From contig JAAYCR010000083.1 of NCBI GenBank assembly GCA_012729675.1, forward strand, positions 1 to 42,254: a DNA stretch of 42,254 nt. The letters run 5' to 3'. Source of the stretch: Phycisphaerae bacterium (GTDB taxonomy: Bacteria; Planctomycetota; Phycisphaerae; Sedimentisphaerales; Anaerohalosphaeraceae). A model generated the notes under the pieces. That model made no database searches, had not been told where the DNA came from, and saw nothing but the letters and a program-made list of their open reading frames with translations. A program made the position numbers and the translations under genes. The first letter of the stretch is position 1; each line of letters begins with the position of its first letter. Below, one piece after another: positions 1 to 42,254 of this stretch.

Positions 1-324
1 ACCGGCTTTACGTACGGAACGGGCGTCGATTCCGAGTTCAAGCTGGGTAATAACAATGACGGCTCCAGCACGGATCTCTTTTGGGGTATCCTTTCCGATG
101 TTAAAGTGTATAACTACGCTCTCACCGCTCAGGAAGTCGCCAGTGAGTTTCTTGCCGTGAGGACGGATCTCCCTTGGGTTTGCGACCGGGAGGCCTATGG
201 TCAGGATAGTGGATTGATGGAGTTGGACGTCAATAACGATTGTGTGATTAATCTGGAAGATTTTGCCGCTTACGCAGAGAGATGGATGGATGATCGCTAC
301 CAGCTCAGGCGTCCGCTTCCGTAA
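1..324 (+). CDS. C-terminal end of a secreted LamG/dockerin-like protein (5' end outside window)
   Basis: The reading frame is open from base 1 to a TAA at 322-324, so only the last 107 residues are here. The first 55 or so (FWGILSDVKVYNYALTAQEV) match the closing strands of a LamG/concanavalin-like lectin domain. The last part contains LDVNNDCVINLEDFAAYA followed by ERWMDD, a type I dockerin-like calcium loop (D-x-N-x-D-x-x-I-N-x-x-D) of the kind found at the C-terminus of many secreted planctomycete proteins. Such ends are thought to act as surface or complex attachment modules, but the partner is not visible here. The lectin domain suggests binding of a polysaccharide, which fits the xylan-degrading locus that follows. 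The catalytic part, if any, lies outside the window. Two terminators follow, so it is not cotranscribed with the next gene. Confidence 0.8.
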   Translation, partial: TGFTYGTGVDSEFKLGNNNDGSSTDLFWGILSDVKVYNYALTAQEVASEFLAVRTDLPWVCDREAYGQDSGLMELDVNNDCVINLEDFAAYAERWMDDRYQLRRPLP

Positions 325-350
325 GCACGACGTGTTCGATTACGAATAAC

Positions 351-390
351 GGTTTCCGGGTATCTGACCGATGCCCGGAAACCTCATTTT
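351..390 (+). terminator. Intrinsic terminator after the LamG/dockerin gene
   Basis: A perfect 10-bp stem, GGTTTCCGGG (351-360) with CCCGGAAACC (374-383), closes a 13-nt loop and is followed by TCATTTTA. It sits 26 nt after the stop codon of the upstream gene. Confidence 0.75.
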
Positions 391-457
391 AATGCAGGTT
401 ATAAGGTGTTTTGAGATAAAATAACGACACAAAGACGAATAGATTTAAGAAATGCCG

Positions 458-491
458 CCCCGGAATACCTTGATATTTCGGGGTTTTTTTT
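458..491 (+). terminator. Second, stronger intrinsic terminator
   Basis: A 10-bp stem (458-467 with 474-483, one G-U pair) has a 6-nt loop CCTTGA and is followed directly by a run of T. Together with the hairpin at 351 it makes a tandem stop that isolates the downstream enzyme locus from the upstream gene. Confidence 0.85.
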
Positions 492-520
492 AAAACATAG
501 CGACTGAATCTTAAAACCTG

Positions 521-552
521 CCGGCGAAATGGTTGCAAAATCATTTCGCCGG
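521..552. promoter_or_regulatory. Perfect 11-bp dyad, possible operator
   Basis: CCGGCGAAATG (521-531) is the exact reverse complement of CATTTCGCCGG (542-552), with a 10-nt centre. There is no T-run after it, so it does not look like a terminator. It lies 286 bp upstream of the first arabinoxylan gene, beside a second dyad at 560-579. A role as regulator binding site is an inference. Confidence 0.45.
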
Positions 553-559
553 TGGTACA

Positions 560-579
560 TTTACAAACACTTATGTAAA
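560..579. promoter_or_regulatory. TTTACA-N8-TGTAAA dyad, possible operator
   Basis: TTTACA (560-565) and TGTAAA (574-579) form a perfect 6-8-6 inverted repeat of 20 bp, the size of a typical dimeric repressor site. TTTACA also resembles a -35 box, but no convincing -10 is spaced from it. Confidence 0.4.
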
Positions 580-591
580 ATGTCATTGTAG

Positions 592-822
592 ACTGAGAAC
601 AAGCAACGGAGATTGATCATGGAAAGGACGGGTGACGGCGTGTTGGCGGAGGGCGGGTTTTTTATGCGACTGCCGTTCAGGATGGTCTGTTTCTGGATGC
701 CGCTGTCGGTTCGCATATCCGGGTCGATCAGTGATTTATGGCAATAAATGAGCCGGATGGTTCGTTAATCGATGTAGCACGACGGAGAATGTCCACAGTA
801 ACACGAACGAGAAGCGATAATT
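592..822. other. Leader region with no convincing gene
   Basis: This is the remainder of the long gap before the first GH51 gene. It holds a 42-codon ORF (619-747) with GGAG eight bases upstream, but the translation resembles nothing I recognise. Another frame across 655-735 reads as a short protein-like stretch (FLDAAVGSHIRVDQ) and could be a gene remnant. I see no clear promoter or RNA fold here. Confidence 0.3.
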
Positions 823-827
823 AAGGA
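823..827 (+). promoter_or_regulatory. Ribosome binding site deciding the GH51 start
   Basis: AAGGA lies 10 nt before the ATG at 838 and only 1 nt before the ATG at 829, which favours the internal start. Confidence 0.5.
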
Positions 828-837
828 TATGGAAACA

Positions 838-2859
838 ATGAAAGCAGCATCCTCTCTCGACCGACGATTTAGCAGTCCATATGTAGTTTTCGGTATTCTA
901 TTAGCCGCTGTTTCTGTTGCCTTCTCCAATCCGATCGTACTTACAGTTCAGGCCGGTCAGTCGGGCAAAGCGATCAGTCCGCATCTGATAGGGATTTTCT
1001 TCGAAGATCTCAATTATGCCGCGGATGGGGGGCTGTATGCGGAACTGATCCAGAACCGCTCGTTTGAATACAGCCCGACGGAACAGTCGTCGTGGCATCC
1101 GCTTTCGTTCTGGGAACTTCAAAGACGCGGCGGCGGTGACGGTTCGGTCAGCGTGTCCGACGCACGGTCGATCCATCTGAACAATCCGACGTATGCGCTG
1201 CTGCAAGTCCGCACGCCCGGCGATGGCGTGGGTATTGCCAACAGCGGATTCGGCGGCATCCCGCTCATCGCCGGCGAAACCTACAATGCGTCGTTCTGGG
1301 CCTATCAAGCGTTCATGGGAATCATGTGGGGACGCGGTGACAACCGAAGGCCGATGCCCGTCAGTGTGCGTCTGGAAACCAGGGGCGGCGAAGTGCTCGC
1401 CGAAGCCCGAACGGAAATCTTGGGCCGCGAGTGGAGGAAAGTGAGCATGTCACTGACTCCGACCCGCACGGTCAACGACGCACGTCTTGTCGTGTTGGCC
1501 CACGAGCAGGGCGGTATTTGTTTCGACATGGTGTCGCTGTTCCCGGAAAAGACGTTTCGCAGCCGGTCCAATGGGCTTCGCGCGGATCTGGCACAGGCGA
1601 TTGCCGATATCCACCCGAAGTTCGTACGCTTTCCCGGCGGCTGTCTGGTTCACGCCGGCGGCATCCGGCGGTACTATAACTGGAAGGACAGTATCGGGCC
1701 ACTGGAACAGCGATGTTCCGGCCCCAATTACGCATGGGGCTATCATCAATCAATGGGACTCGGCTATTTCGAGTATTTCCAGTTCTGCGAGGACATCGGC
1801 GCCAAACCCATTCCGATTGTGAGCGCCGGCGTGTCTTGTCAGCACTCAGGCCATTCGCCCAACCGCGGGCAGGAAGGTCTGCCCATGGATGAAATGCCCG
1901 CATACATCCAGGATGTTTTGGACCTGATCGAATGGGCCAACGGCCCGGCCACCTCGATGTGGGGCGCAAAACGCGCCGCGGCCGGCCATCCGGAACCGTT
2001 TGGTCTCAAGTACATCGGTGTCGGCAATGAAGAGGCCGTTACGCCCCTCTTCAAGGAACGCTTCGAGATGATCTATGAGGCGATCAAGGAAAAGCACCCC
2101 GAAATCGTCGTAATCGGCACATCCGGTCCTTTTGCAAGCGGAGAGGATTTTGACAATGGCTGGGCGTTTGCCAAAGAACTCGACCTCGAAATGGTTGACG
2201 AACATTATTATGTCAACCCGCAGTGGTTCTGGGACAATCTGAATCGTTACAATACCTACGACCGCGAAGGCGCGAAGGTGTATGTCGGTGAATACGCCGC
2301 TCATGATCGCAACAGGGAGCGCAACACGTTGCGTTCTGCGCTGGCGGAGGCCGCTGGCTTGACAAGTTTCGAGCGCAACGGCGATATCGTTAATTTCACC
2401 TCCTATGCGCCGCTGTTTGCCCGGCGAGGGCACACGCAATGGCATCCCGACCTGATTTACTTCAATGGGACCGAGGTATTTCCCACGGCGAACTACTATG
2501 TCCAGCAGCTTTTCGGGCAGAACTGCGGCGACCGCTATCTTGACACTGTGTTCGGCGCCGGCGATACGCGGAGATTGGCCGCCTCCTCGGTAAAAGATGC
2601 GAAGACCGGTGATTTGATCGTCAAGGTTGTCAATGGCGGCGATGATCCAAGAGACATCAACATTCGGCTGGCCGGTTTGCCGACGGATGCTTCAATGAAA
2701 GCGGTCAAAACAGTGCTGACCGGTCCTGACGCCGACGCCGCAAATGAAGACGGACAGGCCCCATTTGTCAAGCCCGTTACTTCGACGGAGGCCGTGAAGT
2801 CGGCTTTTACCTATTCGGCTCCGGCCAATTCATTAACCGTTTACCGTATCACGCAATAG
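838..2859 (+). CDS. Secreted GH51 alpha-L-arabinofuranosidase
   Basis: The product removes terminal alpha-L-arabinose from arabinoxylan or arabinan. After a signal-peptide-like N-terminus ending near SVAFS comes the GH51 opening (HLIGIFFEDLNYAADGG), an inserted beta-sandwich of the CBM4/9 type (about residues 85-240), and the TIM barrel. The likely acid/base Glu is in GVGNEE (about residue 400) and the nucleophile Glu in KVYVGEYAAHD (about residue 488). The C-terminal beta domain closes the protein. About 670 residues is normal for bacterial secreted GH51. The reading frame has ATGs at 829 and 838. I prefer 838, because AAGGA (823-827) is only 1 nt from 829 but 10 nt from 838. It is the first gene of the arabinoxylan locus, with 16 nt to the next gene. 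Confidence 0.93.
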   Translation: MKAASSLDRRFSSPYVVFGILLAAVSVAFSNPIVLTVQAGQSGKAISPHLIGIFFEDLNYAADGGLYAELIQNRSFEYSPTEQSSWHPLSFWELQRRGGGDGSVSVSDARSIHLNNPTYALLQVRTPGDGVGIANSGFGGIPLIAGETYNASFWAYQAFMGIMWGRGDNRRPMPVSVRLETRGGEVLAEARTEILGREWRKVSMSLTPTRTVNDARLVVLAHEQGGICFDMVSLFPEKTFRSRSNGLRADLAQAIADIHPKFVRFPGGCLVHAGGIRRYYNWKDSIGPLEQRCSGPNYAWGYHQSMGLGYFEYFQFCEDIGAKPIPIVSAGVSCQHSGHSPNRGQEGLPMDEMPAYIQDVLDLIEWANGPATSMWGAKRAAAGHPEPFGLKYIGVGNEEAVTPLFKERFEMIYEAIKEKHPEIVVIGTSGPFASGEDFDNGWAFAKELDLEMVDEHYYVNPQWFWDNLNRYNTYDREGAKVYVGEYAAHDRNRERNTLRSALAEAAGLTSFERNGDIVNFTSYAPLFARRGHTQWHPDLIYFNGTEVFPTANYYVQQLFGQNCGDRYLDTVFGAGDTRRLAASSVKDAKTGDLIVKVVNGGDDPRDINIRLAGLPTDASMKAVKTVLTGPDADAANEDGQAPFVKPVTSTEAVKSAFTYSAPANSLTVYRITQ

Positions 2860-2875
2860 TTATGGAGAAAAAATT

Positions 2876-4501
2876 ATGAAGATGTACCAGAGGTGTTTGA
2901 TCGTATCGATGTGTGCCGCAGTTTGTGTTGGCGGCCTGCTTCAGGCCGAACCGGCCAAAAATCCCGTCATCTGGGCCGATGTTCCGGATGTGGCGGCTAT
3001 TCGCGTCGGCGACACCTATTACATGGCCAGCACCACCATGCACATGAGTCCCGGCCTGCCCATCATGAAGTCCAAAAACCTGGTCGATTGGGAACTGGTC
3101 AGCTATGCCTACGATACCCTGGCGGACAACGCCGCGCTGCGGATGGATGACGGACGCAATGCCTACGGTGCGGGATCCTGGGCACCCTCCCTGCGCTATC
3201 ACGACGGCACTTTCTATGCGTCAACCTTCTCCAGCACAAGTGGAAGGACGCATATCTATACCACCACCGACATCGAGAGTGGAAAATGGAAAGAAATAAC
3301 CTTTTCGCCTTCATTGCATGACCATTCCCTGTTCTTTGATGATGACGGCCGCGTCTATATGGTCTATGGCGGTGGGCGGCTGACGCTTGTCGAATTAAAA
3401 CCGGATCTCACGGGTATTAAGCAAGGCGGAGTCAATAAGGTTATCGTTGAAAATGCCAACCTGCTGTTTGGTGAAAATGAGGTCGGCGGTCTATCTGGAG
3501 AGGGGTCCCACCTGACCAAGGTGAACGGCAAATATTACCTGCTCAACATTGCTTCGCCCAGGAGCCGCTGGTCCCGTTCTGTCTTGATCCATCGGGCCGA
3601 CAATATCGCCGGACCCTATGAAGGACGTGTTGCCCTTGAAGACAAGGGCGTCGCTCAGGGCTGTTTAATCGATACGCCGGACGGCAAGTGGTATGCACTG
3701 CTGTTTCAGGATAATGGCTCGGTTGGCCGCAGCCCCTGGCTGGTCCCGGTCAAGTGGGAGGACGGTTGGCCCGTATTCGGCGTTGACGGAAAAGCGCCCG
3801 AAACGATTGATATCGAAAAAACCCGGACGTTGCTGGACAGCAACATTGTGGCATCCGACGAATTCGATCGCAAGCCCGGCGACGCGTTGCCTTTGGCCTG
3901 GCAATGGAATCACAACCCGGACAACAGCAAGTGGTCTATTGGCCAGCGGGAAGGACATTTCCGTATCACCACGGGACGGATCGACAGCACGGTCTTGAGT
4001 GCACGTAATATCCTGACCCAGCGGACCTTTGGCCCGGTCAGTTCCGCGACCACAAAGATTGATGTCGCAAATATGAAGGACGGAGATTACGCCGGTATGA
4101 TTGCACTGCAGCAGCGGTTCGGCGCAGTATGTGTTAAGATGGACGATGGCGCCAAGTCAATAGTGATGATGAGCGCTGGGGCACAGCAGCGGGGACGGGG
4201 TGCAGGCGGCCGAGCAGCAGCAGGTCAACCCACTGAGGTCGAGAGCGTCCCGCTCACCCAATCGATAGTGTATTTCAAGATCGACTGTGATTACAGAAAC
4301 CGTACGGACAAGGCGTATTTCTACTACAGTTTAGACAATAAGACATGGACAAGGATTGGTTCGGTACTGCAAATGTCCTATACGATGCCGCATTTTATGG
4401 GGTACCGTTTCGGCCTGTTCAACTACGCGACAAAAACTCCCGGTGGATATGTGGACTTTGACTATTATCGGGTGACAGATAAGCTTAGCGACATGAATTA
4501 G
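2876..4501 (+). CDS. GH43 family glycosidase (beta-xylosidase / arabinofuranosidase type)
   Basis: This is a five-bladed propeller enzyme acting on xylo- or arabino-oligomers. A signal peptide (about residues 1-23, ending LLQAEP) precedes the GH43 domain. The general-base Asp lies in the first blade (NPVIWADVPDVAAIRVGDTY), the pKa-modulating Asp in HDHSLFFDDDGRVYMVYGG, and the acid Glu in GGLSGEGSHLTKVNGKYY. From about residue 320 a second beta-sandwich resembles the C-terminal domain of GH43 beta-xylosidases. A Gly/Arg/Ala-rich loop near residues 438-450 (QQRGRGAGGRAAAG) is unusual inside that domain. The start is supported by GGAG eight bases before the ATG. Subfamily and exact substrate cannot be fixed from sequence reading. 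It follows the GH51 gene by 16 nt, so the two are almost surely cotranscribed. Confidence 0.9.
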   Translation: MKMYQRCLIVSMCAAVCVGGLLQAEPAKNPVIWADVPDVAAIRVGDTYYMASTTMHMSPGLPIMKSKNLVDWELVSYAYDTLADNAALRMDDGRNAYGAGSWAPSLRYHDGTFYASTFSSTSGRTHIYTTTDIESGKWKEITFSPSLHDHSLFFDDDGRVYMVYGGGRLTLVELKPDLTGIKQGGVNKVIVENANLLFGENEVGGLSGEGSHLTKVNGKYYLLNIASPRSRWSRSVLIHRADNIAGPYEGRVALEDKGVAQGCLIDTPDGKWYALLFQDNGSVGRSPWLVPVKWEDGWPVFGVDGKAPETIDIEKTRTLLDSNIVASDEFDRKPGDALPLAWQWNHNPDNSKWSIGQREGHFRITTGRIDSTVLSARNILTQRTFGPVSSATTKIDVANMKDGDYAGMIALQQRFGAVCVKMDDGAKSIVMMSAGAQQRGRGAGGRAAAGQPTEVESVPLTQSIVYFKIDCDYRNRTDKAYFYYSLDNKTWTRIGSVLQMSYTMPHFMGYRFGLFNYATKTPGGYVDFDYYRVTDKLSDMN

Positions 4502-4664
4502 ACATTGTGTTGAATGGAATTAGGGGTATCGTTGATTGGATACTGATAATGCAGACAGGCAATTTGTGTACGTTTAGTCGAATGGGGAAATCATAATAGA
4601 CGTCCTGAAGAAAATCAAGATCACAGGGGCCTGTTATCGACGGAGACGCCAACCGGTCTTTCCT

Positions 4665-7472
4665 TTGAAACATGGGTCTGCGTATTCCGTACCAAAAGAT
4701 TCCGATGGTTTCTCGGTGCGTATGTTTTTTCTGGGCTGCTTGTTCCTGATGTTACCCTCGGTCTCAGATGCGGTACAGCCGGCCGTCAGAGAGCGGATTT
4801 CCCTGAATGCGAATTGGCATTTCCGGATGGGCGATCCTGAGGGCGATTCCATCGGTCTGATTTACGATGTACGCCCTGAAATAACCACCGGACGCGACGT
4901 GGTTCCGGCCGATGCGATGCCGACCGAGGCGGTCAAAGTCGAATCCTCTCAGGCTGTACTCAAGCCTTGGATTTTGCCCACCGGAAACGCCTTCGTTAAA
5001 GCCCCCGCCCAGCGGCACAGTCGCCCTGCCGGAAACCCCGGCGGCGATTGTCCTTACGTGCAGGCCGATTTCGACGATAGTGCGTGGCAGCGTGTGGACC
5101 TGCCGCATGACTGGGCGATCAGCGGACCTTTTCTGACCGGCAGGGATGCAGCCGTCGGCGGCGGTATGGGACGGCTGCCAAGTCCCGGTATCGGGTGGTA
5201 TCGCAAGACGCTCGATATTCCACTCTCCGACGCCGGCAAGTCCGTCTTTCTGGATGTAGATGGTGCGATGTCTTATGCGATAGTCTGGCTGAATGGTCAT
5301 CTGGTCGGCGGCTGGCCGTATGGCTACGCGTCATGGCGCGTTGACCTGACACCCTATATCCGGCCGGGCGGTCAAAACCAGTTGGCGATTCGGCTGGACA
5401 ATCCCCCCGAATCCTCGCGCTGGTATCCCGGCGGCGGCATCTATCGCAATGTCTGGCTGACCAAGACCTATCCTGTCCATGTCGGCCAATGGGGGACGTT
5501 TATCACAACGCACGATGTTTCCTCAGTCTCTGCCGCAATTGACCTGAATGTAACTATTGACAACAGCTCGAAGGCAAATGCGACCGTTGAAGTGCATACC
5601 GAGATTTTCATTCTGAGCGACGAGGGCAGTATCACCGGGGAAGCGGTCGGGAGTTTTGAACCTGTGAAGGTATCTGTTGCGGCCGGACAGAGCGCTGGGG
5701 TCAAGTCCTCTGTTGTTCTCGCCAACCCTCGGCTGTGGGGGCCGCCGCCCACACAGACGCCGCACCGATACGCGGCCGTGACCGCCTTGCGGCACGAGGG
5801 CAAACTCGTCGATCAATACGAAACGCGATTCGGTATCCGCTCCCTGCGTTTCGACCCGAATACGGGCATTCACGTCAACGGCGAGCGGATTTACATTAAA
5901 GGCGTCAATCAGCACCACGATCTCGGGGCGCTGGGGGCAGCGTTTAATGTCCGCGCCGCTGAGCGTCAGCTTGAAATCCTCCGTGAAATGGGCTGCAACG
6001 CCATCCGTATGGCTCACAATCCCCCGGCCTCCGAACTGCTCGAACTGACGGATCGGATGGGCTTTCTGGTCGTCAACGAGATATTCGACGTCTGGGAACG
6101 GAAAAAAGCACCGCTCGATTTCCATCTGATCTTCCCGGACTGGTTTGAGCAGGATACGCGGGCCTGGGTTCGCCGCGACCGCAACCATCCGTCGGTGATG
6201 ATGTGGAGCTTCGGCAATGAGGTCGGCGAGCAATACACCGGCCAGGAAGGCGCCGCGGTTGCCCGGCGGCTGCACGATATCGTCAAGGACGAAGACCCCA
6301 CTCGTCCCACGACCGCCGCAATGAACTACGCCAAGCCGGATATGCCGATGCCTAAAGAGATGGACGTTATCAGTCTGAACTATCAGGGCGAAGGTATCCG
6401 CAACGCACCGGCCTATGCCGGCCTGAGAGGAATCAATACGCCCCCTCTGTATCCCGCCTTCCGAGAAGCGTTTCCCGACAAAGTGATTCTCAGCAGCGAG
6501 AACGCCGCCGCATTGAGCACGCGCGGGACATACCTGTTTCCGGTCTTTGACGGAATCAGCGCCCCGGTCAAGGAGGGTGCGGGCGGGGATTCGAAAAACC
6601 AATACGTCAGCGCTTACGAGCTTTACACCGCCGAATTCGGCTCCTCGGCGGATAAAGTATTTGCCACGCAGGCACAGCACCCCTTTGTCGCCGGAGGGTT
6701 TGTCTGGAGCGGCTGGGATTATCTCGGCGAGCCGACCCCCTATTACGGCGCGCGCAGTTCCTATTTCGGTGTCATTGATCTTGCCGGGTTCAAAAAGGAT
6801 CGTTTCTATCTGTATCAATCCCACTGGCGCCCCGACTTGCCGATGGCGCACATCCTGCCGCACTGGAACTGGCCGGACCGCCTCGGCCAAATCACACCTG
6901 TTCACGTTTTCACCTCCGGCGACGAAGCCGAACTCTTTCTCAACGGCAGGTCGTTGGGCCGTAAAGCCAAAGGCGAGTATCAATATCGCCTGCGTTGGGA
7001 CGATGTGGTGTACGAGCCGGGAGAGCTGAAGGTCGTTGCTTGGAAAAACGGCCGACTATGGGCTGAGAATGTTACGAAGACAGTTGGCGACCCGGCGAAA
7101 ATAGAGCTGGATGCAGATCGCGACCCTATCTGTGCGGACGGTCGAGACTTGGCGTTTGTTACGGTACGCCTCACGGACAAAGACGGCCTCACTCACCCCC
7201 GTGCGGATAATTGGGTCAAGTTCAGGATAGAAGGCCCCGGCCAAATCGTTGCCACAGACAACGGTGACCCCACCGACCTCGTGCCATTTCCCTTTCATGA
7301 GCGAAAAGCCTTCAATGGCCTCTGTCTTGTCATTGTTCGCGGGATTCCGGGCCGGCCGGGAAGCATTCGTTTGACGGCGGAATCTGAATGGGGTGCCGAC
7401 GCGACGGTGTTAATTCAAAGTGTTGAAGATATAACATCAGGTAGGCTGCCTGTTCCTGATATGGATCAATAA
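4665..7472 (+). CDS. GH2 family glycosidase (beta-galactosidase type)
   Basis: The layout is that of GH2: N-terminal sugar-binding sandwich (WQRVDLPHDWAISGPF; WYRKTLDIP; LDNPPESSRWYPGGGIYRNV), immunoglobulin-like domain, TIM barrel, then DUF4982-like and bacterial Ig-like C-terminal domains (ADGRDLAFVTVRLTDKDG). The acid/base Glu is in MWSFGNEVGE (about residue 519) and the nucleophile Glu in ILSSENAAAL (about residue 612), and GGFVWSGWDYLGEPTPY follows. The likely role is removing beta-galactose or another beta-linked sugar from hemicellulose side chains. The outermost start is a TTG at 4665 with no good ribosome binding site. GTG 4716 or ATG 4722, just before the hydrophobic FFLGCLFLMLPS, could be the true start of the signal peptide. 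It lies 163 nt after GH43, so it may have its own promoter. Confidence 0.88.
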   Translation: MKHGSAYSVPKDSDGFSVRMFFLGCLFLMLPSVSDAVQPAVRERISLNANWHFRMGDPEGDSIGLIYDVRPEITTGRDVVPADAMPTEAVKVESSQAVLKPWILPTGNAFVKAPAQRHSRPAGNPGGDCPYVQADFDDSAWQRVDLPHDWAISGPFLTGRDAAVGGGMGRLPSPGIGWYRKTLDIPLSDAGKSVFLDVDGAMSYAIVWLNGHLVGGWPYGYASWRVDLTPYIRPGGQNQLAIRLDNPPESSRWYPGGGIYRNVWLTKTYPVHVGQWGTFITTHDVSSVSAAIDLNVTIDNSSKANATVEVHTEIFILSDEGSITGEAVGSFEPVKVSVAAGQSAGVKSSVVLANPRLWGPPPTQTPHRYAAVTALRHEGKLVDQYETRFGIRSLRFDPNTGIHVNGERIYIKGVNQHHDLGALGAAFNVRAAERQLEILREMGCNAIRMAHNPPASELLELTDRMGFLVVNEIFDVWERKKAPLDFHLIFPDWFEQDTRAWVRRDRNHPSVMMWSFGNEVGEQYTGQEGAAVARRLHDIVKDEDPTRPTTAAMNYAKPDMPMPKEMDVISLNYQGEGIRNAPAYAGLRGINTPPLYPAFREAFPDKVILSSENAAALSTRGTYLFPVFDGISAPVKEGAGGDSKNQYVSAYELYTAEFGSSADKVFATQAQHPFVAGGFVWSGWDYLGEPTPYYGARSSYFGVIDLAGFKKDRFYLYQSHWRPDLPMAHILPHWNWPDRLGQITPVHVFTSGDEAELFLNGRSLGRKAKGEYQYRLRWDDVVYEPGELKVVAWKNGRLWAENVTKTVGDPAKIELDADRDPICADGRDLAFVTVRLTDKDGLTHPRADNWVKFRIEGPGQIVATDNGDPTDLVPFPFHERKAFNGLCLVIVRGIPGRPGSIRLTAESEWGADATVLIQSVEDITSGRLPVPDMDQ

Positions 7473-7645
7473 TGCCGATTTGCGGTGGATTATGGGTCAA
7501 ATTAACGGAAAATCACTTATTAAAAATATAAGGTTAGGGTGGCAATTAACGAAGTCTTCGGATAAGATTCGGATAAGCTAATGTGCGACGTAAAGAAGGC
7601 TCGCGCGTTCGTATAGAGATTACCAGCCACTGGTGTGTGCTTGAA

Positions 7646-7651
7646 AAGGAG
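7646..7651 (+). promoter_or_regulatory. Ribosome binding site deciding the esterase-GH51 start
   Basis: AAGGAG stands 9 nt before the ATG at 7661. It shows that translation begins there, at the signal peptide, and not at the upstream in-frame start at 7583. Confidence 0.8.
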
Positions 7652-7660
7652 AATGCGACA

Positions 7661-10366
7661 ATGAGAACAAGAGCGGGATCGATTTTACTGGCTGTTTTTA
7701 TGGCGTTATCGAGTTGGATTTCAGCGGAACCGGATCCCAACTTCTATATTTTTCTCTGCTTTGGTCAGTCCAATATGGATGGCGCGGGACGGATTGAGCA
7801 GCAAGACTTGACTGTGGATGGACGCTTCCAGGTTCTTGCCGCTCTCGATATGCCGAATATGGACAGGAATCGGGGCAATTGGTATCCCGCCGTCCCTCCC
7901 TTGTGTCGAGCGACGGGCGGTCTGGGTCCTGCCGATTATTTCGGCCGTACTCTGGTTGCCAACCTTCCGGGGCACATCCGGGTAGGCGTCATTAATGTTG
8001 CGATTCCCGGCTGCAAGATCGAGCTGTTTGAAAAAGACGCTTTTCAGGATTATGCCGCGACAGCCCCGGATTGGATGACCAATTTTATCAATGGGTACGA
8101 TGGAAATCCCTATCAGTATCTTGTCGATATGGCCAAGATTGCGCAGAAGTCCGGCGTTATCAAGGGCTTCCTGCTGCATCAGGGAGAGTCCAACACCAAT
8201 GACCGGGAATGGCCGAACAAGGTCAAAGGCGTCTATGACAATCTGATCAAGGATTTGAATCTCGATCCCCGACAGGTGCCGCTATTGGCGGGCGAAACCG
8301 TCCATGCTGATCAGCAGGGCGTTTGTGCCGGAATGAACAGGATCATTGCGGAACTGCCGAAAGTTCTGGCCAATTCCTATGTTATTTCGTCGGCCGGCTG
8401 CACGGCCCAACCGGACCGCCTGCATTTCGATTCTGCGGGGTACCGGGAATTGGGGAGTCGTTACGGCCGACAAATGCTTGAATTGCTGGGGCAGGGGAAG
8501 ACGATGACCGTCGACTTGACCGTCGATGCTGACCGCGTCGTCAAGACCATAAACGTCGGCATTTATGGCCAGTTTCTCGAACACATCTTCAATTCCGTAC
8601 ATGGAGGCCTTTGGGGCGACCAGATTCTCAACGGAACGCTTGAGTTGTCTCCTCCCAGACGCGGACGTGCCGGCACTGCTCCGGCCGCACCGGCTGTCAG
8701 TATGCCTCGACACTGGGAATTTCTCGGTGTGTCAGAAGAGGTCTTGATTGACCGCGACAATCCGTTGAATGCCGAGGTCTCCGTGCGTCTGGCCGCCAAT
8801 ACCGGCATCGATGAAACCGCCGCTCCGGGCATCCGTCAGCGAAACATCGCCTTCGAACATGGCGAACGCTATACGTTCTCACTCTACGCACGCGGCAGCG
8901 GAAGTCTGCTCGTGAGCTTTGTGGACGATGACGCAACCTTCTTTTCGCGGATCATCGGGGGGCTTTCAGACCAGTGGCAAAAGTTCACCGTCGAATTCAC
9001 CTCGCCGCGCACGGCGGACGCCGCTTCTTTAATCATCCGGTCATCTCACGCCGGCCCGGTCAATGTCGATCAAATCTCCCTCTTTTCCGCCTCGACGCTG
9101 GCCACCGGCGGCTATCGCCCCGATCTGTTGAAGGCCATCGCCGATCTCCAGCCTGAATCCATCCGCTGGCCCGGCGGGTCTTTTGTCGGTCGTTATATGT
9201 GGCAAAATGGCATCGGCCCACACGAAAAACGCCTTCCGCATCCCATCGACCAATGGAGTGACCGCGATACCTATCAATTTGGCACCGATGAGTTTATCCA
9301 GTTGTGCCAGATGGTTGGCGCCGAACCGATTCTCGTGATCAACACCTCCCGCGGCGTCGAAGATGCCCTCAACTGGCTCGAATACTGCATGGGCGACCAG
9401 ACCACCGAATACGGAAGACTGCGCGCCGCCAACGGACATCCTGCTCCTTATGAGCTTAAAACGCTTGAAATCGACAACGAAACATGGAATATGCGTATCG
9501 AAGGCTACCTCGACGTTATTCGCGCGTTCTGCCCTCCTATTCGTGCAAAATATCCGGGTCTGAAACTCTCTGTGGTCGGCAGTTACGGCTATGATACCGG
9601 CCGGGGGCAGGCCAACCAGATCGACTGGGATGCGTCTATGATACGCCAGGCGGGCACACTCTTTGATTTTCTGTCGCCGCATTATTACAACGGCATTTAC
9701 GTTGATGCGGATTTTGTGGAAGACCCCTACAGGTACGAAGAGTTCCTCAAGAGCCGCGGCGAAATCATCCGCAACTCGGAAAATCCCGACATGAAGGTCT
9801 ATGTCTCCGAGTGGAACCTTACCGACAGAAGCTGGGGCAATGACTGGCGCGTGGGTCTCTATGCCGGCGGCATTCTCAATGCGTTTGAGCGGCAGGGGGA
9901 CTTGGTCACCATGACCTGTCCGGCGCTGTTCTTGCGCAAACAAGGGGTGACAACCGACTGGGATAACGCCCTGATCAACTTTGATCAGAAGTCCTGGTTC
10001 CCGGCCGGCAATTATGTCGTGATGAAGCTATGGCGTGATTCCTTTGCGCCCGATCTTCTTGCGGTGGAAGGGCAGGATCGCCCGGTCAATTTTGTCGCCA
10101 CGCGCTCGGCCGACCAAAAGACCGTGTACCTCAAAGCGGTCAACCCGACCGATGCGGCGGTTAAGGTCTCTGTTCGTCTCGACGGCAGCCGGATTCCCGC
10201 ATCGGCAGCGATGCAACTGATCGCGCCAGGCGGCGAAACAGTGAAAAACTCCCTCGAACAGCCCGACAATATCAAAGTCGTCCCCGCCGCCGTTACCGTC
10301 GAAAACCGATCCGTCCAATTCACGATGCCGCCGTTTTCGGCCGGTGTCGTGCGCGTGATGTACTAA
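7661..10366 (+). CDS. Secreted two-domain enzyme: CE6-like acetyl esterase fused to GH51 arabinofuranosidase
   Basis: A signal peptide (residues 1-22, MRTRAGSILLAVFMALSS then WISA) is followed by an SGNH esterase of the CE6/sialate-O-acetylesterase-like (DUF303) type, residues 25-280. It shows the Ser block FGQSNMDG (Ser37), HQGESN, and a closing Asp/His block DRLHFDSAGY. From about residue 282 a complete GH51 enzyme begins (INVGIYGQFLEHIFNSVHGG), again with an inserted CBM4/9-like sandwich. The acid/base Glu607 is in LEIDNETWN and the nucleophile Glu717 in VYVSEWNL. A plausible combined role is removing acetyl and arabinosyl groups from the same xylan chain. Both halves keep their catalytic residues, so both should be active. 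The gene encodes 901 residues, longer than either family alone. This GH51 differs clearly from the one at 838. Confidence 0.88.
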   Translation: MRTRAGSILLAVFMALSSWISAEPDPNFYIFLCFGQSNMDGAGRIEQQDLTVDGRFQVLAALDMPNMDRNRGNWYPAVPPLCRATGGLGPADYFGRTLVANLPGHIRVGVINVAIPGCKIELFEKDAFQDYAATAPDWMTNFINGYDGNPYQYLVDMAKIAQKSGVIKGFLLHQGESNTNDREWPNKVKGVYDNLIKDLNLDPRQVPLLAGETVHADQQGVCAGMNRIIAELPKVLANSYVISSAGCTAQPDRLHFDSAGYRELGSRYGRQMLELLGQGKTMTVDLTVDADRVVKTINVGIYGQFLEHIFNSVHGGLWGDQILNGTLELSPPRRGRAGTAPAAPAVSMPRHWEFLGVSEEVLIDRDNPLNAEVSVRLAANTGIDETAAPGIRQRNIAFEHGERYTFSLYARGSGSLLVSFVDDDATFFSRIIGGLSDQWQKFTVEFTSPRTADAASLIIRSSHAGPVNVDQISLFSASTLATGGYRPDLLKAIADLQPESIRWPGGSFVGRYMWQNGIGPHEKRLPHPIDQWSDRDTYQFGTDEFIQLCQMVGAEPILVINTSRGVEDALNWLEYCMGDQTTEYGRLRAANGHPAPYELKTLEIDNETWNMRIEGYLDVIRAFCPPIRAKYPGLKLSVVGSYGYDTGRGQANQIDWDASMIRQAGTLFDFLSPHYYNGIYVDADFVEDPYRYEEFLKSRGEIIRNSENPDMKVYVSEWNLTDRSWGNDWRVGLYAGGILNAFERQGDLVTMTCPALFLRKQGVTTDWDNALINFDQKSWFPAGNYVVMKLWRDSFAPDLLAVEGQDRPVNFVATRSADQKTVYLKAVNPTDAAVKVSVRLDGSRIPASAAMQLIAPGGETVKNSLEQPDNIKVVPAAVTVENRSVQFTMPPFSAGVVRVMY

Positions 10367-10517
10367 GAAATAAGCAAACGGACGGCCGTATGGGGCAGTG
10401 AAAGATAAGAAAAGAGAAAGAATCGTGCTTTTGAATGACAACCGTCTGAAAGGATGTCAAAAAAACGTTTAACAGAGTCGTTTAACTATCACATAAACCT
10501 TTTAAGAAGTGGGACTT

Positions 10518-11984
10518 ATGGAAACTAAAATGAAGAGATTATCCATTGGTGAGAAGGTCGGTTACGGCCTCGGTGACACAGCGTCCAATCTGTTTTTCCA
10601 GACAACCATCTACTTTATAATGTACTTCTATACCGATGTGTTTGGAATCACGGCAAAAACGGTGGGAACCATGTTCATGGTCACTCGTATCTGGGATGCG
10701 ATCAATGACCCGTTGATGGGGGCGATCGCCGACCGTACCAGAACGCGATGGGGCAAATTCAGGCCGTTTTTGTTGTGGTTTGCAATCCCGTTCGCAATCA
10801 TCGGCATTGCTATGTTTACCACGCCGGAAATGTCCGACCCCGCTAAGATCGTCTATGCCTATGTGACCTACATTGCTATGACGATGGTCTATACGATTGT
10901 CAATGTTCCGTATTGTGCCCTGATGGGGGTGATCTCCCCGGATCCTCAGGAACGTACGATTGTATCTTCCTACCGATTTGTGCTGGCTTTCATCGCGGCG
11001 TTTATAGTCCAGTACGCCCTGACCGGGATGGTGATTAAGTTCGGCGGAGAAAAAAATTCTCCGTTTGGTTGGACGGTTGCAATGAGCATCCTTTTGGGTG
11101 CAGCGGCCATTATGTTTCTGATTACCTTTTTTACGACAAAAGAGCGTGTCCAACCGCTCAAGGAAGCCAAAAATCCATTTGCACAGGACATCGCCGATTT
11201 GTTCGCAAACGGGCCATGGCTCTTTATCGGCATAGCGACGATCTTTCAGCTTTCTTTTGTCGTCATGCGCGGCGGCATTATCGTTTATTATTTTGATCAT
11301 TTCATCAAGGAGCAATCGGTTGTCCTGTTTGGTACAACACAGTTGACAATCTTCGGAAAGCTGTTTGACCTTTCAAGTGTCAGTCCCACCTCGCTTGCAG
11401 CCGCGTTTATGCTGAGCGGAACCGTTTTTACAATCATCGGCGCCATTTCGACAAAATGGATATGCAAAGCTCTGGGCAAAGCAAGGGCATACGCGGTGCT
11501 GTTTATCTTGGCCGGGGTCTCAACAGCGCTGGTGTATTACGTTCAGCCGGAAAACCTGAGATTGTTGTTTGGTCTTCAATTTGTAACGTCTTTCTGCATG
11601 GGGCCGGTTTCGGTGCTGCAGTGGGCCATCTATGCCGATACGGCGGATTTTTCGGAATGGAAGACGGGCCGGCGTGCCACGGCGCTGCTTATGGCGGCGT
11701 CGCTGTTCGCGCTCAAGCTGGGCGTTGCGTTCGGCGGGGCGGCCCTTGCCTGGATTCTTGACGGATACGGATATGTCGCCGATACGGTATTGGATGCAAC
11801 TGCAATTAAAGGCATCTGCCTGAGTATGAGTATCTATGCGGCCATCCCGGCAGTCATTGCCGGCGGACTGATGTTGTTCTATCCGCTCACCCAAAAAAAA
11901 TTGCTGGCGATTGAAGCGGATCTTTCGGAACGCCGCAAAGACACGGGTCTTGAGCCGGGTGGCGTTTCGGAAAGTGTAAACTGA
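10518..11984 (+). CDS. GPH-family (MFS) glycoside-pentoside-hexuronide:cation symporter
   Basis: The product is an inner-membrane transporter with about twelve hydrophobic segments. The N-terminal block SIGEKVGYGLGDTASNLFFQ and the loop RIWDAINDPLMGAIADRTRT followed by WGKFRPFLLW are the standard signatures of the glycoside-pentoside-hexuronide:cation symporter family (XynP/XylT/MelB-like). By position it should import xylosides, arabinose or glucuronosyl oligomers released by the surrounding enzymes, driven by Na+ or H+. The ligand is inferred from context only. I take the ATG at 10518. A GTG at 10509 and an ATG at 10530 are in the same frame and the ribosome binding site is weak, so the start may shift by a few codons. 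It is the only transporter in the locus. Confidence 0.9.
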   Translation: METKMKRLSIGEKVGYGLGDTASNLFFQTTIYFIMYFYTDVFGITAKTVGTMFMVTRIWDAINDPLMGAIADRTRTRWGKFRPFLLWFAIPFAIIGIAMFTTPEMSDPAKIVYAYVTYIAMTMVYTIVNVPYCALMGVISPDPQERTIVSSYRFVLAFIAAFIVQYALTGMVIKFGGEKNSPFGWTVAMSILLGAAAIMFLITFFTTKERVQPLKEAKNPFAQDIADLFANGPWLFIGIATIFQLSFVVMRGGIIVYYFDHFIKEQSVVLFGTTQLTIFGKLFDLSSVSPTSLAAAFMLSGTVFTIIGAISTKWICKALGKARAYAVLFILAGVSTALVYYVQPENLRLLFGLQFVTSFCMGPVSVLQWAIYADTADFSEWKTGRRATALLMAASLFALKLGVAFGGAALAWILDGYGYVADTVLDATAIKGICLSMSIYAAIPAVIAGGLMLFYPLTQKKLLAIEADLSERRKDTGLEPGGVSESVN

Positions 11985-12102
11985 AACCCCTTGCATAAAG
12001 GTTGATCATTTGTCAAAACCTCGTCATTTGATCAAGAGCATATACACGGCCGGCCTTTCGGTACGATTGCGCATCGGGTAAATATCTGCTAGGAACTGAC
12101 GT

Positions 12103-15081
12103 ATGGAAAAGAGAGAAAAATGGTCAATGCGTGCGGACTGCCGACAGTCCCGTGCATTTGAACGGATACAAGGTGCATTCTTGACAGGGCTTGCAGTGCT
12201 CCTGGCGATGGGGATTCCACTTTGCGCTGAATCGGTGCTCTCGGTCGATCTGGTCAGCGAGACGGCACAAGCGGGCGCTTTTCCCCTCGTCGTTTCCGGC
12301 CGGGCGGCGGCTCTTCACTATGATAGCGGAGACGATAAGGGTGTCATTCGTGCCGTCGGCGATCTGCAGACGGATATTGATCGCGTGACCGGAATAAAGC
12401 CCGCCCTGTCTGCCGACCGTCCCGTGACCGGACGCCCCGTCATCATCGGTACCTTGGGAAAGAGCGGGATGATTGACAGCCTTGTCGCCTCGGGCAAACT
12501 GGATGTTTCCGATGTCAAAGGAAAGTGGGAATGTTTTGTGATCGCCACGGTTGCTCAACCCATTTCCGGCATCGATCAGGCGTTGGTGATTGCCGGCAGC
12601 GACAAACGCGGGACGATATTCGGCATCTATGAGCTTTCCGAGGCGGTCGGAGTCTCGCCGTGGCACTGGTGGGCCGATGTTCCCCCACGCAAGCGTGCCG
12701 AAGCCTACGTGCTTCCCTGCCGGCATGTTTCCGGCGAACCCGCCGTGAAATATCGCGGCATATTCATCAACGACGAAGAGCCTTGTTTCGGGCCGTGGGC
12801 TAATGAACAATTCGGCGGCATCAACTCCAAAATGTACGCCCACATGTTCGAATTGATCCTGCGTCTTCGCGGCAACTATCTCTGGCCGGCCATGTGGGGT
12901 AAAGCGTTCAATGAGGATGACCCCGAAAATCCGCGTCTGGCCGATGAATATGGGATTGTGATGGGAACGTCCCACCACGAACCGATGACACGTGCCCAGG
13001 CGGAATGGACCAAGCACAGGAGAAGTTTCGGAAACGGGCAGTGGAATTACGCCGAAAACGAAGAGGGACTCAAAGCCTTCTGGGAACAGGGGATTCAGCG
13101 AAACAAGAACTATGAGAGCATCGTGACTATCGGGATGCGCGGCGATGGCGACGAACCGATGATTCGCGGCGGCGATATGGACGCCAACGTGAAGTTGTTG
13201 GAAAAAATCGTCGCCGACCAGCGAAAGATTCTGGCCGATCACATCAACCCCGATGTAACCCAAATCCCTCAGATGTGGGCGCTCTACAAGGAAGTAGAAA
13301 ACTACTATGACCACGGCATGCGGGTACCGGACGACGTGACACTGCTTTGGTGCGACGACAATTGGGGCAATATTCGCCGTCTGCCGACGCCCGAAGAACG
13401 TACACGCACCGGCGGGGCGGGTATCTACTACCACTTTGACTATGTGGGAGGACCGCGTTCATATAAATGGATGAACACCAATCCGCTTCCGAAGATTTGG
13501 GAGCAGATGAACATGGCTTACGAATATGGTGCGAATCGAATTTGGATTGTCAATGTCGGCGATTTGAAGCCGATGGAGATTCCGATTGAATTCTTTTTGC
13601 GTATGGCGTGGGATCCGAAAGCCATGCCGAAAGAGAAGATTGAGGCGTTTACACAAAAATGGGCGTCACGCGAATTCGGGCCTGATCACGCCGAGTCAAT
13701 CGCCGACATTGTCGCCAAATATGCCAAATACAATGGCTGGCGCAAACCCGAACTGCTTGATCCCCGCACTTTCAGTTTGGCCAACCATCAGGAGGCCGAA
13801 CGGGTCTTAGCCGCCTGGCAGGACATCGTCGCAAAAGCGGAAGCGATCGACAGCCGCTTGCCGGCGGAATACCGCGATGCGTTTTTCCAACTGGTACTGT
13901 ATCCGACCAAGGCCTCGGCGACGGTCGCGGAAATCTATATCGCCGCCGGGCGCAATCGGCTGTATGCCCAACAGGGACGGGTCAGTGCAAACGCGCAGGC
14001 CGAACGCGTAAGCGAGTTGTTTCAGCTTGACCAGAAACTGACCGACCAATACCATCGGATCAACGGCGGCAAGTGGAATCACATGATGGCTCAGACCCGC
14101 CTCGGCTACACCAGTTGGCGGGATCCGGCGAGGAATGTGATGCCGAGGGTGACGAATGTAACCCCGAAGGACGACGAATCGATGGGCGTGGCAATCGAAG
14201 GATCCGAAAGCGCCTGGCCGGGGGAATCCGGCCGCGTGATACTGCCCGCGTTTGATTCGCGAAACCGGCAGCGTCGCTGGATCGACGTGTTCAAACGCAG
14301 CAGCAAGAGCTTTACCTTTTCCGCCCAGGCGGATCAGCCCTGGGTTCAACTCAGCGAATCGTCCGGCACAATCGATCAGGATCGCCGCATCTTTGTCGAG
14401 GTCGCATGGGATAAGATTCCCGTGGGCAGACAGACTGCCGTGATCACCGTGACCGGCCCGGATGGACAGAGTGTTCCCGTACTTGTGAATGCCGTTCATT
14501 CCGACCAATATTCCCGACTTGATAGCGTCGCCTTTGGCGGCCTGACCGGGCCGACCGCGTTTGCCGCCGAAAGTGCGACACGAAATATTGCCGCCGGCCA
14601 AGTGCGCTGGGAAAAAATTCCCGACTACGGCCGGGCTGCATCGGGGATGGCCGTGTTTCCGGTCACTGCCCAAAGCGTCATTCCCCCGGAAAATGCGCCG
14701 CGTTTGGAATATCCCGTGTTGATTCCTGACGCCGGCGAGATTTATGTCGAGCTGATCACCGGGCCGACGCTGAAGGTTCAGCCGAATCGAGGCGTACGAA
14801 TCGCTGTGTCGTTCGACGACCAGCCCCCGCAGATCATCGACGCGTTTGCTGGACAGTCCACCGGCGGAGACGGCGTTAACGCTCCGGCCTTCCGGGACTG
14901 GGACAGGTGGGTCATGGACAATGCCAGAACCCTCAGATCGACCCATCGAATCGCCGAACCGGGCGTTCATACCCTTAAGGTCTGGATGGTGGACCCCGGT
15001 GTCGTTCTGGAAACAGTGATCGTCCGCACTGAGCCGCTGCCCCGTTCCTACTTGGGTCCCCCGGCGAGCCGGCCATTTTAG
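12103..15081 (+). CDS. GH115 xylan alpha-1,2-glucuronidase
   Basis: The enzyme removes (4-O-methyl)glucuronic acid from xylan, including internal residues. After a long N-region and signal peptide (to about residue 43, IPLCAES) the protein shows the GH115 hallmarks: YRGIFINDEEPCFGPWANEQ, NYLWPAMWGKAFNEDD, MGTSHHEPMTRAQAEW, MRGDGDEPM, and LLWCDDNWGNIRRLP. The C-terminal part (from about residue 690) is the all-beta extension common in this family, with a final sandwich. At 992 residues it is of full family length. AGGA nine bases before the ATG supports the start. It follows the symporter by 118 nt. Its presence is the strongest clue that the locus targets glucurono(arabino)xylan and not arabinan. 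Confidence 0.93.
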   Translation: MEKREKWSMRADCRQSRAFERIQGAFLTGLAVLLAMGIPLCAESVLSVDLVSETAQAGAFPLVVSGRAAALHYDSGDDKGVIRAVGDLQTDIDRVTGIKPALSADRPVTGRPVIIGTLGKSGMIDSLVASGKLDVSDVKGKWECFVIATVAQPISGIDQALVIAGSDKRGTIFGIYELSEAVGVSPWHWWADVPPRKRAEAYVLPCRHVSGEPAVKYRGIFINDEEPCFGPWANEQFGGINSKMYAHMFELILRLRGNYLWPAMWGKAFNEDDPENPRLADEYGIVMGTSHHEPMTRAQAEWTKHRRSFGNGQWNYAENEEGLKAFWEQGIQRNKNYESIVTIGMRGDGDEPMIRGGDMDANVKLLEKIVADQRKILADHINPDVTQIPQMWALYKEVENYYDHGMRVPDDVTLLWCDDNWGNIRRLPTPEERTRTGGAGIYYHFDYVGGPRSYKWMNTNPLPKIWEQMNMAYEYGANRIWIVNVGDLKPMEIPIEFFLRMAWDPKAMPKEKIEAFTQKWASREFGPDHAESIADIVAKYAKYNGWRKPELLDPRTFSLANHQEAERVLAAWQDIVAKAEAIDSRLPAEYRDAFFQLVLYPTKASATVAEIYIAAGRNRLYAQQGRVSANAQAERVSELFQLDQKLTDQYHRINGGKWNHMMAQTRLGYTSWRDPARNVMPRVTNVTPKDDESMGVAIEGSESAWPGESGRVILPAFDSRNRQRRWIDVFKRSSKSFTFSAQADQPWVQLSESSGTIDQDRRIFVEVAWDKIPVGRQTAVITVTGPDGQSVPVLVNAVHSDQYSRLDSVAFGGLTGPTAFAAESATRNIAAGQVRWEKIPDYGRAASGMAVFPVTAQSVIPPENAPRLEYPVLIPDAGEIYVELITGPTLKVQPNRGVRIAVSFDDQPPQIIDAFAGQSTGGDGVNAPAFRDWDRWVMDNARTLRSTHRIAEPGVHTLKVWMVDPGVVLETVIVRTEPLPRSYLGPPASRPF

Positions 15082-15125
15082 TGTGTATCCCTGATCGATA
15101 ACAATATCAGTAACTGCGGTTAAGA

Positions 15126-15130
15126 AGAGG
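15126..15130 (+). promoter_or_regulatory. Ribosome binding site for the SGNH esterase gene
   Basis: AGAGG directly abuts the ATG at 15131 but is 9 nt from an in-frame GTG at 15140. The spacing favours the GTG as the start. Confidence 0.45.
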
Positions 15131-15139
15131 ATGATAACG

Positions 15140-16381
15140 GTGAACACTCAACGAACGGATCGAAAATACAGTATTCTGTGTGCCCTCATTGTTCTCGGAG
15201 TGATGGCGGGTGCGGGTTTTGCACAAGAGGCACACGTCGAACACACCCAGGCCATCCGCTGGATTGGAACCTGGGCAACCTCGGCACAGGAAGTGGAAAC
15301 CGATCTGATGCCGCCGGACGCCCGAAAACTCGACGACACGACACTGCGTCAGGTGGTTCGTGTCTCTGTCGGCGGTCAAACGCTGCGGGTACGGTTTTCC
15401 AATGCCTTCGCCGATTGGCAGGACAACCTGAGAATCACTGAAGCCTCCATTGCCGTATCAACCGGCGGCAACACCATCGACCTCGAGACGGCCAAGCCAT
15501 TGACATTTAGCGGCAACGCCTCCGCCGTGGTTCCCTTCGGAACACTGATGGTTTCCGATCCGGTCGCATTCGATCTGAAGCCGGGATCCGACCTGGCGGT
15601 CACAATGCATCTGGCCAGGGCGCCGAAAAAGACCACCGGGCATCGCAGTGCCAGAGGCGAGGTCGTATTTATCCAATCCGGAAACGCCGTTAAAGACAAA
15701 GAGCTTTCCGCCGCGATCCCGAACAAATGCTGGTATTTTCTCTGCGGCGTGGAAGTGCAGGCGCCCGCATCCGCCGCCGCGGTGGTGTGTCTGGGCGACT
15801 CCATCACTGACGGAAAGGGATCGACCGAGGGCGAAAACAGACGCTGGCCAGACTATCTGGCACGCCGGCTCCAAGCCAATCCCCAAACCGCCAATATCGG
15901 GGTACTGAACCAGGGCATCGGAGGCAACTGCCTGTGGGCGGGGGGTATCGGGCAAACGGTGCTTCAGCGACTGGAACGCGACGTGCTCGCACAGCCGGCC
16001 GCCCGATGGGTCATTGTGCTCGAGGGCATCAACGACATCGGCGGGGGACGCACCTCCGCCGAAGAGGTCATCACCGCCTTCGAACAGATCATCGCCCGCT
16101 CACACGCCAGCGGACTGCGGGTTTACGGGTCCACGATTCTTCCCTGCGGTGAGTCGTTTTATTTTAATCCGAGCGTGGAGCAAAGACGCCTCAAGATCAA
16201 CGAATGGATCCGAACCAGCGGTTCCTTTGACGCCGTGATAGACTGGGACGCGGTGGTCCGCGACCCGCAGAATCCTTCCAGGCTGCTCCGTCAGGCGGAT
16301 TCCGGCGACCATCTGCATCTCAGCGACGAAGGATACCGCATGATGGTCGAGGCGCTGAATCTGGAATGGTTCATTCAATAG
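15140..16381 (+). CDS. Secreted SGNH/GDSL-family hydrolase (probable carbohydrate esterase)
   Basis: A signal peptide (SILCALIVLGVMAGAGFAQ) leads into a beta-sandwich N-domain (WIGTWATSAQEVE; LRQVVRVSVGG) and a GDSL/SGNH domain with all four blocks: Ser in VVCLGDSITDG, Gly in NQGIGGN, Asn in LEGINDIG, and Asp/His in GDHLHLSDEGYR. This two-part layout is common among secreted SGNH hydrolases next to polysaccharide-degrading genes. An acyl group on xylan (acetyl or feruloyl) is a reasonable but unproven substrate. The start is either ATG 15131 or GTG 15140, and I chose GTG from ribosome-binding-site spacing. It is the last gene of the xylan locus, 58 nt after GH115. Confidence 0.85.
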   Translation: MNTQRTDRKYSILCALIVLGVMAGAGFAQEAHVEHTQAIRWIGTWATSAQEVETDLMPPDARKLDDTTLRQVVRVSVGGQTLRVRFSNAFADWQDNLRITEASIAVSTGGNTIDLETAKPLTFSGNASAVVPFGTLMVSDPVAFDLKPGSDLAVTMHLARAPKKTTGHRSARGEVVFIQSGNAVKDKELSAAIPNKCWYFLCGVEVQAPASAAAVVCLGDSITDGKGSTEGENRRWPDYLARRLQANPQTANIGVLNQGIGGNCLWAGGIGQTVLQRLERDVLAQPAARWVIVLEGINDIGGGRTSAEEVITAFEQIIARSHASGLRVYGSTILPCGESFYFNPSVEQRRLKINEWIRTSGSFDAVIDWDAVVRDPQNPSRLLRQADSGDHLHLSDEGYRMMVEALNLEWFIQ

Positions 16382-16574
16382 CGTGCCGTTCTGATTCCGG
16401 CAGCGCTGCAATCGCTCAACCTCCCCTGATCTGGAGACATGGACCGTTCTTACGTCGGAGTTGTCATTTCAGAGCGGCACGGAACGGTCTTTCGTGTTGC
16501 CGACGCTATTTTGGCGGCTTTGAAGGCCCTGTGGCCGATTGCCGCCCGGTCGTCATTGGAGTTCGTTTCCATCC

Positions 16575-16603
16575 TTTACAAACCATAAAGAGTGGTCTAT
16601 GAT
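16575..16603 (+). promoter_or_regulatory. Promoter candidate for valS
   Basis: TTTACA (16575-16580) and TATGAT (16598-16603) are separated by exactly 17 bp, a good sigma70-type match. The predicted start point (about 16610) falls inside the hairpin described at 16606-16638. Confidence 0.5.
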
Positions 16604-16605
16604 AA

Positions 16606-16638
16606 GAGTCCCGACGGATGATGCTGTCGGGGCTTTTT
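16606..16638 (+). terminator. Intrinsic terminator after the xylan locus
   Basis: AGTCCCGAC (16607-16615) pairs with GTCGGGGCT (16626-16634), giving a 9-bp stem with one G-U pair, followed by TTTTG. It lies about 225 nt after the SGNH gene and 38 nt before valS, immediately after the valS promoter candidate. Confidence 0.75.
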
Positions 16639-16676
16639 GATTGAACAATCCGTGATGACTTGATTTAGGATATAAG

Positions 16677-19640
16677 ATGCAGGAAATAGCGAAGATTTAT
16701 GACCCGTGCCAAGTGGAGGCGCTGGCCGAGCGGCTGTGGGAAGAGGGGCGGTATTTTAACGCGGATGCGGCGGGCAAGGGGCCAAAGGGCACTTATACGA
16801 TTGTGATTCCGCCCCCGAACGTCACGGCCGCGCTGCATCTGGGGCATGCGCTCAATAATACGCTCCAGGATATTCTCATCCGCAAACACCGGATGCAGGG
16901 ATTCAATACGCTGTGGATGCCGGGGACGGATCACGCGGGCATCGCCACGCAGACGGTGGTGGAAAAACGGCTGCTGGCCGAGCAGGGCAAGCGGCGGACG
17001 GAGTTCGGCCGGGAGGAGTTCATTGGCTATGTCCAGTCGTGGAAGGACGAATACGAGGCGCGGATTCTCGGGCAGCTCAAGAGCATGGGCTGTTCGTGCG
17101 ACTGGGAGCGTACGCGGTTTACGATGGATGAGACCTGCGCCAAGGCGGTGCGGACGAATTTCTTTAACCTGTTCAAAGACGGCCTGATCTATCGCGGCAA
17201 GCGGCTGGTCAACTGGGACCCGGCCACGCAGACCGTGCTGGCCGATGACGAGGTCGAACATCAGACCTTGCAGGGGTTTTTCTGGTACCTCAAATATCCG
17301 ATGGAACACCCTGTTAACACCGACGGCGGCGGCATTGAACATATCACCGTTGCCACCACGCGGCCGGAAACGATGCTGGGCGATACGGCGGTGGCGATGA
17401 ATCCCAACGACCCGCGGGCGAAATACCTGGTCGGCAAAAGGGTGCGGCTGCCCATCATCGGGCGGCTGATACCGATTATCGCCGACGACCACGTCGTCCT
17501 GCCCGATCCGAACAGCGACGACGAAAAGGCCAAATTCTCCACCGGTTTTCTCAAGGTTACGCCCGCCCACGACCCCAATGACTGGGAGATCGGCCTGCGG
17601 CACAATCTGGATGTGATTAATGTGATGGCGCCGGACGGGACCATCAGCGATAAGTACGGCTGGTCAGATGTCGGAAGTGATGCGCAGTTTCTCTTGGGGA
17701 TGGATCGATTCGAAGCCCGCGAGGCGATTGTCCAGTGGTTCCGGGAGGAAAACCTGCTCGAGCAGGTGCGCGACTACGCCCACGAGGTCGGCCACAGCTA
17801 TCGCAGTCATGTGCCGATTGAGCCGTATTTGTCCGACCAGTGGTATATCGCGGTCAAAAAGCCAATTGAGAATGTTAAATGTCAAATGTCAAAGGTTAAA
17901 TGTCAGACCGAAACACGGGATGACATAACATATATCAGCGGTACGGATGTACCGGTCAACTCGCTGGCCGGGCTGGCGTTGACGCCGCTGCTGGACGGGC
18001 GTTTGAAATTCTACCCGGAACGCTACAGCAAGACGTACCAAACCTGGCTGGAGAACCTCCGCGACTGGCCCATCAGCCGACAACTCTGGTGGGGGCATCA
18101 GATTCCGGTCTGGTCAAAACCCGGCCGGCAGAAGAATCGATGCGAGTACGGTACATTTAATACGGTGGTTGAAAACGAACAGGGGCCGGTCACATACGCC
18201 TGTGTCAGGGCCGGCTTTGACGAACTTGAAAAAGCGATGGAGACAGAAGGCTGGATCCGGGATGAGGATGTGCTGGATACATGGTTTTCATCGGCGTTGT
18301 GGCCGTTCAGCACCTTGGGGTGGCCGGACGAGACGGATGAACTGACGACGTTTTATCCGACGCAGGTCTTGTGTACCGCGCGGGAGATTATCACGCTGTG
18401 GGTCTCGCGGATGGTGATGATGGGGCAGTACTGCGTCGGCGATATTCCGTTTTCCGATGTGTATATCCACGCGATGATCCAGGACGGGCAGGGGCGCAAG
18501 ATGAGCAAGAGCCTGGGCAACGGCATCGACCCCTTGGTGGCGATTGACAGCCACGGGGCGGATGCGATGCGGTTTACGCTGGCCAGTATGACGACGGATA
18601 CGCAAGACGTACGGATGCCGGTTGCGCCCTTGGAACTGCCGGATGGACGCACCGTCAACACCTCGCCGAAGTTCGACCTCGGCCGAAGTTTCTGCAACAA
18701 GCTGTGGAACGCCTCGCGGTTTGCGATGATGAATCTGGAGGGGACAGACCCGGCGGAGTTTGACGCGGCCAATCTGGACATCACCGACCGGTGGATTCTC
18801 TCGCGGCTGGCACGGGCCGTCAAGGCGGCGACCGAATCGCTGGACGCCTACAAGTTCAACGAGCCGATGAACGAATTGTATCGGTTTTTCTGGAATGATT
18901 TCTGCGACTGGTATCTGGAATGGAGCAAGCCGCGGATGCAGGAACACGGTCAAGATGCCCGTGCCACGGCGCAGAACGTACTGGCCTTTGTGCTGGATCA
19001 GATTCTGCGGCTGCTGCATCCCTTCGTGCCGTTCATCACCGAGGGCATCTGGCAGAATCTTAACGGTATCGCGCCGCAACGGGGGCTAAAGGGCATTGCC
19101 GAGCTGCAAACGCCTGACGCCCTGATCGTCGCGCCATGGCCGCAGCGGCTGGATGAGCACATCGACACGGCCTGCGAAACGCAGATTGAGTTGATTCAAA
19201 GCGTCATTCGCTCCATCCGCGACATCCGCAGCCAGTACAACATCCCGTCGTCAACGCCACTGGTGGTCTCCGCATCCGGGTCCGCGACGACGTGCGACTT
19301 GCTGACGGCGCAGTCGGGATTGATTCGACAGCTTGCCGGCGTCAACACGCTCAACGTCGCAGCCGGCCTTGAAAAGCCCGACAATGCCGCCGCGGCCATC
19401 GTCGAAGACGTGCAGCTTTATGTCCACGACGCGATCGACCCCGACGCCGAGCGCAAGCGTCTGCAAAAGCAAAAGGAATTTATCGAAAATGGCCTGCGTC
19501 CGCTTCAGGCCAAGCTGAACAACGAAAACTTTATCAGCCGCGCCAAACCGGAAGTTGTCGAACAGTCGCGTCAAAAACTAAGGGAACTGACCGACCAGCT
19601 TGAAGCCGTCGAAAAACATCTGGCCGAACTGAAACCATAA
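16677..19640 (+). CDS. valS: Valine--tRNA ligase
   Basis: This class I aminoacyl-tRNA synthetase charges tRNA-Val in the cytoplasm. The HIGH-type motif is PPNVTAALHLGHALNNTLQD and the KMSKS motif is GRKMSKSLGNGIDPL. The editing domain lies between them (TTRPETMLGDTAVAMNP) and WPISRQLWWGHQIPVWSK is typical. The C-terminal tRNA-binding coiled coil (about residues 915-987) is intact. At 987 residues it is longer than many ValRS. Part of the excess is an in-frame run of five heptamers (17872-17906, coding NVKCQMSKVKCQ) after WYIAVKKPIE. A second in-frame dispersed repeat (18945-18969, coding HGQDARATA) lies in the anticodon-binding domain. Both look like inserted repeat DNA that is tolerated in loops. 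AGGA eight bases before the ATG fits the start. Confidence 0.97.
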   Translation: MQEIAKIYDPCQVEALAERLWEEGRYFNADAAGKGPKGTYTIVIPPPNVTAALHLGHALNNTLQDILIRKHRMQGFNTLWMPGTDHAGIATQTVVEKRLLAEQGKRRTEFGREEFIGYVQSWKDEYEARILGQLKSMGCSCDWERTRFTMDETCAKAVRTNFFNLFKDGLIYRGKRLVNWDPATQTVLADDEVEHQTLQGFFWYLKYPMEHPVNTDGGGIEHITVATTRPETMLGDTAVAMNPNDPRAKYLVGKRVRLPIIGRLIPIIADDHVVLPDPNSDDEKAKFSTGFLKVTPAHDPNDWEIGLRHNLDVINVMAPDGTISDKYGWSDVGSDAQFLLGMDRFEAREAIVQWFREENLLEQVRDYAHEVGHSYRSHVPIEPYLSDQWYIAVKKPIENVKCQMSKVKCQTETRDDITYISGTDVPVNSLAGLALTPLLDGRLKFYPERYSKTYQTWLENLRDWPISRQLWWGHQIPVWSKPGRQKNRCEYGTFNTVVENEQGPVTYACVRAGFDELEKAMETEGWIRDEDVLDTWFSSALWPFSTLGWPDETDELTTFYPTQVLCTAREIITLWVSRMVMMGQYCVGDIPFSDVYIHAMIQDGQGRKMSKSLGNGIDPLVAIDSHGADAMRFTLASMTTDTQDVRMPVAPLELPDGRTVNTSPKFDLGRSFCNKLWNASRFAMMNLEGTDPAEFDAANLDITDRWILSRLARAVKAATESLDAYKFNEPMNELYRFFWNDFCDWYLEWSKPRMQEHGQDARATAQNVLAFVLDQILRLLHPFVPFITEGIWQNLNGIAPQRGLKGIAELQTPDALIVAPWPQRLDEHIDTACETQIELIQSVIRSIRDIRSQYNIPSSTPLVVSASGSATTCDLLTAQSGLIRQLAGVNTLNVAAGLEKPDNAAAAIVEDVQLYVHDAIDPDAERKRLQKQKEFIENGLRPLQAKLNNENFISRAKPEVVEQSRQKLRELTDQLEAVEKHLAELKP
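17872..17906 (+). repeat. Five-copy heptamer array (ATGTYAA) inside valS
   Basis: The units are ATGTTAA, ATGTCAA, ATGTCAA, AGGTTAA and ATGTCAG, end to end. An equivalent five-unit array occurs in the U32 gene at 40088-40122. Seven bases is not a codon multiple, so the same DNA is read in shifting frame, giving the low-complexity peptide VKCQMSKVKCQ. Confidence 0.8.
18945..18969 (+). repeat. Dispersed palindromic repeat (CACGG..CCGTGCCACGG) inside valS
   Basis: The 25-bp element reads in frame as HGQDARATA. Two related units lie at 40812-40856. The first, in reverse orientation, differs at two positions over 20 bp. The second, in the same orientation, differs at three over 23 bp. Confidence 0.7.
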
Positions 19641-19644
19641 ATTT

Positions 19645-19718
19645 AACCATGAAGTGCATGAAGATCATGAAGAATTAAATGATTAAAAAGGCTTCGTGTG
19701 CTTCATGTCCATGGTTTA
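19645..19718. repeat. Imperfect palindrome built of CATGAAG units after valS
   Basis: The left arm (19645-19673) carries CCATGAAG, GCATGAAG and TCATGAAG in a row. The right arm (19692-19718) is its imperfect reverse complement (CTTCGTG, GCTTCATG, CCATGG). It fills the gap between valS and the nuclease gene. It may fold in the mRNA, but its rows of similar units suggest a dispersed element more than a terminator. Confidence 0.5.
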
Positions 19719-19747
19719 TATTCTTCGATCCAGCGGAAAGGGAATCT

Positions 19748-20143
19748 ATGGATATTGAAGTCGAACTGGCGCAGATTATTATCAATGAAGAAGTCGATCA
19801 GCAGGTCATCGTCCTGCGGGAGCTGAGCGGCCAGCGGGCGTTTCCCATCGTGATCGGCATGCCCGAAATCCTTGCCATCGACCGGCGGCTTAAGGGCATC
19901 GCGCTGCCGCGTCCGCTCACGCACGACCTGATCGAGCAGGTCATCGAGCAGATGGGCGGGCAGGTGACCAAGGTCGTCGTCAACGCCCTGCGCGAACACA
20001 CGTTCTTTGCGACGATCCATATCCGGCAGGGACAGTTCGACATCGAGATCGACAGCCGCCCGTCCGATGCGATTGCGATGGCGGCGGGGCTGCGGACGCC
20101 GCTGTATGTGGCCGAGGAGGTCTTCGACCAATTGGGGCTGTAG
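19748..20143 (+). CDS. Bifunctional nuclease domain protein (BFN, DUF151)
   Basis: The 131-residue protein is nearly all one DUF151 domain (VVLRELSGQRAFPIVIGM, then RPLTHDLIEQVI, and the closing IDSRPSDAIAMAAGLRTPLY). Family members have been assigned RNase and DNase activity, and the domain occurs alone in many planctomycetes and actinobacteria. The start at 19748 is chosen because AAAGGGA precedes it and the family begins with MDIEVELAQI. The longer in-frame extension to 19679 runs into the CATGAAG palindrome and does not look like protein. The role in the cell is not known from sequence. It follows valS by about 107 nt. Confidence 0.88.
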   Translation: MDIEVELAQIIINEEVDQQVIVLRELSGQRAFPIVIGMPEILAIDRRLKGIALPRPLTHDLIEQVIEQMGGQVTKVVVNALREHTFFATIHIRQGQFDIEIDSRPSDAIAMAAGLRTPLYVAEEVFDQLGL

Positions 20144-20221
20144 GCATGTTATGACGAAACGGCTCCGAAATGCCTGATGCTGTTGCCGTGACTTGCGGCC
20201 GAATAATTTGTCGGTTGCCCC

Positions 20222-20250
20222 TTGAGGATCGCTTCAAAACAGGATACAAT
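20222..20250 (+). promoter_or_regulatory. Promoter candidate for the lipoprotein-galE-hexokinase run
   Basis: TTGAGG (20222-20227) and TACAAT (20245-20250) have exactly 17 bp between them, 32 nt before the ATG of the lipoprotein gene. Confidence 0.55.
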
Positions 20251-20281
20251 TTGACGGATACCTGATTTAAGGAACCTGAAT

Positions 20282-20848
20282 ATGACGCATCGAATACTGT
20301 TATTTCTGTCGGCCTTGTCGGCAGTTGGGCTGGCGGGGTGTTGTGGGCCGGCCAAGGTGGACGCCGCCTCTGAGACGCTGTCCGCTGCGGACGCCGAGAC
20401 ACTGATGGCCGCCGCTCAGGAAACGCTTGGGCGAATGCTCTTCGTAATGGACAAATACGATGTCGAGGCGGGTTATCTCTGCACCCGGCCCTTGCGGGGG
20501 GGGCAGTTTTTTGAGCTGTGGAGACAGGACAACGCCTCGGCTCAAGCCTTTGGGCAGGCCAACCTGGACAGCATTCGTCGCACGGTTGAGGTCTTCGTTG
20601 AACCTGCCGACAACACGCGGGCGCAGTTGCGCTGCGTCGTCACGGTTGAACGGCTTACGCTGCCGCCGCTGCCGGTTCGGAGTATGTCGCAGATGGCCGG
20701 GATGTACACTATGGGCACCCAAGTCCGGCAATCGCTGATACTCGAACGGGAGCAAGCCCGCAAAATGGAGTGGGTCAGCCTGGGACACGATCACGCCCTC
20801 GAAAATCGCATCCTCACGCAGATTCAACACCGACTGAGAAAGGGATAG
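20282..20848 (+). CDS. Small predicted lipoprotein of unknown function
   Basis: The first 20 residues form a lipoprotein signal peptide with the lipobox LAGC (Cys20). The mature part, about 169 residues, contains no domain that I recognise. It is mixed alpha/beta in character (ETLMAAAQETLGRMLFVMDK; TRAQLRCVVTVERLTLPPLP) and ends in a basic helix. It should be attached to a membrane on the outer face of the inner membrane or in the outer membrane. AAGGAA about eight bases before the ATG supports the start, and a good promoter lies just upstream. The stop is only 5 nt before the galE start, so the two are cotranscribed. I cannot propose a function beyond envelope location. Confidence 0.8.
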   Translation: MTHRILLFLSALSAVGLAGCCGPAKVDAASETLSAADAETLMAAAQETLGRMLFVMDKYDVEAGYLCTRPLRGGQFFELWRQDNASAQAFGQANLDSIRRTVEVFVEPADNTRAQLRCVVTVERLTLPPLPVRSMSQMAGMYTMGTQVRQSLILEREQARKMEWVSLGHDHALENRILTQIQHRLRKG

Positions 20849-20853
20849 ACACG

Positions 20854-21837
20854 ATGCGTGTTTTGGTATGCGGCGGCGCCGGGTATATCGGCAGCAATAT
20901 GACGGCCATGCTGGCAAAAGCCGGGCACGAACCGATTGTGTTGGATAATCTGAGCAAAGGGCATCGCGCTGCGGTGCGTAATGCGCGTTTTATTCTCGGC
21001 GATTTCGGCGATTATGATTTTACCGTTGACGTGCTGCGTAAGTACGGCATCGCGGCTGTGATGCACTTTGCCGCGTATATTGAAGTCGGCGAGTCAGTCT
21101 CGCAGCCGCTGCGGTATTACGACAACAACGTCAGCCGCACGCGCACGCTGCTGGCGGCGATGGAAACCGTCGGTGTGCGGAAGTTTGTCTTCAGCAGCAC
21201 CGCCGCGGTGTATGGGATGCCCGACCGCATCCCCATCACCGAAGACACCCCCAAAATGCCCATCAATCCCTACGGCGAGACCAAGTGGTCGGTCGAGCGG
21301 ATGTGCCATTTTCAGAGTGAAACGGACAAGCTGCGCTATGCGGCCTTGCGGTATTTCAACGCCTGCGGGGCGGGGTTTGACGCGACGCTCGGCGAAGACC
21401 ACCATCCCGAATCGCATCTGATCCCGCTGATTATTCAGGCGGCGATGGGCAAACGCGACAACATCAGGATTTTCGGCATCGATTATTCCACGCCGGACGG
21501 CACATGCGTCCGCGACTATATTCACGTCGAAGACCTCTGTGCGGCGCATCTTTTGGCGCTGGACAAACTCGACAACGTTGCCGAAGCGGTCTATAACCTC
21601 GGCAACGGCACGGGGTACTCCGTCCGGCAGGTGATCGACACGGTCCGACGGGTTTGCGGCAAGGATTTTAAGGTTGTCGAAGAAGATCGGCGGCCGGGCG
21701 ATCCCCCGGTGCTGACTGCCGACGCGACCAAAGCCCAAAACGAACTCGGCTGGAAGCCCCGTTATCCTGACCTTGAAACCATCGTCCAGACCGCCTGGGC
21801 CTTTCACGCCGCACACCCCAACGGCTATGGAGACTGA
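20854..21837 (+). CDS. galE: UDP-glucose 4-epimerase
   Basis: This SDR-type epimerase interconverts UDP-glucose and UDP-galactose. The NAD-binding glycine motif is at the N-terminus (VLVCGGAGYIGSNMTAML), HFAAYIEVGESV follows, and the catalytic Tyr-x-x-x-Lys is YGETKWSVE with the Ser/Thr of FSSTAAVYG. RYFNACGAG and DGTCVRDYIHVEDLC are further GalE signatures. At 327 residues it is of normal length. The ATG at 20854 matches the family's N-terminus; a longer frame to 20770 would overlap the lipoprotein gene. Its use may be galactose catabolism (fitting the GH2 enzyme upstream) or making UDP-galactose for surface glycans. The neighbouring hexokinase points to sugar phosphate metabolism. Confidence 0.95.
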   Translation: MRVLVCGGAGYIGSNMTAMLAKAGHEPIVLDNLSKGHRAAVRNARFILGDFGDYDFTVDVLRKYGIAAVMHFAAYIEVGESVSQPLRYYDNNVSRTRTLLAAMETVGVRKFVFSSTAAVYGMPDRIPITEDTPKMPINPYGETKWSVERMCHFQSETDKLRYAALRYFNACGAGFDATLGEDHHPESHLIPLIIQAAMGKRDNIRIFGIDYSTPDGTCVRDYIHVEDLCAAHLLALDKLDNVAEAVYNLGNGTGYSVRQVIDTVRRVCGKDFKVVEEDRRPGDPPVLTADATKAQNELGWKPRYPDLETIVQTAWAFHAAHPNGYGD

Positions 21838-21838
21838 C

Positions 21839-22549
21839 ATGGCTGACGTTCCGGACAAAACGACTGCTTCGATGAAGACAACCGAAGAAATGGAGGCATG
21901 GTTCAATGCCGATCCGGTTTTGTCGCAAGCACGTCGCGACGGCGTGGATATGTGGGCTTTATGGGCCAATCTTCGGCGTCCGGTCGAAGAACGCATTCGA
22001 CGGCATCAACTTGCACTGAACACATATAAAATGTTGAGGGGAAAACAATCAGAATCTGATTCCAATAATTTAATGCTGCGATTGAGTATTGCAAGAATTG
22101 ACTTTGTCATTATCGGTGATTATGCAGCGGCATTTTACGGCGATAATCTTTCTATGAAAGGGATCGAGATTTGCTGCGATTTTGCGACGGAGAATTTGCT
22201 GCGTCTTCAGTCCGCCATCGCCGATCTCAATCCGGTGCATCGAATGACTATCCACCGCCGCCGCCTCGAACTGACCGGCGAAACGGCCAAAGGTTTTTCC
22301 AACCTTTATCTGGACACTGATGCCGGACAGCTTGACTGCATCAGCGAAGTCAAAGGCGTCGGCGACTTTGAGCGGGTCAAACAGCAAAGCAGTGTCGTGC
22401 ACATTCAGGGACATGAATTTCGCGTGTTGGATTTGGATGCGTTGATCGCGTCTAAAAAAACGATGGGGCGCCCCCGCGACCATGAAGCCGTCAAGCATCT
22501 TGAATCCATCAGGCAACTCAAAACCAAAACAAATGGAGGCACAGCGTGA
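21839..22549 (+). CDS. Nucleotidyltransferase-like protein with a degenerate active site
   Basis: The C-terminal two thirds resemble the minimal nucleotidyltransferase group that includes AbiEii/DUF6036-type proteins: FVIIGDYAAAFYG stands where a GGxAxxxHG block is expected, and the end (ALIASKKTMGRPRDHEAVKHLE) matches the usual closing KxxxGRxKD block. However, the position of the metal-binding T-x-D-x-D strand reads MKGIEICCD, so the two catalytic acidic residues are apparently missing. Catalysis is therefore doubtful, and a binding role is possible. The N-terminal 70 residues are helical and charged. The ATG at 21839 has GGAG seven bases upstream and lies 1 nt after galE. The stop overlaps the start of the hexokinase gene. 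No toxin or antitoxin partner is adjacent. Confidence 0.75.
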   Translation: MADVPDKTTASMKTTEEMEAWFNADPVLSQARRDGVDMWALWANLRRPVEERIRRHQLALNTYKMLRGKQSESDSNNLMLRLSIARIDFVIIGDYAAAFYGDNLSMKGIEICCDFATENLLRLQSAIADLNPVHRMTIHRRRLELTGETAKGFSNLYLDTDAGQLDCISEVKGVGDFERVKQQSSVVHIQGHEFRVLDLDALIASKKTMGRPRDHEAVKHLESIRQLKTKTNGGTA

Positions 22550-23853
22550 AAAAGATCGAGCGCAAGGTGATTCGGTTTCTCCGGCAGTATCAGATGGATT
22601 TGCAGGATGTGGATATGGAGCAGACTGTGCAGGCCTTTCTGGACGAGATGCGGCGGGGACTGGCCGGGCGGAAATCGACCCTTGAGATGATCCCGACCTA
22701 TCTGACCGCCGAAAACGATGTACCCGTCGGCAAAAAAGTCATTGTCGCCGACGCCGGCGGCACGAACTTCCGCGTGGCGACGGTTTATTTTGACGAGGCC
22801 CAAAAACCCGTCATCGAAAACCTGCGTCTGTTTACGATGCTCGGCGTCGATCGCGAGATGGACAAGACGGAGTTCTTCGCGGCGATGGCCGGCTACTTTC
22901 GCGACGTGGCGGGGGCGGCCAACGACATCGGTTTCTGTTTTTCGTATCCGGTCGAGATTCTGCCGAACAAAGACGGTCGGATGATCCGCTTTGCCAAAGA
23001 GATCAAGGCCCTTGGCGTGACCGGTCAGCTTATCGGCGAAAACCTCCGGCGGGCGATGGCCGATGCGGGACTGCCCGCCGACAAGCACGTCGTCCTGCTT
23101 AACGACACCGTCGCGACGTTATTGGCCGGCGTCGGCTATCAAAACCGTGCCTTCGACAGCCAGGTCGGCTTCATTCTCGGTACCGGAACCAACTGCAGCT
23201 ACATCGAGCAAAACGCCCATATCACCAAGAAAAAAGACCTCGACGCCGCCCACTCGCAGATCGTTAACGCCGAGTCCGGCGGTATGGGCAAAGGCTATCG
23301 CGGCAAACTCGACGTCCGCTTTGACAAAGCCACCGTCAATCCCGGCAGCAATAAATTCGAAAAGATGATTTCCGGTGCGTATCTTGGCCCTTTGTGCCTG
23401 TTTGTGCTCAAGCAGGCCTGCCGCGACGGCCTGTTCAGCAAACCCGTTGCGGCAGCGATCAAGGAAGTGCCCGCACTGGATACCAAAGAGCTGGACGCCT
23501 TTATGCGTTATCCGGACGGCGACAATCCTCTGGCGCAGGCCTGTAAGAACGGGACTTGTGATGACAGGCAGACACTTTTCTATATTGCCGACCGGCTCAC
23601 CGAACGCGCCGCCAAATTATCGGCAATCAACCTGGCGGCGATGGCCCTTAAGACCGGCCGCGGAATCGACCCGACGCGCCCGATCTGCATCGTCGCCGAA
23701 GGCACGACATTTTACAAAATGAAATCCGTCCAATCCCGCGTTGCCTACTACCTCAAACTGTATCTCGAAAACAAAAAGGGCGTGTTCACTGAGATCGTCC
23801 ATGTGGATAATGCCACCCTCATCGGCGCCGCCATTGCCGGATTGACGAATTAG
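22546..23853 (+). CDS. Hexokinase (eukaryotic-type hexokinase fold)
   Basis: The enzyme phosphorylates glucose or a related hexose with ATP. The phosphate-1 motif is VADAGGTNFRVATVYF, the small domain carries FCFSYPVE, the catalytic Asp is in LLNDTVATLLAG, and GFILGTGTNCSYIE and IVNAESGGMG are the sugar and phosphate-2 blocks. This is the large (435-residue) hexokinase family known best from eukaryotes, and differs from the short bacterial ROK and GlK kinases. The GTG start at 22546 overlaps the stop of the preceding gene as GTGA, with GGAGG (22535-22539) six bases upstream, so the genes are translationally coupled. It is the last gene of this run and converges on the minus-strand sigma-factor operon. 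Confidence 0.9.
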   Translation: MKKIERKVIRFLRQYQMDLQDVDMEQTVQAFLDEMRRGLAGRKSTLEMIPTYLTAENDVPVGKKVIVADAGGTNFRVATVYFDEAQKPVIENLRLFTMLGVDREMDKTEFFAAMAGYFRDVAGAANDIGFCFSYPVEILPNKDGRMIRFAKEIKALGVTGQLIGENLRRAMADAGLPADKHVVLLNDTVATLLAGVGYQNRAFDSQVGFILGTGTNCSYIEQNAHITKKKDLDAAHSQIVNAESGGMGKGYRGKLDVRFDKATVNPGSNKFEKMISGAYLGPLCLFVLKQACRDGLFSKPVAAAIKEVPALDTKELDAFMRYPDGDNPLAQACKNGTCDDRQTLFYIADRLTERAAKLSAINLAAMALKTGRGIDPTRPICIVAEGTTFYKMKSVQSRVAYYLKLYLENKKGVFTEIVHVDNATLIGAAIAGLTN

Positions 23854-23903
23854 CAACGATGATGGGCTGCGGATGTTCTTGAATTTTCTGAAGGGAGAAA
23901 ATC

Positions 23904-24776
23904 CTACGGAACGGATTCCGGCCAAGGCCGGTTGAATGACTGTGGCGCATTAGGATCGGCGGGCGACTGGGGCGGACGTTCGGATCTGCGATAGCCGCCA
24001 GTCATAGGCGACTGAAAGGGGTCCTGAAGACCGTTTGGACCAAATCCTCGACCGAATTCGTTTTCCGGCCAAGACCAGTTGAAAAAAAGCGGTGCATTGG
24101 GATCAACGGGCATCAGGGGTATACTATTGGGGCTGCGGTAACCGGATCCAAACGGCTGACGGTAGCCTTGAGCGCTGCCCTGTCCGAATTCGAAATCCCG
24201 TCCGCGAGTGCCGCCCGTACCGAATTCGCGTCCGGGTTCGGAATCCCTTCCGCGGGGGCCGCCCGTACCGAATTCACGTCCGGGTTCGAAATCCCGTCCG
24301 CGAGGGCCGCCCGGCCCGAATTCACGTCCGGGTTCACCATCCCTTCCGCGGCCGGGTCCGCCATGAAAGGTGGGAAATATCTCTGGAATAGCTCGAATTT
24401 TTATTTTCCATTTATTGTACTGATCAAGTGTAAGTACATTTGAAATGTCAATATCAAGTTGTTCCAGTTGGCTGACAATCTGGGGGCGCACATCATCGCG
24501 GATTTTGCGGAGTTTTCTGTAGTGTTCACGGATGGCCGGCATCAGTTTGCTGCGCTGCTCGAGGGTCAGACCGAGTTCGCTGCTGAGTTGGTACAGAAAG
24601 CGCTCGGCGACTATTTCCGGCTCAGAGTTGATGGGTTCCTTTTGTTTGGACAAATACAAATACATTGCACCGGCCCCGATGGCATTGCCGGCAACCAGAA
24701 CGGCCAACCCCAGCAGAAACGACTTAATGAAGACGGCCCTGCCACGGCGTCCATAAAGCGGTTCGTGTGTTGTCAT
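23904..24776 (-). CDS. One-TM protein with Spy/CnrX-like segment and 16-residue Gly/Arg repeats
   Basis: A short cytoplasmic start and one membrane helix (FIKSFLLGLAVLVAGNAIGA) precede an outside segment of about 80 residues with LGLTLEQRSKLMPAIREHYR and VLTLDQYNKWK. That is the helix-turn-helix pattern of Spy/CpxP and CnrX-like periplasmic metal or stress sensors. Then come three and a half copies of a 16-residue unit like GRDFEPGREFGTGGPR, and a duplicated C-terminal module of about 45 residues (each with DPNAP..FN..WPE). The ATG at 24776 overlaps the upstream stop as ATGA, so it is coupled to the anti-sigma-like gene. By layout it could be the sensor of the sigma factor circuit. That is an inference, because the fold identification rests on short motifs. 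Confidence 0.75.
   Translation of the reverse strand: MTTHEPLYGRRGRAVFIKSFLLGLAVLVAGNAIGAGAMYLYLSKQKEPINSEPEIVAERFLYQLSSELGLTLEQRSKLMPAIREHYRKLRKIRDDVRPQIVSQLEQLDIDISNVLTLDQYNKWKIKIRAIPEIFPTFHGGPGRGRDGEPGREFGPGGPRGRDFEPGREFGTGGPRGRDSEPGREFGTGGTRGRDFEFGQGSAQGYRQPFGSGYRSPNSIPLMPVDPNAPLFFNWSWPENEFGRGFGPNGLQDPFQSPMTGGYRRSERPPQSPADPNAPQSFNRPWPESVP
24186..24355. repeat. 48-bp tandem coding repeat
   Basis: GAATTC marks successive units at 24222, 24270 and 24318 (48-bp period), with a shortened unit starting at 24186. The repeat stays in frame and encodes the 16-residue Gly/Arg/Glu/Phe unit of the minus-strand protein. Confidence 0.8.
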
Positions 24777-25036
24777 TGGGCAACCCATGCAACCATATTG
24801 AGAATTTCATTTACAGCATCGGAGTTTTGCTGCTTGGTGACAAATGCTGCCAGCACAATGCAGGCGGCGATGGCCGAAGAGGCCATCGACATCCAGAACA
24901 GCGAACGATTCAGCGCAACCGAAACGGAAGGTCGACGTTCGGCAAGCAGCGCCAGCACCGAATCGGCGACATCGACCACAGGGGCCGTGTCGCGTCGGGC
25001 GACGGCAAACAAATTGTTCATTTTTACAGTTTTCAT
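24773..25036 (-). CDS. Small one-TM protein, candidate anti-sigma factor
   Basis: An 87-residue protein with about 45 cytoplasmic residues (including VADSVLALLAERRPSVSVAL), one membrane helix (FWMSMASSAIAACIVLAAFV) and a short outside tail. Size and layout match small CnrY-like anti-sigma factors more than the large zinc-binding ones, and no HxxxCxxC motif is present. Its start overlaps the sigma factor stop (ATGA at 25033-25036), and its stop overlaps the next gene's start in the same way, so all three are translationally coupled. Position directly behind an ECF sigma gene is the strongest argument for the role. Sequence alone would not identify it. Confidence 0.65.
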   Translation of the reverse strand: MKTVKMNNLFAVARRDTAPVVDVADSVLALLAERRPSVSVALNRSLFWMSMASSAIAACIVLAAFVTKQQNSDAVNEILNMVAWVAQ

Positions 25037-25701
25037 AAGTCCAGCTCTATATTTCTATCGGCGGCCAGTTGTTTTAGTTTGGCCACAGCACGATGCGTCT
25101 GTACCTTGACGCGCGTCTGTGTCCAGCCAAGACGATAAGCAGTATCGGTGATACTGCACTGTTCCAGATACCGCATTGTCAGCACCAATCGGTCATTTTC
25201 CGGTAACGCGGCCAACAGGCGATGCACCAACTCGGCGGCATGCTGCACATCAAACGACTCAGCGTCAACATGTGCCAGCCCTTCCAGTATCTCGTCGGGC
25301 AGGGGCGTTGTTTTTTGTCTTCCCAAGTGCCGCCAATAATTGTACCCGACACGGGTGGCGATACGGGCCAGCCAGTGTGCCAGGGGCGCGTCACCGCGAA
25401 AACCGGGAAGACTCATCCACGCCTCGACAAACGTCTGTTGCACAAGCTCTTCATGCTCAGTGTGGTCTCGGGTAAATCGCCACAACAGCTTGCTCACGGA
25501 AGTTTGATGTCGCTCGATAAGGCGACGATACGCATCCGAATCGCCGTTTTTGCACTGGCGAATGTCCTCAAACTCGGCGGTGTGCGTCGCATTCGAATCG
25601 GCATCCTGTCGAAGGCTGAACAAACGCGCGACGACCGCATTCACCGTCTCGTTTAACGGTTGCGAACACACCAAGGCAAATTGGGACAAATGTACCGGCA
25701 T
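25033..25701 (-). CDS. ECF-type RNA polymerase sigma factor
   Basis: Region 2 (GDSDAYRRLIERHQTSVSKL, then FTRDHTEHEELVQQTFVEAW and GDAPLAHWLARIATRVGYNY) and region 4 (LPENDRLVLTMRYLEQCSIT, then AYRLGWTQTRVKVQTHRAVA) are both complete, separated by a short linker, as in ECF sigma factors. It should direct RNA polymerase to a small regulon. About 45 residues precede region 2, and the ribosome binding site before the ATG at 25701 is weak, so a later start is possible. It lies between a secreted LTPEQR protein upstream and its likely anti-sigma downstream (ATGA overlap). Autoregulation is likely for such operons, but I can point to no firm promoter; a TGTAAC-type sequence at about 26564-26572 (minus) is only suggestive. 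Confidence 0.9.
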   Translation of the reverse strand: MPVHLSQFALVCSQPLNETVNAVVARLFSLRQDADSNATHTAEFEDIRQCKNGDSDAYRRLIERHQTSVSKLLWRFTRDHTEHEELVQQTFVEAWMSLPGFRGDAPLAHWLARIATRVGYNYWRHLGRQKTTPLPDEILEGLAHVDAESFDVQHAAELVHRLLAALPENDRLVLTMRYLEQCSITDTAYRLGWTQTRVKVQTHRAVAKLKQLAADRNIELDL

Positions 25702-25795
25702 TCTATTCAGTGTAAGAAGTCGCCCGAAAAAAGCAACCGGAAAAATGCCCCTCGCCGGCGGTATTCCGGAAGGCGCAGAAAACAGTATTCAATTG

Positions 25796-26479
25796 TTATG
25801 GAGCGTCAATGCGAAATCGAGGGCCGCGTTCGATTTCCTGTTGAGGTCTTAGATTACCAGGGCCGCCTTGTCTGGGTCCAAGCGGCGGCTCGGCCAAATG
25901 CTGTGGGCCGGCCATGGGACTCCCTCTGCGAACGCCTCCTCCAAAGGGAGGCTGCATCCTGCCTTGGCCGCGTTGCGGGACATTCCGACCACCTGCAAAG
26001 CCACGCATCCTCGCCGCTGGACCGAAACCGCGGCCGCGAAACTGACCCTCAAGCGGCTGCCCTTGTTCCGGCTCAGGCACTTGAAAATATTCGCGGATAC
26101 GATCACGTTGTTGAGGCGTCAGGTCTTGGAATCTATCCGCCAATGGGCCGGGGATATACGACCGTTCCTCCGGTCGCAGACCGGCGCGGTCTTCCGGTCG
26201 GCCAAGTCTCCGACCGGGAACTTGATTCTGTTGGCGGCCCTGACCGTTGCGAAGTTCACCTTGAAGCTGTTCGCGTTGCTGCTGCAGACGCTCTTGAACA
26301 TACCCAAGAACGCGATCGCGCTGTTCAGGTGTCAAATCCTGAAACACCTCAGCAGTGGCGCCGAGGGGGGCAAGGCGTTCGCGCGGGCGCGGGCCGGGGC
26401 GACCTTCCTGGGCGAACGTCATCGGAACCAATAGAATCGTCGCCATAATCACCGGAATCATGATAATTTTCATCTTCAT
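25796..26479 (-). CDS. Secreted Gln/Arg/Gly-rich protein with two LTPEQR motifs
   Basis: A clear signal peptide (MKMKIIMIPVIMATILLVPM, then TFAQ) leads into a low-complexity, charged protein of about 200 residues. Two copies of the motif FQDLTPEQRDRVLGYVQ / FQDLTPQQRDRIREYFQ, 80 residues apart, are the recognisable elements. The LTPEQR signature is typical of Spy/CpxP-like periplasmic chaperone and metal-resistance proteins. The rest is Gly-, Arg-, Gln- and Pro-rich, especially the C-terminal half (FRGRGFGPAARMRGFAGGR). AAGGA nine bases before the ATG fits. It is first in the minus-strand operon with the sigma factor, 94 nt ahead of it, so it may be both target and part of the stress circuit. 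Confidence 0.75.
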   Translation of the reverse strand: MKMKIIMIPVIMATILLVPMTFAQEGRPGPRPRERLAPLGATAEVFQDLTPEQRDRVLGYVQERLQQQREQLQGELRNGQGRQQNQVPGRRLGRPEDRAGLRPEERSYIPGPLADRFQDLTPQQRDRIREYFQVPEPEQGQPLEGQFRGRGFGPAARMRGFAGGRNVPQRGQGRMQPPFGGGVRRGSPMAGPQHLAEPPLGPRQGGPGNLRPQQEIERGPRFRIDAP

Positions 26480-27108
26480 TTTATTTTTCCTTTGTCGTTA
26501 CGGTTTTGAGTATCACTTTATACTATCGTACCGTTCATAAGGGTAGTTGCGGATAAATCAGGAAAAGTTACATGAAAATCAAAATAGACACAAAAAGTTC
26601 TGCACGTTAGTTTCTCGTGGAGCTTTTTGTAAGATGTTTTAATACAATCATTTATGCGATCTTATCGCCGTGGTTCCATGCCGCCCTGAGGTCCTTGTCT
26701 CTGGTCGCCGCGGGCTTGGCCGCGTCCCTGGCCTCGGCCGTCACGAGGGGCGTTTTCGCCCTTGGTGCCGTCGCGGGGGCCTGTTCGGTTGCCTTTCTGT
26801 TGGCCGTCGCACTGCAACTGGGCTGAATTCTCGATGTTCTGGAATACATCTCTCCTGTTTCCGACGGCCTGAACCGTCGCGACGGGAAGCAAGCTTTTTT
26901 ACATTTAAAGAGCTTTTCTACAGAGCAGGTCAGACCCCGTTTCGTTTTTCTAATGGACAGGAATAATAGGAACGATAAAATAAAAGCAAAAAGGGCTGAA
27001 AAGAGCCTGTTGCATAAATAATTGCCAGTAATTGCTCTTTGTAACAAGTGAATAAATCCAGCTTTTCGGTTATAATAGGCCATACGGATTGCTAAACATG
27101 TAAAGGAC
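26480..27108. other. Gap before the stress operon; ambiguous GC-rich stretch
   Basis: No gene is convincing here. Between 26650 and 26890 the DNA is GC-rich and open in several frames on both strands, while the flanks (26480-26650 and 26930-27100) are AT-rich. The left part should hold the promoter of the minus-strand operon. The right part may be remains linked to the transposase fragment that follows. Confidence 0.4.
26662..26892 (-). pseudogene. Possible remnant of a Gly/Arg/Gln-rich secreted protein
   Basis: On the minus strand this frame ends in GQGRGQARGDQRQGPQGG and MEPRR, a composition like that of the Gln/Gly/Arg-rich protein just downstream (25796-26479). It has no signal peptide or good ribosome binding site, so it may be the 3' end of a decayed copy. 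Overlapping frames on both strands are also open, so the call is weak. Confidence 0.25.
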
Positions 27109-27490
27109 TACAAAAGGGCTTACAATTTCCTGCCTTGCGACTGAAATCAGGCGTATCTTCTGCCTCCCTCATTGACGGACTGGTTACCGGGAGATCATTT
27201 GGCGTGGTTTGTTCTTGATGCTGTTGAACAGATCGACCTGTCGCCGTTTTACAAAAAATACCGTACTGATGGGGTCGGTAATACAGCCTTTCATCCATCG
27301 ATGATGGTAGCCTTGCTGATCTATTCTTACTGTACCGGCCAGCGTTCCAGCAGACAGATTGAAAAGCACTGCCAGACGGATGTGGCTTATAAGGTCGTTA
27401 CTGCCAATCCGTATCCCGACCACACCACGATTAGCCGGTTTCGTAAAGAGAACCAGTCGCATTTAAAGAAGTTGTTTCTGGAAATTCACA
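27109..27490 (+). pseudogene. Truncated IS1182-type transposase N-terminus
   Basis: In one frame the DNA reads YKRAYNFLPCD-stop-NQAYLLPP then SLTDWLPGDHLAWFVLDAVE, which is the N-terminus of IS1182-like transposases (DUF772 region). It continues through FHPSMMVALLIYSYCTGQRS and PYPDHTTISRFRKENQSHLK to about LFLEI, where similarity ends abruptly. A TGA at 27142-27144 interrupts the frame, and the catalytic DDE part is absent. The open part from TTG 27172 cannot give an active enzyme. I see no clean terminal inverted repeats. The right edge joins directly to a truncated membrane protein gene, which suggests a deletion between the element and its target. Confidence 0.75.
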
Positions 27491-27521
27491 GGCATCGTGG
27501 AAGACGTTTTGGGAGGGTGTT

Positions 27522-28001
27522 TTGCTGGGGGTATTGATCAGTATTCTGGCTGTGGTGGTCATTGTATTTATATGGGGGCCGAGAAGCCGAAGTTGGGAAG
27601 TCGATATGTACTCAGACAATTCGATATTACACAAACATTTTCTGTGGAAAAGTACACATACCGAGTCACCCAAGCAGCCCCATGTCCAGTGGGCGATCGA
27701 ACATCAGGAACCTGTTAAAGGCTGGTACCTTCCCGTTAGCGGGATGACAGGGTCTTGGTTTGGTGGTGATTTATATTGGGACTCTTCGTCGCGGCCCTAT
27801 GTTTATGAGATTTATTCATTGAAAATACCCGAGAATGAAAAAGTTAATTTACTGCATCTGTACCATCAGGATTTGGATGAACTGAAAGCCAAGTTCGAGG
27901 AATATGAATCTTCGCTATCCATGAGTGATTTTAACGCAAGATGGGATCAGAAATTAAAAGCCTTGGATAATCAAGATTCAGAAGAATCTAAAAACCAATA
28001 G
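27522..28001 (+). CDS. Unknown one-TM protein, apparently 5'-truncated
   Basis: A membrane helix (LLGVLISILAVVVIVFIWG) is followed by a 130-residue soluble part with no recognisable domain, ending in an acidic, Lys-rich tail. The frame is open upstream of the TTG at 27522 and reads ASWKTFWEGV, which looks like a natural N-terminal approach to a membrane helix but meets the transposase fragment at about 27485 without a start codon. The original start is therefore probably lost. GGGAGGG (27511-27517) lies 4 nt before the TTG and might rescue translation. Base composition is lower in GC than that of the neighbours. Function is unknown. Confidence 0.5.
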   Translation: MLGVLISILAVVVIVFIWGPRSRSWEVDMYSDNSILHKHFLWKSTHTESPKQPHVQWAIEHQEPVKGWYLPVSGMTGSWFGGDLYWDSSSRPYVYEIYSLKIPENEKVNLLHLYHQDLDELKAKFEEYESSLSMSDFNARWDQKLKALDNQDSEESKNQ

Positions 28002-28159
28002 GAGATGGCTGAGTGACCGGTTGACATGCAAGTAAATTTAAGAGGGCAGACATAACAGCGTTTGGCATTAATTTTCTCATGCTGCAGTGTGTCAATATCT
28101 CGCGTCTGTTTCCATACCGTCTCAACGATGCCGCTAAACGACTTTTGAGAGGTTTGCAC

Positions 28160-28852
28160 ATGAAAAAGAGAATTCAGAAAAATCTGCTTACGCCGCGGCA
28201 AATCGGTTTGATGATCCTCTGCGCTGTGCTGGTGTTGGCGGTGTATATCTATATTTTATTTCTCAAGCCCATTACTCCGGATATCGCGTATGCGGCGGTT
28301 CGCGTGCCTTCGGCCGTTGCCGATCCCGATGGGCCTGCTGTGAAAGACGTCCTGAAATCCGGAAAGGCGGTTCGAATAGACCTTGACGGATGTCCGAATC
28401 TGTGCCGGGTCAGCGAAACGCTTTATCGCGGGGCGCAGCCGACTCGTGAAGGCTTTGAACATCTCAAAACACTCGGCATCAAAACCGTCATCTCGCTGCG
28501 CGCTCATCATTCCGATGAAGAACTGCTGGAAGACACCGGACTCACTTATATCTCCATTCCGACCGACACGTGGGAGATACCGCACGACAAGGCAGCCGCC
28601 TTCCTTCGCGTGGCGGCCGACCCGGAGGCGGCGCCGGTTTTTGTCCATTGTCAGCACGGCGCCGACCGCACCGGGGTGATGGTGGCGTCCTATCGCGTCG
28701 TTGTTGAGGGCTGGGAGAAAAATAGAGCGATCCGTGAAATGACCCACGGCGGCTTCGGCTATCATCCTCTCTGGATGGAACTTCCGAATGTGGTGCGTTC
28801 GCTGGACGTGGACGCCCTGAAAACACAAATCGGACACGCTCAGAAGCAATAG
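28160..28852 (+). CDS. Membrane-anchored protein tyrosine / dual-specificity phosphatase
   Basis: After a basic start comes one membrane helix (IGLMILCAVLVLAVYIYILF), then a phosphatase domain with the P-loop HCQHGADRTGVM: catalytic Cys164 and Arg170 form the CX5R signature. The preceding block LYRGAQPTREGFEHLKTLGI and the general-acid region (IPTDTWEIP) are also typical of the tyrosine phosphatase superfamily. The helix places the catalytic domain outside the cytoplasm if the positive-inside rule holds. Substrate could be a phosphotyrosine protein, a phosphoinositide or another phosphoester. The ATG at 28160 follows GAGAGG by eight bases. No kinase lies near it. Confidence 0.85.
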   Translation: MKKRIQKNLLTPRQIGLMILCAVLVLAVYIYILFLKPITPDIAYAAVRVPSAVADPDGPAVKDVLKSGKAVRIDLDGCPNLCRVSETLYRGAQPTREGFEHLKTLGIKTVISLRAHHSDEELLEDTGLTYISIPTDTWEIPHDKAAAFLRVAADPEAAPVFVHCQHGADRTGVMVASYRVVVEGWEKNRAIREMTHGGFGYHPLWMELPNVVRSLDVDALKTQIGHAQKQ

Positions 28853-29146
28853 TACGGTTCCCGGCAGTTAACGTGCTTTACGCTCATTTGATGGATTGCC
28901 GGAATTTAATGAACAGATAAATTTACACTATTCCCTCTCCTCAGTGTCCTCGGTGGAAAAAAACAATAAAAATTCGACCTTCTGACTCCTGTCTCCGGAC
29001 ATCTGACTTCTGAAATATGAACAAACGAACCCAGATCAAACCCGATTCACAGGCAAGGAAAGGTTGATTATTCCCGGCGTTCAATGGTATAATGCCCGGT
29101 GTGATATGAGATTATACCTGTCCTGAAACGGCGAATACAATACCCG
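28853..29146. other. Intergenic stretch with short repeat-like sequence before rpoN
   Basis: No gene is seen. Between 28933 and 29014 the DNA is made of short near-repeats: CTCCTCAGTGTCCTCGGTGG, and then TTCTGACTCCTG ... TCTGACTTCTG. This low-complexity DNA resembles dispersed repeats more than regulatory sequence. The rpoN promoter should lie in 29050-29140 but is not clear. Confidence 0.4.
28933..29014. repeat. Low-complexity repeat-like segment
   Basis: The unit TCTGACTYCTG appears twice, with related TCCTGTCTCC between. It stands next to a CTCNGTGTCCTCNGTGG-type string. It may be a member of a dispersed repeat family, but no second copy is in this window. Confidence 0.35.
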
Positions 29147-30625
29147 ATGGCGATGAAACTATCCATGACCGGCCAGATGCGGATGGAACAGCGGATGAAG
29201 CTGGCCCCGCGGATGATACAATCGATGGAAGTCTTGCAGCTTCCACTGCTTGCGCTGCAGGAAAAGATCGAGGCCGAGTTGAACAGCAACCCCGTGCTGG
29301 AGGTGGCCGAGGACGATCAGCAGCGGCGTGAAAACGCCGAGGCGGCTGCGGCCGAGACGCCTGCCGATGAGCAGGAGATGATCGTCGGCGAGGACAACGA
29401 CCACGTAGAGGATTTTCAGCGGCTCGAAGACGCCGGCGAGGACTTTGACGAATATTTGGACAAATCCGGCCCGCCCCAGACCTACCACACCGGCGGCGGC
29501 GACCCCGACAAAAAAATGGAGGCACTGCTCAACACCGCCGCCCAGACCCAGTCCCTCAACGACTGGCTCAAGGAACAATGGCGGATGGCCGACGCCAACG
29601 ACAAGGTGCGGGCCGCGGGCGAATTGATTATCGACTACCTCGACGAAAAAGGCTACCTCACCGTCCGGCTGGAACAGCTTCACAACGCCGACAAGCACCC
29701 CTTCGGCATCGAGCATTTGCAGGCGGCACTGGAAATGATCCAAAAACTCGACCCGCCCGGCGTCGGCGCACGCGACCTGCGCGAGTGCCTGCTCATCCAG
29801 ATGCGGCAGTGTCCCGACGATATGTCTTTTGAGATCGAGCTTGTCAGCAACCATTGGGCCGAGCTGCTGGAAAACCACCTGCCCCAGATCGCCAAAAAGG
29901 CCAACTGCACCGTCGAGCGGATCAATCAGGCGATTGAGCGGATGAGCAAGCTGGACACCTCGCCGGGGCTGGTGGCCGGGCGCACCGACAACTACCCCAT
30001 CAACGCCGATATCCTCATCGAACCCGACGACGAGGGCGGCTATACGGTGCGGCTGACCGATGCGTATATGCCGAATCTGCGGATCAACGGATTTTACAGG
30101 AAGATGGCTCAAAACCGCGCCATCGACGACCAGACCCGCGAGTTTCTGCTCAAGAACATTCGCTCAGCCCAATGGTTTATGGACGCCATTGAACAGCGGC
30201 AGAATACGCTGCTCAAGGTCGCACGCGCCATCGTGCGGCATCAGCACGGCTTTTTCGCCCGCGGCAAGCTGTATCTCAAGCCCCTGCCGATGGCCGTCAT
30301 CGCCGAGGAGGTCGGCGTCCATATCGCCACCGTCTCGCGGGCCGTCGCGGGCAAGTATGTCCAGTGCCCGCAGGGAATCTTGCCGCTGCGCAGCTTTTTC
30401 AGCGGCGGCCTGGAAGACGACGACGGCCGACAGCTCAGCTATGACGCCGTCAAGGCCAAACTCGAAGAGATTGTCAACCACGAAGACAAGTCCAACCCCC
30501 TCAACGACGACGAGATTCGCGCCAAGCTGGCCGAGGCCGGCATGGGTACCATTGCACGCCGCACCGTCGCGAAATACCGCAAAATTCTCAACATCCCCAC
30601 CGCCAAGTTCCGCCGTAAATACTGA
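29147..30625 (+). CDS. rpoN: RNA polymerase sigma-54 factor
   Basis: The protein guides RNA polymerase to -24/-12 promoters that need an AAA+ activator. The N-terminal region I is intact (MRMEQRMKLAPRMIQSMEVL, then LLALQEKIEAELNSNPVLEV). It is followed by an acidic linker (residues 50-110), the core-binding region, the helix-turn-helix (MAVIAEEVGVHIATVSRAVA) and the RpoN box (ARRTVAKYRKILNIP) near the C-terminus. At 492 residues it is of normal length. It stands alone: none of the usual neighbours (lptB upstream, hpf and ptsN downstream) are here, and no activator gene is in the window. I found no clear -24/-12 promoter in the window either. Confidence 0.96.
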   Translation: MAMKLSMTGQMRMEQRMKLAPRMIQSMEVLQLPLLALQEKIEAELNSNPVLEVAEDDQQRRENAEAAAAETPADEQEMIVGEDNDHVEDFQRLEDAGEDFDEYLDKSGPPQTYHTGGGDPDKKMEALLNTAAQTQSLNDWLKEQWRMADANDKVRAAGELIIDYLDEKGYLTVRLEQLHNADKHPFGIEHLQAALEMIQKLDPPGVGARDLRECLLIQMRQCPDDMSFEIELVSNHWAELLENHLPQIAKKANCTVERINQAIERMSKLDTSPGLVAGRTDNYPINADILIEPDDEGGYTVRLTDAYMPNLRINGFYRKMAQNRAIDDQTREFLLKNIRSAQWFMDAIEQRQNTLLKVARAIVRHQHGFFARGKLYLKPLPMAVIAEEVGVHIATVSRAVAGKYVQCPQGILPLRSFFSGGLEDDDGRQLSYDAVKAKLEEIVNHEDKSNPLNDDEIRAKLAEAGMGTIARRTVAKYRKILNIPTAKFRRKY

Positions 30626-30664
30626 CCCCCGCGACCCGCAGCGTAGGCTCCGGCCGCATCAGCA

Positions 30665-31051
30665 TCAGGGGTTTACATCCATATATTGAGAAAGGCGGAG
30701 CATTTTAAACGCTTTAGAGAGGTCGCCGTTTTCATAATGCACCAGCGCCATGCCGATAGCGGCCTTCGCAGAACCCGGCGCGACGGAAAGAGCCTTATGG
30801 AAATTTTCTATTGCGTCGGCGAGCCTGTCTTGTTTGAGATGCGCTGCGCCGATGCCAACCCAGGCGTCAATACAGTCCGGCTGGATTTCCAGCGCCCGGT
30901 CGTAGCATTCAAGGGCGCGTGCATAATCCCCCGCCTGCACAAAAAAATCGCCCCGCATCAGCAGCAGTTCGGCCGCATCGCCATACTCGGCAACTGTCTT
31001 GTCGGGGGAAAGAATTGATGAATGTGAATAGTTGTTTGGAATCATACACAC
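30665..31051 (-). CDS. Small TPR-repeat protein
   Basis: A 128-residue cytoplasmic protein made of about three tetratricopeptide repeats: AAELLLMRGDFFVQAGDYAR with ALECYDRALEIQPD, then AWVGIGAAHLKQDRLADAIE with NFHKALSVAPG, then AAIGMALVHYENGDLSKAFK. Such repeats bind partner proteins, and no catalytic domain is present. It converges on rpoN with only about 40 nt between stops, and a long gene-poor region lies upstream. The partner cannot be inferred from context. Confidence 0.8.
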   Translation of the reverse strand: MCMIPNNYSHSSILSPDKTVAEYGDAAELLLMRGDFFVQAGDYARALECYDRALEIQPDCIDAWVGIGAAHLKQDRLADAIENFHKALSVAPGSAKAAIGMALVHYENGDLSKAFKMLRLSQYMDVNP

Positions 31052-31755
31052 CCATTTGTTAAGCCGATCTTGTTTGTTAGTCCATCAAATAACGAATGTT
31101 GGCTGTGCTCAAATCCATAACGTCCTCTTTTATAATAGTTGACGTTTGAAAGACACCACCATCTTCGTCAGACTAAGACTTGCCGAGGACAGGAGACCTT
31201 CTTTTAACTGAATCCAAGTTAAAACCTCAAAAAAGCAATTTTTTATCCAAGGTGTCAAGCATGGATGCTCTTGTTGATGTTATCGGACAACGAGGTGTGT
31301 TTTCTTTACTGTTTGTCCGTATTTTTACGGATTTTTTACGGATTTTATATGCATCCAAAAAAATGTACCGTTTTCATAGGGAATTATACCCACAACGAAA
31401 CACTCCGCCCCGAAGGGTCGAAATACAATGGTTGCTGGTACAGCCCAAACGGGGTCACCCCATTAATCAATCATCACTCGATCAAAACGATGCGATTTGC
31501 TGCGCCCGGCAATGAAACTATCTTCATTTATGTTCAGTCTTGGCGGTCTGCTGATACGACGAAAAAAGTGAAATGTAAAATGAAAAGCTTCCGCTTACAA
31601 CAATCGCAAGCTTCTGACATCGACCCCCAAAATGTGCGCGTACGGGCGAGGCAACACCGTAACGCCTCTCTTGCAGAGGCTCTCCTGAGGAGTTCAAATA
31701 GAAGAGAGCCAATAATTATTTTCATGTCAATGCAAAAATTTTTTGAAAAACGCTC
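31052..31755. other. Gene-poor AT-rich gap
   Basis: This 700-bp stretch has no convincing protein gene. The longest open frames (31180-31515 and 31265-31759 plus; 31534-31851 minus) lack ribosome binding sites and recognisable sequence. It holds TCCGTA-TTTT-TACGGA followed by a T-run (about 31317-31340), a weak terminator-like hairpin with a repeated TTTTTACGGATT. Immediately to the right is the small RNA candidate. Confidence 0.5.
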
Positions 31756-31783
31756 TTGACAAAACGTAAAAATGCGGGATAAT
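31756..31783 (+). promoter_or_regulatory. Strong promoter for the small RNA candidate
   Basis: TTGACA (31756-31761, full consensus) and GATAAT (31778-31783, one mismatch) are 16 bp apart. A/T-rich runs just upstream (31733-31750) could serve as an UP element. The start point should be near 31790. Confidence 0.65.
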
Positions 31784-31789
31784 AATACT

Positions 31790-31868
31790 GAAAATACAGG
31801 TTGCAGTGATGCAATCTTCCCAATAAAGACTGCTTTACTTGTCATCCACAAAGCAGTCTTTTCTTTTA
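31790..31868 (+). ncRNA. Candidate small RNA of about 80 nt
   Basis: Directly behind the promoter, a first hairpin pairs GGTTGCA (31799-31805) with TGCAATC (31810-31816) around the tetraloop GTGA, which has the stable GNRA form. Nine unpaired bases later a perfect 12-bp terminator hairpin ends the RNA in a U-rich tail. No ORF of useful length fits inside. The whole unit, promoter to terminator, is about 113 bp and stands in a gap without genes. This arrangement is what an independently transcribed trans-acting small RNA looks like. It resembles no RNA family that I recognise. Confidence 0.55.
31825..31868. terminator. Perfect 12-bp terminator, probably bidirectional
   Basis: AAAGACTGCTTT (31825-31836) and AAAGCAGTCTTT (31850-31861) pair fully around a 13-nt loop, followed by TCTTTT on the plus strand. 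A-rich ends give a U-tract in the other direction too, so it can also stop the parA transcript, whose stop codon is at 31870. Confidence 0.85.
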
Positions 31869-31869
31869 T

Positions 31870-32739
31870 TTACTCTCCCTCGCTGACTTCGGCAGTCTCG
31901 GTCTGGGCATCGGCGCAGGCCTGCGGCGGCGGGACGTGTTCGGTCGGCGTCGCAACACCTGTACAGAGCCAATCGGCCACGGCCTGATAGTCGGCGGCGC
32001 CATTGCAGGTCGGTTCGTACTCGAAGATCGTCTTGCCGTAGCTGGGAGCCTCGGCTAGTTTGATGTTGCGGCGGATATGGACGGGAATGATAGCAGCGTT
32101 GGCCCACGGGGCATCGGTGTTGCGGGCATTGACCAGAAAATTATCAATGTCGTCGCGGACTTCGGACGACAGACTGGTGCGGCTGTCGAACATACACATC
32201 AAAATCGCCGCCACGCGAAGCGGCGGGTTAATGCGGGTCTGGATGAGTGTGATTGTCTGTAAGAGTCGGCTAAAGCCTTGCAGAGCAAGGAAATGCGGCT
32301 GGACGGGGATCATCACCTCTTCGACGCCGGCCAAGGCGTTGAGCGATAGCAGCCCCAGCGACGGCGGGCAGTCGATGAGCAAGTAGTCGTATCGGTCGCG
32401 GACGGTGTCCAGCGCCTTTCGCAGGAGGGTCTCGCGGCCGACTTCGTTGACCAACTCGCTCTCGGCGCCGACCAGGTTGATGCTGGCGCCGAGCAGATGG
32501 AGATTCTCCCGCACCGGCTTGATGGCCGAGGCAATGACCATTTCGCCCATCAGGACGTCATAGATGCCGGGGGTATCAGGGCCGCCGTCGGAGCCCAAAT
32601 GGATGGTCAGGTGCGCCTGGGGATCGAGGTCGATGACGAGAACGCGAAGGCCTTTGAGGGCCAGCGCCGCGGCGACATTGGCAACGGTGGTGGTTTTTCC
32701 GACGCCGCCTTTTTGGTTTAAGACCGCAATGGTTCGCAC
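31870..32739 (-). CDS. ParA/Soj-family ATPase
   Basis: A deviant Walker A motif (LNQKGGVGKTTTVANVA), the Walker A' block (LVIDLDPQAHLTIHLG) and Walker B (YDYLLIDCPPSLGLLS) mark a chromosomal-type ParA/MinD ATPase, which dimerises on ATP and acts in DNA or protein positioning. The domain ends near residue 255. The last 30 residues (TPTEHVPPPQACADAQTETA) are a low-complexity tail. The start is a GTG at 32739 behind GGGGAGGT, 3 nt after the nusB stop, so it is cotranscribed with ribH and nusB. No parB or parS-like site is seen next to it, so it could be a chromosome partition protein encoded apart from ParB, or an orphan ParA with another cargo. Confidence 0.9.
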   Translation of the reverse strand: MRTIAVLNQKGGVGKTTTVANVAAALALKGLRVLVIDLDPQAHLTIHLGSDGGPDTPGIYDVLMGEMVIASAIKPVRENLHLLGASINLVGAESELVNEVGRETLLRKALDTVRDRYDYLLIDCPPSLGLLSLNALAGVEEVMIPVQPHFLALQGFSRLLQTITLIQTRINPPLRVAAILMCMFDSRTSLSSEVRDDIDNFLVNARNTDAPWANAAIIPVHIRRNIKLAEAPSYGKTIFEYEPTCNGAADYQAVADWLCTGVATPTEHVPPPQACADAQTETAEVSEGE

Positions 32740-32742
32740 GGT

Positions 32743-33189
32743 TTACACGACCTCCCCGGAACCCGATGGGGTTCCGTTCTGTCTGACGATTTTCAAAATG
32801 GCGTCCAGCACGCCGTTGACAAAGCGCGGCGACTGTTCGGCACTGTACTTTTTGGCGATTTCAATGGCCTCATTGAGGATGACTTTGTCCGGAATTTCGG
32901 GGCAGTATCGAAGCTGATAGACTGCCAGCCGGAGGATTGCCCGATCCACATGGGATAACCGCGACAGCTTCCAACGGGTCGCAGCGGCGGCAATGGTGCG
33001 GTCGCAGTCCGCGACGTGCTTCCAGGCGCCGGCGGTCCATTGTTCCGCCAGTTTCAGCGTTGCTGCATCGCCGGTCTGTTCGCGAAAGAACCGCGGCAGG
33101 GTACCCATGGCGTCGTCGCCCTGCACGTCCAGTTGACAAAGGGCCTGCATGGTCATTTCCCGAGCCTGCGATCTGAGGTCAGCGGTCAC
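32743..33189 (-). CDS. nusB: Transcription antitermination factor NusB
   Basis: The all-helical NusB fold is evident from SQAREMTMQALCQLDVQG at the N-terminus and the conserved second half: HVDRAILRLAVYQLRYCPEI, VILNEAIEIAKKYSAEQSPR and FVNGVLDAIL. NusB binds boxA RNA with NusE (S10) in rRNA antitermination. At 148 residues it is of normal size. The start is a GTG at 33189 with AAGGA nine bases upstream. It sits directly after ribH, the arrangement found in many bacteria, and before parA. Confidence 0.95.
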   Translation of the reverse strand: MTADLRSQAREMTMQALCQLDVQGDDAMGTLPRFFREQTGDAATLKLAEQWTAGAWKHVADCDRTIAAAATRWKLSRLSHVDRAILRLAVYQLRYCPEIPDKVILNEAIEIAKKYSAEQSPRFVNGVLDAILKIVRQNGTPSGSGEVV

Positions 33190-33246
33190 GTCTGTAAATT
33201 CCTTTTATAGCGACGTTTGGGTTGTTAAAGAACGACTCAAAAACGG

Positions 33247-33711
33247 TTAGAGTTTGCTCATCAGGTCGGCCATTTCAATCGCCGCCAGTGCGGCGCTGGC
33301 CCCGGCGTTGCCCTGCTTGGTGCCGGCGCGTTCGATGGCCTGCTCGATGGTGTCGCAGGTCAGCACCCCGAAGATGGTGGGGACGCCGGTATCGTAGTTG
33401 ACCGTTCCGACGCCGCGGGCAATCTGCTGGCAGACATAATCGTAATGGTTGGTTTGGCCGCGAATGACGGCGCCCAGGCAAATCACCGCGGCGTAATCGT
33501 CGCTTTCGGCCAGCTTCTTGGCCGCAACGGTAATTTCAATCGTGCCCGGCACCCAGACAGCCGTGATCTGCTCTTCGGCCGCTCCGTGCCGCACGAGGCA
33601 ATCCACCGCGCCGCCCAGCAGTTTGGACGTGATGAACTCGTTGAAACGGCTGACCACGATGGCGTACCGATGTGTGCCGGCGGCCAAATGGCCTTTGATT
33701 TCCTGAATCAT
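33247..33711 (-). CDS. ribH: 6,7-dimethyl-8-ribityllumazine synthase
   Basis: The enzyme condenses 5-amino-6-ribitylamino-uracil with dihydroxybutanone phosphate in riboflavin synthesis, usually as a 60-mer or pentamer. The signatures are [56 protein letters not shown] with the catalytic His, and [25 protein letters not shown] ten bases before the ATG supports the start. No other riboflavin gene or FMN riboswitch is seen in the window, and the leader is only about 47 nt. It leads the ribH-nusB-parA operon. Confidence 0.96.
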
Positions 33712-33764
33712 CGCTTTGTTCTCCTAATCGTTTGTTCGGGCGGTAGGCCCGGCTTTTGTCCCTT

Positions 33765-33793
33765 ATTATGGTCGATTTATAGGACGCTGTCGA
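33765..33793 (-). promoter_or_regulatory. Promoter candidate for ribH-nusB-parA
   Basis: On the minus strand TCGACA (33793-33788) and CATAAT (33770-33765) are 17 bp apart, each one mismatch from consensus. The predicted start gives a leader of about 47 nt before the ribH ATG. Confidence 0.5.
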
Positions 33794-34018
33794 TACCCAA
33801 TCCAAAAAAACCGGCCCCGCCGCGGCGCAGTACCCTGCGGGCGGCCACTTAAAGTCTTCAATTATAAGGGCTTAAAAGCCAAAAAGCCAGAAAAATCCCG
33901 AGAGAAATACAAATTTCCCTGTTTTTGCCGGCGGTTCCGCAAGTGACACGTCCGGTTGCCCGATGTTAGATAAGGCTGTTATAGGCGCCTCAGTACGCCC
34001 TCGGCCGGAAAGAGATCC
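33794..34018. other. Rest of the divergent gap between ribH and the TPR gene
   Basis: The gap of about 307 bp between ribH and the plus-strand TPR gene has the ribH promoter at one side. In the rest I see a GC-rich patch (33815-33850) and an A-rich patch (33860-33915), but no gene, hairpin or clear promoter for the TPR gene. Confidence 0.35.
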
Positions 34019-35389
34019 ATGGACAATTTATTTGAAAATGACGACTTCGGCGATGCATACGGCCACGAATGGGACCAGGCCGAGCGATTGGCAGAAGAGG
34101 CCTTCGATCTGTATGAAAAGGGGCAGATGCGACAGGCCTTTGACAAGCTCAACGAGGCGATTGAAACCGGCCCTGAAAATAGTGCCTGGTTCTTCAATAT
34201 GGGGCTGACGCTGGACGGGATGGAACACTTCGAGCAGGCGATTGAATTTTATGAAAAGGCCCTCGCACTCCAGACCGACGACGTTGAGATACTCAACTGC
34301 CTGGGCGTCGATTACACCCGTACCGCCCACTATGATTTGGCGCTGACGATTTTTGAGCGGATAGAGCGGATCGACCCGCTGTTTGAGCCGGCCTACTGCA
34401 ACCGCATCATTACCTATACGGAGATGGAGAAGCACGAAAAGGCCGAGCAGATGTTCTATCTGGCCCAGCAAATCCACAGTGATTGCCCGCTATGCTTCTA
34501 CAACATCGGTAATTCGCTCTTTTCGCGGGGGCTCTATGACCGCGCGATCTGGTGCTGGGAAAAGACCGCGCAGTTGGATGAGGGACATCCGCAGATTCAA
34601 TTTCGTCTGGCGCAGGCCTACTGGGTCAGCGGTATGGCCAAGCAGGCACGCGAGGCCTTTCTCAAGGAGATTCGCAAGAGTCCCTCCGATGTCGAAGTGC
34701 TGCTGGATTTCGGCATATTTTTGCTCGAAAGCGGCGAGATTGACGCGGCCAAAGAAAAATTCAACCGCATTCTTGAGTTCGATCCGACGTTTGCGGCCGC
34801 ACGCTTTTATCTCGGAGATGTGTATCGTCTCTACGGCGATCTGCATTCGGCTGAGCGGCATTACCTCGCCGCACTGAAAGATGACGATCAATTGTCCGGC
34901 CCGCGGTTTCGGTTGGCACAAATAGCGATGCAGCAGGGGAACACCAAAAAGGCGGGCGCATTGCTGAAGGCCGAGGTGAAAATCGAGACGCAGGATGTTG
35001 ACGTTTTGATCGGGATTGGTGTGATGTATTTGCAGATGAACGATTCGGAAGGCGCTGCTCAGAGCTTTTTGCTGGCGCTGGATACAGAGCATCAGGAGCC
35101 GCGTGCATTTTTGGGGTTGGGGATTGCGTTGGCGCTGCGGGGCGAATACGCCGGCGGGCGGCAGTGTCTGATGCAGGCGCTGCGACTGAACGAAGACGCC
35201 GCGACGCTGCTCAACAGCGCCTGGATGTGCTGCTGTCTTGAGGATTGGGACGCCGCCGCACACTGCACCGCCCGTGCCCGTGCGCTGGTGGGGGCGCGAC
35301 AACCCTACCATGCCGCCCTCACGGCACTCGAAAAAAAACTCGTACGTTCGCCGCTGACCAAGCTTCGCACACTGTTTGCGCGGTCATAA
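34019..35389 (+). CDS. Large TPR-repeat protein
   Basis: The 456 residues are almost wholly tetratricopeptide repeats, about eleven to twelve of them: for example AWFFNMGLTLDGMEHFEQAI with EFYEKALALQ, ILNCLGVDYTRTAHYDLALT, CFYNIGNSLFSRGLYDRAIW, FRLAQAYWVSGMAKQAREAF, AARFYLGDVYRLYGDLHSAE and AFLGLGIALALRGEYAGGRQ. The N-terminus is acidic (DNLFENDDFGDAYGHEWD). There is no signal peptide or membrane helix, so it should be a cytoplasmic protein-binding scaffold. Cysteines cluster in three places (IHSDCPLCFYN and WMCCCLEDW), with no clear metal motif. An upstream AAAGAGA fits the ATG. It converges with typA. The partner is unknown. Confidence 0.85.
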   Translation: MDNLFENDDFGDAYGHEWDQAERLAEEAFDLYEKGQMRQAFDKLNEAIETGPENSAWFFNMGLTLDGMEHFEQAIEFYEKALALQTDDVEILNCLGVDYTRTAHYDLALTIFERIERIDPLFEPAYCNRIITYTEMEKHEKAEQMFYLAQQIHSDCPLCFYNIGNSLFSRGLYDRAIWCWEKTAQLDEGHPQIQFRLAQAYWVSGMAKQAREAFLKEIRKSPSDVEVLLDFGIFLLESGEIDAAKEKFNRILEFDPTFAAARFYLGDVYRLYGDLHSAERHYLAALKDDDQLSGPRFRLAQIAMQQGNTKKAGALLKAEVKIETQDVDVLIGIGVMYLQMNDSEGAAQSFLLALDTEHQEPRAFLGLGIALALRGEYAGGRQCLMQALRLNEDAATLLNSAWMCCCLEDWDAAAHCTARARALVGARQPYHAALTALEKKLVRSPLTKLRTLFARS

Positions 35390-35470
35390 CGCAGGGGAAC
35401 GTCCCGGCGCAGGGCGACCTATTCATTCGTCGGATGAATCTGATTGTGAACCTTACCCGGTGTGGCGCGT

Positions 35471-37336
35471 TTAGTCATCCTGTGTCTTGCGGGCGAAGCG
35501 ACGGCGGTCGGCTTCTTTGAGCATCCGTTTGCGGATGCGGATGGACTTGGGGGTAATCTCGACCAACTCATCTTCCTGAATGTATTCCAGCGTTTGTTCC
35601 AGGCTCATCCGACGCGGGGGTTTGACGCGGGCGGCGTCGTCTTTGCCGGAGGCGCGGATGTTGGTCTGGTGCTTGACGCGGGTGGCATTGACGGGGATGT
35701 CATTGTCTTTGCAGTGCTCGCCGACGACCTGGCCTTCATAGACCGGCTCGCCCGGCGCGACAAAAAAGATGCCGCGGTCAAACAGGGCGTCCAGGGCGTA
35801 GGCAGTGGACGTGCCGCTGTCGGTGGCGACCATCACGCCGGCCTGCCGTTGCGGAATGCTGCCGCGCATCGGCTCATAGCGTTCGAAGTTGTGGTGCAGG
35901 ATCGCCCGGCCTTGCGTGGCGGTCAGGACGCGGGCGTGCAGACCGAAGAGGCCGCGCGAGGGAATCATAAATTCCATGTGGATAAAGTCGTCGGCGCCGC
36001 TTTTGTTATCGACACACAACAGTTCGCTGCGGCGGTCGCCCAAAAGGCTCATCACCGGGCTTTGGCAGTCCATTGGGCACTCGACGACCAGCCGCTCGAT
36101 GGGTTCCTGCCGCAGGCCATCGACATAGCGGATGATAACGTTGGGCTTGCCGACGCACAGTTCGTAGCCTTCGCGGCGCATATTTTCCAGCAGGATGCCC
36201 AGGTGCATCAGGCCGCGGCCGGAGACCTTGAATTCTTCCGGCGTTTGTCCCGGTTCGACGTGCAGGGCGACATTGGTCTGAAGTTCTTTGTCAAGGCGTT
36301 CTTTGATCTGGCGGCTGGCGACGTATTTGCCTTCGCGTCCGGCAAGCGGGCCGTCATTGATGCGGAAGGTCATGTGCATCGTCGGTTCGTCGATGGCGAC
36401 GACCGGCAGCGCGCTGGGCTGATCGGCACAGGCGATGGTGTTGCCGATATCGACTGGGTCCAGCCCGGCGATGGCGCAGATGTCGCCGGCTTGAATCAAG
36501 TCGGCGGGTTTTTTGCCCAGCCCATCAAACGTATAGAGCTGGACGACTTTCTGCTGGGTGTGGCGGCCATGGTTGTCGATGACGGCGATACGCTGAGCCT
36601 GCTGGACAGTTCCGGCAAAGACGCGCCCGATGGCGATGCGGCCGAGGTAGTCCGAGCGATCCAGCGTCGTAACGAGCATCTGCAGCGGCTGGTCGGGGTT
36701 GTCCTGGGGGGCGGGCACCTGATGGATGATCGCGTCAAAGACGGGTTTGATGTTGTCGCCCTTTTGGCCGAGCGTTGCGGTCGCCCAGCCATCGCGGGCG
36801 GAGGCGTAGATGACGGGGAAATCCAGCGCACGGTCATCGGCATTGAGGGCAACAAAGAGGTCAAAGACTTCGTTGACGACGTCGTCGGGTCTGGCGTCTG
36901 CGCGATCGACCTTGTTGACGACGACGATGGGTTTGAGTTTGTGTTTGAGGGCTTTTCCGAGGACGAAGCGGGTCTGCGGCATGGGTCCTTCGAAGGCATC
37001 TACCAGCAGGAGTACGCCGTCGGCCATTTTAAGGACGCGTTCGACCTCACCGCCGAAGTCGGCGTGGCCGGGTGTGTCGAGGATATTGATTTTGTATTCG
37101 CAGCCGTCGAGGTCGGTGTACCATACGGCGCAGTTTTTGCTGAGAATGGTGATACCCCGTTCCCGCTCAATGGGGTTGGAATCCATAATCAGGCCGTCCT
37201 GGCCGCCAGCCAGTTTGTCCAGTTCGGCATCGCGGAACATTCCGGACTGGTAGAGCAACTGATCGACCAGGGTGGTTTTACCATGGTCAACGTGAGCGAT
37301 AATTGCTATATTTCGTAGGTATCGGGGCGAAGACAT
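35471..37336 (-). CDS. typA: Ribosome-associated GTPase TypA/BipA
   Basis: This translational GTPase is related to EF-G and LepA and assists 50S assembly at low temperature or under stress. The GTPase motifs are complete: AHVDHGKTTLVDQLL (G1), ERERGITILSK (G2 region), INILDTPGHADFGGEVERVL (G3) and VVVNKVDR (G4). Domain II begins near residue 200. The EF-G-like domain and the TypA-specific C-terminal domain follow (FMIPSRGLFGLHARVLTATQ; IRIRKRMLKEADRRRFAR). At 621 residues it is of normal length. The opposite strand has no stop codon across the whole gene, which I take as a composition effect. Confidence 0.97.
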   Translation of the reverse strand: MSSPRYLRNIAIIAHVDHGKTTLVDQLLYQSGMFRDAELDKLAGGQDGLIMDSNPIERERGITILSKNCAVWYTDLDGCEYKINILDTPGHADFGGEVERVLKMADGVLLLVDAFEGPMPQTRFVLGKALKHKLKPIVVVNKVDRADARPDDVVNEVFDLFVALNADDRALDFPVIYASARDGWATATLGQKGDNIKPVFDAIIHQVPAPQDNPDQPLQMLVTTLDRSDYLGRIAIGRVFAGTVQQAQRIAVIDNHGRHTQQKVVQLYTFDGLGKKPADLIQAGDICAIAGLDPVDIGNTIACADQPSALPVVAIDEPTMHMTFRINDGPLAGREGKYVASRQIKERLDKELQTNVALHVEPGQTPEEFKVSGRGLMHLGILLENMRREGYELCVGKPNVIIRYVDGLRQEPIERLVVECPMDCQSPVMSLLGDRRSELLCVDNKSGADDFIHMEFMIPSRGLFGLHARVLTATQGRAILHHNFERYEPMRGSIPQRQAGVMVATDSGTSTAYALDALFDRGIFFVAPGEPVYEGQVVGEHCKDNDIPVNATRVKHQTNIRASGKDDAARVKPPRRMSLEQTLEYIQEDELVEITPKSIRIRKRMLKEADRRRFARKTQDD

Positions 37337-37501
37337 CGACTAATCTATCCTTATATAAAATCCATTGACAGACCCGTAAGAGAAATTAAGGGGGGGAGTC
37401 TATCATCTGCGGCAAAAAAGTCAATTAAATTCGCCTTGCCCTTCAACACTATCGCCGAAAAGATTCAGGCGATGCCATTTCAAAAGTACCCAATAAGTCC
37501 G

Positions 37502-37702
37502 TTATTTGAGGCTGATGAGGATGGAACGGCCTTTCTGGATGTAGTTGACTTTATGTTCGCAAGCCAGCCAGCCCAGCCCTTGATAGGCGATTTGGGCGGT
37601 CAATTTTGTTTTCTTGGGGATATCGGTAATATTAACCGGCTCGGCCGAATTGGCCAATAAATGCCAGATTTGCCCTGCTGCCTGTCCAATTGTATCATTC
37701 AT
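37502..37702 (-). CDS. Winged-helix protein, DUF2582-like
   Basis: A 66-residue protein of one small winged-helix domain: IGQAAGQIWHLLANSAEPVN, then a helix pair (IPKKTKLTAQIAYQGLGWLA) and a short wing (KVNYIQKGRSILISL). It matches the small DUF2582 helix-turn-helix group found in anaerobes. The start at 37702 is decided by GAGGT about eight bases upstream, and a longer frame to 37777 lacks such a site. It is likely a DNA-binding regulator or nucleoid-type protein. Targets are unknown. It stands alone between typA and the DUF547 gene. Confidence 0.75.
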   Translation of the reverse strand: MNDTIGQAAGQIWHLLANSAEPVNITDIPKKTKLTAQIAYQGLGWLACEHKVNYIQKGRSILISLK

Positions 37703-37848
37703 AATCGCACCTCGTGTTTGAAGTTTCTTGTCACGGGTCGAACACAGACCAACTGCGTCTTGTATCGAAAGACCCATTCAATCCATTACCTAAATTATGG
37801 GGCAATCCAGAAGGTTTGTCAATAGGGGTTTTAGCGGTTCGGAAAGGG

Positions 37849-38901
37849 CTATTTTTCGTTGAGCTGCCAGTCGAATTCGATAAAACGAATCACGACGTCG
37901 TTTCCATTGGCTTCCAACCAGGCAGCGTCTTGTTCGGGAAGGTGGCTCAGCAGGAAGTTGAGCCAGGCGCGTTCATCTGATTTGCGCGTTCGAAACCTGA
38001 GAATTTCGGCGTATTCAGATGTCAAAAAAACATTTTTATTCATCACAAAGACGTTGGACAAATGGATCGTCTTGGTTGCGGTGTCCAGTCGAAAGCCGTG
38101 GGAGGATTTCAAAAACCGGCGAACCTGGTCGTTCAGTTGTTCGTCGAGCCGGTCGGGCAGAATCGGTTCGTTCCGTACCATCGCTCCGCCGCGTGCAATA
38201 TCGTTGAGGACAAAGCAGATACGCGGGTCCTGAAAGCGATCCAGCAGCAGGTTGTTTCGAATTTCTTTCAGATTATACTCCAGCCCCATAATCCTGAAAA
38301 AGACCTTGTCCCACGCACCGGGAATCTGCATCACGCTGTTGGCGGGATACAGAAACATATACCATTTGGGCTGGATAGGATAATTGTCAATGACCAGTTT
38401 GAGCGCGCAGGTGTTATAGGTGTTGATCCAGAAGGCCATTCGCGCTTTGGGCTCAAGGCTCATCACGACCGCCGGGTGGATTTTTTCAAGTTGTGCGGTC
38501 GCCTGAATCAGGTCGATCCGTTTCCGCCGCAGGGTGGCGTAATCCACCATGCCGGTTTCTGAGATCAATTGATCAGTGAAAAGACGGCCGAACAACTCAA
38601 ACAGCTCGACCATATCTTGGGAGTCCGGAAACATCAAGTTATCTGTCTCGTCCTCCGGCTTCGGTGCGGCCGATTGACTTTCGGCGGGCTGATTCGGGTC
38701 TGCAGGGGAAGGCGTATCGGCGATGGCATCGACGGGAGAGGGGCGGTCATCAGAAACGTCCGCCGCCGGAGGGGAGGCCTCGACGGACGGATCGCCTGTT
38801 TGCGCAAACAGGACAGAGACTCCCCACACGCAGAGGCAAGAAAGCGAAAGCACACACAGGGAACGATAAAATATAGTTTTTTCGGTCTTTTTATGTTCCA
38901 T
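37849..38901 (-). CDS. Membrane-anchored or secreted DUF547 protein
   Basis: The first 34 residues form a signal peptide or anchor (SLCVLSLSCLCVWGVSVLFA). A Pro/Ala/Asp/Ser-rich linker of about 50 residues follows (SPPAADVSDDRPSPVDAIAD). The rest is a DUF547 domain: VDYATLRRKRIDL, ARMAFWINTYNTCALKLVID, then DPRICFVLNDIARGGAMVRN, which corresponds to the conserved second half of the family. DUF547 adopts a papain-like or transglutaminase-like fold in structural surveys, but the activity is not settled, and I do not see a clear Cys-His-Asp triad. It should act outside the cytoplasm. No partner is evident. Confidence 0.82.
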   Translation of the reverse strand: MEHKKTEKTIFYRSLCVLSLSCLCVWGVSVLFAQTGDPSVEASPPAADVSDDRPSPVDAIADTPSPADPNQPAESQSAAPKPEDETDNLMFPDSQDMVELFELFGRLFTDQLISETGMVDYATLRRKRIDLIQATAQLEKIHPAVVMSLEPKARMAFWINTYNTCALKLVIDNYPIQPKWYMFLYPANSVMQIPGAWDKVFFRIMGLEYNLKEIRNNLLLDRFQDPRICFVLNDIARGGAMVRNEPILPDRLDEQLNDQVRRFLKSSHGFRLDTATKTIHLSNVFVMNKNVFLTSEYAEILRFRTRKSDERAWLNFLLSHLPEQDAAWLEANGNDVVIRFIEFDWQLNEK

Positions 38902-39100
38902 TATCGCGGAAACAGATTATTTTATTGATAAAGCAGTTTCTTACGTTTTACAGAGAAAAGTTATCGTCATAAAGATTATACCATCCTGACGCTGAAAAGT
39001 TCAGCGTTAATAATACCGTATTTTCGGTAAAATATGAATTCCAGATAACAAGTGATTTCGCAAATTGCAGCACAAATTACGATTTTAGCGTAGAAAAAAG

Positions 39101-40336
39101 ATGAATTTGCATTCAAAACCCGAACTTCTCGCTCCGGCCGGGACGCTGGAAAAGCTCAAGTGGGCCGTGGCTTATGGGGCGGATGCCGTCTATTTCGGCT
39201 TGGAATTCGGGTCGCTGCGGAGCTTTGCGGGGAATTTGACGCTTGATGATGCCGAGGAGGGGCTTGGCTATCTCCATGCCCGCGGCAAAAAGGGGTATGT
39301 TACCCTCAACATCTATCCTTTTTCCGAGGAGATCGACCGTCTGGCGGACACGGCCTGCACGCTGGATGCGATGGGAGTGGACGGGCTGATCGTTGCTGAC
39401 TTGGGGCTGTTGGCCGTGCTGCGCCAACGCAAGCTCAAGGCCGCCCTGCACATCAGCACACAGGCCAACACCACCAACGCCGCGGCCGCGCTCGCATACG
39501 CCCGTCTCGGCGCTGCCCGCGTCAATCTGGCCCGCGAATTGTCGCTGACACAGATTCAGGACATCTGCACCCAAACCCGCGGGCAGATTGAGACGGAAGT
39601 GTTTATTCACGGTGCGGTGTGCTTTTCCTATTCGGGCCGCTGCGCGATCAGCGACTATCTGACCGGCAGCCGTGCCAACCGGGGCGAATGCAAACACCCT
39701 TGCCGCTGGAAATATGCCCTTGTCGAAGAGACGCGGCCGGGCGACTATATGCCGGTGATGGAAGACGAGCGCGGCCTGTACCTGTTCAACAGCAAAGAAC
39801 TGGCGTTGTTCGACTATATCCCCGCGCTCTGCAAGATGGGCGTTGGCTCGCTGAAGATCGAAGGGCGAATGAAATCCATTCACTATCTCGCCGCGGTGGT
39901 CAGCTTGTATCGGCGGATTCTGGACGGTACGCCCTTTACCTCTCAACAGGCTCTTGCCTGGCTGGGGCGTGTGCCCAACCGCGGCTACAGCGCAGGCTTT
40001 ATCAAAGGCTCGATCACGCCGGACGACTATGAATGGAACCGCAGCAATTCCGAGGGCGACAGCCTGTTTGTGGGCGAAGTCGAGGCCATGTCAAATGCCA
40101 AATGTCAAATGTTAAATGTCAAGGGAGATGGGTGTATCATCCGGGTGCGCAATAAAATCCGCGCCGGCCAGACGCTGGAAGTCCTGACCCCTGACGGCGC
40201 CCTATCCACCCTGACCCTGCCCGACCCCCTCGAAACCGTTGACGGCCTCTGGCTCGACACCGTCCAAAACGAACAGCGCCTGCGTCTGCCCACTCCGCTG
40301 CCGCCCTATTCTCTCCTCCGCGCCCTGCTCGACTGA
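39101..40336 (+). CDS. Peptidase U32-family protein
   Basis: The U32 fold is clear: an N-terminal TIM-barrel start (PELLAPAGTLEKLKWAVAYG and ADAVYFGLEFGSLRSFAGNL), ISTQANTTNAAAALAYARLG, and a four-cysteine cluster (VCFSYSGRCAISDYLTGS and RANRGECKHPCRW). This pattern in the family binds a 4Fe-4S cluster in hydroxylases such as UbiU, TrhP and RlhA, so tRNA or rRNA hydroxylation or a related role is more likely than proteolysis. LKIEGRMKSIHYLAAVVSLY is another family block. A five-unit heptamer array (40088-40122) is read in frame as SNAKCQMLNVK near residue 335, in the C-terminal beta domain. At 411 residues it is of normal length. Confidence 0.9.
   Translation: MNLHSKPELLAPAGTLEKLKWAVAYGADAVYFGLEFGSLRSFAGNLTLDDAEEGLGYLHARGKKGYVTLNIYPFSEEIDRLADTACTLDAMGVDGLIVADLGLLAVLRQRKLKAALHISTQANTTNAAAALAYARLGAARVNLARELSLTQIQDICTQTRGQIETEVFIHGAVCFSYSGRCAISDYLTGSRANRGECKHPCRWKYALVEETRPGDYMPVMEDERGLYLFNSKELALFDYIPALCKMGVGSLKIEGRMKSIHYLAAVVSLYRRILDGTPFTSQQALAWLGRVPNRGYSAGFIKGSITPDDYEWNRSNSEGDSLFVGEVEAMSNAKCQMLNVKGDGCIIRVRNKIRAGQTLEVLTPDGALSTLTLPDPLETVDGLWLDTVQNEQRLRLPTPLPPYSLLRALLD
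40088..40122 (+). repeat. Five-copy heptamer array (ATGTCAA) inside the U32 gene
   Basis: The units ATGTCAA, ATGCCAA, ATGTCAA, ATGTTAA and ATGTCAA are perfectly in register. The array has the same unit, number and strand as the one in valS at 17872-17906. Confidence 0.82.
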
Positions 40337-40360
40337 CCCCGCAAAACATCGCTGAAAAGC

Positions 40361-40411
40361 AATAAAATCAAATATTTTTGTGGTATTATTGCAAAAATAC
40401 CAAATTTTATT
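40361..40411. promoter_or_regulatory. AT-rich two-part dyad upstream of the DUF2089 gene
   Basis: AATAAAAT (40361-40368) and TATTTTTG (40373-40380) are matched in reverse complement by ATTTTATT (40404-40411) and CAAAAATA (40392-40399), with an 11-nt centre and 4-nt mismatched joints. It touches the -35 box of the DUF2089 promoter, so it is well placed to be an operator. Confidence 0.5.
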
Positions 40412-40439
40412 TGACTTTTCTGATTTTTGTCCAATAATT
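40411..40439 (+). promoter_or_regulatory. Promoter of the DUF2089 gene, probably leaderless
   Basis: TTGACT (40411-40416) and ATAATT (40434-40439) are 17 bp apart. The expected start point coincides with the A of the ATG at 40446, and no ribosome binding site precedes it. Confidence 0.45.
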
Positions 40440-40445
40440 ATTTGT

Positions 40446-40811
40446 ATGGCTCGAAAAGAGTTGTCCAACCAGTGTCCTTGCTGCGGGCTGAAAATGCAGA
40501 TTGCCGCGATGGGCTGTACGGCCTGCGGGGTCAAGGTCGAAGGCCCCTTCAGCGACTCGGTTTTTGGCCGTCTGTCGGCCGACGACCAGCAGTTTTTGCT
40601 GGAGTACCTGCTTTCCGGCTTCAGCATCAAGGCCCTCGAAGAATCCGGCGGCCTCGGCTATGCCGCCATCCGCACCCGGCTGGACAAACTCATCGCCAAC
40701 ACCAAAGCCCTGATCCGTTCGGAAGAACAGAAAAAGGCCATTCTCGACAAGCTCCGCGCCGGCGACATCACCGTGGCCGAGGCCAAGAAACGACTGGAAA
40801 AACTAACGTAG
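40446..40811 (+). CDS. DUF2089-family zinc-ribbon / helix-turn-helix protein
   Basis: The N-terminus has a zinc ribbon (CPCCGLKM ... GCTACGVKVEG, four Cys). A helical domain follows, similar to the sigma region 4-like part of DUF2089 proteins (ADDQQFLLEYLLSGFSIKAL then EESGGLGYAAIRTRLDKLIA). The C-terminal helix (AGDITVAEAKKRLEKL) is typical too. The protein has 121 residues. It is probably a transcriptional regulator of the membrane proteins encoded downstream, as DUF2089 genes often adjoin membrane protein genes. No ribosome binding site is visible before the ATG at 40446, and a promoter fits at leaderless distance, behind an AT-rich dyad. Earlier in-frame starts (40380) would place coding sequence across that promoter. 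Confidence 0.8.
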   Translation: MARKELSNQCPCCGLKMQIAAMGCTACGVKVEGPFSDSVFGRLSADDQQFLLEYLLSGFSIKALEESGGLGYAAIRTRLDKLIANTKALIRSEEQKKAILDKLRAGDITVAEAKKRLEKLT

Positions 40812-40856
40812 CACGGGCATCCTGCCCGTGAATCACGGCCAAGAGGACCGTGCCAC
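40812..40856. repeat. Tandem pair of REP-like palindromes
   Basis: CACGGGCA-TCC-TGCCCGTG (40812-40830) is followed after 3 bases by CACGG-9 nt-CCGTG (40834-40852) with a trailing CCAC. Both are related to the element in valS at 18945. They lie between the DUF2089 stop codon and the next gene and may form mRNA hairpins. Confidence 0.7.
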
Positions 40857-40876
40857 AAAACACAGGAGACAGAAAA

Positions 40877-41281
40877 ATGGAACCGACAAGCGAACAGGAA
40901 TTGAAACAATTGCTGGAAGAAGGCAAGATTTCGGAAGAGGAATACGATGATCTGAAACAGGCCATGGCTGAAAAGCATAAGGTATATTCTGCCGACCACG
41001 AAGGGGCCGAAACCAAACCCAACTTGGCTTCTAAACTCGGTAAGATTGCATTGATTCTTGTATTGAGCGGGATCGTTCTTCCTGCAATTCTTTACATTGT
41101 GACAGACATCTGGTTTTCGGCGAATGGTTCTCCGGAGATTGGGCCATTTGTAATTATGTATCTCGGGATGGAATTGCCTGGCTTTGTAATGGGCATCATT
41201 TCATGGAAAGATAAATTCGGAAAAGCGGCAACCATCACAGCCGGATTATTTATGGCAATGACAATAAAGTTCTTTGCATAA
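40877..41281 (+). CDS. SHOCT-type small membrane protein (first of a tandem pair)
   Basis: The N-terminus (SEQELKQLLEEGKISEEEYD then DLKQAMAEK) is a SHOCT-like domain, a short helical pair that usually mediates oligomerisation and normally stands at the C-terminus of proteins. After a charged linker there are three hydrophobic segments (IALILVLSGIVLPAILYIVT; IGPFVIMYLGMELPGFVMGI; AATITAGLFMAMTIKFF). The protein has 134 residues and lies in the cytoplasmic membrane. CAGGAG eight bases before the ATG fits. Its N-terminus is nearly the same as that of the next gene, so they are paralogues. Function is unknown. Confidence 0.78.
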   Translation: MEPTSEQELKQLLEEGKISEEEYDDLKQAMAEKHKVYSADHEGAETKPNLASKLGKIALILVLSGIVLPAILYIVTDIWFSANGSPEIGPFVIMYLGMELPGFVMGIISWKDKFGKAATITAGLFMAMTIKFFA

Positions 41282-41297
41282 ACAGGAAAGGCACATA

Positions 41298-42233
41298 ATG
41301 AAAAACGAAAGTTCTGAACAGGAATTGAAACAACTGTTCGAAGAGGGCAAGATTTCAGAAGACGAGTACCGGCAGTTGCGGGAGGCGCTTCATCAGAAAG
41401 ACACGCCGCGGCCGCCGATTGTCAAACCGCCGGCACAGGCCAAACCCCGCACCGGCTTCGGCAAGGCGGCGCTGATTTTGATGATTGTCGGTATTCTTTT
41501 GCCGCCGGCGCCTTTGGTATTGAACATTATTCTTGCAATCTCAAATGTACCAATGCCACACATCGCAAGAATGCTCTCGCTTCCTTTTCTGTTGCTGAGT
41601 TTGTTGTGCCTGCTCTTGGCCTTTATCTTCGGCATCCTCGGCTGGAAGACAACTTCGGGCAAAATCGCCGCAATCGGAACACCGTGCATAGGGCTTTTGC
41701 TTCTCCCCGGACTGCTGATTCTGTCGCTCTTTGCTAACATATCGAGAGAAATCAGAACGGCAGAGTACTCTCCGGGCTACCATAAAGCCTTTCCGCTGGA
41801 TTCGATGGAAGGCATCCTGACACGGGACGGCGTTGCGTTTGATGACCGCATCTCCTTTGATGGCAAAGGCTCATTACGGATTCGGTCCGATGCGTCCGAG
41901 GAAACGGTCTTTCGGCTTTTGAATACCGGGCCATTGAACCTTGACCACATCATCCTGATTTATTCGGCGAAACTGCGCACAGAACAATTGGAGGGCAGGG
42001 CGTATCTGGAAATGTGGTGCGAGTTCCCCGGCAAGGGCGAGTTTTTCTCCCGCGGCATCGAGCAGCCGGTAACGGGGACAACCGAATGGACGGCCGTTCA
42101 AACGCCGTTTCGCCTGGAAGCCGGGCAAAGGCCAGCCAATGTCAAGCTCAACTTGGTCATCGAAGGCGCCGGAACCGTCTGGATTGATGATATCCAACTG
42201 CTCTTGTCAGACACATCCTTGAGCAATACCTGA
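41298..42233 (+). CDS. SHOCT-type membrane protein with extracytoplasmic beta-sandwich
   Basis: The start (SSEQELKQLFEEGKISEDEY then RQLREALHQKD) repeats the SHOCT-like segment of the preceding gene. Three hydrophobic stretches follow (AALILMIVGILLPPAPLVLN; LSLPFLLLSLLCLLLAFIFG; IGLLLLPGLLILSLFA). From about residue 155 there is a soluble domain of roughly 155 residues (ISFDGKGSLRIRSDASEETV; GRAYLEMWCEFPGKGEFFSR; LNLVIEGAGTVWIDDIQLLL), which looks like a jelly-roll of the carbohydrate-binding (CBM4/9-like) type, probably outside the cytoplasm. The ATG at 41298 lies 16 nt after the previous stop. Substrate or partner is unknown. Confidence 0.75.
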   Translation: MKNESSEQELKQLFEEGKISEDEYRQLREALHQKDTPRPPIVKPPAQAKPRTGFGKAALILMIVGILLPPAPLVLNIILAISNVPMPHIARMLSLPFLLLSLLCLLLAFIFGILGWKTTSGKIAAIGTPCIGLLLLPGLLILSLFANISREIRTAEYSPGYHKAFPLDSMEGILTRDGVAFDDRISFDGKGSLRIRSDASEETVFRLLNTGPLNLDHIILIYSAKLRTEQLEGRAYLEMWCEFPGKGEFFSRGIEQPVTGTTEWTAVQTPFRLEAGQRPANVKLNLVIEGAGTVWIDDIQLLLSDTSLSNT

Positions 42234-42254
42234 TTGTGACCGCCGCCGGAGAGG

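Follow-up and report, generated by a model that had tools for sequence, protein, structure and literature searches.

Related systems and the position of this locus

The described system closest to the operon considered here is CnrYXH, carried on plasmid pMOL28 of Cupriavidus metallidurans, together with the related Ncc system. It consists of an ECF sigma factor, a ~90-aa anti-sigma with a single transmembrane (TM) helix, and a membrane-anchored helical sensor that lies outside the membrane, and the genes overlap. CnrY embraces its sigma factor with two helices (PMC4598750), and CnrX acts on CnrY in a sensor-to-anti-sigma geometry (PMC7689651). Another point of reference is the Cpx response of Escherichia coli, in which periplasmic proteins of the LTXXQ family (CpxP and Spy) are strongly induced outputs. 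CpxP is also a negative feedback element, which misfolded proteins are believed to titrate away (PMC6737893). Signaling in Cpx relies on a histidine kinase and a response regulator, whereas the locus described here has an ECF sigma factor with an anchored LTXXQ relative as the proposed sensor. A further relevant case is the Azospirillum brasilense operon AMK58_24940-24950, which encodes RpoE8, a hypothetical protein, and a periplasmic heavy metal sensor and is listed as up-regulated with RpoE6 (PMC12826043).

The operon lies in a window of 42,254 nucleotides, that is, the whole stretch of DNA that was analyzed, from a Phycisphaerae bacterium (contig JAAYCR010000083.1). Like CnrYXH, it combines an ECF sigma factor, a small single-TM protein, and an anchored helical protein in overlapping genes. 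Unlike CnrYXH, it has the order sigma-small protein-sensor (H-Y-X instead of Y-X-H), it has no RND efflux operon alongside, it begins with a secreted LTXXQ-type gene, and its sensor often carries a long Gly/Arg tail. The first-pass annotation of this DNA had proposed an analogy with CnrYXH. The analogy stands at the level of the parts, but no support was found for extending it to sequence, to a conserved metal ligand, or to an efflux operon. Comparison of the small protein and the sensor with CnrY and CnrX revealed no significant relationship. The small protein aligned to CnrY with an hhalign probability of 1.4%, and the sensor showed no similarity to CnrX in a profile comparison with a single CnrX sequence. 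Homology to CnrY is not claimed, because shuffling gave 0/500 with whole sequences but 206/2000 with the cytoplasmic part alone.

The same annotation had found the layout unfamiliar. This is true insofar as no description of the planctomycete module was found in the literature searched, with the main ECF classification outside that search, and the sigma factor may already carry an ECF group number. However, the layout itself is not unique, because the Azospirillum RpoE8 operon is described with the same order. What is new here is a conserved ECF-type promoter motif before the operon. The best reading, by analogy, is a three-protein circuit that would work like CnrYXH with a different gene order and output. 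Taken as a whole, the operon probably encodes a cell-envelope circuit in which an ECF sigma factor regulates its own production, with the 87-aa protein as its anti-sigma and a Spy-like protein as its sensor. Within this reading we infer the use of the promoter by the sigma factor, the binding of the 87-aa protein to it, the sensor role of the Spy-like protein, the signal, and the feedback.

Gene content of the operon

All four proposed genes are present on the minus strand, in the order 227-aa secreted protein, ECF sigma factor, 87-aa TM protein, and 290-aa TM protein (Table 1). The ATGA overlaps that had been reported among the last three are real: they lie at 25033-25036 and 24773-24776 (TCAT on the plus strand) and join the sigma, 87-aa, and 290-aa genes. 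The 227-aa gene does not overlap the sigma gene, and the 94-nt gap between them contains no unusual RNA fold and no convincing terminator. The 290-aa gene has an alternative ATG at 24788, which would give a protein of 294 aa. Searches against Rfam at gathering thresholds returned no match, and a scan with a defense library matched nothing relevant.

Table 1. Coordinates of the operon features in the window.
Feature	Position	Strand	Evidence
Secreted Gly/Arg/Gln-rich protein, 227 aa	25796..26479	-	ORF and signal peptide
ECF sigma factor, 222 aa	25033..25701	-	Pfam and TIGR02937; orthologue set in relatives
Single-TM protein, 87 aa, proposed anti-sigma	24773..25036	-	Invariant position after sigma; no known family
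TM protein, 290 aa, proposed sensor	23904..24776	-	Structure model; family matches to Metal_resist/LTXXQ
48-bp tandem repeat in tail of 290-aa protein	24182..24350	-	Tandem Repeats Finder
Predicted ECF-type operon promoter	26541..26573	-	Motif derived from relatives

The identification of the second gene as an ECF sigma factor is borne out by its domains. It has sigma regions 2 and 4 only, both above the Pfam cut-offs (Sigma70_r2, 48.3 bits against 24; Sigma70_r4_2, 45.5 bits against 25.7), and it scores 80.8 bits with the NCBIfam model TIGR02937 (cut-off 42.9). In a search of 59 genomes, namely the window's own and 58 relatives, its orthologues scored >100 bits and were set apart from other ECF sigma factors, which scored ≤71 bits. 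The sigma tree is made up mostly of Planctomycetota, together with two supported clades, one of four Armatimonadota and one of three Desulfomonile-type genomes. Because they form supported clades, the latter two groups are unlikely to be stray contigs.

The secreted 227-aa protein has a signal peptide, one LTPEQR motif, and one LTPQQR motif; the initial count of two LTPEQR motifs was incorrect. Despite these motifs and the signal peptide, its score for the LTXXQ/Spy-CpxP family (PF07813) is under the cut-off, and so is a weak match to the Pfam family DUF3106 (E 0.0017). Neither this protein nor the 290-aa protein exceeds any curated Pfam or NCBIfam cut-off. Proteins at the same position in relatives are clearer: four syntenic ones were scanned, and three of these exceed the LTXXQ cut-off of 24.3, with scores of 41.1, 34.0, and 33.4. 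Many genomes also have the secreted gene downstream of the same predicted promoter, which agrees with the suggestion that a secreted relative is part of the operon.

Conservation of the module

Is this arrangement of genes more than chance? The first-pass annotation had proposed a survey of gene order in planctomycete genomes, and the order sigma-small protein-sensor is kept at all loci examined. A small protein of 84-95 aa was found directly 3' of the sigma gene in 20/20 neighborhoods inspected. It was directly followed in all 20 by a TM protein with LTxxQ-like helices, and neighboring genes either overlapped or lay a few bases from each other. Likewise, every one of 80 loci from named genomes, some of which are the same genomes as the 20 relatives, had a sensor-profile match on the expected gene (80/80) and an ORF of 72-110 aa between sigma and sensor (80/80). 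Neither the small protein nor the sensor was found at a meaningful score in 20 control ECF neighborhoods (0/20). The layout is more than chance, because the order holds in 20/20 and 80/80 loci against 0/20 controls. When 298 genomes of the class were searched with the small-protein profile, 57 gave a match. The module is present in dozens of related bacteria and extends to a few other phyla, often with the same promoter sequence.

The 87-aa protein as a candidate anti-sigma

The 87-aa protein matched no known family in Pfam, NCBIfam, or a further library searched. Among 85 distinct sequences, its family conserves L9, A13, P19, V23, V27, and A57. Charge places the N-terminus inside the cell (+0.3 before the TM segment and -1.2 after it). 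The TM segment is rich in small residues and is followed by an outer tail of ~20 aa that often ends in W-V-x-Q or LW. An AlphaFold model of modest confidence consists of two short helices (5-15 and 23-33) and then one long helix (38-86). At all loci examined, the gene adjoins that of the sigma factor. The protein has a single predicted TM segment and, in the model, a helical N-terminus on the cytoplasmic side. By position, topology, and the known pattern of ECF systems, the 87-aa protein is most likely an anti-sigma. Covariation between it and the sigma factor was dropped as evidence of contact, because the top pairs by mutual information track a split between subtypes.

The 290-aa protein as a candidate sensor

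The 290-aa protein consists of a TM helix, a helical domain with the pattern LTLEQR...LTLDQ...W, and a Gly/Arg-rich tail. Its structure model has a TM helix at 11-44, helices at 53-68, 72-114, and 117-133, and a disordered tail, with low overall confidence. The 16-residue repeats noticed earlier in this protein correspond to a tandem array with a 48-bp unit, 3.5 copies, and 86% matches. A long Gly/Arg tail had been given as a mark of the sensor; it is common, but it does not define the family, being absent in 15 of 63 scored sensors (two of these are contig ends inside the gene). Across the family, the N-terminus before the TM helix is basic (mean net charge +2.8) and G30 and G34 in the TM helix are invariant. 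The helices that follow carry L70-x3-Q74 and L115-x3-Q119-x3-W123 and precede a variable low-complexity tail.

To which known family is this protein related? The window protein itself matches Metal_resist (PF13801) weakly, at 14.8 bits (E 0.03), below the cut-off of 29.2. In the sensor family, matches to Metal_resist were found in 11/21 members and to LTXXQ in 7/21, with E up to 0.1. The best Metal_resist score among relatives was 27.6 against 29.2, and one relative reached 28.1 against the LTXXQ cut-off of 24.3. These matches suggest a likely relationship of the sensor family to Metal_resist/LTXXQ, with the window protein itself below the cut-offs. Structure comparison with Foldseek against the PDB and with VIA-align gave no useful match to the sensor model; because the confidence of the model is low outside the helices, this does not indicate that a known fold is lacking. 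A profile search of the PDB returned Spy chains at E 0.001-0.002. Apolipoprotein A-I appeared at similar E, so that helix composition alone suffices for such matches, and they were not used as evidence of homology. By position, topology, and the known ECF pattern, the Spy-like TM protein is most likely a sensor acting on the 87-aa protein.

Predicted promoter

Comparison of upstream regions yielded a bipartite motif, TGTAACCT-N13/14-[CT]CACTAT. In relatives it occurs ~100 nt 5' of the start of the secreted gene, or of the sigma gene where the secreted gene is missing. The copy in the window, at 26573..26541, reads ATGTAACTTT-N13-GCAACTACCC and lies ~65-95 nt upstream of the ATG of the first gene. 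Its TGTAAC element is at 26572..26567 and its CAACTA/AACTA element near 26548..26544. This copy is weaker than those of relatives, with AACTAC in place of CACTAT. A hold-out model trained on the first set only, without the window, gave the window site a score of 17.4, which was reached by 0/2000 shuffles. With a threshold set at 1% of shuffles, the same model found sites in 22/41 upstream regions of the second set and in 1/20 upstream regions of control ECF genes. The pattern TGTAAC-N17/18-[AC]ACTA has a sole match in the 2.8-Mb genome, which is the site at this operon. A looser pattern, TGTAAC-N17/18-CACT, was dropped because its reversed control occurred at least as often.

ECF promoters typically carry AAC in the -35 element. 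Because the predicted -35 element has this AAC, the sigma factor probably transcribes its own operon from this promoter. The promoter model finds nothing in the gap that separates the sigma gene from the 227-aa gene, so all four genes probably share a single transcript.

Putative regulon

A strict form of the motif gave 26 sites in 24 relatives, most of them at this operon, and the reversed pattern gave none; a slightly looser search gave 38 sites against 8 reversed controls. Some of the looser sites will be chance, whereas those that recur are credible. For example, in three genomes (L174, L215, and L217) the motif precedes a secreted Gly/Arg-rich gene followed by a GspE/PilB-type ATPase (T2SSE, 358 bits), and the secreted proteins of the three are 40-50% identical to each other. 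In three genomes (L154, L198, and L216) it precedes a gene for a protein in which a Gly/Arg-rich, signal-like leader is fused to an O-methyltransferase domain (PF01596, 91-93 bits). Further sites precede a large membrane protein (two genomes), an LTXXQ protein (one), and, as judged by eye, TolC-like lipoproteins (two) and an ABC exporter pair (one). A TolC-like gene also lies directly downstream of some operons (L038 and L040). Searches of the 2.8-Mb genome to which the window belongs yielded no second target.

Because the motif precedes secreted Gly/Arg-rich, GspE-type ATPase, TolC-like, and ABC exporter genes, the output is better explained as envelope homeostasis than as metal efflux. In relatives, the same sigma factor probably also turns on these further secreted Gly/Arg-rich, secretion ATPase, and TolC/ABC genes.

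The exported look of the methyltransferase in L154, L198, and L216 is odd. Two genomes have a divergent pair of motifs ~117 bp apart (L183/L209 in G360 and L206/L217 in G354). The outward half of the pair in G354 faces the Gly/Arg-rich secreted gene and the GspE-type ATPase.

Proposed mechanism and alternatives

How might the circuit work? The N-terminal helices of the 87-aa protein would hold the sigma factor at the inner membrane, and the helical domain of the Spy-like TM protein, outside the membrane, would touch the 87-aa protein at its short outer tail. A client, possibly an unfolded or mis-secreted envelope protein and less likely a metal, would bind the Spy-like protein and alter the hold of the 87-aa protein on the sigma factor. 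The freed sigma factor would read the upstream promoter and produce more sigma, anti-sigma, sensor, and secreted Spy-like protein. The last of these may work as a chaperone outside the membrane and also exert negative feedback, much like CpxP in the Cpx response. One tentative idea goes further: Spy/LTXXQ relatives would stand at both ends of the circuit, the anchored one as the sensor and the secreted Gly/Arg-rich ones as the main output, and occupancy of the chaperone-like domains would report client load. If true, this would be a chaperone-displacement switch that has a conserved promoter of its own, controls a small regulon related to secretion, and occurs in Phycisphaerae and a few other phyla. 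To our knowledge, such a switch is not known for ECF sigma factors.

The circuit could instead be metal-responsive in the manner of CnrYXH, with the 290-aa protein binding a metal ion and the output being metal resistance. The parts list equals that of CnrYXH, the sensor family matches Metal_resist, and in relatives the putative targets and the neighbors include TolC-like genes. Position 85 of the sensor is His in 44% of members. However, this is the maximum for His, and Cys reaches 8%. No internal Met exceeds 59%, and the window protein has Leu at that Met position. Thus, no metal ligand is conserved across the family, whereas CnrX uses Met123, which is reportedly conserved in CnrX homologues (PMC7689651). 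Furthermore, no metal efflux operon adjoins the window operon, the sensor lacks detectable similarity to CnrX, and the recurring targets are mostly secreted proteins rather than pumps, all of which make metal sensing unlikely.

Another route would be regulated proteolysis of the 87-aa protein, which would free the sigma factor while the Spy-like protein shields the outer tail from a protease, as in RseA/RseB, without passing on a conformational change. ECF sigma factors are commonly freed by proteolysis (reviewed in PMC4598750), and a short outer tail with a small-residue-rich TM segment is of a type that intramembrane proteases can cut. The conserved module, however, contains no protease gene, and with ~20 aa the outer tail leaves little room for a site-1 cut, so this route appears quite improbable. 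It is very unlikely that the 290-aa protein is itself the anti-sigma, acting through its cytoplasmic N-terminus, with the 87-aa protein as an accessory: the sigma factor is invariably accompanied by both proteins, and this N-terminus is basic, but that cytoplasmic part is short and poorly conserved in the family, and the conserved cytoplasmic helix pair is in the 87-aa protein, which adjoins the sigma factor in every locus.

For the proposed envelope circuit, with the 87-aa protein as anti-sigma and the anchored Spy-like protein as sensor, the module supplies what direct tests of mechanism, signal, and regulon require: a predicted promoter, a candidate sensor, a candidate anti-sigma from a nameless family, and a short list of targets. 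The motif can be used for regulon searches in any genome that bears this sigma factor.

Variation upstream of the sigma gene

In a rough composition screen, which also admits some spurious reading frames, the gene 5' of the sigma gene was Gly/Arg/Gln/Pro-rich or of LTxxQ type in 51 of 76 loci. An upstream secreted gene accompanied 3 of 15 tailless sensors and 28 of 48 others (P 0.016, a guide only, as the rows are related). At L032:2858-3691, the secreted gene before the sigma gene has an EF-hand-like calcium-binding motif at its end (EF-hand_1, above the Pfam cut-off), and EF-hand-like ends were seen by eye in the upstream genes of L057, L059, L078, L084, and L087. In the window, a Gly/Arg-rich frame (GPRDGT...GRGQGRGQARG) lies just upstream of the promoter, at 26662..26892 on the minus strand. 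The frame lacks an in-frame ATG and a signal peptide. It resembles the small secreted Gly/Arg-rich proteins found 5' of the operon in L022:292-627, L049, and L054 and is perhaps a decayed copy.
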